Of a stretch of 64,000 nucleotides of DNA, positions 1-64,000 are shown one piece after another. Under the pieces are notes generated by a model. That model was not told the DNA's origin, searched no databases, and saw only the letters and a program-made list of their open reading frames with translations. This stretch comes from Glycomyces xiaoerkulensis (GTDB lineage: Bacteria > Actinomycetota > Actinomycetes > Mycobacteriales > Micromonosporaceae): assembly GCF_002798405.1 (NCBI RefSeq), contig NZ_PGGV01000038.1:1-64000 (forward strand), given 5' to 3'. The position numbers and the translations under genes were made by a program. Positions within the stretch are counted from its first letter, which is position 1, and each line of letters starts with the position of its first letter.

Positions 1-882
1 TGAGTCTGTTTCAAGCTGAGTGGTGTTCGTAGCTGTTGAGGACCTGGACGGCTTTGGCGATCTGGGTAACCTGGTGCGGGTCGCAGCGGATCTGGTCGAG
101 AATCGACCAGGTCTTGAGCTGGGCGAACATGCGCTCGCCGGGGCCGCGGAGCCGGGCGTGGAGCCGGTGGTACTCCGTTTGCCACGCGGGCTTGTTCTTG
201 CCTTTGATCGGCGTGACCACCAAATCGTGGTCGAGACCGTCATAGCCTCTGTCGCCCAGGGCGAACAAATCGTGCTCGGCCAGCAGCCAGGGGATTCGCC
301 AGATCCAGGCGGCTTTGGTGTCGTGGATCGAGCCGCGGATCGCACCGGAGATCCACAGCAGGTTCCCGCGCGCATCGGCGATGGCCTGAGGTTCATTCCA
401 TGTCGCTGGTGCTTGCCGGAGTAGCAGGGCCGGTCGATTCGGTTGCGGTCGATCCGGACCAGGGTGCCGTCGAGCATCACGAAGGCTGCGCCCGACCGAT
501 TGGCGTGGCGCAGGGCGTCGCGGATGCCCGGGGCCAGGGCGGCGAGCAGTCCGATGGTCTCGCGGGTACGTCGCCACGCGGTGGCGGCCCAGATGCCGAA
601 GCCGGCCGCGAGATCGCGCAGTGTCTCGCCCTTGCGCAGGTAGGCGAGCGTGAGCAGGGCTTGGGTGCCGGGATCGAGGGTGCGCCAGTGCGAGCCGATG
701 GCCTTGCGGTGGGCCCGGATGAGGCCGGCTACTCGGTTGAGGGTCGCGGTGGACGGCGACAGTGCGGCAGGGTAGAACAACACGAGGGCTCCTGGGAGGC
801 CGAGGGATTGAAGCACCTCTGGTTCTACCAGGAGCCTTTTCCATGCACTGCAACGGAACTCAACGTCGTTGAAACAGGCTCA
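1..882 (-). mobile_element. IS5-family insertion sequence with matching terminal inverted repeats
   Basis: The first 14 bases (TGAGTCTGTTTCAA) and bases 869-882 (TTGAAACAGGCTCA) are inverted repeats with one mismatch, and they enclose a single transposase reading on the minus strand. The spacing of about 880 bp, the 14-bp ends and the protein similarity fit a short IS5-family element. The left repeat starts at the window edge, so the true left end and the short target duplication cannot be checked. The transposase frame is broken, so the copy may be inactive or need a helper. Confidence 0.8.
11..783 (-). pseudogene. IS5-family DDE transposase, frameshifted
   Basis: The protein would cut and rejoin the ends of the surrounding insertion sequence. 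Reading from a GTG at 783 gives a typical IS5 N-terminus (LFYPAALSPSTATLNRVAGL) through the helix-turn-helix region to LDGTLVRIDRNRIDRPCYSG and KHQRHGMN near 395. There the frame shifts by -1, and the DDE C-terminus continues as QAIADARGNLLWISGAIRGS, GDRGYDGLD and RGPGERMFAQLK to the stop at 11. I see no slippery heptamer at the junction, so a one-base deletion is more likely than programmed frameshifting. In this family the conserved sequence normally crosses the junction without a break (HGMN then a few residues then IADxRG). Confidence 0.75.
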
Positions 883-1155
883 TGGATCGCTGGACTGGCC
901 ACCACCGTTCTCTCCGTGGTGTTGGTTCTGCAGACTGCAGGGCGAGCTTCAAATCGAGGCGGAAGATTGACTGAGCAGTCCTGAGGGTGCCGTCCGTAAG
1001 TCGGTGTAGAGGTGGCGCTTATGCGACAATTCCTACGAACATGTCGAAATGTCGTAGCCCGTCTCGTCTCTTGACAAGAAGACGCCTAGAACCAAGAAAG
1101 ACCGGCCGCTGAAACACAGGCTGGCGCCGTATCCTTGGGCGGGCGCGCCGGTGAC

Positions 1156-1184
1156 CCGTATCGATTGCACTGCAATAGATACGG
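1156..1184. repeat. 29-bp near-perfect palindrome downstream of the recombinase
   Basis: The arms CCGTATC/GATACGG and ATTGCA/TGCAAT surround a single central C, with one unmatched position between the two arm segments. It lies 32 bp beyond the stop of the serine recombinase, in the 883-1215 gap, which otherwise holds no recognisable gene. No T-run follows on either strand, so a terminator is not the obvious reading. An attachment site, or a binding site for the element's regulator or recombinase, is possible but unproven. Confidence 0.6.
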
Positions 1185-1215
1185 CCGACAGTTTCGGTCG
1201 ATCGACGAACGCGTT

Positions 1216-2765
1216 CTATACCGAATCGATGGCCCAGCGCAGATAGACCAGTCGGGAATGGATCTTCGCCTGGGCCCGGTTTGGGCCCGCTTCCTTCCAC
1301 CAGTTCGGCGCAGGAACGTTCTCGTTCGCGCACACCACAAGCTCGACACCCGCCAGTGCCAGCAGTTCGCGGCGGCCCTCCAAGTCCGCCTCGGCCCAGC
1401 GCTGTCCGTAGGTTGTGCCGGTTGGGACATTCCGCCAGTGAGCCTGGGTCTGCGGCAATGCCTCCAGGCGTTTGCGCTCGTCGATCAGGCGGGTCATGAT
1501 CTGGCGGAAGCGTTCGTCATCCCCGTCCCAGACACCGGCGGCGCGGTCGCCGCGGTGCTGGTCGATCGCGCGGTTGATCTTCACCAGGCGGTCGGCGACG
1601 TCATTGGCGGGCACGAACTCCTTGGCGAAGACCTCGGTGTCGTCCAGATCGCCCATGACCGCCTCGATCACGACCCGTTCGAGCTTGGGCAAGAGGATCT
1701 CGGGTACCTTGTCGCAGTTCTTGCGGTGCTTCGCGCAGCGGTAGATCGGCTCATCTGGCCGGTTGCCCGGACGCGTGCGTGAATACCGGTAGAGCCGCTC
1801 CCCGCAGTTTCCGCACCGGGCGAGGTCCTTCAGCAGGTAGGTTTCGGTGACCGGCTTCTTGGGGCGGTTGCCGTAGAACTCAGTCTTCTTGGACTCGTCG
1901 GCCATCGTCAGCAGCGCCTTGTACTCCTCATCGGTGGCCAGGGGTTCGGCGAACTGGACCGGCATACCGTCCTCGCCGCAGACCACGCGGCCTTGGTGCA
2001 TCGTGTAGCCCAGCAGCGTCGGGCTGGTCAGGATCCGGTTGACCGAGTTCTGCTGCCAGAACCCTCCACCGCGGGGGGTGGGCACCTGCCGGTCGTTGAG
2101 CTCGCGGCGAATCCGGCCGATCGACCAGCCGTCGAGCCGCCAGGCGATCATCGCGCGCACGACCTTCGCCTGCTCGGGGTCGGCCTCGACCAGGAACGAC
2201 CGGTCCGGCTGGCGCACCGCCCGGTAGCCGTAGGCGAGCTGTCCGCCTACGTAGCGACCCTCGCGTCGGGCCTTGGCGCGCATGTCGGCCGACCGCTGCG
2301 AGGCCATCACCCGCTCCCATTCGGCGCAGATGCTCATCACGTAGGCGAGCATCATCCCCGTCGGCGTGGTCGAGTCGAGCACGTTGTCCGACGTGGCGAC
2401 CATTTTGTCGTTCGTCTTCGCCCAGTCGAGGAACTTCGAGAAGTGGGAGACCGAGCGCGAATATCGGTCGAGCTTCCAGGCACACAGGCCGTCGAATTCA
2501 TGGCTGCGATGGCGCAGCCAATGCCCGAGTTCACCTCGCTCCCATGGATCTACCCCGTCTGAGACGTCGAGGTCGACCGCCCAGCCGACGATCTGGCAAT
2601 CATGCTGTTCGGCCCACAGGATGATCGCCTCCCGCTGGCGCTCCGGGGAGGTGGTCGCGTCGGTCTCGTGCGAGAGCCGGATGACACCGAGGATGCGGCG
2701 TGGTCCCGCTGGAACTTCGAAGCTGCGGCGGTGCCGATCGACGCGAGGTATTTGTCAAGGTTCAC
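1216..2765 (-). CDS. Phage-type large serine recombinase (integrase) with a broken N-terminal frame
   Basis: This is a site-specific recombinase of the phiC31/large-serine class. The catalytic part reads GVIRLSHETDATTSPERQRE, with the nucleophilic Ser codon at 2673-2671. The recombinase domain follows (ASQRSADMRAKARREGRYVGG, QLAYGYRAV), then a zinc ribbon (ARCGNCGERLYRY, YRCAKHRKNCDK) and a C-terminal coiled segment. The catalytic frame is open only from 2754 and contains no ATG, GTG or TTG before the ATG at 2403, which is already past the active site. A strong ribosome site (AGGAGG) precedes a GTG at 2765 in another frame, giving VNLDKYLASIGTAAA. A one-base deletion between 2765 and about 2690 would reconcile the two. 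I read it as one gene with a frameshift, probably inactive; unusual initiation is the alternative. Confidence 0.75.
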
Positions 2766-2809
2766 GATGGCCTCCTAAAGCCCGTAAATGATGATTATTC
2801 GGACTAAAC

Positions 2810-2837
2810 AGTATACATGAAGGCCGTAAAACCGTAA
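2810..2837 (-). promoter_or_regulatory. Probable promoter of the serine recombinase
   Basis: On the minus strand TTACGG (2837-2832) and TATACT (2815-2810) are separated by 16 bp, 45 bp before the GTG at 2765 with its AGGAGG ribosome site. The stretch 2776-2840 is much more AT-rich than its surroundings. The -10 is good and the -35 moderate. Confidence 0.5.
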
Positions 2838-3301
2838 CTTTTCACTGGCTGGAGGGAGGCCCGACCACGGCCGAGAACTTGATTCTGCTGTGTCGATTCC
2901 ACGATGGTCGAATCCATACAGGACAGTGGGCGGTCGTCAAGACGGGCCCCGGTAAGGCGACGATCCGCCACACCGACGGCGCCGCCGACACCGACTGGGA
3001 CCTGTCCCAGGACGAGACCCCGACCGGCCTGTACCCGGACGAATGGTCGCCGAAGTATCGGCGGCAGCTCAACGACCTCGCCGCCGAGCACGCGATGGAG
3101 GCCGCCGATGCCGCCATCGCCCGGACCCGGGCGGCCTTCAGGGCCGAGGCCGGCCGCGAGGAAGGGACCTCCGCGGCACCGGACACCGAGCCGCGACCGA
3201 CGCCGGAGGAATCGGACTCGACTCCCGTAGGGGCCGGTGCGACGCTGCCACCGCCGATCAAAGGCGAAGGCCCCTCGGCAGACGACTGGATACCATTTTG
3301 A
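2837..3301 (+). pseudogene. 3' remnant of a DUF222/HNH endonuclease gene
   Basis: The frame opens abruptly with FHWLEGGPTTAENLILLCRF, then HTGQW and a variable acidic tail ending ADDWIPF. HW..GGPT...N...LCR.H is the second half of the HNH nuclease module at the C-terminus of DUF222 (13E12-repeat) proteins. The DUF222 part and the first HNH His residues are absent. The expected second His is in an altered context (FHDGRIHTG). The break falls where the AT-rich end of the serine-recombinase region begins, so the gene was probably split by integration. A short protein could start at TTG 2879, but it would lack a complete HNH fold. Confidence 0.65.
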
Positions 3302-3307
3302 GGCCGC

Positions 3308-3332
3308 CCTCGGCGCCCGGCCGGTGCCGAGG
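3308..3332 (+). terminator. Hairpin after the HNH remnant
   Basis: CCTCGGCGCC and GGTGCCGAGG can pair over 10 bp with one G-U pair and a 5-base loop, starting 7 bp after the HNH remnant's stop. No T-run follows, so it is at best a weak or factor-assisted terminator. Confidence 0.35.
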
Positions 3333-3446
3333 GGAGGGCTCACATACCGCCCAGCCCGAAACCCGATGCGGGGGTCGGGCCCTTCGGCATGCGCGGACAC
3401 CGGATTCGGCCCGCCGGTCCCGGCCGGATGGGAGGTCCGAGGGTCC

Positions 3447-4109
3447 CTACCGGTTGCCGGCGTCCGCGCGGCGGTAGCGCCTCCGGACGAACGGGACGAA
3501 CGATCTCCAGATCGGGCGCCAGAACCACCCCGGCAGCCACCGGCTCCGCTCCTCGCGGGCGACTCTCCCGCGCGGATGCACCATCGCTCCGGCCGAACCG
3601 GGGTCGTAGTGCCGCATGTACTCGATGGCGACCACGTGCTTCACGCTCTTGTAGCCGTAGTGCCGCGGCGCGACCAGCCGTAGCGGCGCCCCGTGGTCGG
3701 CTCCGAGCGGGTCGCCGTCGAGGCGGTCGGCCAGGAGCACGTTCTCGGCCAGCGCGTCCTCGAGCTTGATGCTGGAGCGGAAGCCGTCGAAGCCGCGGAA
3801 GCGGACCCACTCGGCCTCCTCGGCGATCCCCATGGAGTCGGCCAGGTGCCGGTGGACGATGTGGAACGGCACCCCGCCCCAGCGGAGTCCGACCGCGCTC
3901 CAGGTGGTGACGCAGTGCAGGTCGCTCACCTGTTCCCGGCGGTCATCCGAAGACCGGTAGGACCGGAGGTCGATCTCTCCGGGCCGGTCGACCAGCCCGG
4001 ATACGGCGATGAGCGGAGCGGCGGGGAGCCGGGGTTCGGCGGCGAACCTGGGGAGCCCGAACCGCTCGAAGGGGCCGAGCCGCTGGCCCGGCGGGAGTTC
4101 TTGGGACAT
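3447..4109 (-). CDS. Molybdopterin-dependent oxidoreductase (sulfite oxidase/YedY-like)
   Basis: A 220-residue protein starting MSQELPPGQRLGPF. It is a single-domain member of the Oxidored_molyb (sulfite oxidase/MsrP-like) fold. DLHCVTTWS (about residues 70-78) carries the Cys expected to ligate molybdenum, and WGGVPF follows as in the family. RHYGYKSVKHV and the terminal WLPGWFWRP region complete the domain. I chose the ATG at 4109 because translation upstream of it is low-complexity Arg/Pro sequence. No Tat signal or transmembrane segment is seen, so a cytoplasmic enzyme is likely. Substrate unknown. It stands alone, facing the HNH remnant and downstream of the exporter genes. Confidence 0.8.
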   Translation of the reverse strand: MSQELPPGQRLGPFERFGLPRFAAEPRLPAAPLIAVSGLVDRPGEIDLRSYRSSDDRREQVSDLHCVTTWSAVGLRWGGVPFHIVHRHLADSMGIAEEAEWVRFRGFDGFRSSIKLEDALAENVLLADRLDGDPLGADHGAPLRLVAPRHYGYKSVKHVVAIEYMRHYDPGSAGAMVHPRGRVAREERSRWLPGWFWRPIWRSFVPFVRRRYRRADAGNR

Positions 4110-4198
4110 GGGGCCAGCATGCCCGTGCCGGGGCGGTGCGTGAGGGCCGGGCCGCCGATCGGCGGCCCGGCCCGGGTTCCCGGTTGTGGAGCGGAGGT

Positions 4199-4980
4199 TC
4201 AGCGCCGGTTGAACTTGATGCGGGCGGCGGTGTAGCCGAACAGGGCGATCGCGATCGACCAGGCGAAGGTCAGGACCACGTCGCTCTGCTCGACGCCGGT
4301 GCCGCTCAGGAGACCGCGGGTGACCTCGATGTAGGGCGTGAACGGCTGGTAGTCGGCGAACCACTGCATCCAGCCCGGCATGGACTCGGTCGGTACGAAG
4401 CCGGAGCCGATGAACGGCAGGAACACCAGCGGCATGGGTGTGTTGCTGGCGGTCTCGACGCTCTTGGCGCTGATGCCGGCCGCGACCGTGAGCCAGGTGA
4501 GGGCGAAGGCGATCAGCGCGAAGGCTCCGATGAGGGCGAGCCAGTCGGCCACCCCGGCCTGCGGGCGGTACCCGACGGCGATCGCGACGCCGAGTACGGC
4601 GGCGGTGCAGATGAAGATCTGGACCATGCTGCCCAGGACGTGCCCGGTCAGGACCGAGACCCTGGCGATGGCCATGGTGCGGAAGCGGTCGATGATGCCC
4701 TCGGTCATGTCCATCGCGACCGAGATCGAGGTGCCCATGACCGCCGAGGCGATCGTCATCAGCAGGATCCCGGGCGCGACGTAGTCGAGGTAGGCCGAGC
4801 GCCCGCCGGACGGGCCGCCGATGCCGTCCCCGAGCGTCCCGCCGAAGACGTAGACGAACAGCAGCAGGAACAGGATGGGCATCATCAGGAGCTGCAGCGT
4901 CAGCGACGGGTAGCGGAGCATGTGCTTGAGCTGGCGCCGCAGCATGGTCATCGAGTCGGGCAGAGCGTAGGTCATGGTGG

Positions 4981-4984
<4 letters not shown>
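4199..4984 (-). CDS. ABC-2 type exporter permease (DrrB family)
   Basis: A 261-residue membrane subunit of a drug/lipid exporter. It has about six hydrophobic segments (LTLQLLMMPILFLLLFVYVF near the N-terminus, GILLMTIASAVMGTSISVAM, ICTAAVLGVAIAV, ALIGAFALIAFALTWLTVA and a last one before AARIKFNRR). Between them are DrrB features: RQLKHMLRYPSL, an external MPLVFLPFIGSGFVPTESMP loop and PFTPYIEVTRGLL. Its ATG overlaps the stop of the ATPase gene by four bases (ATGA), so the two are translationally coupled and probably form a 2+2 transporter. The substrate cannot be told from sequence. Confidence 0.88.
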
Positions 4985-5934
<950 letters not shown>

Positions 5935-6170
5935 GGTTCCTCGCTTCGCGGGTGGGTAGAGGGTGAGGAGGAGGCCGAGGTCGAACACGTCCGTGTCCCC
6001 TCACTGTGTTGGTGTTCTAAGTGGACTGATCTTGGGTGCAGTCGTCCCCCGCCTCGGCGATCGTTCGGATCGCAGGGTGGAACCCCGGCCTGTGGCCGGT
6101 GGGAAATGCTCGGCCGCCGTCGCCGGGCGGCTAAGCCGTCAAGTGTTCACAACCTCCCGGGGCGGCACGA

Positions 6171-6692
6171 CTAGATGTCGAGGTCTTCGATCGGCGGTTC
6201 CTGGGCGCTGTCGGCGACCATCTCGTAGAACTCGGCCGGGATCCGCTCCCGGAGCTCCTCGAGGGTGTCGACCACGATGAGCTTGCCTTCCTCGGCGGTC
6301 GACGCCCAGGTCTGGGGGCCGATCCCCAGGTGCTGCTTCCAGCCCTTCGACTCGACGTCCCACGACCAGTCGGCGCTGCGCTCGATGTGGATGACGAACT
6401 TGCCGGACTTGGAGCGGTAGACGGTGAAGGCTTCGGAGCGCCCCTTCTCGGTCACCTGGCCCCACTGCCCCAGTTTCACGCCGGTGAACCGCTGGCGGCG
6501 GCGTTTGCGGGCCGGGCCGACGCCGACCTTCACGGTGATCTCTTCGTAGCCCTCAAGGCGACCCTCCTCTGCTTCGACGAATCTGCGCAGGGCCTTGGAG
6601 ATGGCCTTCGACAGGTTGCCGCCGGCCAGTTCCTGCGCCCGCCGATAGACCGGCAGGTCCTTGTCGGAAACGTAGATCGTCTTGTTGGGCAT
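6171..6692 (-). CDS. EXLDI family protein with a probable ribbon-helix-helix N-terminus
   Basis: A 173-residue actinobacterial protein ending PPIEDLDI, which matches the C-terminal E-x-L-D-I signature that names this family of unknown function. The first ~40 residues (NKTIYVSDKDLPVYRRAQEL, then LSKAISKALRRFV) resemble a ribbon-helix-helix or Arc-type DNA-binding segment. The middle holds beta-rich repeats (FTGVKLGQWGQV, FTVYRSKSGKFVIHI, DWSWDVESKGWKQHLGIG). The gene lies upstream of and in the same direction as the drrAB-type exporter, 237 bp away. A perfect TATACGTATA palindrome sits inside its own promoter, which suggests self-regulation; that is inference. Confidence 0.75.
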   Translation of the reverse strand: MPNKTIYVSDKDLPVYRRAQELAGGNLSKAISKALRRFVEAEEGRLEGYEEITVKVGVGPARKRRRQRFTGVKLGQWGQVTEKGRSEAFTVYRSKSGKFVIHIERSADWSWDVESKGWKQHLGIGPQTWASTAEEGKLIVVDTLEELRERIPAEFYEMVADSAQEPPIEDLDI

Positions 6693-6738
6693 GGCGGCAT
6701 CCTAACCTCCTTCCACGGCCTGCGCTGCGTATGCGTAC

Positions 6739-6768
6739 ATCATATACGTATACTTATATTGAGTGCAA
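6739..6768 (-). promoter_or_regulatory. EXLDI gene promoter with internal palindrome
   Basis: On the minus strand TTGCAC (6768-6763) and TATGAT (6744-6739) are 18 bp apart. The perfect palindrome TATACGTATA (6743-6752) lies in the spacer and touches the -10, where a bound repressor would block RNA polymerase. The stretch is unusually AT-rich for this genome. Confidence 0.5.
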
Positions 6769-6801
6769 GTCGCGGCCCGGTTTTTTCCGCGGACACGCAA
6801 A

Positions 6802-6835
6802 AGGGCGGCCCCGCGATCACTCGCGGAACCGCCCT
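6802..6835 (-). terminator. Intrinsic terminator downstream of spo0M
   Basis: AGGGCGG and CCGCCCT enclose a second stem CCGCG/CGCGG with small internal bulges. On the minus strand the stem is followed by TTTT. It lies 18 bp past the spo0M stop, separating it from the EXLDI gene. Confidence 0.7.
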
Positions 6836-6853
6836 GGGACGCCTGCAGCCGGG

Positions 6854-7627
6854 CTACGAGCCCTTCTGCTCCAGCAACTCGTCGAGCTGCTCCCGCACCT
6901 TCTCGGTCACGTCGCCGTCCTCGTCGGTCGGCAGGCTGAACCGGATCGTCGTGTTCAGGTCCGGAGCCAGCAGCCCGGCGCTGTTGTCGGCCTGGAACAC
7001 CACCTCGGTGTTCGCCTCGCCGGCCACGAAGGTCACTTCCAGCTCATTGACGCGGCCCTGGTAGGGCTCACCGGTGGCCCAGAACTCGACCTCCTGGTAG
7101 AACGGCACCGTCGCACCCTGGATCTTGCCCGCCTCCAGGTCGGTCTCCTGGAACGAGAATCCGAGGCCTTCGAGCGCCTCCCACACCGCGCGGTGCACCG
7201 GGAGCGGCTCCACGGTCAGCCAGTCCAGGTCGCCCTTGTCGAACGCCTGGTCCAGCGCGAGCTTGGTCGCCACGCCGAGCTTCATACCGCCGACCAGCGG
7301 CCGTCCGTCGTTGGAGTTGAACGGGGTCTCCCACGGCACCTGGATCTCGAACGGCAGCGAGTGGGCCTGGCCCTCGGGCAGGTCGAACTTTCCGGACACC
7401 TGGGCGTTGAAGTATTCGTGCACGGCCGTGGCGTCCTCGGCCTTGGCGTCGTCCTCGACCAGGGCGGTGAACTCGAGGTCGACGCTTTCGACGGACGCGT
7501 CGACCTCGCCGCCGGAGATCCGCACCTCGCCCTTCAGCGTCCCTCCCGGAGTGACGGTCGGGTCATGAAGGAGCGTGTCGATGGAAACACCGCTGCCGAG
7601 CACGGCTTTGATCTTGCTGAACACCAT
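6854..7627 (-). CDS. spo0M: Spo0M-like sporulation-control protein
   Basis: A 257-residue soluble protein of the Spo0M family, which has an arrestin-like fold. It begins MVFSKIKAVLGSGVSIDTLL, continues TPGGTLKGEVRISGG, then LPFEIQVPWETPFNS and LDWLTVEPLPVHRAVWEAL, and closes with an acidic tail (TDEDGDVTEKVREQLDELLE). In Bacillus the homologue affects Spo0A activity and cell-cycle control; in actinomycetes the role is uncertain. An AAAGGA ribosome site precedes the ATG. It is a single gene with its own terminator. Confidence 0.85.
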   Translation of the reverse strand: MVFSKIKAVLGSGVSIDTLLHDPTVTPGGTLKGEVRISGGEVDASVESVDLEFTALVEDDAKAEDATAVHEYFNAQVSGKFDLPEGQAHSLPFEIQVPWETPFNSNDGRPLVGGMKLGVATKLALDQAFDKGDLDWLTVEPLPVHRAVWEALEGLGFSFQETDLEAGKIQGATVPFYQEVEFWATGEPYQGRVNELEVTFVAGEANTEVVFQADNSAGLLAPDLNTTIRFSLPTDEDGDVTEKVREQLDELLEQKGS

Positions 7628-7699
7628 AGGGGCAGGGTCCTTTCACGGAGGATCGTCTTTGGGGGAGTGGCACAATCGGGTGACTGAATCGTAGCGTGT

Positions 7700-8992
7700 T
7701 CAGGAGTTCTCGCGCATGAGGACCGGCACCGCCGGGTCCCCGGGGGAGAGTTTCAAACCCTCCCAAGGGATCGAGATGAGCCGCCGACGCAGCAACTCCC
7801 GCGATTCGTCCAAAGTCGGCAGCGGCTGCGGCTCGCCGGAGCGGAAGAGCGGTACCTGGAGCCGCTTGTCCCCGGGGCGCGGTTCGGGCTCGCCGCGCGA
7901 GACCACGACCTCCTCGATCGCCGTCCCGGTCGGCTTGTGCCGCCGCACCGCGGTCTTGCGCCCCCCGGTGGTGACCTTGTGCTCGCTGCGCTTGGCGACG
8001 GGGCGACCCTCCACCTCGACCAGTTTGTAGACCAGTTGCGCGGTCGGAGCGCCCGAGCCGATCACCACCGCGGTCCCGGCCCCGTACATGTCCGCCGGCG
8101 CGGCCGCCAGGGCGGCGATCGCGTACTCGTCGAGATCGCCGGAGACGACGATCCTGGTGTCCGTCGCGCCCAGCTCGTCCAGCAGCTCCCTCGCCTCGGT
8201 CGCCATGACGTCCAGGTCGCCGGAGTCGATCCTGACCGCGTAGAGCCCGGTGCCCGCCACGGCGATGGCGTTGCGGATGCCCTGGGAGATGTCGTAAGTG
8301 TCGACCAGCAGCGTGGTGTCGGTCCCGAAGGTGTCGACCTGGGCCCGGAATGCGGCCTGCTCCGAGGAGTGCAGGAGAGTGAAGGCGTGCGCGCTGGTCC
8401 CCGACGTCGGCACCCCGTACCGCCGCCCGGCCTCCAGGTTGGAGGTGGCGGCGAAGCCGGCCAGGTAGGCCGCCCGCGAGGAGGCGATCGCGGCGGCCTC
8501 GTGCGTACGCCGCGAGCCCATCTCGAGGATGGGGCGGCCGCGGGCGGCGGTCACCATGCGGGCTGCGGCGCCGGCCACCGCGGAGTCGTGGTTGAGGATC
8601 GAAAGCACCAGCGTCTCCAGCAGCACGCATTCGCCGAATCCGCCGGAGGCGGTCAGGATCGGGGAGCCGGGGAAGTACAGCTCGCCCTCGGCGTAGGCGT
8701 CCATATCACCGGAGAACCGGTAGTCGGCCAGCCAGTCCGCCGTCGATTCCTTGATGACGCCGCGCGAGACCAGGCCGGACAGGGTCTCCTCGTCGAAACG
8801 GAAGCGCTGGATCGCCTCGGCCAGCCGCTCGATCCCGGCTACCACGCCGTAGCGGCGTCCGGTCGGCAGGCGGCGCCCGAACACCTCGAACACGCAGGGG
8901 CGGTCGGCCGTGCCGTCCCGCAGGGACGCCTCGAGCATCGTGTACTCGTAGTGGTCGGTGTACAAGGGTGTGTTCGGCAGCGTCACGGACAT
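7700..8992 (-). CDS. pncB: Nicotinate phosphoribosyltransferase
   Basis: A 430-residue enzyme joining nicotinate to PRPP to make nicotinate mononucleotide, the entry step of NAD salvage. The start MSVTLPNTPLYTDHYEYTML carries the family's N-terminal TD.Y..TM motif. Other family stretches are EVFGRRLPTGRRYGVVAG, MGSRRTHEAAAIASSRAAYL with the catalytic-region His, GTSAHAFTLLH, and VDTYDISQGIRNAI followed by RIDSGDL. I took the ATG at 8992 because the domain begins immediately; the in-frame sequence upstream is not conserved in type. It is transcribed divergently from the MFS gene. Confidence 0.93.
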   Translation of the reverse strand: MSVTLPNTPLYTDHYEYTMLEASLRDGTADRPCVFEVFGRRLPTGRRYGVVAGIERLAEAIQRFRFDEETLSGLVSRGVIKESTADWLADYRFSGDMDAYAEGELYFPGSPILTASGGFGECVLLETLVLSILNHDSAVAGAAARMVTAARGRPILEMGSRRTHEAAAIASSRAAYLAGFAATSNLEAGRRYGVPTSGTSAHAFTLLHSSEQAAFRAQVDTFGTDTTLLVDTYDISQGIRNAIAVAGTGLYAVRIDSGDLDVMATEARELLDELGATDTRIVVSGDLDEYAIAALAAAPADMYGAGTAVVIGSGAPTAQLVYKLVEVEGRPVAKRSEHKVTTGGRKTAVRRHKPTGTAIEEVVVSRGEPEPRPGDKRLQVPLFRSGEPQPLPTLDESRELLRRRLISIPWEGLKLSPGDPAVPVLMRENS

Positions 8993-9267
8993 GCGTCCGA
9001 GCCTAATCCACCCCGCGCGGACGCACCGACGTCCGCTCAAAGCCCGGGAACCCGTGGCCCCCGGAGACCGGTCCGTCCGGCGTGAGTTCACCCACCGCCG
9101 CGCAGCCGGCGGGAGCCTGCGGAGAGACGGCCGTGAACTCATCCCGCCGCTCACCCATCGAGAAGAGTATGGCTTATCTCGAGCCAGGCCCTAAGCTGGA
9201 AAAGGCTATCTTGCCGACCGGCAGGCAAGCGGCCGCGCCGACGCACTACCTCCTGGAGTCCATTCCC

Positions 9268-10530
9268 GTGACCGCCACCGCCCCGCGCAACGCCCCCCGG
9301 AAGTTCTCCGGCCCCCGCATGGTCGTCGTCGCCACGATCGCGATCGGCTTCACCTTCCCGGGCCAGACCGCCGCCATCTCCGTCTTCATCGACCCGATGA
9401 TCGAGGATCTCGGCGTCGGCCGCACCGCGATCTCCACCGCCTACATGATCGGCACCTTCGTCGGCGCCGCCGCACTGCCGCTGATCGGCCGCCTGGTCGA
9501 CAAGTACGGCACCCGCAAGGCGATGGCGGTCATCGCCGCCGCCCTCAGCCTGGCGCTGGTGGGCCTGTCGTTCGCCACCGACATCTTCGGCCTCGGCGCC
9601 GGCTTCGTCGGCATCCGCATGCTCGGCCAGGGCGCGCTGAGCCTCTGCGCGGCGACCCTGGTGTCCCGCTGGTACCGGAAGCGCCGCGGATTCGTCCTCG
9701 GCATCCAGGCCGCCGCCGGGACCGCCATCATCTCCCTCTCGCCGGTCCTGATGGAGCGGGTCATCCACTTCACCGACTGGCGGACCGCCCTGCTCCTGGA
9801 GGCCGCCGCGGTCGCCGCCGTGGTCATCCCCATGGCGCTGCTGGCGGCCCGCAACCGGCCCGCCGACATCGGCCAGTTCGTCGACGGCGACCCCGCCAAC
9901 GGCGGCACCTCGAAGGCCGAATGGGGGATGACCCGGGGCCAGGCGGTCCGGCACCCCTACTTCTGGGTCCTGGTGGCGAGCATCGCCACCTCCGGGTTCT
10001 TCGGCACCGCGATCGGCTTCCACCAGATCGCGCTGCTGGGCGAGCGCGGTCTGACCCCCACCGAGGCCGCGGTGAACTTCCTGCCGCAGACCATCGCCGG
10101 CACGGTGTCGTCCCTGGTCCTGGGCTACCTCATCGACCGCGGCAATCCGCGGCTGCTGCTGGCCTCCTCGATGGCCGGCTTCGCGCTCGCGATCGCCTGG
10201 GGCACCGCGGTCGAGCCGGGCTGGTCGGCGATCGGCTTCGGCATGGCCATCGGCGTCGGCGCCAACGCCCTGCGGTCCATCGAAGGCGCGATGACCCCGC
10301 GGCTGTTCGGCACCGCGCACCTGGGCGCGATCCGCGGCGTGGTCTCCTCGACGACCATCGCCGGCACCGCGTTCGCCCCGGTGCTGTACTCGCTGTTCTA
10401 CTCCTGGACCGGGTCGTTCGGGCCGGTGCTGTGGCTTTCCACACTGGTGCCGCTCGCGGTCGGCGTCGCCGCGCTCGTAGTGCCGATGCCGCGACCCGGA
10501 CCGGACGGGGAGTCACATCTCACGAGCTGA
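9268..10530 (+). CDS. MFS transporter
   Basis: A 420-residue major facilitator carrier with 12 predicted membrane segments, starting VTATAPRNAPRKFSGPRMVV with GGAG upstream of the GTG. The conserved loop between segments 2 and 3 reads GRLVDKYGTRKAM, and segment 1 contains GFTFPGQTAAISVFIDPMI. A second-half loop GYLIDRGNPRLLL mirrors it. The overall pattern is like oxalate/formate- or monocarboxylate-type carriers, but the substrate is not identified. An in-frame ATG at 9082 would add 62 residues without membrane character, so the GTG is preferred. Confidence 0.85.
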   Translation: MTATAPRNAPRKFSGPRMVVVATIAIGFTFPGQTAAISVFIDPMIEDLGVGRTAISTAYMIGTFVGAAALPLIGRLVDKYGTRKAMAVIAAALSLALVGLSFATDIFGLGAGFVGIRMLGQGALSLCAATLVSRWYRKRRGFVLGIQAAAGTAIISLSPVLMERVIHFTDWRTALLLEAAAVAAVVIPMALLAARNRPADIGQFVDGDPANGGTSKAEWGMTRGQAVRHPYFWVLVASIATSGFFGTAIGFHQIALLGERGLTPTEAAVNFLPQTIAGTVSSLVLGYLIDRGNPRLLLASSMAGFALAIAWGTAVEPGWSAIGFGMAIGVGANALRSIEGAMTPRLFGTAHLGAIRGVVSSTTIAGTAFAPVLYSLFYSWTGSFGPVLWLSTLVPLAVGVAALVVPMPRPGPDGESHLTS

Positions 10531-10573
10531 GCGACTGCGGCGGTTCGGCCGCCGGGTGTGTAACCTTGTCGTC

Positions 10574-11056
10574 GTGTTGCGGATAGCGCATGAATTGGTC
10601 GAGGCGATCGTCGCCCACGCCCGCCGGGACCACCCGGACGAGGCGTGCGGGCTCATCGCCGGACCCGAGGGCACCGGGGAGCCGGAACGGCACATCCCGA
10701 TGACCAACGCCGCCCGCTCCACCACCTTCTACGAGTTCGATGCCGAAGAGTGGAAGCGGGTCTACGACGAGATGTGGGGCAACGACGAGGAGGTCGTCGT
10801 CGCCTACCACTCCCACACCGCCACGGAGGCCTACCCGTCGCGCACCGACGCCGGGATCGCCTCCGAGCTGGGCCTGCCTCAGGCCCACTACGTGCTGGTG
10901 GCCACCCGCGACCCCGAGGTCGCCGAGGTGCGCTCGTTCCGGATCGCCGACGGCGAGGTCACCGAGGAGCCCATCGAGGCGGTCGGAGCTCCCGACGCGG
11001 TGCAGACCTACAAGTTCGCGCACAGCCCCGACTCGACGGTCTACGACTGTCACTGA
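10574..11056 (+). CDS. mec: Mec-type JAMM (M67) metallopeptidase
   Basis: A 160-residue zinc peptidase of the JAB1/MPN fold. The catalytic set is visible as DEACGL with the Glu, then HSHTATEAYPSRTD, the H-x-H-x7-S-x2-D zinc and serine motif. In Mycobacterium the homologue releases cysteine from the carrier CysO after CysM has built it on the carrier C-terminus. Here it precedes cysO by 71 bp and cysM follows, the same order. The GTG at 10574 (VLRIAHELV) is chosen; a GTG at 10556 would add six residues. Confidence 0.9.
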   Translation: MLRIAHELVEAIVAHARRDHPDEACGLIAGPEGTGEPERHIPMTNAARSTTFYEFDAEEWKRVYDEMWGNDEEVVVAYHSHTATEAYPSRTDAGIASELGLPQAHYVLVATRDPEVAEVRSFRIADGEVTEEPIEAVGAPDAVQTYKFAHSPDSTVYDCH

Positions 11057-11127
11057 TTCCCGGCCGCCTCCGCTGAGTGCGGCGAGACGAGTCTGCCGAT
11101 TTTCCACGTCCGAAGGAAGCCGAAACC

Positions 11128-12376
<1,249 letters not shown>

Positions 12377-12410
12377 CGACATGTCCGTTTCCGCTTGCTA
12401 GCCTGGTCCG

Positions 12411-12815
12411 ATGAGTTCCTCCGAGCAGGAAGGCTCCTCGGTCGTCGAAGAGGCGCCGGGGGTGCCGCGTCAGGGCGGGCCGACCGCCGACCGGGACGAG
12501 CCGACCGACGCCCCGGCCGAGGAGCCGGACGCTCCCGACCAGTCGGCGGTCCGACTCCGCCGCCTCGCGGGCGTCGCGATCTGGGCGCTCGCACTGGTGC
12601 TGGCCGGATCGGCCTCGGCGATCGTGGGCCTGTTCCGCATCTTCGGCGACGGTGCCGGCTGGTTCGCCCCGGCGTTCATCACCACCGGTGTGGTCGGGAT
12701 GCTGCTGACGATGATGGCGTTCGCGACCATCCGATTCAAGAGCGTCCCGTGGCTGTTCATGGGCGCCGCCTCGGCCACCCTCCTGGCGGCGTTCGTGATG
12801 CTCAAGCTCGCCTGA
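12411..12815 (+). CDS. Small membrane protein of unknown function
   Basis: 134 residues: an acidic, proline-containing cytoplasmic N-terminus of about 47 residues, then three hydrophobic segments (GVAIWALALVLAGSASAIVG, FAPAFITTGVVGMLLTMMAF, WLFMGAASATLLAAFVMLKL). The family is not recognised. It lies between cysM and murI, where Mycobacterium tuberculosis has a rhomboid protease. It is far too short to be a rhomboid and lacks Gly-x-Ser and His catalytic motifs, so it is not a simple replacement of function. Confidence 0.7.
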   Translation: MSSSEQEGSSVVEEAPGVPRQGGPTADRDEPTDAPAEEPDAPDQSAVRLRRLAGVAIWALALVLAGSASAIVGLFRIFGDGAGWFAPAFITTGVVGMLLTMMAFATIRFKSVPWLFMGAASATLLAAFVMLKLA

Positions 12816-12993
12816 GCGAGTCGGCCCACCGAGTCGCGGTCGGCCGCATCGCCGCTCGGCCGCTCCAGCGCACGTTGTGTCCCGCGCCACCGCCGGAGAA
12901 AAATCCTGTGGCGTTCGCCACCATGTCATTTTGACGACATTCCCGTGACGAGAACGGGCGCCGAAACCGCCCCCGGACGTACGCTCGGAGCCC

Positions 12994-13797
12994 ATGAACA
13001 ACGCGCCCATCGGGATCTTCGACTCCGGTGTGGGGGGCCTGACCGTCGCCCGAGCGGTCGCCGAACTATTGCCCTCCGAGCGGCTGCTGTACGTCGGCGA
13101 CACCGAGCACGTCCCGTACGGGCCCAGGCCCATCGCCGAGGTCCGCAAGCTGACGCTCGACATCTGCGACCACCTGGTGGAACAGGAGGTCAAGGCGTTG
13201 GTCGTCGCCTGCAATTCGGCCTCGTCGGCGAGCCTGGCGGATATCCGGGACCGCTACGACGTCCCGGTCGTGGAGGTCATCAGGCCCGCCGTGAGGCGGG
13301 CGGTGGCGACCACCCGCAACGGCCGGGTCGGAGTGATCGGGACGGCGGCCACGATCTCGTCGGGGACCTACCTCGACGCCTTCACCGTGGTCCCGGACGT
13401 GAGGGTCACCGCCGCGGCGTGCCCGGCGTTCGTGGACTTCGTGGAACGAGGAGTGACAACGGGCCGACAGCTCCTGGGCCTGGCGCAGGGGTACCTTGAG
13501 CCGCTACAGCAGTCCGGCGTCGACACGGTCGTACTGGGCTGCACCCACTACCCGCTGCTGTCGGGACTCATAGGACTGGTGATGGGAGAGGACGTGTCGT
13601 TGGTGTCGTCCGCGGACGAATGCGCCCGCGAGCTGTACCGGGTGCTGACCGAGAACGACCTCCTCGCCGAGGGCGATGGGCCGGGCGAGCACCGCATCCT
13701 GGCCACCGGCGACCCCGCGGCCTTCAATCGGACCGCGCGCCGCTTCCTCGGGAACCTGTTTCCACAGGCCGCGACGGCCGCATTGGACGAGGTGTGA
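12994..13797 (+). CDS. murI: Glutamate racemase
   Basis: A 267-residue racemase supplying D-glutamate for peptidoglycan. It starts with [18 protein letters not shown], which carries the catalytic-region Asp and Ser. The two acid/base cysteines are in [12 protein letters not shown] and [11 protein letters not shown], and [11 protein letters not shown] is also typical. It is followed after 6 bp by the metallo-hydrolase gene, so they are probably co-transcribed, as in Mycobacterium. Confidence 0.95.
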
Positions 13798-13803
13798 TCT
13801 GCC

Positions 13804-14562
13804 ATGAAACTGACCGTGATCGGCTGCGCCGGGTCCTTCCCGGCCCCGGACACCCCCTGCTCGGCCTACCTGGTGGAGGCCGGCGGGTACCGCCTGCTGA
13901 TCGACTTCGGCACCGGCTCGCTGGGCGAGCTGCAGCGGCACCTCGATCCGCACCTGCTGGACGCGATCGTCATCACCCACCTCCACCCCGACCACTTCTT
14001 CGACACCTGCGGGTACGCGGTCATGCGCCGCTATTCGCCGGGCGAGCAGCAGGATCCGATCCCGCTGTACGGGCCGGTCGGCGTGTCCGACCGGATCGTG
14101 GCCGCCTACGGCGGCCAGGGGGAGCTGTGCAACCCCTCGCTGCGCGACGTCTACGACTTCCGCGAGCTGCACTCCGGCTCGTTCGAGCTGGGGCCGCTGA
14201 CGATCACCGTCGAGCAGGTCGCCCACCCGGTGGAGACCTACGGCATGCGCGTCGAACACGCGGGGTCCTCACTGGCCTATTCCTCCGACACCGGGCCGTG
14301 CGAGGCGCTGGAGACGCTCGCGGCACATTGCGACGTGCTCCTCGCGGAGGCGTCCTACCTCGAGGGGCGTGAGAACCCGAAGGACGTGCATCTCACCGGC
14401 AAGGAGGCCGGTGACTACGCCACCAAGACCGGTGCCGCCCGGCTGCTGCTGACGCACCTGGTGGAGCCGTGGGGCTCGAAGTCCGCCACGCTCGCCGAAG
14501 CCCGGGCCGCCTACACCGGACCGGTCGAACTGGTCGAGCCCGGTCAGGTGTACGAGTTCTGA
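13804..14562 (+). CDS. Metallo-beta-lactamase-fold hydrolase, Rv1339-like
   Basis: A 252-residue MBL-fold enzyme with THLHPDHFFD as the metal-binding H-x-H-x-D-H, AYSSDTGPCEAL with the bridging Asp, and LLLTHL with the last His. It shares the layout and gene position (directly after murI) of M. tuberculosis Rv1339, reported as an atypical cyclic-AMP phosphodiesterase. That makes cyclic-nucleotide hydrolysis the best guess, with an RNase Z-like role as the alternative. No signal peptide is visible, so it is cytoplasmic. Confidence 0.85.
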   Translation: MKLTVIGCAGSFPAPDTPCSAYLVEAGGYRLLIDFGTGSLGELQRHLDPHLLDAIVITHLHPDHFFDTCGYAVMRRYSPGEQQDPIPLYGPVGVSDRIVAAYGGQGELCNPSLRDVYDFRELHSGSFELGPLTITVEQVAHPVETYGMRVEHAGSSLAYSSDTGPCEALETLAAHCDVLLAEASYLEGRENPKDVHLTGKEAGDYATKTGAARLLLTHLVEPWGSKSATLAEARAAYTGPVELVEPGQVYEF

Positions 14563-14620
14563 ATTCCGGTTGGCACGTTATCGGGATGCCGCCGTTGCAT
14601 CGACGCCATAGCGTCGAACC

Positions 14621-16477
14621 ATGTCGAGCTACAACAATCCCCAGCAATACAACGTCGGCCCGCCGCAGCAGCCGCCGCCGCAGTACCAGCAGCCCCAGCA
14701 GCCGCCGCAGTACCAATCACCGCAGTACCAACAGCCGCCGCAATATCAGCAGCCTCCGCAGTACCACCCGCAGCAGCCGTACGCGCAGCCGCAGGTCCAC
14801 GTGGAGCCCGGAACGGGGCAGCCCGGCGGCGGGCAGCCGCCTTACTTCCCGCCGGGCGGCTACACGCCCGCGCCCCCGCCGCCGCCCCGCAAGCGCCGCG
14901 GCGGGCCGATCATCGCCGCGGTCCTGTCGGTCGTGCTGCTGCTCGGCGTCGGCGCGTTCGTGTTCTTCCAGTACGTCTGGACCTCCGGGCCCGACCCGGC
15001 CGAGCGCTTCCCCGCCACCGCCGGCATGTACGTCGAACTCAACCTCGACCCGTCGTTCGACCAGACGCCGAAGCTCCTGGAGCACCTCAGCAAGTTCGAG
15101 GGCTTCGACTACGAGGACACCGACGACCTGTGGGCCGACCTGCTCGACGAGTCCGGGCTCGAGGGCGTTGACGCCGAACGGGACCTGAGCTCCTGGCTGG
15201 GTCGCCGCCACGGCCTCGCCATGTGGGAGTACGACGGCGCCCCGTACGGCGTGGCCAACCTCGCCAGCACCGACGCCGAGGCCGCCGAGGACGGGCTCGA
15301 CCGGATCCGCGAGGCCACCGGCGCGACCGAGGAGCAGTGGGCCTACGAGGTCACCGACGACTCGGCGCTCATGGTGTTCGGAGAGGAGGGCGCGGCCGAC
15401 GCGCTCGAAGCGGCCGAATCCGAGGCCGGAACCTCGCCGCTGTCGGAGACCGACGCCTACGACGAGGCCCGCTCGTGGCTCGACGGCGACCAGGTGGTCG
15501 TGTACTGGTTCGACCTCGACGCGATCACCGACATGGCCGAGGCCGCCGGTGAGGACGAGAGCCTCGGCGAGTTCTCCGACATGCTCTCGGGCCACCTCAT
15601 CATGGGCATGTCCGCATTCGACGACGGCTTCGAGCTCTCGTACCGCATGTTCGGCGAGTCCGAACACCCGTGGACCGGCGCCGAGGACCTCATGGGCAAC
15701 ATGGGCGACCTGCCCGCCTCCGACCTCGCCGTCACCGCCGACGTCCCCGAGGACCTCGACGAGATCACCGAGGAGTGGGCGAGCGAATTCGAGGACTCCT
15801 TCTCCGGGTCGGGCGACGAAACCGGCTGGGACACCGGCACCGGCTCCCCGCTGACCGACGAGGAGTACGACGAGTACCTCGAACTCGAACAGAAGTGGAT
15901 CGACGGCGAGCTCAGCGACGAAGAGGAGGAGCGCTACTGGGATCTCGACGACCGGTACTGGATGTACGGCACCGAGGACGATCCCTCCGAGTACCTCGAG
16001 GACGACCCCTACTCCAACGACTTCGGCGACGCCTTCGGCGAGGCCGAGGAGCTGATCGAGCTGCTCTCGGGCGCCCAGCTCAGCTTCACCGCCGACTTCG
16101 ACGCCGAGAGCGGGGTCGACCCCGAGTCGCTGTTCCTCTCGGCGCTGCTGTCCGACGACCGCGCCGCCGAGCTGAACGACATGCTCGAAGACCTCTCCGG
16201 CGGGCGGCAGCTCCCCGACGGGATCGAGGCCGATGGCTCGCAACTGTCCTACACCGGCGGCGCGGTCGCAGACGGGAACCTGTCGGACGACTCGCGGTTC
16301 AGCGACTTCGCCGACCAGAGCCCGGGCAGCGCCGCCCTGGGCGTGTGGGTCGACCTCAGCGAGATCCACACCTTCGGCGAGGACATGGACCAGGCCGAGC
16401 CGCTGTCGGCCTTCGCCTGGTCCCACGGCACCGAGGACGGCGACGGCATCGGCCTCGCCCGCCTCTACCTGAAGTAA
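14621..16477 (+). CDS. DUF3352 membrane protein with a Gln/Pro/Tyr-repeat N-terminus
   Basis: 618 residues. Residues ~5-55 are short PQYQQP-type repeats, followed by a Pro-rich segment and KRRGGPIIAAVLSVVLLLGV, a single membrane anchor at about 88-112. The remainder is a strongly acidic extracellular domain of the DUF3352 type (PAERFPATAGMYVELNLDPS near the membrane, WLGRRHGLAMWEYD, SYRMFGESEHPW). An unusual Asp/Glu/Tyr-rich insertion covers about residues 405-470 (LTDEEYDEYLELEQKWIDGE). Function unknown. The repeats are a likely site of length variation. Confidence 0.8.
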   Translation: MSSYNNPQQYNVGPPQQPPPQYQQPQQPPQYQSPQYQQPPQYQQPPQYHPQQPYAQPQVHVEPGTGQPGGGQPPYFPPGGYTPAPPPPPRKRRGGPIIAAVLSVVLLLGVGAFVFFQYVWTSGPDPAERFPATAGMYVELNLDPSFDQTPKLLEHLSKFEGFDYEDTDDLWADLLDESGLEGVDAERDLSSWLGRRHGLAMWEYDGAPYGVANLASTDAEAAEDGLDRIREATGATEEQWAYEVTDDSALMVFGEEGAADALEAAESEAGTSPLSETDAYDEARSWLDGDQVVVYWFDLDAITDMAEAAGEDESLGEFSDMLSGHLIMGMSAFDDGFELSYRMFGESEHPWTGAEDLMGNMGDLPASDLAVTADVPEDLDEITEEWASEFEDSFSGSGDETGWDTGTGSPLTDEEYDEYLELEQKWIDGELSDEEEERYWDLDDRYWMYGTEDDPSEYLEDDPYSNDFGDAFGEAEELIELLSGAQLSFTADFDAESGVDPESLFLSALLSDDRAAELNDMLEDLSGGRQLPDGIEADGSQLSYTGGAVADGNLSDDSRFSDFADQSPGSAALGVWVDLSEIHTFGEDMDQAEPLSAFAWSHGTEDGDGIGLARLYLK

Positions 16478-16521
16478 CCACACCTCCCGACCGCGGGATC
16501 GGTCACGTTAGGCTCGACGGC

Positions 16522-17766
16522 GTGACCGATCCCGTTTCGCCTGGGCGCCGGCCCGCAGAGGAGCGCCGCGTGCCCGAGCCGGAGTCGACGAGGTCGCCGT
16601 TCCAGCGGGACCGGGCGAGGGTCCTGCACTCGGCGGGCTTCCGCCGCCTGGCCTCGAAGACGCAGGTGCACACCGCCGGGACCGACGACTTCCTGCGCAC
16701 CCGGCTCACCCATTCGCTGGAGGTCGCCCAGATCGCCCGAGAGACGGGCAACAAGCTCGGCTGCGATCCCGACGTGGTGGACGTGGCCGGGCTGGCCCAT
16801 GACCTGGGGCACCCGCCGTTCGGGCACAACGGCGAGGACGCGCTGCACGCGGTCTCCGGCGCCTGCGGCGGCTTCGAAGGCAACGCGCAGACGCTGCGGG
16901 TGCTGACGCGCCTGGAGGCCAAGGTCCTCGACGATGAGGACCGCTCGGCAGGGCTCAACCTGACCCGGGCGTCGCTGGACGCGACCTGCAAGTACCCGTG
17001 GCCGGCCGAGCCGGGCGCGCGCAAGTTCGGCGTCTACGCCGACGACCGGCCGGTCTTCGACTGGCTCCGGGGCGGCGCACCGGCGGGCGTGCGGTGCCTG
17101 GAGGCCCAGGTGATGGACTGGTCCGACGACGTGGCCTACTCGGTGCACGACGTGGAGGACGGCCTGCACGGCGGCTACATCGACCTGGCCGCGCTGATGG
17201 ACGACCCGGACGAGCAGTCGGGGGTCTGCAAGGACGTGGCGGGCCGCTACGCCGACGAGTCGGCCGCGAGTCTGCAGGAGGCCCTGCGGGAATTGCTGCG
17301 CGACCCGGTGGTGCGGGCGCTCCACGACTACGACGGCTCGTTCGGCGCGCAGGTGGCGCTGAAGGACTTCACCTCGATGATGGTGGGCCGCTTCGTGAAC
17401 GCCGCGGTCGATGCGACTCGGGGTCGCTACGGCGGCGAGCGGCTGCGACGCTACGACGCCGAACTGATCGTCCCCGAGGCCGAGCGGATCCAGTGCGCCC
17501 TGCTCAAGGGCATCGCCTGGCGGTACGTGATGCAGCCGAGGACCAGCGAGGCCTGGTACTCGCGGCAGCGGGAGATCCTGGCCGAACTGGTGGCGATCCT
17601 GAGCGACCGCGCCCCCGACCACCTTGACCCGATGTTCGCCGCCGCCTGGCACGAGGCCCGGTACGACGCCGGACGCCTCCGCGCGGTCATCGACCAGGTC
17701 GCGTCCCTGACCGACTCCTCGGCCCCCGTCTGGCACGCCCGCCTGGCCGGCCTTCCCCTGGCGTAA
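16522..17766 (+). CDS. dgt: Deoxyguanosinetriphosphate triphosphohydrolase-like protein
   Basis: A 414-residue HD-domain phosphohydrolase that would cleave dNTPs to nucleoside plus triphosphate. The metal site is spelled by RLTHSLEVAQIAR and GLAHDLGHPPFGHNGE (H...HD...D arrangement); RRLASKTQVHT and DWSDDVAYSVHDVEDG are also family signatures. The GTG at 16522 (VTDPVSPGRRPAEER) gives the normal length. It follows the DUF3352 gene after 44 bp. In many actinomycetes it lies close to the primase gene, but primase is not in this window. Confidence 0.9.
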   Translation: MTDPVSPGRRPAEERRVPEPESTRSPFQRDRARVLHSAGFRRLASKTQVHTAGTDDFLRTRLTHSLEVAQIARETGNKLGCDPDVVDVAGLAHDLGHPPFGHNGEDALHAVSGACGGFEGNAQTLRVLTRLEAKVLDDEDRSAGLNLTRASLDATCKYPWPAEPGARKFGVYADDRPVFDWLRGGAPAGVRCLEAQVMDWSDDVAYSVHDVEDGLHGGYIDLAALMDDPDEQSGVCKDVAGRYADESAASLQEALRELLRDPVVRALHDYDGSFGAQVALKDFTSMMVGRFVNAAVDATRGRYGGERLRRYDAELIVPEAERIQCALLKGIAWRYVMQPRTSEAWYSRQREILAELVAILSDRAPDHLDPMFAAAWHEARYDAGRLRAVIDQVASLTDSSAPVWHARLAGLPLA

Positions 17767-17854
17767 CGAGGTCACGGCGCGTCGTCCGGCACTCGGCTGC
17801 CATTGCGTATATCTTGTCTTCGCTGGCGCGCCGGATATCTAAGGAGCTGCGGCA

Positions 17855-18070
17855 ATGACTCGCACCGTGATCGACATCGACGCTGACCTGCTCGGCGAAG
17901 TGAGCCAGGTGCTCGGAACGTCGACGAAGAAGGAGACCGTCAACGCCGCGCTGAAGGAAGTCCTCGAAAGCCGTCGGCGCGCCATGGCGCTGACTCGACT
18001 GCGCGCCTCGGCCGCCGATGGATCCGTGGACCTCTCGCTGTTCGAGGACAAGAGGAACTACCGACGGTGA
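17855..18070 (+). CDS. VapB-type antitoxin
   Basis: 71 residues: MTRTVIDIDADLLGEVSQVL then STKKETVNAALKEVLESRRR, the ribbon-helix-helix of actinobacterial type II antitoxins (DUF2191 type), and a C-terminal toxin-wrapping segment (SVDLSLFEDKRNYRR). AAGGAG lies upstream of the ATG. Its stop overlaps a GTG (GTGA) that once began a VapC toxin, now reduced to a remnant. It is therefore an antitoxin without a working partner at this site; it might still counter a related toxin elsewhere. Confidence 0.82.
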   Translation: MTRTVIDIDADLLGEVSQVLGTSTKKETVNAALKEVLESRRRAMALTRLRASAADGSVDLSLFEDKRNYRR

Positions 18071-18182
18071 GTCCCGCTCGATACTCCACGATCCGACCCT
18101 GCTGCACCATGGCAGGGACTTCGACTGCGTTGCGGCCGTCACCGGGCGGCCGGCCGAGTGGTACGGGCGCCCGCGGATCTAA
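18067..18182 (+). pseudogene. VapC PIN-domain toxin, internally deleted
   Basis: The GTG overlapping the antitoxin stop begins VSPARY, a common VapC start. Within about 20 bases the sequence jumps, in another frame, to LLHHGRDFDCVAAVTGRPAE and a TAA at 18180. LLH.DRDF..IA.VTG..VEW is the usual C-terminus of VapC toxins. About 300 bp of the PIN domain with its acidic metal-binding residues is therefore missing. The remnant ends over the stop of trmB on the other strand. Confidence 0.72.
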
Positions 18183-18868
18183 CCGCCCCGTTTGCGGAAG
18201 ACGAGGTCGAAGATCCTCCGCCCGGCGGCGACGCCGCGGCGTTCGAACTTCGTCACCGGGCGGTGGTCCGGGCGCGGGGCGAAGCCGTCGGCGGAGTTCT
18301 CCAGGGCCTCGTCGGCGGTGAGGACCTCGAGCATCTGCTCGGCGTAGTCCTCGATGTCGGTCGCGCAGTGCAGTACGCCGCCCTCACACAGCAGGTCGCG
18401 CATGGTCGCCACGTGGGCCGGCTGGATGATGCGGCGCTTGTGGTGGCGCTTCTTCGGCCACGGGTCGGGGAAGTAGACCCGGATCTCCTCGATCGAGCCC
18501 GGTCCGATCCCGTGCCACAGCAGCGGCAGGGCGTCGCCGGAGTAGACCCGCACATTGCCGAGGCCGCGCTCCTCGGCGCGGGCCATCAGGTCGGCCACGC
18601 CCTGCGGGTAGACCTCGACCGCCAGCAGGTCCCGCTCGCGGTCGGCGTCGGCCATCGCGGCCGCGGCCTCTCCGTTGCCCGACCCGATCTCCAGGATCAG
18701 CGGCGCGGTGCGCCCGAACAGCTTCGCGAAGTCGATCCGGCCGTCCGCCGGCTCCCAGTCCACGCCGTAGCGCGGCCACAGCCGCCGCATGGCCTCGTCG
18801 TGGCGGGGCTTCTTGCGGCCCTGGCGGAAGTTGAACGTCAGGATGTGCCGTTCGAGCTGCTCACTCAT
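18179..18868 (-). CDS. trmB: tRNA (guanine-N7-)-methyltransferase
   Basis: 229 residues. It makes m7G46 in tRNA using S-adenosylmethionine. The cofactor motif is LILEIGSGNGEAAAAMA, followed by YSGDALPLLWHGI and the TrmB signature VYFPDPWPKKRHHKRRI. The start MSEQLERHILTFNFRQGR is typical. The ATG at 18868 overlaps the upstream gene's TGA by one base (TGATG), implying coupling; a GTG just before it would add one residue. Confidence 0.93.
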   Translation of the reverse strand: MSEQLERHILTFNFRQGRKKPRHDEAMRRLWPRYGVDWEPADGRIDFAKLFGRTAPLILEIGSGNGEAAAAMADADRERDLLAVEVYPQGVADLMARAEERGLGNVRVYSGDALPLLWHGIGPGSIEEIRVYFPDPWPKKRHHKRRIIQPAHVATMRDLLCEGGVLHCATDIEDYAEQMLEVLTADEALENSADGFAPRPDHRPVTKFERRGVAAGRRIFDLVFRKRGG

Positions 18869-19698
18869 CACCGTTCGAGTTTAGCGGGGGACTCGTACGA
18901 GCGGCCCCGTACGCCGCCGGTGTGATCGCTGCGGCGCGCCTCCGGGCGGTGCGGCGGGTCCTCCGGCTCCTCGTGGAGCGTGCCGTTCTCGAACAGGAAC
19001 GACTCCCGTCGGCCCTCCCCGGGCCGGTCGCAGTCCTCGTCGGCCCCGGGCTGCTCGGGCACGTAGGTCGGCGGCTCCTCCTCGGGGTACTCCGGCTCGG
19101 CGGCGAGCATCGCCCGCGCGGGGTGGGCGGCCTTGCTGCGCAGCAGCCGTTTCGCGCGCGAGCGCAGGTAGTACACGTAGGCGGCGAGGGCGGCGACCGA
19201 GATGCCCGCGCCCAGCCAGAATCCGGGCCCGGCGACGACGACGCCGAGCAGCTCGACCAGGGTCAGGGCGATGAGGACGTAGAGGACTCTGCGGTGGCGT
19301 CGGCGCCACCATTCGGCGCGCATCTTTCGAAGCCTGGCCGTCTCACGCATCTCGGGGTCCTCGCCGGTCAACGACTGGTCGAGTTCCAACCGTACCGAGT
19401 CGCCGCACCGAACGCCGCGCCGCTCCCATCGCCGGGCGTGGGCCGGGACCGCGCTCATCGGCGCGCCCCCGGCCGGACCCGTTGGGGGCGAAGGGTTCTC
19501 GTGGGGACCCCCCAGTTCGGGGGCGGGATGGGCCGCGGGCCGGCCGGGTCGGTGGGCCTCGCGCGCGAGCACGCGGGCGTCGGAGGCGGCGCGGTCGGCG
19601 ATCATCCGCTCGTCGGGGTCGTACCGGCGCACCAGCGCCGGCGTCAGCGCGAGCAGACTGGTGGCCGCGAGCAGCGCCAGCAGCACCGAAGCGGGCAT
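18868..19698 (-). CDS. Membrane protein, possibly SepX/GlpR-like
   Basis: 276 residues. An N-terminal anchor (MPASVLLALLAATSLLALTP) is followed by a Pro-rich stretch, a segment RLRKMRAEWWRRRHRR and two adjoining hydrophobic helices (VLYVLIALTLVELLGVVVAG, GAGISVAALAAYVYYL). The Arg-rich turn and acidic, Pro-rich C-terminus are cytoplasmic. This N-anchor plus central hairpin layout resembles actinobacterial divisome proteins of the SepX/GlpR group, but similarity is by layout only. It is coupled to trmB. Confidence 0.55.
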   Translation of the reverse strand: MPASVLLALLAATSLLALTPALVRRYDPDERMIADRAASDARVLAREAHRPGRPAAHPAPELGGPHENPSPPTGPAGGAPMSAVPAHARRWERRGVRCGDSVRLELDQSLTGEDPEMRETARLRKMRAEWWRRRHRRVLYVLIALTLVELLGVVVAGPGFWLGAGISVAALAAYVYYLRSRAKRLLRSKAAHPARAMLAAEPEYPEEEPPTYVPEQPGADEDCDRPGEGRRESFLFENGTLHEEPEDPPHRPEARRSDHTGGVRGRSYESPAKLER

Positions 19699-20061
19699 CT
19701 CTCACCTCCCGGGCGGTATTCGCGGTCTCGTGCGTTACACCACGGTACGCAAGAGCCTGGCATATTTCCGACAGTTGACCGGAAGCAGCCGTCACCCTAT
19801 CGGGCGACGGGACGGTCACAATCGAGCCACAATCAGTGGGCTTGTTAGATATATGGGCTTAAATGCGTATTTTGCGGCTTCTCATCATGGTCTATTTCGC
19901 CTAATCTCTAGGCACAACCAGAACCGTAGTGGCTCGTTACTCAAGGGAGGCTCCGAAAAATACTCCCTTACGGATGAGGATCGAACGCCTCGCGACGTAC
20001 CCGCCACCGAGCCCCCCGAATCCAACGAGCTCGGCGCCACCAGGAAGGAGCACCGGCGCGC
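19699..20061. other. 363-bp divergent intergenic region with an AT-rich core
   Basis: It separates the membrane-protein gene from the sigma-factor gene. Bases ~19800-19985 are clearly AT-richer than the window average. AGGAAGGAG precedes the sigma factor's ATG at 20062. I could not place an ECF-type promoter with confidence and found no open frame with protein-like content. Confidence 0.5.
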
Positions 20062-22587
20062 ATGCCCGAAACCTTTCCCGCCGGAGATTCCCCCAGCGTC
20101 GATTCACCACACCCCGACGTCCCCGGACAGCTCTCGGACCCCGAACTGATCGCCGCCACCCGGGCCGGCGACACCACCGCCTACGCGGTCCTGTACGAGC
20201 GCCACATCCACGCCGCCCGCCGGCTCGCCCGAGTCCTCGCCCAGGACGTAGCCGCCGCCGACGACCTGGTCTCCGAGACCTTCGCCAAACTGCTCCACAC
20301 CCTCCAAGAGGGCCGAGGCCCCGAGCTGGCCTTCCGGCCCTACATGCTGCGCACCCTCCGCAACACCTTCTACGACCGGGTCAGGCGCGACAAGCGCATC
20401 GAGTACACCGACGACCTCAGCCAGCACGACTCCGGCGAGATCCAGCCCGACCCGGCGGTCGAGGGCCAGGAGCGCCGCTACGCGGCCCTCGCCTTCGGCA
20501 AGCTCCCCGAACGCTGGCAGATGGTGCTCTGGCACACCGAAGTCGAGGAGGAACCCCCGGCCAAAGTCGCCGCCATGCTCGGCATGACCGCCAACGGGGT
20601 GTCGGCACTGGCCTACCGCGCCCGCGAGAAGCTCCGCCAGAACTACCTCACCGAGCACGCCGCCGACGCCCCGCCCGACCGGTGCCGCTGGACGGTCGAC
20701 CGGCTCGGGGCGCGGGTGCGCGGCAAGCTCGCCTCCCGCGACGCCGCCCAGGTCGATGAGCACCTCGACGGCTGCGTCTCCTGCAATCTGCTGTTCGCCG
20801 AGCTCAGCGAGCTGAACTCCGGTCTGCGACTCATCCTCGCCCCGATCGTTCTGGGCGCCTCGGCCACGCCGTACCTCGCCGCCGGGGTCGCCTCGGCCGC
20901 CGGCGTCGCCGTCGGCGGCGTCCTCGGCACCCTGGCCGCGCCGTTCGTCGCCGTCGGCAACTGGATCCGGCGGATCTTCCAGCAGTTCGGCACCAAGGGC
21001 AGTACGGCGGTCGGCACCGCCGCGGCCGTGGCCGCCGCGCTCGCGGTCTTCGCGCTCACCTCCGGCGAACCCGAGGAGCAGCCGCAGGCCACCGATGACC
21101 CGCCCGCCGCCACCGAGGACGACCCGGTCGCCGAGCCCGAACCCGAGCCCGAGGACGACCCCGACGACCCGGCGCCGGAGGAGCCCGGCCCGGACGACCC
21201 GCCCGACGAACCGCCGCCCGGCGCCGATCCCGAGGACCCGGAAGACCCGCCCGACGAAACCGAGTCGGACGACCCGCCCGCCGAGGAGCCGGAGACCTAC
21301 ACCATCGCCCACGACCTCGGCAACACCGGTCTGGTCGCCGGCGGCGAGGGAGTCCTTCCGATCGTTCTGGAAGAGATGCGGTCGGGCGGCGGCTACGTGC
21401 CCTCCACCGGTCGGGCGACCGAGTCCGGCGGAACCGGCACCCCCGCCGCCTGGGGCCAGACCGCGACCTCCAATGTCAAGCTGGACGTCACGCTCCCCGA
21501 TGGCATCACGCTCGCCTCGTCCGAAGCGGCACCCGGCTGGAAGTGCGACGCCGCCGGCGCCGACGTCCGCTGCACCATCGGCGAGATGCCCGACCCGGCC
21601 GAAGCCCGGGTCCGCGTCGACATCGCCGACCGCGTCACCGGCTTCCAGACTTTCACCGTCGCCGTCGACGGGCCGGACATCAACGGGACCACCGAGCTGC
21701 GCATCGCGGTAGCGCCCGCCGGCGCCGAGGTGGGCTACGCCGGGCTCGAGGCCACCGGCGTCACCGCCTCCGGCAACACCTGGCTCACCTGCTCGCTCCC
21801 CGGCTGCCGCGAGGGCGCCGAAGGCGGCATCGGCGACCGCTACCCGATGAAGCCCTACAAACCCGGGCGCGGACACCCGCAGCCGCCCGCCGGGCAGGAC
21901 GGCGAGTCCGTGAGCGGCGCCGTCCTCGACGTCCCCGCGGGCTCGGAAGTGCTGTGGGCCGGCCTGTACTGGGCCGGGGTCGACGACGACCTCCCGAGCG
22001 ACGTCTCGCTCGCCGGACCGGACGGCTCGTGGACGGACCTCTCGGCCGGCGAGACCACCGACACCGATCCGGGCCGGCAGGCGTTCGTAGAGGTCACCGA
22101 CCTGGTCGACGGGGGCGGCGAGCACTGGGTCGCCGTCGACAACCACCGGCTCCCCTCCTCCAAGTGCAAGCCCTGGCACCCCAGGGGGCACCCGCACTGC
22201 ACCGATCCGCAATGGGCCGGCTGGTCGATCACCGTGGTCTTCGCCGAGTCCGGCGCCGAGAAGCGGGAGGTGGCCGTCTACGACGGGGCCCCGTCCGACG
22301 ACGCCGAGATCGGGGTGCGGGGGCCGGGCGAGGTCACCGTCGCCCACACGCTGTGGGGCGGATCGGCCTACAACGCAGGCGACTCGCACGGCATCGGCGG
22401 CCACAACCTGGGCCAGCCGGCGCGGTCCCGCGCCAACGGCGCGCTGAACAACCCGCACTGGTACACCTTCGGCGTGGACGTGGCCGTCCACACCGTCGAC
22501 CTGGACGAGGACGGCGTGATCCGGTACTCCCGGGGCGACGACCCGTTCATCGTGGGGGTCGTGGCCGTGGCCGGCCCGATCGATTGA
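20062..22587 (+). CDS. Membrane-anchored ECF sigma factor fused to zinc-finger anti-sigma and extracellular domains
   Basis: 841 residues in one chain. Region 2 (~25-110) has YAVLYERHIHAARRLARVLA, AADDLVSETFAKLL and FRPYMLRTLRNTFYDRVR. Region 4 (~145-200) has LAFGKLPERWQMVLWHTEVE and AAMLGMTANGVSALAYRARE. A zinc-finger anti-sigma motif follows (His234, Cys238, Cys241; HLDGCVSCN), then hydrophobic stretches at ~257-300 and ~318-336. An acidic Pro-rich linker (~338-415) leads to a ~425-residue outer part with Ig-like/DUF11-like segments and a Trp/Gly-rich region (WAGLYWAGVDDD). Sigma factors of this composite kind are known in actinobacteria (ECF52-like groups with fused anti-sigma). The stimulus and targets are unknown. 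It would work as a sensor, inhibitor and sigma factor combined; release by proteolysis is inference. Confidence 0.85.
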   Translation: MPETFPAGDSPSVDSPHPDVPGQLSDPELIAATRAGDTTAYAVLYERHIHAARRLARVLAQDVAAADDLVSETFAKLLHTLQEGRGPELAFRPYMLRTLRNTFYDRVRRDKRIEYTDDLSQHDSGEIQPDPAVEGQERRYAALAFGKLPERWQMVLWHTEVEEEPPAKVAAMLGMTANGVSALAYRAREKLRQNYLTEHAADAPPDRCRWTVDRLGARVRGKLASRDAAQVDEHLDGCVSCNLLFAELSELNSGLRLILAPIVLGASATPYLAAGVASAAGVAVGGVLGTLAAPFVAVGNWIRRIFQQFGTKGSTAVGTAAAVAAALAVFALTSGEPEEQPQATDDPPAATEDDPVAEPEPEPEDDPDDPAPEEPGPDDPPDEPPPGADPEDPEDPPDETESDDPPAEEPETYTIAHDLGNTGLVAGGEGVLPIVLEEMRSGGGYVPSTGRATESGGTGTPAAWGQTATSNVKLDVTLPDGITLASSEAAPGWKCDAAGADVRCTIGEMPDPAEARVRVDIADRVTGFQTFTVAVDGPDINGTTELRIAVAPAGAEVGYAGLEATGVTASGNTWLTCSLPGCREGAEGGIGDRYPMKPYKPGRGHPQPPAGQDGESVSGAVLDVPAGSEVLWAGLYWAGVDDDLPSDVSLAGPDGSWTDLSAGETTDTDPGRQAFVEVTDLVDGGGEHWVAVDNHRLPSSKCKPWHPRGHPHCTDPQWAGWSITVVFAESGAEKREVAVYDGAPSDDAEIGVRGPGEVTVAHTLWGGSAYNAGDSHGIGGHNLGQPARSRANGALNNPHWYTFGVDVAVHTVDLDEDGVIRYSRGDDPFIVGVVAVAGPID

Positions 22588-22646
22588 CAGCCGGAACCGC
22601 CACGGTCCCGGATCGAACCGAGGCGGAGCGGGTTAGGCTGTGAGCG

Positions 22647-23147
22647 ATGCCGACCTCACCGCAGACCCCGCCGCGCATCCGCCCCGGCACACCGATCGCG
22701 CGCGCCTGGGACCTGTTCCGGCGGCACAGCGGCGAGCTCTTCCGCTTCGTCGGCGTCGGCGGCACCGCCTACCTGATCGATATCGGGCTGTTCAACCTCT
22801 GCCTGCTGGTGCTCGGATGGCCCGACTGGATCTCCAAGACCCTCGCGACCGCCATCGCCACCACCTGCGCCTTCCTGGGCAACCGGCACTGGACCTGGCG
22901 GGACCGGATCGGCAGCGCCGCAGCCCACCGCCAATACCTCCTGTACTTCTTCTTCAACGGCATCGGCCTGCTCATCGCCCTGGGGTGCCTGTGGGCCAAC
23001 AACGGCCTGGCGCAGGTCTGGCCGGAGCACTTCGACAATCCGCTGGCCAAGAACATCGCCGCCAACGTCGTCGGGGTCGGCATCGCCTCGGCGTTCCGCT
23101 TCTACGCCTACCGCACCTGGGTGTTCCGCCGCCGCCAGGAGGCTTAG
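22647..23147 (+). CDS. GtrA family membrane protein
   Basis: 166 residues with four membrane segments (LFRFVGVGGTAYLIDIGLFN, LATAIATTCAFLGNRHWTW, YLLYFFFNGIGLLIALGCLW and one near NIAANVVGVGIASAFRF) and the family ending FYAYRTWVFR. GtrA proteins help flip or supply lipid-linked sugars for cell-surface polysaccharide. It follows the sigma factor by 59 bp and could be co-transcribed. A hairpin terminator lies 39 bp downstream. Confidence 0.87.
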   Translation: MPTSPQTPPRIRPGTPIARAWDLFRRHSGELFRFVGVGGTAYLIDIGLFNLCLLVLGWPDWISKTLATAIATTCAFLGNRHWTWRDRIGSAAAHRQYLLYFFFNGIGLLIALGCLWANNGLAQVWPEHFDNPLAKNIAANVVGVGIASAFRFYAYRTWVFRRRQEA

Positions 23148-23186
23148 TCCCGACCCACCGGATCCTTCCGGTCTCGGACGGAAGAA

Positions 23187-23211
23187 AGGCCCGGCAGCGG
23201 CTGCCGGGCCT
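23187..23211. terminator. Bidirectional terminator between convergent genes
   Basis: AGGCCCGGCAG and CTGCCGGGCCT form a perfect 11-bp stem with a three-base loop, between the GtrA gene (+) and the PH-domain gene (-). On the minus strand TTTCTTCC follows. Confidence 0.75.
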
Positions 23212-23225
23212 CGCAATCGTTCCGA

Positions 23226-23750
23226 TCAGGCGCCGTCGCCGGAGGCGGCGCGGCGGCTGCGGTCGTCCTCGGCGAGCTGGTAGATGGTCGCCTTCACCGT
23301 GTCGACCTTGGGGACGTCGATGAGCTCGATCTCGCCGTCGTCGGAGGCGGAGTCGATCTTCAGGTCCCCGTATCCCAGGATCCGCTCGACGATCGACTGA
23401 GTGTAGGAGACGGTGTTGACCCGCCCGAGCGGGATGTGCCGACTCTCCCGGGTGATCATCCCGACCCGCCACATGACGCGCTGGTCGGTGATGACGTAGT
23501 GGGTCGTCTGCCAGGCGATCCACGGGATGACCGAGAGCCACACGATCAGGCCGAGGAAGACGACGACCTCGCCGAGAATGACCCAGGTCTTGATCGACCA
23601 GTCGGTGCCGGTCGTGTAATAGACGGCGATGGCCGCGAGGAGCAGGAAGACGACGAACCAGAGGACGGGCCCGACGGCCTCCTTCCAGTGCGGGCGAGTG
23701 TGGAGCTTGACCTCTTCGCCGCGGGCAAGCTGATCGTCGGGATACCCCAC
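23226..23750 (-). CDS. Membrane protein with a bacterial PH (YdbS-like) domain
   Basis: 174 residues: a short soluble start, two membrane helices (VGPVLWFVVFLLLAAIAVYY, WVILGEVVVFLGLIVWLSVI), then a PH-type domain WQTTHYVITDQRVMWRVGMI, ESRHIPLGRVNTVSYTQSIV and ILGYGDLKIDSASDDGEIEL. This layout is common in actinobacteria; the function is unknown. The GTG at 23750 is chosen because CTGGAGG lies 7 bp before it. The charged tail (EDDRSRRAASGDGA) is cytoplasmic. Confidence 0.82.
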   Translation of the reverse strand: MGYPDDQLARGEEVKLHTRPHWKEAVGPVLWFVVFLLLAAIAVYYTTGTDWSIKTWVILGEVVVFLGLIVWLSVIPWIAWQTTHYVITDQRVMWRVGMITRESRHIPLGRVNTVSYTQSIVERILGYGDLKIDSASDDGEIELIDVPKVDTVKATIYQLAEDDRSRRAASGDGA

Positions 23751-23980
23751 TGCGTGACCTCCAGGAGTGAAAAAACGGGCTGTGCGAATTGACGGCTCGC
23801 GAGCCTCTCGCCGAAGCGGGCGAGTCGTGAATTGGCCCGGCCGTGGGTGGGCGGTTGTCGATACTTCTGCACAGTACAACACCGCGTCAGCCCGCGGGGA
23901 CACCAGTTTCGAGTCCCGGCCGCGCGCAGGTCCGTCCCGAACGGCCGCCGCTCCGGATACGACCGTCCAGATGCGGCACC

Positions 23981-24964
23981 CTAGGCGACCCACCCGTGCT
24001 TCGCCGCGTGCCAGCCCAACTGGATGCGGGTGTCGACGTCGGCCTGGTCCATCAGGTCCCGCACCCGGCGCTGCACGGTGCGCAGGCCGATGCCCAGTTT
24101 GGAGGCGATGGACTGGTCGGTCAGACCGGCGATGAGCAGACTCAGCAGCAGCGCATCGTCTTCGTCGATGTCCGGCTCCTCGTCCCGGTCCGCCGACGGG
24201 GCCGGGATCGACGTCTCCCACAACTGCTCGAACAGGGTGGTCGCGAGCTGCACGATCGACTTGTTGGAGGTGATGATGGCCCGCGCCCGGCCGGCGCCGG
24301 GGTCCTCGATCATCGTGGTGCGGTCGTCGACGATCAGCAACTTGAGCGGCAGCCGCCCCGCGAAGCGGACCTCGTCGCCCCAGTCGATCGACTGCCGCAG
24401 ATGCGCAGCCTCGGGGGAGGATTCGAGGACCTCGCGGTCGAACAGCAGCCGGCAGCGCACGCCGCGCTCGAGCATCTCGCGGTGCCGCTCGCCGTCCGGG
24501 ACCGCCGCGATGATCGGCGGCTTGACGAAGGTCCGCACGCTCTCCTCGGCGGTGGCGCGGAGTTGGTCGAGCCGCGACCTGATCGCCACGGCCCCGGTGA
24601 CCTGCTCCCAGCGGCCGCGGTCGTCGCGTCCGCCCTGTCCGGGGCCGGTGCGGTGGATCTCCAGCAGCTCCCGCAGCGATTCGTATCCGGCGCGGACCGT
24701 GCTCAACTGCTCGGCCAGGCGCCCGCCCAGCACGACGTCGGGCGCGACGGCGCGGTGGCGGGAGTCGGCGATCATGGTGGCGAAGCCGCCGTCGACGAGC
24801 TCGCCGAGGGCGGCGCGGACCTGCGCCAGGCCCATCCCCGCCTCGGAGGCCAGTTGGGAGACCGAGGCGTCGGCCTTGGACAGCAGCAGCCGGTAGAGGC
24901 GCTCGGCGTCCGCGCCGAGTCCGGTGGGCGCCGGGTCGGGTTCGACTGGTGCGTCCTCGGTCAA
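23981..24964 (-). CDS. Transcriptional regulator with TrmB-like and LuxR-type helix-turn-helix domains
   Basis: 327 residues. The N-terminus (~20-75: LYRLLLSKADASVSQLASEA, VRAALGELVDGGFA) is a TrmB/MarR-like winged helix. The middle (~110-240) resembles the effector region of actinobacterial TrmB-LuxR hybrids (KPPIIAAVPDG, CRLLFDREVLE, KLLIVDDRTTMIE, IITSNKSIVQLATTLFEQLW). The C-terminus is a LuxR-type helix-turn-helix (LLIAGLTDQSIASKLGIGLR, TVQRRVRDLM). No phosphoacceptor domain is present. The ligand and targets are unknown; it is 12 bp upstream of the biotin-ligase stop but reads in the same direction, after birA. Confidence 0.8.
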   Translation of the reverse strand: MTEDAPVEPDPAPTGLGADAERLYRLLLSKADASVSQLASEAGMGLAQVRAALGELVDGGFATMIADSRHRAVAPDVVLGGRLAEQLSTVRAGYESLRELLEIHRTGPGQGGRDDRGRWEQVTGAVAIRSRLDQLRATAEESVRTFVKPPIIAAVPDGERHREMLERGVRCRLLFDREVLESSPEAAHLRQSIDWGDEVRFAGRLPLKLLIVDDRTTMIEDPGAGRARAIITSNKSIVQLATTLFEQLWETSIPAPSADRDEEPDIDEDDALLLSLLIAGLTDQSIASKLGIGLRTVQRRVRDLMDQADVDTRIQLGWHAAKHGWVA

Positions 24965-24976
24965 ATCCGCTGCTCC

Positions 24977-25786
24977 TCAATCGCGTCGGCGGAGGTGGAC
25001 CACGTCGCCCGCGGCGACCGTCAGCACCTCCTCGCCGCCCTCGCCTTCGCCTCGCCGGACGACCAGGCGGCCGTCTTCGGCTATGTCGACCGCGGTGCCT
25101 GCCACCTTGCGGCCGTTGGGGAAAGATACCTCAATGAATCTTCCTAGCGTCGCCGAATACTCGCGCCAGCGGGCCACCACGTGCGATGGTCCCTCCTCGT
25201 TCCAGGTGCGGTAGACGGCCGCGAAGTGGGCCAGGAATGCCGCGGCGATCTTCTCGCGGTCGAGGGTGGCGGCCCCGCCGAGCAGCAGCGAGGTCGCGTC
25301 GGGAGCCGGAAGTTCGGCCTCGGTCAGCGACACGTTCAGGCCGATCCCGATCACGACCGCTCCGTCCTCGACCGAGGCGAGGATCCCGCACACCTTCCGG
25401 CCTTCGAGCAGGACGTCGTTGGGCCATTTGAGCCTCACCGACACCCCGGCGACGGCGCGGAGCGACTCCTCCAGCGCGACCGCCGCGGCCAGGCTCAGGG
25501 TTCCCCATTGCTCCGGCGGCGCGGCCGGACGCAGCAGCATCGACATCGTCAGGCCCGCGTGGATCGGGGATTCCCAGGACCGGTCGAGCCGACCGCGGCC
25601 GCGCGTCTGCCGCTCGGCGATGAGGATCCGGCCCTCCTCGGCGCCGTGCCGCGCCGCTTCGGCCAGGTCGGCGTTCGTGGATCCAGTGATATCCACCACA
25701 TCAAGCTCGGTCCAGAAATCGGACTTCTCCCGCAACCGGGACCGGAGTCCCCGCCGGTCCAGTGGAGTTCGCGCTGGTGTGCTCAC
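24977..25786 (-). CDS. birA: Biotin--[acetyl-CoA-carboxylase] ligase
   Basis: A 269-residue monofunctional (class I) ligase that attaches biotin to carboxyl-carrier proteins. It has [20 protein letters not shown], the biotinyl-AMP loop [15 protein letters not shown], and [18 protein letters not shown] with [16 protein letters not shown]. There is no N-terminal DNA-binding domain, so it is not expected to be a repressor. The GTG at 25786 starts [14 protein letters not shown]. It is divergent from the acyl-CoA carboxylase gene 42 bp away, a common actinobacterial pairing that links the ligase to its target enzyme. Confidence 0.93.
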
Positions 25787-25828
25787 GCACCTAGAGTAGT
25801 GGCCGCCCCAGCGGTTACGATCCGAGTC

Positions 25829-27403
25829 GTGACCGACATCGACATCCACACGACCGCCGGGAAGATCGCCGACCTCTCCGCGCGCCGCGACGAGGCCGCC
25901 ACCGGCAACCCCCGGGCGATCGAGAAGCAGCATGAGAAGGGCAAACGCACCGCCCGCGAGCGCCTGGAGGCGCTGCTCGACGAGCGGTCGTTCGTCGAAC
26001 TCGACGCGCTCGCCAGGCACCGCTCGACCAACTTCGGGATGGAGGCCAACCGCCCCTACGGCGACGGCGTCGTCACCGGCTACGGGACGATCGACGGCCG
26101 CGAGGTGTGCGTGTTCGCCCAGGACTTCACCGTCCTCGGCGGCTCGCTCGGGCAGGTCTCGGGCGAGAAGATCACCAAGGTCCAGGATCTGGCGCTGCGC
26201 ACCGGCCGGCCGCTGATCGGCATCTCCGACTCCGGCGGCGCCCGGATCCAGGAGGGCGTGGCCTCGCTGGGCGGCTACGGCGACATCTTCTTCCGCAACG
26301 TTCGCGCCTCGGGCGTGATCCCGCAGATCTCGCTGATCATGGGCCCGTGCGCGGGCGGCGCGGTCTACTCGCCGGCGATCACCGACTTCACCGTCATGGT
26401 CGACCAGACCAGCTACATGTTCATCACCGGTCCCGACGTGGTCCGCGCCGTCACCGGCGAGGACGTCGGCATGGAGGAGCTGGGCGGCGGCCGCACCCAC
26501 AACGCGGTGGCCGGCAACGCCCACTACCTCGCCGGCGACGAGGGCGACGCGCTCGAGTACGTCCAGCACCTGCTGAGCTACCTGCCGTCGAACAACCTCG
26601 ACGAGCCGCCGCTCTACGAGTCCAAGGACGTCGAGCTGGACCTGACCGGCACCGACCATGAGCTCGACACCCTGGTCCCGGACTCGGCCAACCAGCCCTA
26701 CGACATGCACAAGGTGCTGCACGCCGTGCTCGACGACGGCGAGTTCCTGGAGACCCAGGAGTTGTTCGCCAAGAACATCGTCACCGGATTCGGCCGCCTC
26801 GACGGCCGCCCGGTCGGCATCGTGGCCAACCAGCCGATGCACTTCGCCGGGACGCTCGACATCGATGCCTCGGAGAAGGGCGCGCGGTTCATCCGCTTCT
26901 GCGACGCGTTCAACATCCCGGTGATCACCTTCGTCGACGTGCCGGGATTCCTGCCGGGCACCTCGCAGGAGCACGACGGGATCATCCGGCGCGGCGCCAA
27001 GCTCATCTACGCCTACGCCGAGGCCACCGTCCCCAAGCTGACCGTGGTCGTCCGCAAGAACTACGGCGGCGCCTACTGCGTCATGGGCTCCAAGCACGTC
27101 GGCGCCGACGTCAACCTGGCCTGGCCGACCGCCGAGATCGCGGTCATGGGCAGCCAGGGCGCGGTGAACATCCTCTACCGGCGCGATCTGGCCAAGGCCG
27201 ACGACGAGCAGGCCAAGCGCGCCGAGCTCATGGCCGAGTACGAGGAGAAGCTGAACAACCCGTACGTCGCCGCCGAGCTGGGCTACATCGACGCGGTCAT
27301 CCAGCCGCACGAGACCCGCGCGCAGCTCGCGCGGGCGCTGCGCATGACCGGTTCCAAGCGCGACGAGCTGCCGGCGAAGAAGCACGGGAACATCCCGCTC
27401 TAG
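25829..27403 (+). CDS. accD: Acyl-CoA carboxylase carboxyltransferase (beta) subunit
   Basis: 524 residues. It transfers carboxyl groups from carboxybiotin to acetyl- or propionyl-CoA for fatty acid and methylmalonyl-CoA supply. It has the two crotonase-like halves of PccB/AccD5-type subunits: [40 protein letters not shown] and [17 protein letters not shown], then [20 protein letters not shown] and [18 protein letters not shown]. The GTG at 25829 begins [20 protein letters not shown]. The epsilon subunit lies downstream after one intervening gene; the biotinylated alpha subunit is not in the window. Confidence 0.94.
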
Positions 27404-27542
27404 CGGCGGCCGGGTCCCGCGCGTCCGCGGCGGCACGCGGGGCCGAGCGCACCACTCCCACCTCACAAGCCGTATCCGGGTACCGTCTTAGGGAGCCGGG
27501 GGAAGCGGGACATTTCGTCCCGCCCGAGATTGGGAGTGGGCC

Positions 27543-28553
27543 ATGACACAGACCGTAGGGATGCTTCCTGGGCATTGGACCAGGCGGTACGCCATGTTGA
27601 TCGACGTGGGCTACCTCTATGCGGCCGCGGGAGAGCTGCTGCTCGACGCGAGCTCGCGCAAGGACTACCGCGTCGACGCCGAGAAGGTCATCGGATCGCT
27701 CATGGAGCGGGCGGCGCGGCACATCCCCGACGGCGAGGTGCTGCGTCTGTACTGGTTCGATGCCGCGCGCGACCGGGTGCCGACGGTCGACCAGCGCGTC
27801 ATCGCCAACATGGAGTACGTGAAGGTCCGGCTGGGCAACCTCAATTCGCGCGGCCAGCAGAAGGGCGTCGACGCCCAGATCCGCTCGGATCTGGAGCTGC
27901 TGGCCCGCCACCGCGCGATCCACGAGGCGATCCTGTTGGCCGGAGACGAGGACATGGTGCCGGCCGTGGAGGTCGCCCAGGCCTACGGCGTGCGGATCCA
28001 CCTGTGGGGCGTGGAGCCGCCTTACGGGACCAATCAGGCCGAGCGCCTGGTGTGGGAGTCGGACACCGTGGAGACCATCGACGCCGAGGAACTGAAGCCC
28101 TATTTCGTCAAGAGCGGCACCGCCGCGCAGGCGACCCGGGGCATGGTCGGGGCGCCGGTCGCCGAGCCGGAGCCGAGCGTTCCCAGCCCCGCGGCGGTGT
28201 TCGGCCACCGCGAATCGGTCGCGGTGACCATGAACGCCGCCGACGCCCTGGCCGAGGCCGAGTCCGCCCGTCCCAAGTTCGTACGCACCCAGCAGACCGG
28301 TGAGAAGCTCGATCCGGAGACGGTCAGGTCGGTGGGGGAGTACGTGGGCCACAAGTGGCTGCTGACCCGCGGCGCCGACAACGTCGCCGACCTCCTGCCC
28401 GGTCCGCAGCTTCCGACGGTCATCGACAAGGAGCTCCTTGTGGAGGCCGAGAAGGAGCTCGGTTACTCTCTACGCGACCACCCCGAAGCCCGGATCTGGG
28501 TCCGCGACGGCTTCTGGGAGAGGGTCCACCGCGAATTCGACATCGAGGAGTGA
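27543..28553 (+). CDS. NYN-domain (PIN-like) probable ribonuclease
   Basis: 336 residues. The first ~190 form a NYN domain. AMLIDVGYLY carries the first Asp, KGVDAQIRSDLELLA the second, and LLAGDEDMVPAVEVAQAYGV the third and fourth, the acidic metal-binding set of LabA/DUF88-type nucleases. A linker of about 60 residues leads to a C-terminal helical region (VGEYVGHKWLLTRGADNVAD) as in OST-HTH/LOTUS-like tails, not proven here. It is inserted between the carboxylase beta and epsilon genes and is likely co-transcribed with accE and maf (8-bp gap). Confidence 0.8.
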   Translation: MTQTVGMLPGHWTRRYAMLIDVGYLYAAAGELLLDASSRKDYRVDAEKVIGSLMERAARHIPDGEVLRLYWFDAARDRVPTVDQRVIANMEYVKVRLGNLNSRGQQKGVDAQIRSDLELLARHRAIHEAILLAGDEDMVPAVEVAQAYGVRIHLWGVEPPYGTNQAERLVWESDTVETIDAEELKPYFVKSGTAAQATRGMVGAPVAEPEPSVPSPAAVFGHRESVAVTMNAADALAEAESARPKFVRTQQTGEKLDPETVRSVGEYVGHKWLLTRGADNVADLLPGPQLPTVIDKELLVEAEKELGYSLRDHPEARIWVRDGFWERVHREFDIEE

Positions 28554-28561
28554 GCGAGCCG

Positions 28562-28819
28562 ATGACCACAGAGCTCCAGGGACTCCGGGAGGAGTCCGCC
28601 GGAGAGCCCGTACTCCGGGTGATCCGGGGCCGTCCCTCCGACTCGGAACTTGCGGCCGTCGTGGGCGCCGTCCTGGCCCTGCCGCGCGAGGAGGAGCCGG
28701 ACGAGAACGGCGGACGGCGCCGCCGCGCCGCCTCCTGGGCCGACCCGGGGCTGCGGTTGCGGGTGCGGCGCTCCTGGCGCGACACCTCGGTTCCGGCGCG
28801 GAGGGGCATGGACCGGTGA
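28562..28819 (+). CDS. accE: Acyl-CoA carboxylase epsilon subunit
   Basis: 85 residues. VLRVIRGRPSDSELAAVVGA and VLALP form the short conserved helix of actinobacterial AccE/PccE proteins, which bridge alpha and beta carboxylase subunits. The rest is a basic, Trp-containing tail (AASWADPGLRLRVRRSWRDT) that is usual for the family. The stop overlaps the GTG of maf by four bases. Confidence 0.85.
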   Translation: MTTELQGLREESAGEPVLRVIRGRPSDSELAAVVGAVLALPREEEPDENGGRRRRAASWADPGLRLRVRRSWRDTSVPARRGMDR

Positions 28820-29409
28820 CGAGGACGTTCGTTCTGGCCTCGGCCTCGCCGGCCCGGCGCGAGCTGCTGACCGCCGCGGGCATCGAGCCCGAGGTGGTGG
28901 TCTCGGGGGTCGACGAGAGCCGGGTGATGGGCCATGATCCGGCCGAGCTCGCCTGTACGCTTGCCGAGCTCAAGGCCGGGGCGGTGCTCGACATGGTCGG
29001 GCCGCGGGCGCTCGTGCTCGGCTGCGACTCGGTGCTGCACTTCGGCGGCGAGATCCTCGGCAAGCCCGAGAGCGCCGAGGAGGCGACCTCGCGGTGGAAG
29101 CGGATGCGCGGCCGGACCGGGACGCTCCACACTGGGCACTGCCTGATCGATCCGGAGGCCGACCGGAGGATCGTGCGGTCCTCGGGCACGGTGGTGCACT
29201 TCGCCGAGGCCTCCGACGCCGAGATCGCCGCGTACGTCGCGACCGGGGAGCCGCTGCACGTGGCCGGCTCGTTCACGCTCGACGGGTACGGCTCGGCCTT
29301 CATCGACCGGATCGAGGGCGACCCCGGCACGGTCATCGGACTGTCGATGCCGCTGCTGCGCGTCATGCTCGGCGAGCTCGAGATCGCCCTGACCGATCTG
29401 TGGCGCTAG
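28816..29409 (+). CDS. maf: Maf-like nucleoside triphosphate pyrophosphatase
   Basis: 197 residues. It hydrolyses non-canonical or selected pyrimidine NTPs to monophosphates, a house-cleaning role. LASASPARRELLTAAGI is the N-terminal phosphate-binding signature; VLGCDSVLHFGGEILGKPES and GSFTLDGYGSAFIDRIEGDP are the other conserved blocks. The GTG overlaps the accE stop (GTGA), so it is translationally coupled in the accE-maf operon found across actinomycetes. Confidence 0.93.
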   Translation: MTRTFVLASASPARRELLTAAGIEPEVVVSGVDESRVMGHDPAELACTLAELKAGAVLDMVGPRALVLGCDSVLHFGGEILGKPESAEEATSRWKRMRGRTGTLHTGHCLIDPEADRRIVRSSGTVVHFAEASDAEIAAYVATGEPLHVAGSFTLDGYGSAFIDRIEGDPGTVIGLSMPLLRVMLGELEIALTDLWR

Positions 29410-29415
29410 CGCGGC

Positions 29416-29462
29416 GAGCGGACCGCCGCCGGGCAGTGTCGGCCGACGGCGCCGGTCCGCTC
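29416..29462. terminator. Hairpin between convergent maf and thioredoxin-fold genes
   Basis: GAGCGGACCG and CGGTCCGCTC are perfect 10-bp complements 27 bp apart, and the loop can itself fold (GCCG/CGGC). It starts 7 bp after maf and ends 10 bp before the opposite stop. No T-run. Confidence 0.5.
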
Positions 29463-29471
29463 AGCGGTCGG

Positions 29472-30014
29472 TCACTCGCGCCACTTGATGCCGCAGCCGG
29501 TGGACGGGTGGTGCGGCTCGGGGACCGGTTCGCCCTTGCGCACGTGCTCGACGGCGGTGGCGAGGTATTCGCCGGTGAGTTCGACGCCGTTGCGGGGGGT
29601 GGAGCCGTCGAAGGCGCCCCGGTAGGCGAGCTTGCGGTCGGGGCCGTAGAGGAAGAAGTCGGGGGTGCAGGCGGCGTTGTAGGCGCGGGCGACTTCCTGG
29701 GACTCGTCGACCAGGTACGGGAAGTCCCAGCCTGCGCGGGCGACCTGCTCGGCGAGTCCGGACGGGGCGTCGTCGGGGTAGTTCTCGGCGTCGTTGGAGC
29801 AGATCGCCACCACGTCGAGGTCGGCCTGCCCGGAGACGAACGACCCGAATGCCTGCTCGATGTGCTTCACGTACGGGCAGTGGTTGCAGACGAAGGCGAT
29901 CAGCAGGGCCGGAGCGTCGAAATCGGACAGTGACCGGTCGGTCCCGTCGAGGTCCGGGAGCGTGAAGTCGGGGGCGGGGGTGCCGAGCGGAACCATCTGC
30001 GAGTTGAGAGCCAC
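29472..30014 (-). CDS. Thioredoxin-fold (AhpC/TSA-like) redox protein
   Basis: 180 residues. GTPAPDFTLPDLDGTDRSLS is the usual peroxiredoxin/TlpA-type start, and CNHCPYVKHIEQAF has a CxxC redox pair, typical of the 'thioredoxin family protein' group that keeps this CNHCP motif. VAICSNDAENYPDDAP and ACTPDFFLYGPDRKLAYRGA are further conserved blocks. No signal peptide is seen, so it is cytoplasmic. The substrate is unknown; a role in peroxide or thiol stress is inferred. Confidence 0.87.
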   Translation of the reverse strand: MALNSQMVPLGTPAPDFTLPDLDGTDRSLSDFDAPALLIAFVCNHCPYVKHIEQAFGSFVSGQADLDVVAICSNDAENYPDDAPSGLAEQVARAGWDFPYLVDESQEVARAYNAACTPDFFLYGPDRKLAYRGAFDGSTPRNGVELTGEYLATAVEHVRKGEPVPEPHHPSTGCGIKWRE

Positions 30015-30415
30015 GGGTTTTGCTCCTAGTTTGAGACTGCGTTTCCGGGGCCAATCCTAGCCCGCTCCGGGCGATCGAACCGGGGCGAAACCGGCCGGAG
30101 GCCGAGATCCGGGGAGCCGCACTGCCGTCGGCGCGGGGCCGTGGGGCGGCGGGGCCCCGGGCCAGGTGATCGGAGCCCCGCCGCAGGCCGCCCGTCTACC
30201 CCACTTGTCGGGCGGCCCCCCTGGTGATGGAAGCGAAGTCTCATGTCGAGCAGCGACTTCATATGGCCGTTCCATCACTTGAGTGCGCAGAAATACCGTA
30301 CAGCGGCATAATCAACTTGCGAAGTCAAAAACCCGACAGGTGCAGACATCATGATGCTTGCATAAGCAGGGACGCGCGGGTGTAGGTGCGCAGGCAGGGA
30401 GTCGCCCCCAGAGGG
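30015..30415. other. 401-bp intergenic region without a recognised gene
   Basis: It lies upstream of the thioredoxin-fold gene and downstream of the MerR gene, both on the minus strand. It is GC-rich at 30060-30230 and AT-richer at 30270-30360. I see no credible coding frame and no RNA motif I can name. Confidence 0.45.
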
Positions 30416-31075
30416 TTACCGGTCGTCCGCGAACCCGTGTCGTTTATCGGACTGTTTGAAATGCAGCGCCGAGGTCTCGACCTGGGCGATCCTCCGGAGC
30501 GCCCCGAACAGGGCGTCGCCGAACACGGTCCCGACGATCATCGTCTCCAGGACCTCGTCGCGGTCGCTGCGGGCCTTCAGAACAGCGATGTCGGCAGCCG
30601 CCACGAGGTTCGCCGCCCGGGCGTACTGGTCGGCCCGGTCGATCAGCTCCTCCAGTCCGAGCAGCCGCAGAGTGCCGACGACCTCGGCCAGGGTCGCGAT
30701 CTGGTGGTGGTCGCGAGTCATCCTCGTCCAGCCGTTGCGCTCGGCGATCGCCATCGCCGTGTCCAGGTCCGCGGGTGCGGTGGCTTCGTGCTGGTCCTGC
30801 CGAGCGCTCAGTGCGGCACCGACGATGCCGAGACGGCTGCCCAGGTCGCGATCGGGGGAATCGACCTCGGACAGCACCTCCCGGACCTTGGCGATCGGCA
30901 GCGATCCGATCTCCACCAGGGCGCGTACCAGCCGCAGTCGCCTGACGTGTCCCTCGTCGTAGCTCACCTGGTTGCTGCTGATCCGCTCGCCGCCGGACAG
31001 GAGCCCTTCCCGCACGTAGTACTTGATGGTCGGCGTGGGAACGCCGGTCCTGGCGCTGAGCTCTCCGATTCGCAT
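30416..31075 (-). CDS. MerR family transcriptional regulator
   Basis: 219 residues. MRIGELSARTGVPTPTIKYY is the MerR helix-turn-helix start, followed by VREGLLSGGERISSNQVSYD and VRRLRLVRALVEIGSLPIAK. The C-terminal ~120 residues are helical, with a TipA/PqrA-like effector part of no clear ligand. No metal-binding cysteines are visible. It is divergent from the DUF2306 gene with an AT-rich repeated operator between them, so it probably controls that gene and itself. Confidence 0.88.
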   Translation of the reverse strand: MRIGELSARTGVPTPTIKYYVREGLLSGGERISSNQVSYDEGHVRRLRLVRALVEIGSLPIAKVREVLSEVDSPDRDLGSRLGIVGAALSARQDQHEATAPADLDTAMAIAERNGWTRMTRDHHQIATLAEVVGTLRLLGLEELIDRADQYARAANLVAAADIAVLKARSDRDEVLETMIVGTVFGDALFGALRRIAQVETSALHFKQSDKRHGFADDR

Positions 31076-31120
31076 TGCTCCTTCATACCGGAGGCGGACT
31101 CGATGGCCGAGAGGTTTTCT

Positions 31121-31147
31121 GATAGTTTAACTATCGATAGTTTAACT
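31121..31147. promoter_or_regulatory. Tandem operator between the MerR and DUF2306 genes
   Basis: GATAGTTTAACTATC (31121-31135) is a 6-3-6 palindrome, and GATAGTTTAACT repeats directly at 31136. The junction also reads as AACTATCGATAGTT, a second palindrome. The site is AT-rich and sits 23 bp before the DUF2306 ATG, the position expected for MerR-type control. Confidence 0.68.
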
Positions 31148-31169
31148 GACATCGAGGAGTCCGCCCCCC

Positions 31170-31862
31170 ATGACCGCACTCACCGACTCGAAGCGACCCA
31201 CCGGGAACCGCCGCGGGCGCATCGCGGCCGTCGTCGTCGCCGTCCTCAGCGTCGGCATCGCCCTCTGGGCGGTTCCGCGCTACCTCGTCCCCGGCGCCGA
31301 ACCCCGGATCGAGTACCGCGACGACGTCGCCGTCCATCTGCCGATCCTGTCCTTCCACGCCGCCACCGGAGGACTGGCCCTGATCCTGGGGCCGTTCCAG
31401 TTCTTCCGAGGCATCCGCCGCAGGCACCCGAAGGTCCACCGCGCGATCGGCCGCACCTACCTGCTCGCGGGAGTCCTCCCCGGCAGCCTCAGCGGGATCG
31501 TGGTGGCGCTCCTGACCACCGCCGGTCCCATCGCCATGACCGCCTGGGTGATGCTGGACGTGGCCTGGTTCTACTCCGCCTACCGCGCCTTCGGCGCCGT
31601 CAGAGCCGGGAGGATCGCCGAGCACGAGCGCTGGATGATGCGGAACATGGCCTTCACGTTCGCCGGAGTCACCCTGCGCGCCTACCTCGGGCTGTTCATC
31701 GGCCTCCAGATCCCGCTGCTGGGGCCGGTCTACTCCGGAGACTTCGAGAGCCTCTTCGCGACCGCCTACACCGGAGCCGCGGTCGCCTCGTTCCTGTGCA
31801 ACTGGATGTTCATCGAGATCTACCTGCGGCGCCGGCGAACCGCCGCGCCCGGCCCGGCGTGA
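31170..31862 (+). CDS. DUF2306 membrane protein
   Basis: 230 residues with about seven hydrophobic segments: IAAVVVAVLSVGIALWAVPR, PILSFHAATGGLALILGPFQ, YLLAGVLPGSLSGIVVALLT and others. FHAATGGLALILGPFQFF, RRRHPKVHRAIGRTYL and EHERWMMRNMAFTFAGVTLR match the conserved His- and Arg-containing blocks of DUF2306 proteins. The function is unknown. GAGGAG precedes the ATG. Pairing with a MerR regulator suggests induction by a small molecule. Confidence 0.82.
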   Translation: MTALTDSKRPTGNRRGRIAAVVVAVLSVGIALWAVPRYLVPGAEPRIEYRDDVAVHLPILSFHAATGGLALILGPFQFFRGIRRRHPKVHRAIGRTYLLAGVLPGSLSGIVVALLTTAGPIAMTAWVMLDVAWFYSAYRAFGAVRAGRIAEHERWMMRNMAFTFAGVTLRAYLGLFIGLQIPLLGPVYSGDFESLFATAYTGAAVASFLCNWMFIEIYLRRRRTAAPGPA

Positions 31863-31934
31863 GGACCGATTCCCGGACGGGCGGCGTTTCCACGCGCTAG
31901 GCTGGTTCGTTCCCGAATTCGAGCGAGGAGCGCC

Positions 31935-34076
31935 GTGTCCGAGAAACCAGGCCCAGTCGACGTCGAACACCCCCAGGACGCCGACACGTCCCACGCCGTG
32001 CCGGCACCCGACCCCGCCAACACCTCTGAGCAGGAAGTCGCGATCGAGCAGGAATTCGTCGACCGCGTCTACGACCGCGTCGAGGTGCTCCGCGCCGACG
32101 CCGAGACCCACCGCCAGGCCGGGTTCGCCCACCGCGACGCCACCGTCCCCGGCGCGCAGTTCGAGCGGGACGTCTTCGTCTACCGCGCCGCCCGCCGCAT
32201 CGCCGACCTCGACTCCCAGCACGAGGGCCTGGTGTTCGGGCGCCTCGACTTCGAGGACGGCCGCGTCCGGCACATCGGTCGGCTCGGCGTGCGCGACGAG
32301 GAGTACCGGCCGCTCCTGGTCGACTGGCGCGCACCGGCGGCCGCGCCGTTCTACCAGGCCACGGCCGTCGACCGCCAAGAAGTGGCGCGGCGCCGGGTGA
32401 TCCGCTCGTTCGGAAGGACCGTCGAAGAGGTCAGCGACGACCTGCTCGACGAGGACGCCGCCGACCGGCTGCCGGTCATCGGCGACGGCGCGCTCATGGC
32501 CGCCCTGGGACGCAAGCGCACCGGCAGGATGCGCGACATCGTCGCCACCATCCAGTCCGAGCAGGACGCCGCGATCCGTGCTCCCGGCAGAGGCGCCACC
32601 CTGATCACCGGCGGTCCGGGCACCGGCAAGACCGTGGTGGCGCTGCACCGCGCCGCCTACCTGCTCTACCAGGACCGGAGCCGCTACGAGGCCGCCGGAA
32701 TCCTCGTCGTCGGGCCGTCGGCGGTGTTCATGCGCTACATCGGCCGGGTGCTGCCGAGCCTGGGCGAGGAGACCGCCGCGCTGTACTCGCTCGGCGAGCT
32801 CTACGCCGGCGTGGAGGCCACCCGCCAGGACCGGCCGGAGGTGGCCGCCGTCAAGGGCGGCACCGTGATGCTGCCCGTCCTGCGGCGCCTGGTGCGGCAG
32901 ACCCCGCCGGGCGCACCCGACGAGCTGCGCCTCACCTACAAGGGCGAGGTGTTCCGGCTCGACGCCGCCGAACTGGCCGCCGCGCGCGCCCGCGTGTTCG
33001 AGAAGGAGCAGCGCCCGAACCTCGCCAAGACCGAGGCCGGGCGCGCCCTGCTGGTCGCCCTGTGGCGCAAGGTCAAGCCGGTGATCCCGGAGATCGAGCC
33101 GGCGAAGTTCTCGCGGGAGCTCGGCTCCCGCGGCGAGTTCCTGGCCTTCCTGGACCACTGGTGGCCCGACCTCGACCCGGCCGAGGTGCTCGGCTGGGGC
33201 GCCGACCCGAACCGCCTGGCATCGGCCGCCGAAGGCCACCTGAAACGGCACTCGATCGAGGCGCTGGCCGAGTCCCTCGGCGAGCCGGACTTCTCGATCC
33301 CGGACGTGGCGCTGCTCGACGAGCTCCGCGTCCTGCTCGGGGTCAAGCCCGAGCCGCAGCACCGCGAGCGCATCCGCACCTGGAGCGGCGTGGAAGAGGT
33401 CTCGACGACCCAGGACCGCTACTACGAACGCACCGAGCGGCAGCCCCGAGATGCCTTCTACGAGGACTACGCCCACGTGATCGTCGACGAGGCCCAGGAC
33501 GTGTCGCCGATGCAGTGGCGCGCCCTCGGACGCCGCGGCGGCGCCGCCGGCTGGACGATCGTGGGCGACCAGGCCCAGTCGAGCTGGCCGCGCCCGAAGG
33601 AGAGCGCCGCGGCCCGCAAGCGGGCGGTCCCGCGCGGCAGAATCCACGAGTTCCACCTGACCAAGAACTACCGCAACTCCAAGGAGGTCTTCGAGTACGC
33701 GGCCGAATGGGCGAAGCCGCGCCTGGACCCGTTGGACCTGCCCGAGGCGGTCCGCGAGACCGGGGTGGAGGTCGCCGAGCGGACGGTCGCGACCGACGCG
33801 CTCCTGCCCGAGGTCGCCGGGGCGGTCGCCGAAGCCCTGGACGCGGTCGAGGGCACGGTCGGCATCATCGCGCCCTACGACCGCCACGGGGAGCTGTCGG
33901 CCGCGGTCAACGACGACCGGGTGACCCTGGTCGGACCGCTGGAGTCCAAGGGCCTCGAATGGGACGCCGTGATTGCGGCCGATCTGGAGGGGATAGCGAC
34001 CGGGCACGGCCCGGGGGTCGCCTACGTGGTCCTGACCCGCGCCACCCAGCGTCTCACCAGGGTCGACGTGGTCTGA
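31935..34076 (+). CDS. HelD-like RNA polymerase-recycling ATPase (UvrD-type)
   Basis: 713 residues. After a disordered acidic start comes a helical arm (EQEFVDRVYDRVEVLRADAE). The ATPase core follows, with Walker A TLITGGPGTGKTVVALHRAA (~residues 225-235), a long insertion carrying DRYYERTERQPRDAFYEDYA, Walker B HVIVDEAQDVSPMQW (~515) and C-terminal VGPLESKGLEWDAVI and YVVLTRATQRL. HelD proteins pry open and recycle stalled RNA polymerase; actinobacterial HelR members give rifampicin tolerance. Which subtype this is cannot be settled by eye. It starts at a GTG 72 bp after the DUF2306 gene. Confidence 0.85.
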   Translation: MSEKPGPVDVEHPQDADTSHAVPAPDPANTSEQEVAIEQEFVDRVYDRVEVLRADAETHRQAGFAHRDATVPGAQFERDVFVYRAARRIADLDSQHEGLVFGRLDFEDGRVRHIGRLGVRDEEYRPLLVDWRAPAAAPFYQATAVDRQEVARRRVIRSFGRTVEEVSDDLLDEDAADRLPVIGDGALMAALGRKRTGRMRDIVATIQSEQDAAIRAPGRGATLITGGPGTGKTVVALHRAAYLLYQDRSRYEAAGILVVGPSAVFMRYIGRVLPSLGEETAALYSLGELYAGVEATRQDRPEVAAVKGGTVMLPVLRRLVRQTPPGAPDELRLTYKGEVFRLDAAELAAARARVFEKEQRPNLAKTEAGRALLVALWRKVKPVIPEIEPAKFSRELGSRGEFLAFLDHWWPDLDPAEVLGWGADPNRLASAAEGHLKRHSIEALAESLGEPDFSIPDVALLDELRVLLGVKPEPQHRERIRTWSGVEEVSTTQDRYYERTERQPRDAFYEDYAHVIVDEAQDVSPMQWRALGRRGGAAGWTIVGDQAQSSWPRPKESAAARKRAVPRGRIHEFHLTKNYRNSKEVFEYAAEWAKPRLDPLDLPEAVRETGVEVAERTVATDALLPEVAGAVAEALDAVEGTVGIIAPYDRHGELSAAVNDDRVTLVGPLESKGLEWDAVIAADLEGIATGHGPGVAYVVLTRATQRLTRVDVV

Positions 34077-34090
34077 TCCGGGCGGGACGC

Positions 34091-34696
34091 TCAGGTCGGT
34101 GCGGATCGGCGGCGCAGCGCGAGATGGATCGCGCCGATCGCGAGCAGGCCCGCGACCAGCACGGCGGTGGGGAGCCAGGAGAGGTCGGGTCGGGTCTCGC
34201 CGTCGATCGATCGCCACTGCGTACCGCTGTGGAGCGGCATCCGCTCGCTCCAGTGGACGCTCGTGTACCGGGCGACCCGGTCTCCCGGCTCCAGTGCATC
34301 CGATACCGGAGAATCCGCCGGGAGGTCCTCGTAGCTGATCAGGTCAGGGGAATCGTACGAATACCCGTTCGCGCGGCATTGTTCGACCAGGCCGAAGCCC
34401 GTCGGAGGACGTTCGCACGCCTCGACCGACAGGACCTCGAAGGCGATGGAGCTCCGTTCGCCGGTCGGCGCACCGTAGGCGGTCTGGATCGCCGAGGCGA
34501 GGTTCACGAGAACGAGTATCGAGAGGAGTCCACCGATCGTCGCCAGGCGCCGACGGTGCGCGGGCTTCGGCCTGGAGCCGGGGACGGGCCAGGGAGGGGT
34601 CGCCCTGAAGACCGCCGCCGCACCGAGGCCGATGACGGCGAGGATCGGGAGGGCGAATGCTGCAAGGACGGCGATATCGGTGAGCGGTTCCAACAT
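34091..34696 (-). CDS. Membrane protein of unknown function
   Basis: 201 residues starting MLEPLTDIAVLAAFALPILA. Two N-terminal membrane helices (the second LATIGGLLSILVLVNLASAI) precede an outer domain of about 100 residues (AFEVLSVEACERPPTGFGLV, EQCRANGYSYDSPDLIS, with two Cys that may pair). A last helix follows (WLPTAVLVAGLLAIGAIHLA) and a basic tail. It begins 5 bp after the stop of the 77-residue gene, so they form a two-gene operon. Family not named with confidence. Confidence 0.68.
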   Translation of the reverse strand: MLEPLTDIAVLAAFALPILAVIGLGAAAVFRATPPWPVPGSRPKPAHRRRLATIGGLLSILVLVNLASAIQTAYGAPTGERSSIAFEVLSVEACERPPTGFGLVEQCRANGYSYDSPDLISYEDLPADSPVSDALEPGDRVARYTSVHWSERMPLHSGTQWRSIDGETRPDLSWLPTAVLVAGLLAIGAIHLALRRRSAPT

Positions 34697-34701
34697 GAGG
34701 G

Positions 34702-34935
34702 CTATTCGGCGGCCCTCCTGCGCCTGGACCTGGCGACCAGCCACCAGACGAAGAGGGCGGCGCAGACGATACCCGGGCCCATGTGGACCGCGTAGGCGCC
34801 GATCAGGGTGGGGCCGCCCCAGTCGTTCTCGTAGGTGGAGGGGTCGGAGGCGTCGCGGGTGAACGGGTCGATCGCCGCGCGCACTACGAGGTAGCCGCCG
34901 ACGACGAAGGCCGAGAACTGCAGGATTCGTTTCAC
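34702..34935 (-). CDS. Small two-helix membrane protein
   Basis: 77 residues: MKRILQFSAFVVGGYLVVRA, a polar loop (DPFTRDASDPSTYENDWGGP), then GAYAVHMGPGIVCAALFVWW and a basic RSRRRRAAE end. Unrecognised, but hydrophobicity and basic tail are those of a real small membrane protein. It is the first gene of the pair with the 201-residue membrane protein. Confidence 0.6.
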   Translation of the reverse strand: MKRILQFSAFVVGGYLVVRAAIDPFTRDASDPSTYENDWGGPTLIGAYAVHMGPGIVCAALFVWWLVARSRRRRAAE

Positions 34936-35020
34936 GAGGGTCGTTCCAGGGTGTCGGTCGGGTGTTCGTTCCGAGGACCCGGCGAGCCTACTTGGAGGCC
35001 GGGGGAGGCCGGGGAAGCCG

Positions 35021-35293
35021 TCACCGAGCCGTGGCGATCCGGATCGGCCGCCCGACCGCCTCGCTGAGGCTGCGCCGGAAGCCTTCGTCCTCGGCGCAGG
35101 TGCGGAAGATCGCCTCGGCGAAGTCCTCGATGCCGAGGCGGCCGAGTTCGGCCCGTTCGAGTTCGGGTTCGTCGGCGAATCGGCGGCGGACCAGGTCGGC
35201 GGCCTGCCGGATCGCCGTGCCGCTGCCTTTGACGACCGCTTCGGTCGCCTTGCCGGCCGCCGCGGCGGCGACCGAGATCAGAACCGCTTCCAT
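35021..35293 (-). CDS. Small hypothetical protein (effector-module-like N-terminus)
   Basis: 90 residues: MEAVLISVAAAAAGKATEAV followed by helices (AIRQAADLVRRRFADEPELE, LGRLGIEDFAEAIFRTCAED). The Ala/Gly-rich first helix followed by a charged helical segment resembles the start of many actinobacterial proteins that precede NACHT or peptidase modules. Here it stands alone. Function unknown. AAAGGAAC lies just upstream of the ATG. Confidence 0.55.
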   Translation of the reverse strand: MEAVLISVAAAAAGKATEAVVKGSGTAIRQAADLVRRRFADEPELERAELGRLGIEDFAEAIFRTCAEDEGFRRSLSEAVGRPIRIATAR

Positions 35294-35686
35294 GGGTGTA
35301 GTTCCTTTCCGGTGGCTTTGGAGTCAGTTTAGGCCTATGCGGCGATCGGCACGGTTCCCGCGAATGCGGCGCCGTAGCGGGGACTCCCACGAATGGGTGA
35401 AGTCGGGCCGGTTCGGAGGGCCGTCCCGGTGAAAGTCATGCATCCACTTAGACGTGCCGACGGGTCGGGTGGAACCGGGTTTCACCAGGGCGAACGCCGC
35501 CCGAGCGCCGACCTTGAGCGCCCTCGTTCGATGAGCGGACGACCGGATACATCATTCCGGTGAGATGAATGTCGCTCGCTTCGACGATGTCCCCACGGCT
35601 CGCATGCTGTAAGAATGTCCAGTGGGACCACCATTCCCTTCGGCCCCTCAGAAAACTCCCGGCACTTGGTTAACGGAAGTAATCCG
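35294..35686. other. 393-bp intergenic region
   Basis: A divergent gap between the 90-residue protein and the MHYT gene. GGAAG at about 35675 serves the MHYT start. I see no gene, clear promoter or RNA motif. Confidence 0.4.
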
Positions 35687-36430
35687 ATGATCGAACACTT
35701 CTCCCACGGCTACATCACGCTCCTGGTCGCATTCGGCGTATCCATGACCGGCAGCGCCGTCGGCCTGCTGCTCACCCGCCGCGCCCGGCAGTCGGACCGA
35801 CCCGGCCGCCGTGTCCCCTGGCTCCTCGGAGCGGCCTTCGCCATCGGCGGCGTCGGCATCTGGGTGATGCACTTCGTGGCGATGCTCGGCTTCGCCGTAG
35901 ACGGGGCCACCGTCCGCTACGACCCGCTGCTGACCGCGCTCAGCGCGGTCATCGCGGTGGCGGTGGTCGGCTGCGGACTGCTCATCATCGGCCTCGGCCG
36001 CTACAACGCCCTCAAGCTCGTATCGGCCTCCCTGCTCACCGGCCTCGGCGTGGCCGCGATGCACTACACCGGCATGGCCGCGCTCACCGCGAACATCGAA
36101 CTCCACCACGACCCGGCCTACGTCTGGTCGGCGATCGGCATCGCCATCGCCGCCTCGGGGACGGCGCTCTGGCTGGCCTGGCGGCTCGACCGGGCGGCGT
36201 CGATCTGGCTCGCCTCCGGGGTGATGGCGCTGGCGGTCAACGCGATGCACTACACGGCCATGCTGGGGGTGCGGACCGGAGCCGCGAGCGGCGGACCGGT
36301 CATCGGCGTCGAGTCGTGGCACCTGATCTTCCCGATGGCCACCCTGACGGTGTTCGTGATGCTGATCCTGATCTACGTGGTGGCCACCGAGCCGCCGCTG
36401 CGCGAACCCGGTATGAACCGGGCGGGCTGA
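35687..36430 (+). CDS. MHYT-domain integral membrane sensor protein
   Basis: 247 residues with seven membrane helices and three copies of the MHYT signature: WVMHFVAMLGF, AAMHYTGMAAL and NAMHYTAMLGV. The Met/His pairs near the outer face are proposed to bind copper or sense oxygen, CO or NO. In many bacteria the domain precedes GGDEF/EAL or kinase modules; this protein ends right after it (ATEPPLREPGMNRAG), so any output partner is separate. The ATG at 35687 has a GGAAG site; an earlier in-frame start would add 24 non-conserved residues. Confidence 0.87.
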   Translation: MIEHFSHGYITLLVAFGVSMTGSAVGLLLTRRARQSDRPGRRVPWLLGAAFAIGGVGIWVMHFVAMLGFAVDGATVRYDPLLTALSAVIAVAVVGCGLLIIGLGRYNALKLVSASLLTGLGVAAMHYTGMAALTANIELHHDPAYVWSAIGIAIAASGTALWLAWRLDRAASIWLASGVMALAVNAMHYTAMLGVRTGAASGGPVIGVESWHLIFPMATLTVFVMLILIYVVATEPPLREPGMNRAG

Positions 36431-36439
36431 CAGCGGCGG

Positions 36440-36497
36440 CCGCCGAGCGCCCGGCTCGCTACCTACCGGCCATCGAACGGGGGCGGGCGCTCGGCGG
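36440..36497. terminator. Long hairpin between convergent genes
   Basis: CCGCCGAGCGCCCG (36440-36453) and CGGGCGCTCGGCGG (36484-36497) are perfect 14-bp complements separated by 30 bases, in the 73-bp gap between the MHYT gene and the opposite-strand hypothetical gene. Loop long and no T-run. Confidence 0.5.
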
Positions 36498-36503
36498 TCC
36501 CGT

Positions 36504-37040
36504 TCAGCAGTCCCACAGCCGCCGCATCGGGGCGAACCCGAGCTTCGGCAGCCGGAGGAAGTCCAGCGCGCCCGCGTCCCAGCAGGCGGCGGTCCGGACG
36601 GGAATGGTCGGCGCGGACGGGATCGGCTGGAGCGCGAAGTTGATCATGATCGCCCCCCGCTCCAGCTCCTCGGAGTCCAGCGCGACGCGCCCGTGCCAGC
36701 CGTCCTCGGTGATCAGGACGCTCCTGGTGGGATCGGGGAGCTCGGCACTGATGACGGCGCGGGTGCCGATCGCGAGGCACAGCTCGGTCGCCACCGCCAG
36801 TTCGCTCGCGTAGTCGCACCGCATGGCGAAATCGATGCCCGCCTGCATCTCGGTGCCGAACGAGGACCCGGCGGCGATGCCGGACTGGATGATGACGTCC
36901 AACTCCGGGCCGTCGTAGGTGTCGAGCTCGAAATCGGCCCCGGCGAAGACGTTGGCCGGATGCAGCCCCCATTGCTCGATGACGGCCCGCTTGACGACGG
37001 CCGGAGAGGTCGAACTGTCGAAGTTGATCAGGTAGTCCAT
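36504..37040 (-). CDS. Hypothetical protein
   Basis: 178 residues starting MDYLINFDSSTSPAVVKRAV. It is soluble and acidic, with ELDVIIQSGIAAGSSFGTEM, GIDFAMRCDYASELAVATEL and LITEDGWHGRVALDSEELER. The alternation of alpha and beta segments resembles small immunity/SUKH-like or SitI3-like proteins, but that is only an impression. The ATG at 37040 is chosen; in-frame sequence upstream is Arg/Pro-rich and not protein-like. Confidence 0.6.
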   Translation of the reverse strand: MDYLINFDSSTSPAVVKRAVIEQWGLHPANVFAGADFELDTYDGPELDVIIQSGIAAGSSFGTEMQAGIDFAMRCDYASELAVATELCLAIGTRAVISAELPDPTRSVLITEDGWHGRVALDSEELERGAIMINFALQPIPSAPTIPVRTAACWDAGALDFLRLPKLGFAPMRRLWDC

Positions 37041-37412
37041 GGCGCGGTTCCTCGCATGATGCTTGGTTGACATCAGTCGACTCGCCGCACGCTCCACCGC
37101 CCTGGTGTGGCGGGAGCGCGTGGGAGAGGCGTATTCGGGCGCACGGCACTGTGGCGCTGGGCGGAGGCGGGTTCGGCCGCGTCCGCTCGGATTATCGATG
37201 GGGTTCGGGGCACGTCCGGGCCTGATTACTCGGACGTCGCCGACGGGCACCAGCGGATCCGTATGCGCGGTATGTTCGGCGGTGCCATCCATGTTGGCAG
37301 TTGAAGGTTCAATCGGCAACGGGCCTGTGGTGCGTCCCTCTTTCGTGGGACGAGATTCACTCGCTCGGCTTAGGCGCGGTACCGGTTCGGCCACGCCCCG
37401 ATCCTATGCCTC
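37041..37412. other. 372-bp intergenic region
   Basis: It lies between two minus-strand genes, the upstream one a sugar kinase. No coding frame with protein-like content and no strong hairpin were noticed. Confidence 0.4.
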
Positions 37413-38309
37413 TCAGGGCGCTCCCGGCACCGTACAGGCCTGAGCGGCGATCTGGCTGGCGTACCGCAGTGCCGCGGCCACCACCGTGCGGTTGCTCCAG
37501 GCCGCGATCCGGTCCACCCGCATCCAGCCGGCCGAGGTCAGCCAGCCCAGGAGGCCGGAGGTGAACGTGTCGCCGGCGCCGATGGTGTCGGCGATCTCGA
37601 CCTGCGGGGCGGGCATCTCGGTGACGTGCCTGCGGTGGAACGCCACCGACCCGGCGTCCCCGAGCGTCACCACCACCAGCTCCGGCCCGAGTTCGAGCCA
37701 CTCGTGCGCCACCTTGTCGACATCGGTGTCCGGGTAGATCTGCGCGAGGTCGGTCTCCGAGACCCGCACCAGGTTCGACAGCCCCACCAGCCGCTCGGTG
37801 CGGCGCCGCACGGCGTCGGCGTCGCCCATCGCGCTCAACCGGATGTTCGGGTCGAATGAGATCGGCACCGCCCGCCGGGAGCGGTTGACCCAGTGCTCGA
37901 TCACCCGGGCCGCCGGCTCGATGTAGGCCGCCAGGGATCCGAAATGGACCACGTCCACCTTCGATGCCTCCGGCTGCGGCAGCTTCTTGCTGCTCCAATC
38001 GAAATCGGCGGTCCCGGTGGTCCAGTAGTCGAAGCTCGCGTCCCCGCTCCGGTCGACCACCGCCAGCGCCAGGGTGGAGGACAAATCGGTCCGCTCCAGG
38101 TATTCGCGATTGACCCCGGTGGCGATGTGGCGCCGCCACACCTGCCGGCCGAAGTGGTCGCCGCCCACCGACCCGACCAGCGCGGTCGGCACCCCGCGCC
38201 GGGCCAGAGCCACCGCCACGTTCGCGGGACCGCCGCCGCACGTGGGCCGCAACTGGCCGCCCGGTGCGGGTACGAGGTCGATCACGTTCTCGCCTGCCAC
38301 GAGAATCAA
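37413..38309 (-). CDS. PfkB family carbohydrate kinase (fructokinase-like)
   Basis: 298 residues. ILVAGENVIDLVPAPGGQLR and GGGPANVAVALARRGVPTAL are the N-terminal sugar-binding signatures; DTIGAGDTFTSGLLGWL is the ATP/anion-hole motif with the catalytic Asp. Layout and GENVIDLVP start suit fructokinases, though other sugars are possible. I chose a TTG at 38309 because AAGGAG lies 7 bp before it; an ATG at 38399 would add 30 non-conserved residues. Stand-alone gene. Confidence 0.85.
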   Translation of the reverse strand: MILVAGENVIDLVPAPGGQLRPTCGGGPANVAVALARRGVPTALVGSVGGDHFGRQVWRRHIATGVNREYLERTDLSSTLALAVVDRSGDASFDYWTTGTADFDWSSKKLPQPEASKVDVVHFGSLAAYIEPAARVIEHWVNRSRRAVPISFDPNIRLSAMGDADAVRRRTERLVGLSNLVRVSETDLAQIYPDTDVDKVAHEWLELGPELVVVTLGDAGSVAFHRRHVTEMPAPQVEIADTIGAGDTFTSGLLGWLTSAGWMRVDRIAAWSNRTVVAAALRYASQIAAQACTVPGAP

Positions 38310-38497
38310 CGGGGACTCCTTCCGGTCGATCGGGCATATGGAGTTTCGCTGAGGGTATTGCAAGCGGCTGCCCGGCCGTTCGGCGCGGCCTGTGGACAAC
38401 CGTCGTCCCGCGATCGGGCCTTGCGGAGCGCGACGGATGCGCCACCCGCGGGTGGGGTGCCGCCGGGCCGTCGCGGCGGGTCGTTCAACATGGGGTC

Positions 38498-39046
38498 ATG
38501 TCCAGCGATGACCTCAAGATTACGGGCGCGTCTCACACCCGCCCCAAGCAGCGTCGCCTGCGCGACATGGTGCTGTCGCTGGCGGTGCTGCTGGTGCCGC
38601 TGGGGATCTTCTTGGGCGTGTGGCAGTGGGCGGCCGACGACCGACAGGTCAGCGTCGCCGACACCTCGGCCGACTACGCCGCCGCCGAGGGCCTGGGGCT
38701 GGCTCCGGTGCATCCGGAGCTGCCGGAGCAGTGGCGGCCGATCTCCAGCGCGCTCGCCGCCGGCGAGGAGGCGGTCACGCTGCGGACCGGCTGGTACTCC
38801 CCGGAGGGCGCCGGGCTGCAACTGGTGCAGACCGACGGGGAGGCGGCCGAGGTCAACGAGGCGGTCGCCGGTGCGGGGGAGCCGGTCGAGGCCGCCGGGA
38901 TCGAATGGTCCTCCTACGACATCCCCGAGGGCGAGGCCTGGGTGATGGAGTCGGAGCGGTTGACGGTGATCCTCACCGCCGAGACCGACGGGATCGCCGA
39001 GCTGCCCGAGCTGGCGGCGGGCGTCGCCGCCGGTCTGGGCTCCTAA
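38498..39046 (+). CDS. DUF4245 membrane-anchored protein
   Basis: 182 residues. A basic start ([10 protein letters not shown]) precedes one helix ([20 protein letters not shown]). The outer domain has [36 protein letters not shown] and [20 protein letters not shown], the layout of actinobacterial DUF4245. Its position next to xseB/xseA and ispH is the usual one for this family. The stop overlaps the end of xseB on the opposite strand by four bases. Function unknown. Confidence 0.82.
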
Positions 39047-39258
39047 CCTTCCTCCTGCTCGTCCTCGTCGCTCCGGGTGCGGGCCTCGAGCCGCTCGCGG
39101 GCGCCCTCGAGGTGGGCCCGGCACCGGTCGGCCAGCGCCTCGCCGCGTTCCCACAGGGCGAGGGACTCCTCCAGGGTCGCGCCGCCCGCTTCGAGCCGTT
39201 CGACGGTGGCGACCAGTTCGGCGCGGGCGTCCTCGTAGGTCAGGTTCTCGTCGGCCAT
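39043..39258 (-). CDS. xseB: Exodeoxyribonuclease VII small subunit
   Basis: 71 residues, the normal length. [20 protein letters not shown] and [20 protein letters not shown] are the helical hairpin that clasps XseA. An acidic tail follows ([11 protein letters not shown]). Its ATG overlaps the xseA stop by one base (TGATG). Confidence 0.93.
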
Positions 39259-40496
39259 CAGTCCTCTTCCTTCTCGGTGACGGCCGCCGTCAGGCCGCCG
39301 GCGGCCAGTCTGACTCGGATGCGCTCGCCGGCGTCGGAGGCGTCGCGCAGGATCTCGCCCGAGGCGGCGTCGGTGACGATCGAATAACCGCGGTCGAGTG
39401 TCGACTTCGGGGAGAGGGTGCGGAGCCGCGCCCGCAGATGTTCGAGCTCGTCGGTCGAGCGCTCGAGGCGGGCCCGGACGCGGGTGCGCATCCGGTGGGT
39501 GAGGTTCTCGACCGCTTCGGCGCGCGATTCGAGCATGGTCTCGGGCCGGGCCAGGACCGGGCGGGCGCGCATCGCCGCGAGCCGGTCGGACTCGCGGGTG
39601 AGGATCGCGTTCACCGCCTGGCGGAGGCGGGTGCGGCTGATGTTGAGTCCGCGCTGCTCCTCGGCGAGGTCGGGAACGATCTTCTTGCCGGCCTCGGTGG
39701 GGGTGGAGGCGCGCCAGTCGGCGACGTAGTCGAGCAGGGGCGTGTCGGGCTCGTGGCCGATCGCCGAGACCACGGGGGTGGCGGCGTCGGCGACGGCGCG
39801 GCACAGGGTCTCGTCGGAGAACGGCAGCAGGTCCTCCATGGAGCCGCCGCCGCGGGCGATGACGACGACCTCGATGTCGGGGTCGGCGTCGAGCTCGGCC
39901 AGCGCCGCGCACACCTCGGGCACGGCCTTGGTGCCTTGGACGGCGACCTGCCGGACCTCGAAGTCGACCGAGGGCAGGCGGGATCTGGCGTTCTTGAGCA
40001 CGTCGCGCATCGCGTCGGACTCGCGACCGCAGATCAGCCCGATCCGGTACGGCAGGAACGGCAGCGCACGCTTGCGTTCGGCCGCGAACAGGCCCTCGGC
40101 GGCCAGGAGCCGTTTGAGCCGCTCGAGGCGGGCGAGCAGCTCGCCGAGGCCGACCTGGCGGATCTCGCGCAGGTGCAGCGACAGCGTGCCGTTCTTGTCC
40201 CACCACTGGGCCTTGGCGCGGACGATCACCTGCGCGCCGTCGCGCAGCGGCGGGTCGGCGGCCGCGGCGGTGCCGGAGAAGTCGACCACCCGCATCGAGA
40301 CTTCGGCCGAGGGGTCGCGCAGGGTCAGGTAGACGACGCGGCCGCGCCGGTTGATCTGGGTGATCTGGCCCTCCGTCCACACCTCGCCGAGGCGCGCGAC
40401 CCAGTCGCCGATCTTTTTGGAGATCACCCGCAGCGGCCAGGGGTTCTCGGCGCTCATCGGCGCATCCGGTCCGGTGCGTGGCGCTGCGTCGGTCAC
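39258..40496 (-). CDS. xseA: Exodeoxyribonuclease VII large subunit
   Basis: 412 residues. It degrades single-stranded DNA to oligonucleotides with XseB in repair. An OB fold ([20 protein letters not shown]) precedes the nuclease core with [40 protein letters not shown] and [20 protein letters not shown], then a coiled stalk and [19 protein letters not shown] at 40496 gives the usual length; an ATG at 40457 ([11 protein letters not shown]) is possible. Divergent from ispH. Confidence 0.93.
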
Positions 40497-40552
40497 GTCG
40501 CCAGCCTAACGGCAGGCTGTGACGTGGCGGACGAGACCGTTACCATCGAGGT

Positions 40553-41512
40553 GTGGCTGACCCGAAACGAGTGTTGCTCGCCAAACCGCGCGGTTACTGC
40601 GCGGGCGTGGACCGGGCCGTGGAGACCGTCGAGAAGGCGCTGGAGCTCTACGGCGCCCCCGTCTACGTCCGCAAGGAGATCGTGCACAACCGCCACGTGG
40701 TGGACACGCTCCGGGACAAGGGCGCGGTCTTCGTAGAGGAGAATGATGAGGTCCCGCCCGAGTCGGTGGTGGTCTTCTCCGCCCACGGCGTGGCGCCCGA
40801 GGTCCACGACCAGGCCGCCGACCGCCGCCTCAAGGCGATCGACGCGACCTGCCCGCTGGTGACCAAGGTCCACAACGAGGCCCGCAGGTTCGCGCGCGAC
40901 GACCACGACATCCTGCTGATCGGCCACGAGGGCCACGAGGAGGTCGTCGGCACCTCCGGGGAGGCCCCCGAGCACATCACGCTGGTCGACGGCCCGGAGG
41001 CGGCCGACCGGGTGGAGGTCCGCGACCCCGAGAAGGTGGTCTGGCTGTCGCAGACGACCCTGTCGGTCGACGAGACCATGGAGACGGTCGACCGGCTCAA
41101 GAAGCGGCTGCCGATGCTGCAGGACCCGCCGAGCGACGACATCTGCTACGCCACCCAGAACCGCCAGCAGGTGGTCAAGGAGCTCGCCGGCGACTGCGAC
41201 GTGGTGATCGTGGTCGGCTCGGAGAACTCCTCGAACTCCAAGCGCCTGGTCGAGGTCGCCGTGCAGCACGGCGCCAAGACCGGGTACCTGGTCGACTTCG
41301 CCAGCGAGATCGACGACGCCTGGCTGGAGGGCGCGGACACGGTCGGCGTCTCCTCGGGCGCGTCGGTCCCCGACGACCTGGTCGACGACGTCCTCTCGCG
41401 CCTGGCCGAGCACGGCTTCACCGACGTCGAGGAAGTCGAGCCGGTCACCGAGAAGATCACCTTCCAGTTGCCGCGCGAACTGACGCGCGACATGCGAGCC
41501 GCCGAAGCCTGA
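40553..41512 (+). CDS. ispH: 4-hydroxy-3-methylbut-2-enyl diphosphate reductase
   Basis: 319 residues. The iron-sulfur enzyme of the last MEP-pathway step, giving IPP and DMAPP. Three cluster cysteines are in [27 protein letters not shown] and [30 protein letters not shown] and [17 protein letters not shown] bind the diphosphate. The GTG at 40553 begins [12 protein letters not shown]. It is divergent from xseA by 56 bp, as in many actinomycetes. Confidence 0.95.
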
Positions 41513-41537
41513 GCCGGGGCCGGTTGCCGACGATCCG

Positions 41538-41736
41538 GCAAGCTCACGGGCGGAGCCCGTCCCTTTGCAGCCTGGCTTCCCCTATGGCCGCTGGGGCGAT
41601 TCGCGGCCTCGCGCCGCATTCGAGGCGGGGATTCCCATCGGAGTCCCTTCTCGGCACCGGACGCCGTAGCACAGGACAACGACCACGGGCCAAGGGACCC
41701 CGGCTGCAAAGGGATGGGCTCCGCCCATGAGCTTGC
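41538..41736. repeat. 199-bp inverted-repeat element with 35-bp arms
   Basis: Arms 41538-41572 and 41702-41736 are inverted copies differing at two positions. Each arm contains its own small hairpin, ACGGGC-GGA-GCCCGT on the left and ATGGGC-GGA-GCCCAT on the right, and the two differences are a compensating pair that keeps that hairpin. The ~130-bp centre includes another stem (GCCTCG/CGAGGC near 41610-41634). It fills the convergent gap after ispH and codes for nothing recognisable. A non-autonomous element (MITE/REP-like) or a complex terminator is possible. Confidence 0.7.
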
Positions 41737-41772
41737 CCGCTCACCGCACGGCGCCGTCCCCGAGCACCTCGT

Positions 41773-42063
41773 TCATCCTTCGCAGTCGCGGAAGGTGCCG
41801 AGCCAGATGCGGACGCCTGCGGCGATGAGCGGCCCGGCTTGGCCTCCGGCCCAGTCGGCGTGGGCCGGTTCGGACAGCACCAGGCGGGGCGAGTCGCCGT
41901 CGAGTCCGACCACCGAGCCGAGTCCGGGCGGGTCCTGTCCGCACAGCAGCAGCCGGAGCCGGTGCTGCCCGATCGGCCAGGAGTACTGGACGAGGCGGCC
42001 GTCCACGCTCTTGACCCCGAGGACGGGGAGCCCGGCCGTGTCGGTGTCGGTGTGCGTCCTCAT
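41773..42063 (-). CDS. Small hypothetical protein
   Basis: 96 residues: MRTHTDTDTAGLPVLGVKSV, DGRLVQYSWPIGQHRLRLLL, CGQDPPGLGSVVGLDGDSPR and AGVRIWLGTFRDCEG. Soluble and not recognised. The ATG overlaps the stop of the preceding gene by four bases (ATGA), so it is coupled to the membrane protein upstream. Confidence 0.55.
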   Translation of the reverse strand: MRTHTDTDTAGLPVLGVKSVDGRLVQYSWPIGQHRLRLLLCGQDPPGLGSVVGLDGDSPRLVLSEPAHADWAGGQAGPLIAAGVRIWLGTFRDCEG

Positions 42064-42644
42064 GCGGCACCGCCCGGGGCGATAGCGGCGATCGGTCGCC
42101 GCCGTCCGTCCAGCCCGGGTGAGATCGGGACGATCAGGTATCGGGACCCGTCGGGGCGGGTGTGGAGGCCGGGCGCGTTCGGATCCGGCTCGGGCGGCTC
42201 GGCCGGGGGCGTGGTGGTCTGCGGTTCGGACTGGCCGTCGCAGTCCCGGCCTTCGCGGTCGTCGCGGTCGGTGAAGTAGGCGGTCCAGGCCAGGCCGGAG
42301 GCGAGAGCGGCCAACATGAGGTAGGCAAGACCGAGCAGTTGCAGCAGCCGTCTGCCGGTGCGGGGCTCGGGGTCGGGTTTGGTATCGACTTCGGGCTGCT
42401 CGAACGAGATGCGCCAGGCGTAGGACGGTTCGGGCTGAGGCGGGCGGCGGGCCGAGTGCGGCACGGGTCGCCCGGCCGGGAGTCTCCAGGGCTCCCACGG
42501 AGCGCGCGGACGCGGTGCGCCGGGCGTGGCCGGGCGCGCCCAAACCGGGGTCGCGGAGGTGGGACGAGCGGCGGTCCACTCGATCGAGGCGGCGTTTCGT
42601 GCTGGTGTGCATGCGGAGTTTTCGCGTAGCCTGACAGAGACCAA
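42060..42644 (-). CDS. Hypothetical single-pass membrane protein
   Basis: About 194 residues: a Pro/Arg-rich cytoplasmic start, one helix (LLQLLGLAYLMLAALASGLA) and an outer Pro-rich tail (PQTTTPPAEPPEPDPNAPGL, TRPDGSRYLIVPISPGLDGR). The start is uncertain: a TTG at 42644 with AAGGAA upstream is the only nearby candidate. It forms a coupled pair with the following 96-residue gene. Family unknown. Confidence 0.5.
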   Translation of the reverse strand: MVSVRLRENSACTPARNAASIEWTAARPTSATPVWARPATPGAPRPRAPWEPWRLPAGRPVPHSARRPPQPEPSYAWRISFEQPEVDTKPDPEPRTGRRLLQLLGLAYLMLAALASGLAWTAYFTDRDDREGRDCDGQSEPQTTTPPAEPPEPDPNAPGLHTRPDGSRYLIVPISPGLDGRRRPIAAIAPGGAA

Positions 42645-42672
42645 GGGAGGTATTCCTTCCGATGGTTACTGG

Positions 42673-42714
42673 GGCGGCCCGCCAGTCTGTTTGGCGATGG
42701 AAGGGCGGGCCGCC
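42673..42714. terminator. Hairpin in the 42.6-43.0 kb gap
   Basis: GGCGGCCCGCC and GGCGGGCCGCC pair over 11 bp with a 20-base loop. It lies upstream of the 42644 gene and downstream, on the minus strand, of the 43023 pseudogene. The surrounding gap 42645-43022 has no gene I can support. A 59-codon plus-strand frame beginning GATGGTTACTGGGGC is not protein-like enough to call. Confidence 0.4.
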
Positions 42715-42822
42715 GCTTCCTATTCAGTTCGCTGCGCTGGGCGCGTGTCGAAACTGTGGCATCGGGGCCAGATCCGAGTCAAGGACGACACGCCCAGCCG
42801 TGCGAAGATTGACTAGACGCAC

Positions 42823-42857
42823 CGCGGGGCCGGGAGAGTGAATCTCCCGGCCCCGCG
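42823..42857. terminator. Strong GC hairpin
   Basis: CGCGGGGCCGGGAG and CTCCCGGCCCCGCG form a perfect 14-bp stem with a seven-base loop. It would end minus-strand transcription coming from the 43023-43386 pseudogene or plus-strand transcription from the left. Confidence 0.6.
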
Positions 42858-43022
42858 ACGTGTTCACAGAGCTCCCGCCCGACACTCGGCCCTGGACGAC
42901 GCTGAGGACGATGTCGACGGTGACGTCTCACACCGTGCCAACGTCTGCTGCATCGTCATGGACCGGAACCACGACCTAAGAAGTCCTTTCTGCAACGCCG
43001 GCCAGCTCAGTCCCGGCGCGTC

Positions 43023-43386
43023 CTATCTGTCTAGTCTGGATTCGATGCCCTCGACTACAGCGGGGGCGTACTCCTCGAACAGCCAGGCGCCCGGCTCATC
43101 CAGTGTCGGCATGCAATCGCCGCCGCTTCGAGGAGCATGCACCTATCCCCAATCTCTTCGATCTGAGCCCTGAGGTCGACAGTGAGGTTGATCGCGCTTT
43201 CGTAACCACTTCGTAGGTGAACACGAAGCAGTCGTGCCAGAGCGGATCCAGGTAGGCGCTGAAGGCGTCCTCGCGCCACCGGCCGACCTTGTCGATCGCT
43301 TCGAGCGTGTCGAAGTACCAGTCCGCGAGGGCCGGGGCGTGCTTGGTGCCGACTTCTTCGATCTTGTCCAGGTCGTACAGAGGCAC
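43023..43386 (-). pseudogene. Hypothetical gene with two frameshifts
   Basis: A GTG at 43386 with AAGGA upstream starts VPLYDLDKIEEVGTKHAPAL, then ADWYFDTLEAIDKVGRWRED and FVFTYEV. The coherent protein then continues in a second frame (YESAINLTVDLRAQIEEIGD, CMLLEAAAIACRHW) and finally in a third (LDEPGAWLFEEYAPAVVEGI, ESRLDR, stop TAG at 43025). Both steps are -1 shifts, consistent with single-base losses. The family is unknown; helical content and Trp/Tyr pattern suggest a once-real soluble protein of about 120 residues. Confidence 0.6.
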
Positions 43387-43522
43387 GGGGTGTTCCTTCG
43401 GAGAGCGGCGGGATCGTAACGCCGGTCAGGTTGCCACTCGCACATATTGTGCACAGTCCACGCAGAACCGATGGCCGGAGTGAACCGCCGCAAGGACAGC
43501 GAAACCGCCCCGGGCAATACGC

Positions 43523-44668
43523 CTAGGAACGCTCCGCGGCCTCCGGCTCGGACTCCCAGGTGGGCTTGCGCGCAGGAGTGACCACCGGCTCCAGTGGGTC
43601 CGGGGCGTCGGCGGCGACCTCCAGTTCGCTGAACCGCCTGGCGGTCACCAGCAGCCGCGATTCCACGCTCGCGACCGCCGCGTTGTACGAGCTGACGGCC
43701 GACTCCAGCGAGGTGCCCAGCTTCGAGAAGTGCCCGGCCACCGTGGCCAGCCGCTCGTGGAGCTCCCGCCCCAGCTTGTGGACCTCCTTGGCGTGCTCGG
43801 CGAGCGCCTCCTGCCGCCAGGTGTGGGCGACCGTCCGCAGCAGCACCATCAGCGTCGCCGGCGAGGCCACGACCACGCCGCGGCCGAAGGCGTCCTCCAG
43901 CAGCGTCGCGTCCGATCGCAGCGCCCCGTCGAGGAAGGCGTCGGCGGGCACGAACAGCACCACCATCTCGGGCGTGTCGTCGAACGCCCGCCAGTACTCC
44001 TTGGCGGCCAAGGTCTCCACATGCCGGCGCAGGTGCTTCGCGTGGGCGCGCAGCGCCCCGTCCCGGTCGGCCTCGTCCTCGGCCTCCAGGGCCTGCAGAT
44101 ACGACTGCAGCGGGGCCTTGGCGTCCACCACGACCGTCCGCCCGCCCGACAGCCGTACCACCAGGTCCGGGCGCACCGCGCGCCCGTCGACCTCGCCGGA
44201 CTGCTGCTGGCTGAAGTCGCAGTGCTCGAGCATCCCCGCGGACTCGACGATGCGCCGCAGTTGGACCTCCCCCCACCGGCCGCGCACCTGCGGCGACCTC
44301 AGCGCCGTCAGCAGCCGCCCGGTCTGGTCGCGCAGCGCCTCGGAGATGTCGGCGACCCCCGAGAGCTGGATCCGGAGCTGCGCGTAGGCGTCGGTGCGCG
44401 CCCGCTCCACGTCTCCGAGCCGGGTCTCGTAGCGCGCCAGCGTGTCCGCGATCGGGGCGAGCACCTCACCGACGGCCTGCCTGGAGTGGTCGGTGGCCTC
44501 GTAGGCGACGGTCTTGAGCTTGGCCTCCAAGCGCTGCTCGTTGTCGGCCGCCGCCTCCAGCCGCGCCTGCGCCGCGGCCAACTGCGCGGCCTGCCTGCTG
44601 CGCCCGGCGAACCAGCCGCCGGCCGCGCCCGCGGCCAGGCACACCACCGCCAATAGGACCCATGTCAT
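43523..44668 (-). CDS. rmuC: DNA recombination protein RmuC
   Basis: 381 residues. An N-terminal anchor (MTWVLLAVVCLAAGAAGGWF) leads to a coiled-coil (~25-130) and the nuclease-like RmuC domain: RGRWGEVQLRRIVESAGMLE, RPDLVVRLSGGRTVVVDAKA, LVFVPADAF-type block VVLFVPADAFLDGAL, and VVASPATLMVLLRTVAHTWR. RmuC limits recombination at inverted repeats. The ATG at 44668 places the membrane segment at the start; earlier in-frame codons are not conserved in type. Confidence 0.9.
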   Translation of the reverse strand: MTWVLLAVVCLAAGAAGGWFAGRSRQAAQLAAAQARLEAAADNEQRLEAKLKTVAYEATDHSRQAVGEVLAPIADTLARYETRLGDVERARTDAYAQLRIQLSGVADISEALRDQTGRLLTALRSPQVRGRWGEVQLRRIVESAGMLEHCDFSQQQSGEVDGRAVRPDLVVRLSGGRTVVVDAKAPLQSYLQALEAEDEADRDGALRAHAKHLRRHVETLAAKEYWRAFDDTPEMVVLFVPADAFLDGALRSDATLLEDAFGRGVVVASPATLMVLLRTVAHTWRQEALAEHAKEVHKLGRELHERLATVAGHFSKLGTSLESAVSSYNAAVASVESRLLVTARRFSELEVAADAPDPLEPVVTPARKPTWESEPEAAERS

Positions 44669-44709
44669 ACCGGACAGTCTACGGACGCGCTCGCGGGTAG
44701 GCTCGCTCC

Positions 44710-45453
44710 ATGGAACTGTGGTTGACCTTGCTTCTGATCGCAATCGCGATCATCGCCTTCGTGGTCTACTCCAACAAGCGGCGCGCCGAGCGCGACCTCG
44801 CCGACGCCGAGGCGGAGGCGCGGCGCCTGTACGAGCGGCTCGGCGGCCAGACGATGAACCTGACCGCCCCGGGCGACAACCCCGCGGCGGGGCAGGCCCT
44901 GGCCGACGCAGGTGAGCGCTACACCGCCGCCGGATCCCAGCTCGAGTCGGCCGCCACCCTCCAGCAGCACCGGCTGGTCTCCGAGACCGCCGTCGAGGGC
45001 CTCCACTACGTCCGCGCCGCGCGGGAGGCCATGGGCCTGGAGCCCGGGCCCGAGATCCCGGTCCTGCCGGGCCAGAGCCGCGCCGGCTCCCTCAAGGAGC
45101 CGGTCTCGGCCGAGGTCGAGGGCCGCAACTACACCGGCTCGCCCACCCCGGACGACCAGAACACCCACTACTACCCGGGCGGCACTGTGGAGGGGCGGCC
45201 GGTCCCGTCCGGCTGGTACAACACGCCGTGGTGGAAGCCCGCGCTCGGCGGCCTCGCGGGCGGCATGGTCGGCATGATGGTCATCAACGCCATGGTGATG
45301 CCGGCGTACGCCGGCGGCATGGTCGAGGGCGGCTCCGGCGGTGCCGACGCGGGCGCCGATGCCGGCGGCGACGCCGGGGACGCCGGTATGGACGACGGCG
45401 GCGGCGACATGGGCGGCGACATGGGCGCCGATTTCGGCGGCTTCGACTTCTGA
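44710..45453 (+). CDS. Membrane protein with Gly/Asp-rich tail
   Basis: 247 residues. An N-terminal helix (LWLTLLLIAIAIIAFVVYSN) precedes a charged coiled region (RRAERDLADAEAEARRLYER) and a helical pair region (LVSETAVEGLHYVRAAREAM). The segment NTPWWKPALGGLAGGMVGMM leads to a second hydrophobic stretch and a low-complexity Gly/Asp/Ala tail ending DFGGFDF. This type of protein is common in actinomycetes but has no known function. Divergent from rmuC by 41 bp, with a strong terminator after it. Confidence 0.72.
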   Translation: MELWLTLLLIAIAIIAFVVYSNKRRAERDLADAEAEARRLYERLGGQTMNLTAPGDNPAAGQALADAGERYTAAGSQLESAATLQQHRLVSETAVEGLHYVRAAREAMGLEPGPEIPVLPGQSRAGSLKEPVSAEVEGRNYTGSPTPDDQNTHYYPGGTVEGRPVPSGWYNTPWWKPALGGLAGGMVGMMVINAMVMPAYAGGMVEGGSGGADAGADAGGDAGDAGMDDGGGDMGGDMGADFGGFDF

Positions 45454-45485
45454 CCCGGTCTTACCACCCGGAACGGCCGACGTTC

Positions 45486-45524
45486 GGGGCCCGGAGGTGC
45501 AACCTCCGGGCCCCGATTTTTTTC
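45486..45524 (+). terminator. Strong intrinsic terminator
   Basis: CGGGGCCCGGAGGT and ACCTCCGGGCCCCG make a perfect 14-bp stem with a three-base loop, followed by ATTTTTTT. It is the most canonical rho-independent terminator in the window, 33 bp after the Gly/Asp-tail gene. Confidence 0.92.
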
Positions 45525-45700
45525 GGCCGAACCCCGGCCGGATGCAACTGTTCCGGATCTTCAGCGCGTCAACCCCAGTAGGAACACTGCAGCAGGTTCT
45601 ACCGCATTCGAGTCACCGATCCCCAGAACGCCGATAAAGGCAGAAACCGCCGCTTCGCGACCCCTCCCGCGCAGCCTGACCCCCCGAACAAGGAGATCCC

Positions 45701-48436
45701 GTGACACCTACCCTGCGGCGAAGCCGCACCCTGGCGGCCGCGCTCGCCGGTCTACTCGTATCCACCGGCGTCGCCTCCGGCGCCTGGGCCGAGCGGTCCG
45801 CCTCCGACACCGAACTGCTCCTGGAGCAGAAGGTCGATCCCGACCTCCTGGAAGAGATCGACGACTCCGGCGAGTCCGAGCTGTGGCTCCGCTTCGCCGG
45901 CGACCCCGACTGGAGCGGCGCGGCCGCCGCCGACGACAAGGAAGCCAAGGGCCGGGCCGCCGTCGAGGCCGCCCGCGAATTCGCCGAGGCCAGCCAAGCC
46001 GAGGCGGTCGAGGAGCTCGAGGCGGCCGGCGCCGACTACGAGACCTTCTGGGGTTCATCGACGGTGAAGGTCGACGGCGATGCCGACCTGCTCGAGGACC
46101 TGGTGGCCCTCGACGAGGTGGAGGAGGTCGTCGAGCCCTCCGAATACCACTACATCGAACCGGTCGGGACCGAGGACCGCCCGGACCACCTCTCCCCGGG
46201 CGCCGACGGGGCCGAAGCGCAGCAGGACGATCCGCTGTGGAACCTCGAGCAGGTCGGCGCACCCGAGGCGTGGGACGAGGGCGTCGACGGCGAGGGCATC
46301 GTCGTCGCCTCGATCGACTCCGGTGTGCAGTACGACCACCCGGCGCTCGTCGACCGGTACCGCGGCAACAACGGCGACGGGACGTTCACCCACGACTACA
46401 ACTTCTTCGACGCCGCCGGCGAATGCGGCCGCGACCCCTGCGATCTGTTCGGCCACGGCACCCACACGATGGGCACGATGGTCGGGGACGACGGCGACGG
46501 CAACCGGATCGGGGTGGCCCCGGGCGCGACCTGGATCGCCGCCTCCGCCGGCCAAGCCCCCACCTCGGAGACCTTCCTGGCCGCGGGGGAGTGGATCGCG
46601 GCGCCGACCGACCGGCGCGGCCTCAACCCGGACCCGGCGATGGCACCCCACGTGGTCAACAACTCCTGGGGAGGCCCCGCCGAGGACCCGTTCTTCGCCG
46701 ACATCGTCGACCTGTGGCACGCCGCCGGGATCATCCCGGTCTTCGCGGCCGGCAACGCCGGAGACCAGGGCTGCGAGACCGTCGGCAGCCCCGGCGACTA
46801 CGGCGACGTCATCACCGTGGGCGCCACCGACATCGACGGGAACATCGCCCCCTTCTCGTCGAAGGGCCCGACGGCCGACGGACTCGTCAAGCCGGACATC
46901 GCCGCCCCCGGCGACGGCGTCCTCTCCTCGGTCCCCGGCGACGGCTACGAGGAGAACCGTGGCACCTCGATGGCCGCCCCGCACGTGGCCGGCACCGTCG
47001 CGCTCATGATGTCCTCCTCGCCGAAGCTCGAGGGCGACTACTGGAAGGTCTACAAGTACCTGACCCGCAACGCGGTAGCCGAGGACGACACCTCGTGCGG
47101 CGGCACCGCGAAGCTGAACAACGTCTACGGCCACGGCCGCCTCGACGCCTACGAGGCCGCGCTCGACCCGCCCGAGGGGAGGTTCGGCTCGCTCGACGGC
47201 GAGGTCGTCGACGAAGACGGCCGACCGGTCGCCGGTGCCCGCCTCACCCTCGACGGATGGGGCGTGGACCGGGTGGCCGCCACCGACTCCGACGGCGCCT
47301 TCGACATCGGCCGCATCCCGGCCGGGTGGTACCGGGTCACCGCCGAGCGGTTCACCTACGAGACCGCGACCGGCTGGGTCAAGGTCAAGCGCCGCGCCGA
47401 CGCCGAGTTCAGCGCCCGACTGACCCGGGTGCCGGTCGAGACGGTCGAAGGCGTGGTCGCGGACGGATCGGGCCACGGCTGGCCGCTGTCGGCCGAGATC
47501 GGCACCTCCGGCGGGGAGGCCTACGCCGAGACCGACCCGTTCACCGGGGAATTCAGCCTGGAGGTCCCCGTCGAGGGCGACTGGGAACTCGACGTCCGCG
47601 CCTTCGACCGCGGGTACGGCGGGGTCTCGGTCGGCGCCGACGAGTCGGACCTGATCGAGATCCCCTTCCTCGAGGAGGAATGCACCGCACCGGGTTACGG
47701 ATCGGAAGTCCTCGACGAGCGCTTCGGGGCCTCCGAGCGCCCCGAAGGCTGGGAGGTCGTCAACCGCGGCGAGGCCGAGGGCTGGGTTTTCGACGCCCCG
47801 TTCGGCTACGGCAACTCCACCACCGGCACCGGCGGATTCGCCCAGGCCAATTCGGACGCGGCCGGCCCCGAGGCGCTGGTCGACACCGACATGATCACCG
47901 CGCCGTTCGACCTGACCGAGGCCGACGACCCGACGCTGGCATTCCGGCACCTGTTCGCGGACTACGAGTTCGGCGGGGAGGCCGACATCGCCGTCTCGGC
48001 CGACGGCGGCGGCACCTGGGAACAGGTGTGGCACACCGACGCCGAACTGATCGGAGGGCTGGAGGAGATAGACCTCTCGGCCTGGGCCGACGAGGAAGCG
48101 GTGCAACTGCGGTTCCACTACACCGACAACGACACGTGGGCCTTCGTCTGGCAGGTCGACGACGTCCGCATCGGCTGCGACCTCCTCGGCGGCGGCCTGG
48201 TGCGCGGCACGGTCGCCGACCAGGACGGCGAACCGGTCGAGGGCGCGACCGTCCTCGACCCGGCCACCGGGAACGGCGCCGTCACCGACGGCCGCGGTGA
48301 GTACGTCCTGTTCACCGATGCCGGAGCCGCCACATTGGAGGCTTCGGCCGAGGCGTTCGGGTCCGGCTCCTCCGAGCTCGAGGTCGTCGCCGACGCCGTG
48401 GTCGGCGCCGACTTCCGGCTGACCCCCGCGGAGTGA
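45701..48436 (+). CDS. Secreted subtilisin-like (S8) serine protease with C-terminal accessory domains
   Basis: 911 residues. The signal peptide is RRSRTLAAALAGLLVSTGVA to about Ala30. A propeptide-like segment (~40-160) precedes the catalytic domain: Asp206 (VVASIDSGVQYDHP), His252 (FGHGTHTMGTMVG), oxyanion Asn321 (VVNNSWGG) and Ser423 (GTSMAAPHVAGTVAL). After it come carboxypeptidase-regulatory-like beta domains (LDGEVVDEDGRPVAGARLTL, GTVADQDGEPVEGATVLD) flanking a MAM/immune-inhibitor-like segment (FGASERPEGWEVVNRGEAEG, LAFRHLFADYEFGGEADIAV). The strong acidity suggests a salt-tolerant outer protein. It stands alone. Confidence 0.92.
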   Translation: MTPTLRRSRTLAAALAGLLVSTGVASGAWAERSASDTELLLEQKVDPDLLEEIDDSGESELWLRFAGDPDWSGAAAADDKEAKGRAAVEAAREFAEASQAEAVEELEAAGADYETFWGSSTVKVDGDADLLEDLVALDEVEEVVEPSEYHYIEPVGTEDRPDHLSPGADGAEAQQDDPLWNLEQVGAPEAWDEGVDGEGIVVASIDSGVQYDHPALVDRYRGNNGDGTFTHDYNFFDAAGECGRDPCDLFGHGTHTMGTMVGDDGDGNRIGVAPGATWIAASAGQAPTSETFLAAGEWIAAPTDRRGLNPDPAMAPHVVNNSWGGPAEDPFFADIVDLWHAAGIIPVFAAGNAGDQGCETVGSPGDYGDVITVGATDIDGNIAPFSSKGPTADGLVKPDIAAPGDGVLSSVPGDGYEENRGTSMAAPHVAGTVALMMSSSPKLEGDYWKVYKYLTRNAVAEDDTSCGGTAKLNNVYGHGRLDAYEAALDPPEGRFGSLDGEVVDEDGRPVAGARLTLDGWGVDRVAATDSDGAFDIGRIPAGWYRVTAERFTYETATGWVKVKRRADAEFSARLTRVPVETVEGVVADGSGHGWPLSAEIGTSGGEAYAETDPFTGEFSLEVPVEGDWELDVRAFDRGYGGVSVGADESDLIEIPFLEEECTAPGYGSEVLDERFGASERPEGWEVVNRGEAEGWVFDAPFGYGNSTTGTGGFAQANSDAAGPEALVDTDMITAPFDLTEADDPTLAFRHLFADYEFGGEADIAVSADGGGTWEQVWHTDAELIGGLEEIDLSAWADEEAVQLRFHYTDNDTWAFVWQVDDVRIGCDLLGGGLVRGTVADQDGEPVEGATVLDPATGNGAVTDGRGEYVLFTDAGAATLEASAEAFGSGSSELEVVADAVVGADFRLTPAE

Positions 48437-48441
48437 GCCCG

Positions 48442-50038
48442 TTAATGACGGGCGGCGCACCGACCGGCCGGCCAGGGCCTCGGTGCGCCGCCCGTCGTCG
48501 ACGGCCACCTGGCCGTTGACCAGGACGTACGGGATGCCGGCGGCCTGCCGCCGGGGCTCGGCGAAGGTGGCGCGGGCGTCGACGGTGCCGGGGTCGAACA
48601 ACACCAGGTCGGCCGCGCAACCGGGGGCGACGACGCCGCGGTCGGCCAGGCCCAGCCGCCTCGCGGGCGCGCCCGTCAGGTGCGCGACCATCTCCTCCAG
48701 AGTGAACATGCCCAGCTCACGGCAGTAGTGGCCGAGGTAGCGGGCGAAGCTGCCCCAGCCGCGCGGGTGGATCTTGTCCCCGTGCAGCACCCCGTCGGTG
48801 GACCCGGTGTGGGTGGGGTGGCGCATGATCAGGCGGACGTTCTCCTCGTTGCCGACGTGCATCAGGCAGCCGGTGCCGAAGTCGTCCTCGACCAGCAGAT
48901 CGAGGTACACATCGGACGGCGGCGCGGCGCGTTCGGCGGCCACCTCGGCGACGGTCCGGCCCACCAGGCGCCGCAGCCCGGGCCGCGCGACCCCGGCGAT
49001 CTCGATGCGGCTCCAGTCGACCGGGACGCCGTTGGCGCCGTCGGTGCCGGTCTCGTCGAGCTCTCGGACGATCCGGCCCCGGGCGCCGGGGTCGGCCAGG
49101 CGAGCGGCCAGCGCCCCGTAGCCGCCTTCGACCGACCAGCTCGGCAGCAGCGCGGCCAGCATCGTCATCCCCGGCAGGTAGGGGTAGGTGTCCAGGCCGA
49201 TGTCGAGGCCCTCGTCCCGGCCCTCGTCGACGAGTTTGAGCAGTTCCCCCGCCCGTCCGGCGTTGACCTCGTAGTTCATGGTGGCGTGGGCCAGGTGCAG
49301 GGCGCACCCGGAGGCGCGGGCGATCGCGATCATCTCGGCGTAGCCCTCGAGCGCGCCGGCGCCGTAGCTGCGCTGGTGCGGGGCGAAGAACCCGCCGTAG
49401 CGCGCGACCACCTCGCACAGCTCGACCAGCTCGGCCGTGTCGGCGTACATGCCGGGGGCGTAGTTGAGCCCCGCCGAGAGCCCGACCGCGCCCGCCTCGA
49501 GCCCGGCGGCGACCTCGCGCCGCATGGCCTGGAGTTCGGCCTCGGAGGGCGGCCGGGAGTCCCAGCCCATCGCCAGCATCCGCACCGTCCCGTGGGGGAC
49601 CAGGTAGGCGGCGTTGGTGGGGGTGCCGCGGTCGAGCCGGTCGAGGTAGTCGCCGACGCCGCGCCAGTCCGCCTCCAGGCCCTCGGGGCGGCCGTTCCAG
49701 GCGCTGATGGCGTCCCACATCTGCGGGGCGGTGGCCTCGTCGACCGGGGCGTAGCTGAGGCCGTCCTGCCCGAGCACCTCCAGGGTGCAGCCCTGGCCGA
49801 GCTTGGCGAGGTGCTCGGGGTCGGTCAGGACCGCCAGCTCGGAGTGGGCGTGCATGTCGATGAAGCCGGGGGCGCAGACCAGACCGGCCGCGTCGATGAC
49901 GCGGCGCCCCTCGAGCCGTTCGTCCGCCGCGACGGCCGCAATGCGGCCGCCGGCGACGCCGACGTCGGCGCGGAAGCGGGCGGCGCCGGTGCCGTCGACG
50001 ACCTCGGCGCCCCGGATGACCAGGTCCAGCTCGGACAT
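48442..50038 (-). CDS. N-acyl-D-amino-acid deacylase (D-aminoacylase), 3' end unresolved
   Basis: An amidohydrolase freeing D-amino acids from N-acyl forms. IRGAEVVDGTGAARFRADVG starts it. Metal ligands are in GFIDMHAHSELAVL; LGQDGLSYAPVDE, MGWDSRPPSEAEL and SAGLNYAPGMYADTAELVEL follow, and HPTHTGSTDGVLHGDKIHPR and FTLEEMVAHLTGAPARRLGL end the barrel. The C-terminus IPYVLVNGQVAVDDGRRTEA, LAGRSVRRPS runs on without an in-frame stop down to 46055, opposite the protease gene. A TAA in the +1 frame at 48444 suggests a one-base insertion near the end, so I close the gene there. It starts 14 bp after ridA. Confidence 0.82.
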
Positions 50039-50052
50039 GCACGATCCCTTCC

Positions 50053-50475
50053 CTAGACGCGGACGCGTAAGTCTACGTAGGCCAGCGCGTCGATCTCCAC
50101 CAGCATCTCGGCCCTCGGGAGGGCGCACACGACGGTGGTGCGGGCCGGTGGCGGGGTCCCTTCGGAGGTGCGGGCGGCGACGAAGTCGGCGTAGGCCTCG
50201 TTCATGGCCGCGAAGTCGCCGCGGTCGGCCAGGTAGACCCGCAGCACGACCACGTCGTCGAAGTGCGCGCCGCCGGCGGTGAGGATCGCGTGGACGTTGT
50301 CGAAGGCGCGCCGGGTCTGGGCCGCGGCGTCCCCGGGGTGCAGGTATTCGCCGGTGGCCGGATCGACCGGGCCCTGGCCGGAGACCTGGAGCAGCGGTCC
50401 CTTGCGGACGCCCTGGGGGAAGGCGTGGGCGGGAGCGGGGGCGGCGGTGGTGTGGATCGGAGTCTTCGCTGTCAT
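50053..50475 (-). CDS. RidA family deaminase
   Basis: 140 residues. RidA proteins destroy reactive enamine/imine intermediates made by PLP enzymes. GPLLQVSGQGPVDPATGEYL, AAQTRRAFDNVHAILTAGGA, VVVLRVYLADRGDFAAMNEA and PARTTVVCALPRAEMLVEID (with the Arg of the active site) give the family pattern. Placed between D-aminoacylase and a PLP deaminase, it fits removal of their imine by-product. Confidence 0.88.
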   Translation of the reverse strand: MTAKTPIHTTAAPAPAHAFPQGVRKGPLLQVSGQGPVDPATGEYLHPGDAAAQTRRAFDNVHAILTAGGAHFDDVVVLRVYLADRGDFAAMNEAYADFVAARTSEGTPPPARTTVVCALPRAEMLVEIDALAYVDLRVRV

Positions 50476-50480
50476 ATAGT

Positions 50481-50498
50481 AAATATACCTTCATATTT
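50481..50498. promoter_or_regulatory. AT-rich operator between ridA and the PLP enzyme gene
   Basis: AAATAT and ATATTT are separated by ACCTTC in a divergent gap of 36 bp, 14 bp before the plus-strand ATG and 6 bp before the minus-strand one. The block is AT-rich in a GC-rich genome and is placed to control both directions. A GntR- or RpiR-type repressor is plausible; none is encoded next to it. Confidence 0.55.
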
Positions 50499-50511
50499 GG
50501 GAGCGGCCGAG

Positions 50512-51714
50512 ATGGAAGACCGACGGATCCGCGCGCTGCGCGAGGAAACCCTGGACTGGCGCTTCAAGGCGGCGCCCGCCGCCGCCCACGGCCTGCGGCT
50601 CGGCGAATGGCTGGAGTCCATGCCTCACCTGTCCGACCTCGAAACCCCGCTGGCGGTCCTGCGCGCCGAGGCGCTCGAGCACAACCTCGCCGCGATGGCC
50701 GCTTGGTGCGCCGAACGCGGACTCACCCTGGCCCCGCACGGCAAGGCCACCATGGCGCCGCAGCTCTGGCACCGCCAGATCCGGGCCGGGGCCGCCGCCG
50801 TCACCGTCGCCAACCTGCCCCAGGCCCGAGTGGCGCGGGCCTTCGGCGCCGACCGGCTGCTGGTCGCCAACGAGGTCACCGGCGCCGCCGGAGCGGCCTG
50901 GCTGGCCGAGTGGGCCGCCGAGGGCGCCCGGATCACCGTCTTCGCCGACTCCCCGGCCGCAGCCGGCGTCCTCGCCCGAGCCGGAGGCGGGCCGCTGGAG
51001 GTGGCCGTGGAGCTCGGCGTCGCCGGCGGCAGGGGAGGAGCGCGCGGCATCGACGCGGCGCTGGCGGTGGCCGAGGCGGTCCGGTCTGCTCCGAATCTGC
51101 GCCTGGCCGGAGTCGGCGGCTACGAGGGCGCGGTCACCGGCGAGACCACCCCCGGAGCACTCGCGGCCGTGGACGCCTACCTCCGCGACCTCGCCGACCT
51201 CTGGGAAGCCGTGGAATTCGAAGTGGACCGCCCGATGCTCACCGCCGGCGGCAGCGCCTACGTCGACCGGGTCGCGGCCGTGCTCGGCCCGTTGGCGGGA
51301 CCGGCCGAGGTGGTGCTGCGCTCGGGCTCCTACCTGATCCACGACGACGGCTTCTACGCGCGCCTGACCCCCGCGGCCAGGGGCGCGGACGGACCGGACC
51401 TGCTCCCGGCGCTGGAGGCCCGGACCCGCGTCCTGTCACTGCCCGAACCGGGCCTGGCGATCCTCGACGCCGGGCGCCGCGACCTCCCGTTCGACCAGGG
51501 CCTGCCGGTGCCCCTGGGACTGCAGGGCGCACGGTGCACGCAGATCAGCGACCAGCACCTGTTCCTGACCGGCCCGCTCGAGGACCTGGACGTCGGCGAC
51601 GTGGTCGCACTCGGCCTGTCGCACCCGTGCACGGCGTTCGACAAGTGGAACCTGATCCCGGTGGTCGAGGAGGCGACCGGCCGCGTGGTGGACGCGATCC
51701 GGACGTTCTTCTAG
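50512..51714 (+). CDS. PLP-dependent amino-acid deaminase/D-threonine aldolase-like enzyme
   Basis: 400 residues of the alanine-racemase-N/D-serine-dehydratase-like fold. LETPLAVLRAEALEHNLAAM and LTLAPHGKATMAPQLWHRQI (Lys of the Schiff base in PHGK) start the barrel; VAVELGVAGGRGGARGIDAA and RLAGVGGYEGAVTG follow. The C-terminal domain has QISDQHLFLT and LGLSHPCTAFDKWNLIPVVE, the His/Cys metal-binding pair of DSD1/D-threonine-aldolase enzymes. Divergent from ridA-D-aminoacylase, it would use the D-amino acids these genes release. Exact substrate unknown. Confidence 0.87.
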   Translation: MEDRRIRALREETLDWRFKAAPAAAHGLRLGEWLESMPHLSDLETPLAVLRAEALEHNLAAMAAWCAERGLTLAPHGKATMAPQLWHRQIRAGAAAVTVANLPQARVARAFGADRLLVANEVTGAAGAAWLAEWAAEGARITVFADSPAAAGVLARAGGGPLEVAVELGVAGGRGGARGIDAALAVAEAVRSAPNLRLAGVGGYEGAVTGETTPGALAAVDAYLRDLADLWEAVEFEVDRPMLTAGGSAYVDRVAAVLGPLAGPAEVVLRSGSYLIHDDGFYARLTPAARGADGPDLLPALEARTRVLSLPEPGLAILDAGRRDLPFDQGLPVPLGLQGARCTQISDQHLFLTGPLEDLDVGDVVALGLSHPCTAFDKWNLIPVVEEATGRVVDAIRTFF

Positions 51715-52109
51715 GCGCCCGCGAGGACCGCCCGGAGGGCGGCCACGACCGGGAGGTTGCCCGGCAGCCAGCGGACCCGGTCGAGTTCGTCGGCGGCCAG
51801 CCAGCGCAGGTCGCCGTGCTCCAGGGGCTCGGGCTCGCCGCCGTCCAGCCGCGCCAGGTAGACCCGCAGCAGGTAGCGCCCGCCGCCGGTGACCAGGTCG
51901 CCGCCGACGCGCTCGCCCACCTCGATCTCGGCGCCGAGCTCCTCACGGCACTCGCGGCGGAGCGCCTCGGCCTCGGTCTCGCCGGCTTCGACCTTGCCGC
52001 CGGGGAACTCCCACAGACCCGCCAGCTCCGGGGGGTGGGCGCGGGCGGCGGCGAGGATCTTGTCGCCCGCGCGGATCGCGGCGCCGACGACGACTCGTGG
52101 TTGGTTCAC
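51711..52109 (-). CDS. NUDIX hydrolase (MutT-like)
   Basis: 132 residues. The Nudix box GGKVEAGETEAEALRRECRE followed by ELGAEI is complete (GX5EX7REUXEEXGU). VVVGAAIRAGDKILAAARAH, LAGLWEFPGG and HGDLRWLAADELDRVRWLPG are as in 8-oxo-dGTP diphosphatases of the MutT/(d)CTP class. Its stop overlaps that of the PLP enzyme by two bases. Sanitation of oxidised nucleotides is likely. Confidence 0.9.
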   Translation of the reverse strand: MNQPRVVVGAAIRAGDKILAAARAHPPELAGLWEFPGGKVEAGETEAEALRRECREELGAEIEVGERVGGDLVTGGGRYLLRVYLARLDGGEPEPLEHGDLRWLAADELDRVRWLPGNLPVVAALRAVLAGA

Positions 52110-52532
52110 GGCCGGAAGTCTACCGCCGTCCGGTTTCGGCTAGCACATCCAAGTCGCGAGTATGTAACGGTGCGTACCGGACTGGGGCGTGGTGCGACGA
52201 TCCGTGACCGGGGAGTATTCCCGGCGTCCCTCATCCGTTCGGTCGAGACTCGATGGCACGTGCGGTCAGGAATCGTCGCCGTCGGCACAAAACCAGACAA
52301 GAACCGTACCGTCCCTTCCGAAATATCCGAAATGCCGGTTATGCAACCCTGGACAGAAGCTGAGGGAGCGGGAAGACTCGGTTCAGAAACGATAAAGATA
52401 CGGCGACAATTCAGACACGAACGTCCCTGCTGTCTGCGAGTGCCGTATGTGGATCAACCTTACTGAGCGGCTGCGACCCGGCCACGCCAGGGTGGCATAT
52501 CGCGCGGCCGATACAGATGGCGACGGTGCCAT
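52110..52532. other. 423-bp divergent intergenic region
   Basis: It lies between the NUDIX gene and the dehydratase-like gene. Bases 52290-52400 are AT-richer. I see no gene or named RNA element; promoters for both sides must lie here. Confidence 0.4.
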
Positions 52533-52892
52533 ATGGGGAGAACGGAGCAAGACGACAACGTGCTGCTGGACGCACTCAGGGAGCTCAACGGTTGGGTCGC
52601 GGACGACGGCCGCCTCACGCGGACGCTGCCGCTCGACGAATCCCAGCACGCCGAGCTCGCCGAACAGATCAAGATCTTCGCCGACACGCTCGACGTCCAT
52701 CCGGACGTCTCCAGGTCCGAGGAGGCGACGCTCATCGTGCTCGCCCGCGAGGGCGGCTTCAGCCTCACCGACGTGACCTTCGCCGGAAGGGTCGAGAGCG
52801 CCTACCTCTCCATCGCCGGAGACCGCGCGGAACGGGAGGACCCCGCACTCTCCCGCAGCCGCCTCTCCCGCTGGCTCAAACGGAGCCCGTGA
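52533..52892 (+). CDS. Pterin carbinolamine dehydratase-like protein
   Basis: 119 residues. LRELNGWVADDGRLTRTLPL, HAELAEQIKIFADTLDVHPD and VLAREGGFSLTDVTFAGRVE line up with 4a-hydroxytetrahydrobiopterin dehydratases (W..DG.L.R, A...HHP, GG.T..D...A). The usual His-His-Pro is DVHP here, so one of the two catalytic His residues is missing, and the TH before GGLT is AR. It may be an inactive or differently used relative. Confidence 0.55.
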   Translation: MGRTEQDDNVLLDALRELNGWVADDGRLTRTLPLDESQHAELAEQIKIFADTLDVHPDVSRSEEATLIVLAREGGFSLTDVTFAGRVESAYLSIAGDRAEREDPALSRSRLSRWLKRSP

Positions 52893-52914
52893 CCCGGACC
52901 CGCCGAGCGTGCCG

Positions 52915-54270
52915 TCACTCCGGTTCGATCCGTACGACGGTGTCGCCGAGGAGCAGGGTGGCGCTCCCGTTCCTGACGAGGCCGTCGCTCGGCCGCTCCC
53001 GATCGGAGTAGAAGGTCCCGACCCGATCGCCCTCGACCGACAGCAGATCGAAAGCGGTGGCCGCGCGGCCCCTCACCACCCGTTCCCACCAGCCGGATTC
53101 CCTGGCCAGCAACGCGGCCTCGAATCCGGTCGCGGTGTAGCCGCCCGGGGCCGCCTCGGCCTCCCAGACGGTCTCTCCGGTCAAGCCGTCGATCAGGTGC
53201 GCCCGGTCGTCCGATCCGGCGGCGTACCGGAGGTTCAGTGCTTCATGGTCGGCCGGAGCCTGCGGCACGTCCAACTCGATCGCGACCGCCGAGTCGCGCT
53301 CGCCGACTCCCACGGATCTCTGCGCGACGGCCGTGTCGACCGCCCATAGGGCGTCGTGCCCCGCCTCAGCGGTTCCGGTCAGGTACAGGACCTCCCCGTA
53401 GGACCAGCCGACGGGCGAGCACGACCTCGGGGGAGACGGCCAGTCGACTTCGTGCTCGGTCCATTCGGCCGTGGAACCACGTCCGAACAGCCGGAGGCCG
53501 CAGCGGTCCTCGTCGAGGGTGTAGATCGCCTCGTCGATCGCCCGGGGCGGCCGGTCGCCGTCGACCGGGATCAGTTCGGCGCCCTCGTCGACGACCGGTT
53601 CCGCCAGCTCCAGCCTCGACACCGACCAGTGGTCGGCCGACCCGGTCCGGTGGGCGACGACCAGCGGTGAGGTCCATGCCTGGAGTTCGAATCGGTCGGG
53701 CATGGTCGTCACCTCGGCGACGTCCTCGGCGACCGTCGATTCGTTGCCGAGCCACATGTCGAGCTCGGTCAGGACGCCGGTGCTGGGGCTCCACAGCATG
53801 CCGTTCCGGCCGTCGACCGCGATGAGTTCGGTCCCGGCCGGTGCCGGCCGCTGCCAACTCCACCGCCACCCGGAGCCGTCCCCGTGACCGGGCGTGAACG
53901 CGCCGATCCTGGTCCCGTCCGACTCCGAGGCCAGTACGACGAAGAAGCCGATCCGCGCCAAGGCCAGGTCGACCACCCGCTCGCCGTCCTCGGCTTCGAA
54001 CCGGTGCGCCACGGCGCCGTCGTCGTTGTCGACGGCTATGAAGCCGCGCTCGGTCCGGACGAGGGTGAGCGAATCGTTCGTGTCCACGATGTCCAGCGCG
54101 CCCTCTCCCGGGAGCGCGGTCCGCCATGCGGCGTCCGAACCGCTTTCGGACCTGAACTGGAGCGCGACCGCGATCAGCAGCACGGCCACCAGCACCGGTA
54201 CCAGTCGGCGCACGTGCCGCCCGGCACGCTCCGGCCGCCGGTTCCGGTCGGATTCGACTGCTGTGGACAT
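52915..54270 (-). CDS. Membrane-anchored PQQ-like beta-propeller protein
   Basis: 451 residues. A basic start (NRRPERAGRHVRR) is followed by an anchor (LVPVLVAVLLIAVALQF) and an outer domain of repeated blade-like segments such as LVRTERGFIAVDNDDGAVAH, GEVLYLTGTAEAGHDALWAV, RAHLIDGLTGETVWEAEAAP and ATAFDLLSVEGDRVGTFYSD. These look like a PQQ-type propeller without catalytic residues. Function unknown, perhaps envelope assembly or binding. The ATG at 54270 puts the charged start and the helix in normal positions. Confidence 0.68.
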   Translation of the reverse strand: MSTAVESDRNRRPERAGRHVRRLVPVLVAVLLIAVALQFRSESGSDAAWRTALPGEGALDIVDTNDSLTLVRTERGFIAVDNDDGAVAHRFEAEDGERVVDLALARIGFFVVLASESDGTRIGAFTPGHGDGSGWRWSWQRPAPAGTELIAVDGRNGMLWSPSTGVLTELDMWLGNESTVAEDVAEVTTMPDRFELQAWTSPLVVAHRTGSADHWSVSRLELAEPVVDEGAELIPVDGDRPPRAIDEAIYTLDEDRCGLRLFGRGSTAEWTEHEVDWPSPPRSCSPVGWSYGEVLYLTGTAEAGHDALWAVDTAVAQRSVGVGERDSAVAIELDVPQAPADHEALNLRYAAGSDDRAHLIDGLTGETVWEAEAAPGGYTATGFEAALLARESGWWERVVRGRAATAFDLLSVEGDRVGTFYSDRERPSDGLVRNGSATLLLGDTVVRIEPE

Positions 54271-54370
54271 CCGGGGCTCCGCGGGTCTCGAAGGGCTACC
54301 ACCAGTATGCCAGGAGTCCGCGACACGTCCATTTCGCACGCCGGAGCGGCGGCGTCCCGGCCGGCCTGCG

Positions 54371-54868
54371 TCAGCCCAATTCGAACCGCATGTGCGGCAG
54401 CACCCTTCCGGGGACCGAACCGCTGGGCGACTGCCCGATCCTTTCGGCTCCGTACCGGGCGTAGAAGGGCTCGGCGCCGGGATCGGCGTCCAGCACCAGC
54501 CGCCGGATACCGCGCTCGGCGGCCGCGCTCAGGGCATCGCGCAGCAGCGCGCCGCCGACGCCCGCACCGATCATGTCGAGGTCGACGAACAGTGCGGCGA
54601 GTTCCGCTGCGGGAGGCGAACCCTCGATCCTGTGGAAACCGACGATCCGACCGTCCAGATCGGCCACGGTCACCCCCGAGCCCAGCTTCTCGGGGGTGAT
54701 GGCCAGTTCGGCCCGGCATGCCTCCAAGAACCCGGGCGAGTAGCCCCAGTGGCTCTTGGACCGCATGGCGAGCCCGGAGAGTTCGTCGGCCTCGTCGGCG
54801 CGAGCGGGACGCAACCGCCCCAGGTCCCGGCGAACGAGCTCCGACCATCGCAGGTTCGTCAGTTGCAC
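54371..54868 (-). CDS. GNAT family N-acetyltransferase
   Basis: 165 residues. LRPARADEADELSGLAMRSK is the typical GNAT beta-alpha start; LAALFVDLDMIGAGVGGALL (with the G-x-G-x-G/A acetyl-CoA loop) and RLVLDADPGAEPFYARYGAE with RIGQSPSGSVPGRVLPHMRF form the C-terminal half. The substrate is unknown. A GTG at 54868 overlaps the end of the xylanase gene by 10 bp; later starts near MRSK would lose the first strand. Confidence 0.84.
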   Translation of the reverse strand: MQLTNLRWSELVRRDLGRLRPARADEADELSGLAMRSKSHWGYSPGFLEACRAELAITPEKLGSGVTVADLDGRIVGFHRIEGSPPAAELAALFVDLDMIGAGVGGALLRDALSAAAERGIRRLVLDADPGAEPFYARYGAERIGQSPSGSVPGRVLPHMRFELG

Positions 54869-56913
54869 GCGCTCTCATCGTCGGGGCCGACCTCGACGTC
54901 CACTCTGCCGTTGCCGGGGCCGAACGTCACGCAGCGGTCCGGTTCGGCGGTGCCGAAGGAGTCGACGGTGCGGTAGGTCAGGGTCTGCCGGTCGGAGCGT
55001 TTGAGCGTGAACGGCTCGGTGTAGGTGACCCATTCGCCGCCGTCGAGCCGGTACTCGGTGCGTGCGACGGCGGCCGGGTCCGCGGCCTCGGCGTCCAGCG
55101 AGACGCTGATCCAGTTGTTGCCCCGGTAGTTCAGCGTCGTACTCGGAGCCTCGGGGACACCCTCCGGCCAGTTCACGAGCACCCGGTCGCCGTCGTCGCT
55201 CACCTGCTCCACGGTGATGGCGTTGATCGAGTAGGCGTTGCCGCCCCCGCCGCCGCGGATTGCGATGTTGCCGACGAGGGCGTCGGCAGGCTGGCTCCCG
55301 TCGAGGGTGATCTCCGTTACCAGGTCGTAGGTGCCCATGTTGACCATGCCGCTGTTGAAGTACGCGGGGATGAACGTGGCCGTCTCGCCGGCCCCGTACT
55401 GGTGGTCGTTGACGACCGCGCCGTCGCCGCTGGTGTACCCGCCGTTGGTGTTGTCCTCGATCCACCGGACGCGGATCGCGGTCGTGCCCTTGGCGGTGTA
55501 GTTCACGGTGAAGCGGTAGGTCTCCCCCTGCTCCGGACGGAAGGCGACCTCGCCGTCGTCGGTGGTGGACCACGGCCAGACCGAGGCGTCGTCGCCCAGG
55601 ATGATGTTGGCGCCGCTCCAGGTGTCGCCCCTGGAGGTGTCGAAGACGTGGACGCCCGGGAGCGATGGGAGGTCCCCGCCTCCCGGGGTCTCGATGTAGT
55701 CGTGCGCGGCGAGGAATCCGGCCGGGTACAGGATGCCCAGAAGCGCGTCCTTGGCCTTGCCGTCGTAGTCGTAGGGCATGGCGAACTCGCCGCCCTTCCA
55801 TCCGGTGCGGACGTCGCGGACGCCGGCCAGCTTCACGGCGGTGATCACGTGCGGATTGCTCGTGGTGTTGGCCGGGCCGGCCGCGTGGTCGCGGTAGACC
55901 TGGAACAGCTCGGCGTACTTCATGCCCTGGTTGTTCTCGTTCTCGGGCGTCAGCGTGCCGGGCGGGAGGGCTATGTCCATCTCGGTGACGTTGACCTCCA
56001 CGTCGTCCAGCGACGCGAAGAGCTGGATGTTGCTCTCGACGTCTGCGACGTCGGTGTCGAGGTTGTAGTGGCCCTGCATGCCGATCACCTCGATCAGCGG
56101 CTTGCCGTCCGGGCGGACGCCTTCGTTGCGTTCGTTGATGTCCTGCACCATCTCGTAGACCACGCGCGCCTTCTCCGGGGAGTCCAGCCCGAAGTCGTTG
56201 TAGGTGAGCTTGACGTCCCAGCCGCCCGCGTCGACCACCTCCGCGGCCTTCAGGAACGCGAGCTCCACCCAGTCGGAGCCGAGCGCCTGGTACCAGCCTT
56301 CGCCCTTGGCCAGCGAGGCGCGCCAGTCGTCCGGGTCGGCGGTGCCCACGGCCTCGTTCACCACGTCGATCGCCTCGAGTTCGCCGCCGTAGCGCCCCAG
56401 GACGCCTTCGATGTGGGAGTTCAGGTTGTCGAGCGCCACGTCGTGATCGAACGTGCCCGGCTGGTCGTACCGGGCCGGGGGTGCGTCCCACATCCAGGTG
56501 GGCGTCTGGGAGTGCCATGCCAGGGTGTGTCCCGAGAACTTCAGGTCGGGGTTGCGCTCGGCATACCTCGCCATTGCCGCGTCCGCCGCGTCGAAGGTGA
56601 ACTCGCCCTTGACCTCCTGCGTGCTCTCGGGCTTCATCTCGTTGCCCGGGGTGTAGGACGCGTAGTTGTAGATCAGGCCGTCGATCTCGCCGGCCCCGAA
56701 GATGCCGAAGGAGAAGTAGTCCTGGTAGGCGTCCTTCAGCGGCGTGTAGTGCTCGAAGGTCTGCCCGGTGGGCGGGAGGCCCTCCTGGGCGGCCGCTGGT
56801 TGGGCGGTGGTCAGGGCGGCGACCGCCACGAGGCCGGAGAGCGCGGATGCGGCGACGCCGCGGGCCGCGCGCCGGGTGCTCCTCCGGAGGGGTGTGGTCA
56901 TCGGGATGGTCAT
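54859..56913 (-). CDS. Secreted endo-1,4-beta-xylanase, GH10, with C-terminal binding and Ig-like domains
   Basis: 684 residues. The signal peptide includes ARGVAASALSGLVAVAALTT up to QPAAAQEG. The GH10 barrel (~50-410) has NEMKPESTQEVKGEFTFDAA, GHTLAWHSQTPTWM, acid/base Glu187 (EAIDVVNEAVG), MQGHYN and nucleophile Glu311 (EVNVTEMDIALP). A beta-sandwich carbohydrate-binding segment (VHVFDTSRGDTWSGANIILG, FRPEQGETYRFTVNYTA) and an OmpL47-like Ig segment (TEYRLDGGEWVTYTEPFTL) follow. GGAGG sits before the ATG at 56913. A good promoter and a LacI-type operator lie upstream, pointing to induction by xylo-oligosaccharides. Confidence 0.92.
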   Translation of the reverse strand: MTIPMTTPLRRSTRRAARGVAASALSGLVAVAALTTAQPAAAQEGLPPTGQTFEHYTPLKDAYQDYFSFGIFGAGEIDGLIYNYASYTPGNEMKPESTQEVKGEFTFDAADAAMARYAERNPDLKFSGHTLAWHSQTPTWMWDAPPARYDQPGTFDHDVALDNLNSHIEGVLGRYGGELEAIDVVNEAVGTADPDDWRASLAKGEGWYQALGSDWVELAFLKAAEVVDAGGWDVKLTYNDFGLDSPEKARVVYEMVQDINERNEGVRPDGKPLIEVIGMQGHYNLDTDVADVESNIQLFASLDDVEVNVTEMDIALPPGTLTPENENNQGMKYAELFQVYRDHAAGPANTTSNPHVITAVKLAGVRDVRTGWKGGEFAMPYDYDGKAKDALLGILYPAGFLAAHDYIETPGGGDLPSLPGVHVFDTSRGDTWSGANIILGDDASVWPWSTTDDGEVAFRPEQGETYRFTVNYTAKGTTAIRVRWIEDNTNGGYTSGDGAVVNDHQYGAGETATFIPAYFNSGMVNMGTYDLVTEITLDGSQPADALVGNIAIRGGGGGNAYSINAITVEQVSDDGDRVLVNWPEGVPEAPSTTLNYRGNNWISVSLDAEAADPAAVARTEYRLDGGEWVTYTEPFTLKRSDRQTLTYRTVDSFGTAEPDRCVTFGPGNGRVDVEVGPDDESACN

Positions 56914-56958
56914 ACGGCTCCTCCGGCGAGGGCTCGCGCGCTGCGCACGGGCGACCTT

Positions 56959-56975
56959 TGGTAAACGATTGCTCA
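56959..56975 (-). promoter_or_regulatory. LacI-family operator of the xylanase gene
   Basis: TGGTAAACGATTGCTCA contains the LacI-family core AAnCGnTT (AAACGATT, 56963-56970) with partly symmetric flanks. It lies just downstream of the predicted transcription start and 46 bp before the ATG, a position for repression by roadblock. No LacI regulator is encoded nearby. Confidence 0.6.
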
Positions 56976-56986
56976 TTTCGTAGTTA

Positions 56987-57014
56987 AACATATCAATATC
57001 TCCCGGCATGTCAA
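56987..57014 (-). promoter_or_regulatory. Promoter of the xylanase gene
   Basis: On the minus strand TTGACA (57014-57009) and TATGTT (56992-56987) are 16 bp apart. This is a near-consensus housekeeping promoter about 75 bp upstream of the xylanase ATG. Confidence 0.68.
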
Positions 57015-57051
57015 GGCACCGCGAAATTCCGCAACTGCGCACGGAGGTAAC

Positions 57052-57987
57052 GTGTCGCCGCAGGGGCCGAGGGAAGGAGACGAAGTGGCCGTCATAGCCG
57101 CGGGCCGGCGGCATTCCGTCGCATGCCGGGACGACGGCACCGTCATCGCCTGCGGCAACGGCCGAGCCGGTGAGTGCGACGTGCGGTCCTGGTCCGACGT
57201 CGTCGCCGTCGCGGCCGGAAACGTGCACCCTGCCCGCAACACCGGCCGATCGCACACGGTCGGGCTTCGAGCCGACGGATCCGTCCTCGCCGCCGGCTGG
57301 GACCGCGACGGCCAGACCGATGTCTCGGCATGGAGCGAGGTCACGGCGGTCGCAGCAGGCTGGAGAACCACGCTCGGCCTCCGGGCGGACGGCACCGTGG
57401 CCGCCACCGGGCGCGACGCAGAAGGCCAGTGCGATGTGGACGCTTGGAGAGAAGTCGTCGCGATCTCCTGCGGAGACTGGCACTCCGTCGCGGTCTGCGG
57501 CGACGGAACGGCGGTCGCCGCCGGCAACAATCGGCGCGGGCAGTGCGAGATCGGCCGATGGCGCAAGCTGGTCGGCATCGCCGCCGGGTACCTGCACACC
57601 GTCGGACTGCGGGACGACGGCACGGTCATCGCCACCGGCGAGAACGAGTCGGGCGAATGCGACGTCGCAGCGTGGCGATCGGTCTCGGCGGTGGCCTCCG
57701 GCAGCCGCCACACCATCGCTCTTCGCGAGGACGGGACGGTCTGCGCCGCCGGCGACAATCGGCACGGGCAGTGCGAGGTGCGGGCGTGGACGGGCGTCGC
57801 GGCGATCGCGGCAGGGGCGACGCATTCACTCGGGCTGCTCGCCGACGGGACCGTCGTGGCGGCCGGAGACAACGCCGATGGGCAGTGCGAGGTGGACACC
57901 TGGCGGCTGCGTCGAAACCGAGCCCAACCTCGCCCTCCGGGCCCGTCCGCTCTCCGGCACCGACGGTCTGGTCCACTTGCGCAGTGA
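57052..57987 (+). CDS. RCC1-repeat beta-propeller protein
   Basis: 311 residues made of about seven repeats of ~40 residues such as AGRRHSVACRDDGTVIACGN, AAGYLHTVGLRDDGTVIATG and SGSRHTIALREDGTVCAAGD, each closing with GxCDVxxWxxVxAVAxG. This is the RCC1/BLIP-II type of blade. There is no signal peptide or membrane helix, so it is cytoplasmic. One repeat has an insertion (NVHPARNTGRSHTVGL) and the last ~25 residues (RNRAQPRPPGPSALRHRR) look like shifted sequence. GGAGGT precedes the GTG. Confidence 0.8.
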   Translation: MSPQGPREGDEVAVIAAGRRHSVACRDDGTVIACGNGRAGECDVRSWSDVVAVAAGNVHPARNTGRSHTVGLRADGSVLAAGWDRDGQTDVSAWSEVTAVAAGWRTTLGLRADGTVAATGRDAEGQCDVDAWREVVAISCGDWHSVAVCGDGTAVAAGNNRRGQCEIGRWRKLVGIAAGYLHTVGLRDDGTVIATGENESGECDVAAWRSVSAVASGSRHTIALREDGTVCAAGDNRHGQCEVRAWTGVAAIAAGATHSLGLLADGTVVAAGDNADGQCEVDTWRLRRNRAQPRPPGPSALRHRRSGPLAQ

Positions 57988-58334
57988 TCATCGAACGCAT
58001 CGTTCCCGACCTGACCGTCGCCGACCTCCCGGAGGCGATCCGCGAGCACACCGAGATCCTCGGCCTCGAGGTGGTGATGGACCACGGCTGGATCGCCACG
58101 CTCGCCGACGGCGCGGGGCGGCAGTTGAACCTGATGACCGCAGACGCCACGGCCGAGGTGAACCCCGACGTGTCGGTCTTCGTCGACGACGTCCGCGCGG
58201 CGCACGAGGCGGCGGTCTCGGCCGGCGCCGAGATCGTGCACCCCCTCACCTCCGAACCGTGGGGCGTCACCCGGTTCTTCTACCGCGACTCGTCCGGACG
58301 GGTCGTCAACGTCGGCTCCCACACCCGGCCGTAA
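57984..58334 (+). CDS. VOC superfamily (glyoxalase/bleomycin-resistance fold) protein
   Basis: 116 residues with the paired beta-alpha-beta-beta-beta motifs: IERIVPDLTVADLPEAIREH, GLEVVMDHGWIATLADGAGR, VSVFVDDVRAAHEAAVSAGA and GVTRFFYRDSSGRVVNVGSH. Metal-binding positions are only partly conserved, so enzyme versus binding protein is open. Its GTG overlaps the RCC1 gene's TGA by four bases, so the two are coupled. Confidence 0.8.
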   Translation: MIIERIVPDLTVADLPEAIREHTEILGLEVVMDHGWIATLADGAGRQLNLMTADATAEVNPDVSVFVDDVRAAHEAAVSAGAEIVHPLTSEPWGVTRFFYRDSSGRVVNVGSHTRP

Positions 58335-58376
58335 CGTCCGGGTGGGCCGTTCCCGAAGGTCCGCCCCGGACCTCCG

Positions 58377-58988
58377 TCAGCGCGAACGTCTCCGCACGCC
58401 GTCGAGCGCGCGCCGACCGGTCACCACCAGCAGCACGTCCTTGGCGGACAGGCGGTGCTCCTCGCCCTCGCCCACGGTCAGATCCGCGTCGTCGGCGACC
58501 AGTCGCCTGCCGCCCAGGTCGACGCCGAAGTAGGCGAGGTTCCGGGGCTCGGCCGAGCCCAGTGCCAGGGCGATCCGGTCGGCCGGCGGTGCGGGCAGCT
58601 CCAGCGGTTCGGTCATGTCGAGGCCGTGGATCACCTCGTGGCTGAGAGCGCCGGCGGGCCCGCCGCCGGGCGGCCGCCACGGGTGCCGGACATTGCTCCG
58701 GTAGATCTCGGCCAGCTCCTCGTCGCGCAGCTTCCGGGTCGTCGTACGGGCGTCCCGATCGGCGAACCGGTCGAAGGAGAACCGCGCCCGCACCATCCCG
58801 CCGAGAAAGCCGAACCCCGAGATCCGGAACGGCATCGTCATGTGCGCGAGAACCTCGCGGACCCGCCAGCCCTCGCAGAGCGAAGGGGTGGCCCACTGAT
58901 CGGGTCCGAAGTCTGCGGCAAGGGAGGCGAGCCGCTCGCGCTCGGCGAAGGTCTCGGCGGCGAAGCGTTCTGAATCGGGAGTACCCAT
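58377..58988 (-). CDS. Maleylpyruvate isomerase/DinB-like protein (TIGR03083 type)
   Basis: 203 residues of the four-helix DinB/mycothiol-dependent group. ERERLASLAADFGPDQWATP, SLCEGWRVREVLAHM (with the first metal His) and GALSHEVIHGLDMTEPL (with the others) match the pattern for this actinobacterial family. A thiol-dependent transferase or isomerase role is likely. It follows the SigG-type sigma-factor gene by 58 bp and reads in the same direction, so it may be in its regulon or operon. Confidence 0.83.
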   Translation of the reverse strand: MGTPDSERFAAETFAERERLASLAADFGPDQWATPSLCEGWRVREVLAHMTMPFRISGFGFLGGMVRARFSFDRFADRDARTTTRKLRDEELAEIYRSNVRHPWRPPGGGPAGALSHEVIHGLDMTEPLELPAPPADRIALALGSAEPRNLAYFGVDLGGRRLVADDADLTVGEGEEHRLSAKDVLLVVTGRRALDGVRRRSR

Positions 58989-59046
58989 GTGGTGCCGTCC
59001 TTTCGAAGTCGGTCGTCACCACTGATACGACCTGCACGGACGAAAC

Positions 59047-60003
59047 TCATCGCTCCAGCGTCTCGGGAAGGGAGAATTCCGCGAAGCGGTCCTCCCGGCC
59101 GAGGAACGTGGTGAGCCGGGCTATGCGCCCCGCGCGCGGCTCGACCAGGACCAGCGCGAACGGTCGCAGGCACCCGGCCTCGTCCGGGCGGTACTGCCCG
59201 AAGCCGGGCGAGCCGTTGATCGCGGTCGGCACCAGCCGGTCCCCGGCGCACGCCTCACTGCTCGTCGTCAGGTCGGCGACGAGCTCACCGCCCCGCAGCC
59301 ACCACAGGAACGGCGGCATCGACGCGATCACGTCCTCGCGCAGGACCGCGGTCATCTCAGCCAGGTCGTGTGACTCGAAGGCGGCCACATACCGACCCAG
59401 CAGCCTCCGCTGCTCCGGGTCCTCGGGCTCGAGGATGTCGGTCGGTTCGGGCCGCTCGGCCTGCAAGGCCGCGCGGGCGCGCTGGAGGGCGCTGTTGACC
59501 GAAGGCACCGTCGCATCGAGGATCCACGCGCTCTCCTTCGCCGAGAAGGCGAGGACGTCCCGCAGCACCAGGACGGCGCGCTGGCGCGGCGCGAGGCGCT
59601 GGAGGAGCGCGATGAAGGCCAGCCGGATCGTCTCGCGCTCGACGGCGGCGTCGCCGGGATCGTCGGCGTCGAACAGGCGCCGGTCCGGCATCGGTTCTAC
59701 CCAGCGGTCGGCGGGCAGCGGTGGGCCGAGCTCGCCGCCGTCGAAGGCCGGGACGAGATCCATCGCCAGCGCGCGGCGTTTGGCTCCCCGGAGCATGTCT
59801 ATGCAGATGTTGGTGGCGATCCGGTGGACCCAGGTGGTCAGCCTGCCCCGGGCCGGGTCATAGCGGTCGGCCCTGGCCGCGGCGCGGATGAGGGTCTCCT
59901 GGACCGCGTCGTCGGTGTCGGCGGCGGACCCGAGCAGCCGGTAGCAGTACCGCGTGAGCGGGGCGCGGAGCGCCTCGAGCTCCGCTGCGGTCGGTTCGGC
60001 CAT
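59047..60003 (-). CDS. SigG/SigX5-type ECF sigma factor with SnoaL-like C-terminus
   Basis: 318 residues. Region 2 is LTRYCYRLLGSAADTDDAVQ, ETLIRAAARADRYDPARGRL and TWVHRIATNICIDMLRG; region 4 is LQRLAPRQRAVLVLRDVLAF, SAKESAWILDATVPSVNSAL. The final ~130 residues (LLGRYVAAFESHDLAEMTAV, PPFLWWLRGGELVADLTT, RPFALVLVEPRAGRIARLTT) are the SnoaL/NTF2-like domain of this group, thought to control the sigma domain in place of an anti-sigma factor. No anti-sigma gene is adjacent. Confidence 0.88.
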   Translation of the reverse strand: MAEPTAAELEALRAPLTRYCYRLLGSAADTDDAVQETLIRAAARADRYDPARGRLTTWVHRIATNICIDMLRGAKRRALAMDLVPAFDGGELGPPLPADRWVEPMPDRRLFDADDPGDAAVERETIRLAFIALLQRLAPRQRAVLVLRDVLAFSAKESAWILDATVPSVNSALQRARAALQAERPEPTDILEPEDPEQRRLLGRYVAAFESHDLAEMTAVLREDVIASMPPFLWWLRGGELVADLTTSSEACAGDRLVPTAINGSPGFGQYRPDEAGCLRPFALVLVEPRAGRIARLTTFLGREDRFAEFSLPETLER

Positions 60004-60093
60004 TCGCTGTGCACCTCCGCGGCAATTGTGCCGCGGACCGCCGACGGCGCCGACGCTCCAGGCGCCGGGCCTTCCCCCACAGGGAAGGGCGGA

Positions 60094-60681
60094 TCAGGCG
60101 ATGCCCGTCCGTGCGGCGGTCCCGTTCTTTCGCCGGTTGGCGTTGAAGCGCGCCTTCTTCTGGCGGTTCCCGCACGTGTTCATGTCGCACCATTTGCGGG
60201 TGCGGCTCTGACTGGTGTCGAAGAAGGCGGCTCGGCAGGTCGGCGACGCGCACAGGGCCAGTCTGCCGTCCCGTTCGCCCGCGATGATGCCGATCGCGTC
60301 CGCGGCGATGACGCTCAGGGCGTCTTCCACACGGGAGGCCGGGCCGAGTCGCCACCGCCGGTCGCCCTCGGGCGTCAGGACGGCCGCGGCCCGGCCCTGA
60401 ACGCTGCGGTCGTTGATGATCCGGACGGCGGACTCGGGGAGGTCCTCTCCGATCGCGGCCGCAGTCGCGGCGGCGTGGATCGATTCCCGCAGTTCCCGAG
60501 CGAGGTCGAGCTGGGCCCTGGTGCAGGAGTCCACGGCCAGGCCGTTCACTTCCAGCCAGTCGATGAGCCGCTGCGGCGTGGGAATGCGCTCCAGGGCGTT
60601 GCCGCAGCGCTCGGTCAGCGTCGCCGTGAAGCTGGTCGCCAGCACGTTGCCGAGGCGGAAGGCGGGGAACGCGGCAGGCAT
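60094..60681 (-). CDS. CGNR zinc-finger (ABATE-type) transcriptional regulator
   Basis: 195 residues. The N-terminal stress-response domain has FRLGNVLATSFTATLTERCG and TPQRLIDWLEVNGLAVDSCT. The zinc finger reads LCASPTCRAAFFDTSQSRTR, KWCDMNTCGNRQKKARF, with the two Cys pairs and the CGNR signature. It is divergent from the epoxide hydrolase gene, and a perfect palindrome lies between them, so it likely controls that gene. Confidence 0.87.
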   Translation of the reverse strand: MPAAFPAFRLGNVLATSFTATLTERCGNALERIPTPQRLIDWLEVNGLAVDSCTRAQLDLARELRESIHAAATAAAIGEDLPESAVRIINDRSVQGRAAAVLTPEGDRRWRLGPASRVEDALSVIAADAIGIIAGERDGRLALCASPTCRAAFFDTSQSRTRKWCDMNTCGNRQKKARFNANRRKNGTAARTGIA

Positions 60682-60724
60682 GGAACCACCTTAGCAGGTT
60701 GCATATCGGCGGCCGATCATGCTA

Positions 60725-60743
60725 GAACCGTCTAAGACGGTTC
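60725..60743. promoter_or_regulatory. Perfect palindromic operator between CGNR regulator and epoxide hydrolase
   Basis: GAACCGTCTAAGACGGTTC is a 9-1-9 perfect inverted repeat, 18 bp before the hydrolase ATG. A related half (GGAACC) occurs at 60692-60697 next to the regulator start. It is the likely binding site of the CGNR protein. Confidence 0.7.
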
Positions 60744-60761
60744 CATACTCCAGGAGGTCTC

Positions 60762-61943
60762 ATGCCCCGTCCCACCGACGGCGTGGAGGCATTCGAAGCC
60801 CGCGCCACCGAAGCCGAACTCGACGACCTGCGCGCGCGATTGGCCGCGGCGCGGCTACCGGAGGCCGAGACGGTCCATCGCGCCGTGCCCGGCCCACTCC
60901 GATGGGAGCAGGGCGTCCCCCTCGCCGACCTCGTCGATCTCGTGGACTACTGGCGCACCGGGTACGATTGGCGATCGTTCGAAGAGCGCCTCAACCGCAT
61001 CGGCCAGTTCCGCACGACCATCGATGGTCTGGGAATCCACTTCCTGCACCGCCGATCCGCGCGCGCAGACGCCACTCCGCTGATCCTCACCCACGGCTGG
61101 CCGGGCAGCATTTCCGAGTTCACCGCCGCAGTGGACGAGCTGGCGGATCCGAAGGACGCGGACGCTCCGGCGTTCCACGTCGTGGTTCCATCGCTGCCGG
61201 GCTTCGGCTACAGCGACAAGCCGGCCGCCACCGGGTGGGGGATCGAACAGATCGCCGCCGCCTGGGTGGAGCTGATGGGAAGGCTCGGCTACGCCAGGTT
61301 CGCGGCCCACGGCGGCGACTGGGGAGGTGTGATCACCACGGTGCTCGGCGGCCGGTTCCCCTCGCACGTCCTGGGCATCCACACCACGTACGCGGAGGCG
61401 CCGCCCGGGCTGACGACGGAGGGGCTGACGACGGTCGAGCGCGAATGGACCGAGGAGACCCGCGACTTCTGGCGCAACCGCGCGGCGTACGCGAAGCAGC
61501 AGGCGACCCGGCCGCAGACCATCGGCTACTCGCTGGTCGACTCACCGGTCGGGCTTCTGGCCTGGATCCTCGACAAGTTCGCCGAGTGGACCGACAACGA
61601 GGACGGCCCGTTCGAGACGATCTCCAGGGACGACGTCCTCGACGATGTCACCCTGTACTGGCTGACGCGCACCGGTGCATCCTCGGCCCGCATCTACTAC
61701 GAGAGCCACAACTCTGTGGACCCCGAACTCCGGGTCGACGTCCCGTCGGCGATCACCGTGTACCCCCGCGACATCGCGAAGTGCCCGCGCCCCTGGGCGC
61801 GGGAGCGGTACCGGCGGATCGTCCGATGGAGCTCGCCCGAGGCCGGTGGACACTTCCCCTCGCTGGAGGTCCCCGAGCACTTCGTCAAGGACCTGCGGGA
61901 AGGACTCGCGGCAGTGCTGGCCGCATCGCCCGGGGCAAGGTGA
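60762..61943 (+). CDS. Epoxide hydrolase (alpha/beta-hydrolase, EPHX1-like)
   Basis: 393 residues. The N-terminal cap (VEAFEARATEAELDDLRARL, VDYWRTGYDWRSFEERLNRI) is that of microsomal-type epoxide hydrolases. HGWPGS gives the oxyanion hole, AHGGDWGGVITTVLG the nucleophilic Asp, RIYYESHNS the ring-opening Tyr region and GGHFPSLEVPEHF the catalytic His. GGAGG precedes the ATG. It would convert epoxides to diols, likely under the divergent CGNR regulator. Confidence 0.9.
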   Translation: MPRPTDGVEAFEARATEAELDDLRARLAAARLPEAETVHRAVPGPLRWEQGVPLADLVDLVDYWRTGYDWRSFEERLNRIGQFRTTIDGLGIHFLHRRSARADATPLILTHGWPGSISEFTAAVDELADPKDADAPAFHVVVPSLPGFGYSDKPAATGWGIEQIAAAWVELMGRLGYARFAAHGGDWGGVITTVLGGRFPSHVLGIHTTYAEAPPGLTTEGLTTVEREWTEETRDFWRNRAAYAKQQATRPQTIGYSLVDSPVGLLAWILDKFAEWTDNEDGPFETISRDDVLDDVTLYWLTRTGASSARIYYESHNSVDPELRVDVPSAITVYPRDIAKCPRPWARERYRRIVRWSSPEAGGHFPSLEVPEHFVKDLREGLAAVLAASPGAR

Positions 61944-61991
61944 CGGGCCGGGCGTGGGAAACCGCCGTCGCCCCGCTGCTTCTCAACGGCG

Positions 61992-63065
61992 CTAAACGTT
62001 GAACCTGAACTCGACCACGTCGCCGTCTCGCATAACGTAATCCTTGCCCTCCATGCGGACCTTGCCGGCCGACTTCGCCGCCTGGAGCGTCCCGGCCTCC
62101 ATCAGGTCGTCGTAGGAGACGATCTCGGCCTTGATGAAGCCGCGCTGGAAATCGGTGTGGATCTCCCCGGCCGCCTCGGGGGCGGTGGCGCCCTTCCGGA
62201 TCGTCCACGCCCGGCTCTCCTTGGGGCCGGCGGTCAGGTAGGTCTGGAGTCCGAGCGTGGAGAAGCCGACCCCGGCCAGCCGGTCGAGGCCCGGCTCGGT
62301 CTGGCCGGTCGACTCCAGCATCTCGCGGGACTCCTCGGGCTCCAGGTCCACCAGCTCGGACTCGAACTTGGCGTCGAGGATGACCGCCTCGGCGGGGGCC
62401 ACCGTCTCGCGGAGCTTCGCGGCCAGCTCCTCGTCGCCCACCTGGTCCTCGTCCACGTTGAACACGTAGATGAACGGCTTGGCGGTGAGCAGGTGCAGGT
62501 CCTGCAGCAGCTCGGTGTCGAGCCCGGCGGAGAAGACGGTCCGGCCCGAGTCGAGGACGTCGCGGGCCTCCTGGACGGCCTTGACCTTGGGCTGCTTGGT
62601 CTTGTCGACCCGCGCCTCCTTCTCCAGGCGCGTGAGGACCTTGTCGATGGTCTGGAGGTCGGCGAGGATCAGCTCGGTGTTGACCGTCTCGATGTCGTCG
62701 GGCGGGGAGATCGTGCCGTCGACGTGGGTGACGTTGTCGTCCTCGAAGACGCGGACTACCTGGGCGATCGCCGAGCATTCGCGGATGTTCGACAGGAACT
62801 GGTTGCCCTTGCCCGCACCCTCGGAGGCGCCCTTGACCAGGCCGGCGATGTCGAGGAACGTGACGGTCGCCGGGATCAGCTTCTCGGAGTCGTACATCTC
62901 GGCCAGCTTCGGCAGCCGGTCGTCCGGGACGGCCACCACGCCGACGTTCGGCTCGATGGTGGCGAACGGGTAGTTCGCCGACAGGATGTCCGCACGGGTC
63001 AGGGCGTTGAACAGGGTGCTCTTGCCGACGTTGGGCAATCCGACGATGCCGATGCTGAGTTTCAC
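61992..63065 (-). CDS. ychF: YchF/OLA1-type ribosome-associated ATPase
   Basis: 357 residues. The P-loop GLPNVGKSTLFNALT is followed by ANYPFATIEPNVGVVAVPDD, FLDIAGLVKGASEGAGKGNQ and SNIRECSAIAQVVRVFEDDN. The coiled insert spans ~130-200, and the C-terminal TGS domain has TIRKGATAPEAAGEIHTDFQ and VRMEGKDYVMRDGDVVEFRF. Though Obg-like, YchF prefers ATP and binds ribosomes in stress responses. The GTG at 63065 (VKLSIGIVGLP) gives the full length. Confidence 0.95.
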   Translation of the reverse strand: MKLSIGIVGLPNVGKSTLFNALTRADILSANYPFATIEPNVGVVAVPDDRLPKLAEMYDSEKLIPATVTFLDIAGLVKGASEGAGKGNQFLSNIRECSAIAQVVRVFEDDNVTHVDGTISPPDDIETVNTELILADLQTIDKVLTRLEKEARVDKTKQPKVKAVQEARDVLDSGRTVFSAGLDTELLQDLHLLTAKPFIYVFNVDEDQVGDEELAAKLRETVAPAEAVILDAKFESELVDLEPEESREMLESTGQTEPGLDRLAGVGFSTLGLQTYLTAGPKESRAWTIRKGATAPEAAGEIHTDFQRGFIKAEIVSYDDLMEAGTLQAAKSAGKVRMEGKDYVMRDGDVVEFRFNV

Positions 63066-63124
63066 GGGAACCAAGCCTAGCCGCAGCGGTCCCGGACCGG
63101 CGACGCCGCGTCGCCCGAACCGGC

Positions 63125-63535
63125 TCAGGCAGTCAGCAGGCCGACCCCGAGGGTCAGGGTTCCGGCCGCCAGCCCGGCGGCCCCGATCCACAGCAGCCCG
63201 ATCAGGCCGTTGGGCTTCTCGACCTCCCGACCCGCCGAGGACAGGAAGAACCCGGCCGACATGAAGATCGCCGCGAACGGCACCCCGGCGCGGGCGATCC
63301 ATCCGGCGAAGCCGGTCAGGCCCGTGGCGTCGGCCAGGACCAGGCACACCAGCCCCAGCGTGACGAGCATCCCGGCGTGCGCGTGCCCGGCGCGGGCGAA
63401 GGTCTTCTGGAAGTCGGTCATCGGCACCTTGCCGCGCACGATCGCCAGCAGGAAGGTCCCGCCGATCTCGATGGTGATGACGGTGAGCAGGACGATCCCG
63501 GCGATGATGCGGGAGGAGTCGCTGAGTTCGAGCAT
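63125..63535 (-). CDS. Four-helix membrane protein under TetR-box control
   Basis: 136 residues starting MLELSDSSRIIAGIVLLTVI with four hydrophobic segments and KTFARAGHAHAGMLVTLGLV, a His-containing block. Unrecognised family; similar small proteins are often next to a TetR gene. The promoter region carries two TTGACA-n-TGTCAA boxes shared with the divergent TetR gene. An earlier in-frame ATG (63583) would start inside those boxes, so the ATG at 63535 is preferred. Confidence 0.7.
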   Translation of the reverse strand: MLELSDSSRIIAGIVLLTVITIEIGGTFLLAIVRGKVPMTDFQKTFARAGHAHAGMLVTLGLVCLVLADATGLTGFAGWIARAGVPFAAIFMSAGFFLSSAGREVEKPNGLIGLLWIGAAGLAAGTLTLGVGLLTA

Positions 63536-63557
63536 GGTGGGCCTTTCGGATCGCGGG

Positions 63558-63597
63558 TTGACACTGTCAAGATAGCGCGTCAACTTGACAGTGTCAA
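63558..63597. promoter_or_regulatory. Two palindromic operator boxes for the divergent TetR regulator
   Basis: TTGACACTGTCAA (63558-63570) and TTGACAGTGTCAA (63585-63597) are both perfect 6-1-6 palindromes, 27 bp apart centre to centre. They lie between the membrane-protein and TetR genes. TTGACA in each box could also serve as a -35, so binding would shut both promoters. Confidence 0.78.
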
Positions 63598-63618
63598 GAT
63601 TTGCGGTATGGTTCCCCG

Positions 63619-64000
63619 GTGAGCAGCACCTACCACCACGGCGACCTGCGCCGGGCCCTCATCGACGCCGCGGTCGAGGCGATCGCGGAGACCGGCCCCA
63701 GCGCGCTGAGCCTGCGGGCGGCCGCGAAGCGCGCCGGCGTCTCGCACTCGGCCCCCGCCCACCACTTCGGGGACAAGGCGGGCCTGCTCACCGCCGTCGC
63801 CGTCCAAGGCTACGAGCGCTTCGCCGACACCCTGGAGCGGTCCTGGCGGCGGACCGGCGACTTCATCGAGGTCGGCGCCGCCTACCTGCGCTTCGCGATC
63901 GACCACCGCGCCTACTTCGAGACGATGTTCCGGCCCGAGCTGCTCCACGAGGAGGACCCGGACCTGGTGCGCGGCCGGGAACGGGCCCGGCGCATCCTCT
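63619..64000 (+). CDS. TetR/AcrR family regulator, cut by the window end
   Basis: At least 127 residues; the 3' end lies beyond the window. TYHHGDLRRALIDAAVEAIA then LSLRAAAKRAGVSHSAPAHH and FGDKAGLLTAVAVQGYERF form a complete TetR helix-turn-helix. The following helices (IEVGAAYLRFAIDHRAYFET, MFRPELLHEED) resemble TetR C-terminal domain of the WHG type. The GTG at 63619 lies 22 bp past the second operator box. Confidence 0.88.
   Translation, partial: MSSTYHHGDLRRALIDAAVEAIAETGPSALSLRAAAKRAGVSHSAPAHHFGDKAGLLTAVAVQGYERFADTLERSWRRTGDFIEVGAAYLRFAIDHRAYFETMFRPELLHEEDPDLVRGRERARRIL

Follow-up and report, generated by a model that had tools for sequence, protein, structure and literature searches.

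ECF sigma factors that carry a zinc finger and a membrane part fused in the same chain are an already known kind of regulator, best studied in the ECF52 protein SCO4117 of Streptomyces coelicolor. According to the available text of PMC8999054, the actinobacterial groups ECF48, ECF52 and ECF53 are put, by their domain structure, in a class controlled by proteolysis, for which IutY represents the experimental case. For SCO4117 proteolysis is proposed, and the available portions of PMC8999054 and PMC5826349 describe its truncated sigma domain alone as modulating development and as accompanying raised SCO4117 expression.

Here we describe a composite ECF sigma factor gene of Glycomyces xiaoerkulensis, whose genome assembly (GCF_002798405.1) comprises 4.37 Mb in 40 contigs. 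The gene occupies positions 20062..22587 on the + strand of the window, that is, the whole stretch of 64,000 nucleotides analysed (contig NZ_PGGV01000038.1, positions 1 to 64,000). Its ATG start and product of 841 aa are supported by the ORF call, by Pfam and NCBIfam matches and by conservation. A first-pass annotation had recognised a composite ECF of the known actinobacterial, ECF52-like kind, endowed with its own zinc-finger anti-sigma domain, and this assignment is borne out by the domain order and by the available description of SCO4117. The Glycomyces subgroup may already carry an ECF number.

Sigma regions, zinc finger and membrane part

In the Pfam scan of the 841-aa protein, Sigma70_r2 (PF04542) matched residues 44-112 (20191..20397, +) at 7.6e-12, above its cut-off, while Sigma70_r4_2 (PF08281) matched residues 143-191 (20488..20634, +) at 3.7e-5, its 23.7 bits falling slightly short of the cut-off of 25.7. 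The NCBIfam model TIGR02937 (sigma70-ECF) was passed with 67.8 bits against a cut-off of 42.9. The combination found, regions 2 and 4 without region 3, is that by which ECF sigma factors are recognised, and the predicted folds of both regions agree with it.

The next domain, zf-HC2 (PF13490), spans residues 208-241 (20683..20784, +), with an E-value of 8e-9 and 35.9 bits against a cut-off of 22.2. Its ligands read C208...H234-x3-C238-x2-C241, the CHCC set within a zf-HC2-type domain that characterises the class I anti-sigma zinc fingers. Directly behind the finger, many family members share a motif of roughly LR..LAP..LG..YL. We infer that the fused finger inhibits the sigma part, against which it would pack; the model of the cytoplasmic part is of low confidence (pTM 0.38). 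The opposite strand also has an open frame, of 795 aa, which was considered as the true gene and rejected as a GC-rich shadow, since the + strand protein is what relatives conserve across genera.

Hydropathy analysis placed the hydrophobic maxima of the protein at residues 258-276, 280-298 and 315-333. Residues 258-298 (20833..20955, +), where model confidence is low, form one or more hydrophobic segments, possibly a hairpin, and residues 315-333 (21004..21060, +) the last transmembrane helix, preceded by basic and followed by acidic residues. The number of hydrophobic peaks varies from two to five among relatives, so that the true number of transmembrane helices is uncertain. The helix is followed by an acidic, Pro-rich linker (residues 336-411, 21067..21294, +) containing 35 D/E and 0 K/R. 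In Glycomyces, the charges around the last helix follow the positive-inside pattern; in Catellatospora and some others the segment after it is not acidic (+1 or +2). Pfam, NCBIfam and hydropathy agree with the first-pass reading of a single 841-residue frame which combines sigma regions 2 and 4, zinc finger, hydrophobic segments, acidic Pro-rich linker and outer region.

The outer region and its occurrence in other proteins

The last ~430 residues of the chain, for which structure prediction had been proposed as a check, gave a confident and mostly beta model. By structure comparison of this model, residues 411-553 adopt an Ig-like fold; the corresponding DUF11-like domain (21292..21720, +) holds the Cys495/Cys504 pair. 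The second domain (21727..22584, +), also mostly beta, holds the Cys577/Cys582 pair and is DUF3344-like, as supported by the A1 profile (the alignment of the Glycomyces C-terminal outer domain), by hhalign and by the confident model.

These names are to be read as likenesses. In the Pfam scan, DUF11 (PF01345) scored 17.6 bits on the 841-aa protein, below the gathering cut-off of 24.6 that is passed by the relatives L086 (55.3) and L161 (25.2). PF11824 (DUF3344) gave no match in the protein's own outer domain at E up to 1, and weak matches in 4 of the 20 rows of the A1 alignment (best 2.3e-4); L086 reached 21.7 bits, below the cut-off of 27.2. Because the gathering cut-off of PF11824 is not reached, we use only the label DUF3344-like. 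No NCBIfam family matched the 37 outer-region rows at E up to 0.01. Within those 37 rows of long-form relatives, 21 columns are invariant, gaps apart, and both Cys pairs are invariant in the alignment. A PDB sequence search returned a single match, at E 0.023, and a PDB structure search with the two-domain model gave query-normalised TM-scores of at most 0.23 among the 50 matches listed. The VIA-align rows covered mainly residues 1-143 of that model, and from the structure search we neither claim nor exclude any fold for the C-terminal outer domain.

The A1 alignment was scanned against the genomes of 84,980 species, yielding 63 loci. A sigma factor lies in the same frame in 39 of them and is missing from 24, six of which are 5'-open; among these six, L051, L073 and L085 are probably cut ECF genes. 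In 17 of the 18 non-ECF ORFs with a complete 5' end, a scan of the first 100 residues or so shows a strongly hydrophobic, signal-like segment close to the N-terminus, the exception being L093. An hhalign comparison of the ECF outer domain with 17 of these 18 secreted, adhesin-like proteins, a set that excludes the six 5'-open ORFs and L079 (which has no A1 profile hit), gave an E-value of 7.8e-39 over 269 columns. Pfam scans of four non-ECF proteins found 11 DUF11 stretches in L075, DUF11 and cadherin-like repeats in L080, a PKD domain and a type IX secretion signal in L078, and DUF7933 with GEVED in L084.

By sequence comparison, the outer region is thus related to a known, uncharacterised surface module which rides on an Ig-like domain. 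The region pointed out in the first-pass annotation is real and confidently folded, but not wholly impossible to name. The suggestion of a new sensor module is not supported in the form given there: the module itself is known, though uncharacterised, and our literature search found no description of a DUF11/DUF3344-like outer region of this kind or of its use as a sigma-factor sensor.

The comparison also puts the residues C-terminal to the last transmembrane helix outside the cell, in accordance with the topology first proposed, because the module stands behind signal-like N-termini elsewhere, its two Cys pairs are invariant and the last helix is positive-inside. The strongest evidence for an extracellular C-terminus comes from the sequences of the non-ECF proteins which carry the module behind such N-termini.

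Conservation and spread of the sigma, finger and membrane parts

In all 16 same-genus genomes, our own included, the sigma and outer parts lie in one frame with no stops (in three the match falls in two pieces, with a longer frame), and for this reason the one-chain fusion is not attributable to chance. In the outer-domain scan, the 21 loci at the head of the listing (L032-L052), 20 from Glycomyces and one from an actinomycete MAG, are 59-69 percent identical to this domain. Mean column identity is 72 percent in the sigma/zinc-finger half (19 rows) against 48 percent in the last outer domain (20 rows).

At the family level, 150 genomes were searched with the full-length protein, and 89 of them gave matches. 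In a class-wide sample, the sigma and zinc-finger profile was matched at E up to 1e-40 in 135 of 394 genomes and 33 of 138 genera. Of the plasmid records, 16 matched, in each case over less than 80 percent of the protein; the 15 listed are all confined to the sigma/finger part. Among the 92 family members that were compared, 91 retain the CHCC ligands (those of L088 were confirmed separately and are counted here), the exception being L204, which has no finger. By their tails, these 92 sigma-bearing proteins fall into three groups: 59 carry the A1 domain, 27 have a different tail and six are short.

To appreciate the variety of the tails, we considered 40 members drawn from diverse genomes, chosen for variety and not at random. 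The A1 profile was found in nine of them (L142, L143, L146, L147, L150-L154). The Pfam scan of 20 of the 40 detected, above cut-off, NPCBM (L125, 1.1e-27), DUF642 (L129), a ricin-type lectin domain (L130, L135), three tandem Ig domains with a ricin-type lectin (L132, actinobacterial), Big_6 (L156, L158) and DUF11 (L161). Nine members from other genera (L136-L139, L141, L144, L145, L148, L149) have an outer region with neither a Pfam match nor an A1 hit, and these regions are candidates for undescribed surface modules.

Short and interrupted relatives

Five proteins of the same family (L162, L163, L164, L204, L218) are devoid of the membrane and outer parts. Specifically, four of them keep the zinc finger and end within 25 residues of the profile's zinc-finger end, and the chain of L204 (genome G008) ends before the finger, with a GtrA gene still behind it. 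In a midpoint-rooted FastTree phylogeny, shown without support values, all five are nested inside the long-form clade, which indicates that they lost the membrane and outer parts. Another short form (L140) lies elsewhere in the tree, and three more were found (L255, L256, L257), with a GtrA gene behind L255 and L256 and no GtrA match at L257. Altogether, eight short forms of the family were examined, and seven of them have GtrA behind them. In some relatives, seen as one-TGA rows of the whole-protein family search, the sigma frame or the match stops ahead of the zinc finger.

The first-pass annotation had named a consistent split of homologues into separate sigma and membrane genes as the outcome contrary to its reading. 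No such two-gene split was found among the relatives examined, apart from a frame break in L249; where the outer part is absent, it is lost. In L249 (genome G112, another genus), the sigma and finger parts and the outer part occupy overlapping, different frames (279-1211 and 329-2656), and the break, which falls in the hydrophobic stretch, may be either natural or a sequencing fault. L254 is a whole long form in one frame, while two genes (L251 with L252, and L253 with L250; genomes G019 and G077) reach the ends of contigs, and are either truncated by the assembly or impossible to judge. The S. clavuligerus orthologue of SCO4117 is described with a stop ahead of the outer domain, which the authors, in the available text of PMC5826349, suspect to be an error. 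Splitting of the composite gene is, at most, an exception.

Upstream promoter-like site and neighbouring genes

The usual ECF promoter layout consists of AAC, 16 bases and CGTT. A site of this type, CAACY-N14-TCGTTA (AAC-N16-CGTT), maps at 19915..19939 (+), upstream of the sigma gene, and is present in all 21 upstream regions of the Glycomyces alignment. In the genome as a whole, the exact pattern of 25 bases has a single copy, which stands ahead of the ECF gene. In each of 22 Glycomyces genomes searched, it was found in one to three copies, a copy being assigned to the front of the ECF gene by position in 16 and by a matching spacer in 6; the reversed pattern, used as control, was absent from 20 of the 22. 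The strict pattern was found in none of 19 upstream regions of the other-genus relatives examined, and in 21 of 2334 stretches of 600 bases taken from these loci, the promoters themselves being part of that background. A looser AAC-N15-17-CGT[TC] is common, occurring in 26 of 40 upstream regions versus 367 of the 2334 stretches. One-mismatch sites in the genome number 33 versus a background of 33, and so indicate no regulon beyond the gene itself. The site fits autoregulation of the ECF gene, but it might equally be used by another ECF factor.

A second exact CAACY-N14-TCGTTA site was considered as a target and discarded: it recurs in the genus, but its conserved spacer looks coding. It lies at about position 1500 of L221, L227, L241 and others, in many Glycomyces and with a nearly fixed spacer, and overlaps what may be a short, leader-like peptide (...RACPWL), close to a frame that reads EIGEIPHLADFT; it is probably unrelated to the sigma factor. 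Two more blocks conserved in Glycomyces, ATTTCCGACAG and one resembling GGTCACAATC-CATCACAATT, are present at 19760-19850 of the window and may be associated with the divergent gene or with a different regulator.

Directly downstream of the sigma gene lies a gene for a GtrA-family membrane protein (22647..23147, +; PF04138, 5.5e-22), followed by bPH_2, helix-turn-helix, biotin ligase and carboxyltransferase genes. Upstream, in divergent orientation, are a gene with a weak DUF3040 match and a methyltransferase gene (PF02390), and then an HD-domain phosphohydrolase gene. Of 40 loci, 33 have a GtrA gene directly 3' of the ECF gene; in L162 the two genes overlap. Tandem GtrA pairs are seen behind the sigma gene in L162 (1107-2323) and L163 (1150-2359). 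The role proposed for GtrA proteins, in lipid-linked sugar transfer, would fit a wall-glycan theme. Among 15 family genomes without this sigma factor, a clear GtrA is present in 14 (E 5.6e-29 or better), and at all 15 loci a sigma gene is absent within 1.5 kb. This weakens the case for GtrA as an obligate partner and, because GtrA is kept where the sigma gene is missing, leaves the link between the two at most suggestive.

Possible modes of activation

The reading to which we give somewhat more credence than doubt is that of a single-chain receptor, in which the sigma factor would be released from its own inhibitor by proteolysis after binding at the surface. Specifically, cytoplasmic regions 2 and 4 would be restrained by the anti-sigma zinc finger that is fused C-terminally to them, and the membrane anchor and acidic Pro-rich linker would place the Ig-like and DUF3344-like domains within the cell wall or outside it. 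The outer part, on binding a ligand at the surface (a glycan or protein of the wall or the environment), would trigger cleavage outside and then within the membrane, the latter by a site-2 protease of the kind found in the genome. The zinc finger would then be lost, and the free sigma factor would transcribe its targets, its own gene included. The domains, their fusion and conservation, the kinship of the outer module and the promoter-like site are observed, whereas we infer ligand binding, proteolytic release and autoregulation; cleavage to free the sigma part is plausible. Three loci of the genome carry Peptidase_M50 genes, the best of them (431 aa, 161 bits) on contig C20 at 83603-84685, and they say little, because such proteases are found in 14 of 14 control genomes too.

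No cleavage site or site-1 protease was identified for the 841-aa protein, which counts against proteolytic release; the missing cleavage site would suit a factor that acts while tethered, the outer signal shifting the conformation of membrane part and zinc finger so as to expose regions 2 and 4 with no cleavage. The LR..LAP..LG..YL-type motif of many members would fit such a conformational relay. On the other hand, the precedents for fused membrane ECFs point to proteolysis, shown for IutY and proposed for SCO4117 in the available text of PMC8999054 and PMC5826349, and a membrane-held holoenzyme would need to reach promoters from there; we regard tethered action as improbable. The short relatives with sigma part and finger (L162, L163, L164, L218) speak against a model built on an outer signal, as their unit can exist without one. 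Together with the retention of CHCC in 91 of 92 proteins, of the finger in four of the five family relatives without membrane and outer parts, and with the wide variation of the outer modules, they leave some room for a cytoplasmic signal, with the CHCC finger sensing redox or zinc and the outer part serving as a mere anchor or adhesin. We consider this rather unlikely, as the long forms keep an extensive outer region in which 21 columns are invariant across 37 rows, gaps apart, and this would hardly be expected of an anchor. That the protein is essentially an adhesin with a vestigial sigma part was already disfavoured and appears very improbable: its outer domain is indeed common to adhesin-like proteins, but the sigma/zinc-finger half is the better conserved one (72 versus 48 percent), and short relatives retain the sigma part and drop the outer one, the reverse of what this explanation predicts.

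With proteolytic release as our preferred reading, we put forward, tentatively and with more doubt, a wider proposal: that these proteins form an actinobacterial modular class of one-protein receptors, in which a constant sigma/anti-sigma/membrane chassis bears exchangeable outer modules of adhesin or lectin type. The Glycomyces form, with its DUF3344-like adhesin head, might then be a contact or wall-glycan sensor that turns attachment to a surface directly into transcription without a partner protein. If this is right, a transcription factor has an adhesin-type module as its sensor within one and the same chain, so that contact with a surface would reach gene expression by a minimal route. 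With outer modules of such variety on a single chassis, these proteins would serve as natural chimeras with which to search for ligands and to design actinobacterial receptors, and the relatives without a membrane part would allow a direct test of how the fused zinc finger acts. A role would also be suggested for DUF3344-like domains, to which none is seen assigned in the available text of the two papers naming them, PMC9210967 being one.

Comparison with known systems

The outer domain recalls, by description, a domain cluster of the fibrillar-adhesin survey in PMC9210967. In the available text of that survey, the N-terminal cluster 23, which overlaps DUF3344, is of ambiguous function and has a P_proprotein domain as its best structural hit. 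The setting is the same as that of the N-terminal domains of large secreted proteins homologous to our outer domain. However, the cluster 23 domain heads a secreted, fibre-like protein, whereas the present one ends a sigma factor.

As for the sigma factors, the actinobacterial groups ECF48 and ECF53, as described in the available text of PMC8999054, share with our protein a fused zinc finger, one or two transmembrane helices and an extension of up to 400 residues. According to the same text, IutY (ECF243) of Pseudomonas putida also has a membrane anti-sigma part fused C-terminally to the sigma factor and is activated by regulated intramembrane proteolysis; unlike the role considered here, its own is iron cell-surface signalling.

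The closest system is ECF52. SCO4117, in its available description, has sigma regions 2 and 4, zinc finger, transmembrane part, Pro-rich stretch and an outer binding domain in one actinobacterial chain, and the Glycomyces protein likewise shows the zinc finger, a transmembrane part (by hydropathy only), a Pro-rich stretch after the sigma part and an actinobacterial host. Its sigma and zinc-finger parts are 43 percent identical to those of L125 and 42 percent to those of the latter's near relative L127. The NPCBM form of L125 agrees with what the available text of PMC5826349 says of SCO4117, from which its Streptomyces origin is deduced. The two systems part at the neighbouring gene, which is GtrA in Glycomyces and atrA in Streptomyces (PMC5826349, available text), and at the outer end. 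There, NPCBM gave no Pfam match in the 841-aa protein at E up to 10, against 1.1e-27 in L125: SCO4117 is described as ending in NPCBM, whereas the Glycomyces protein ends in the Ig-like and DUF3344-like domains.
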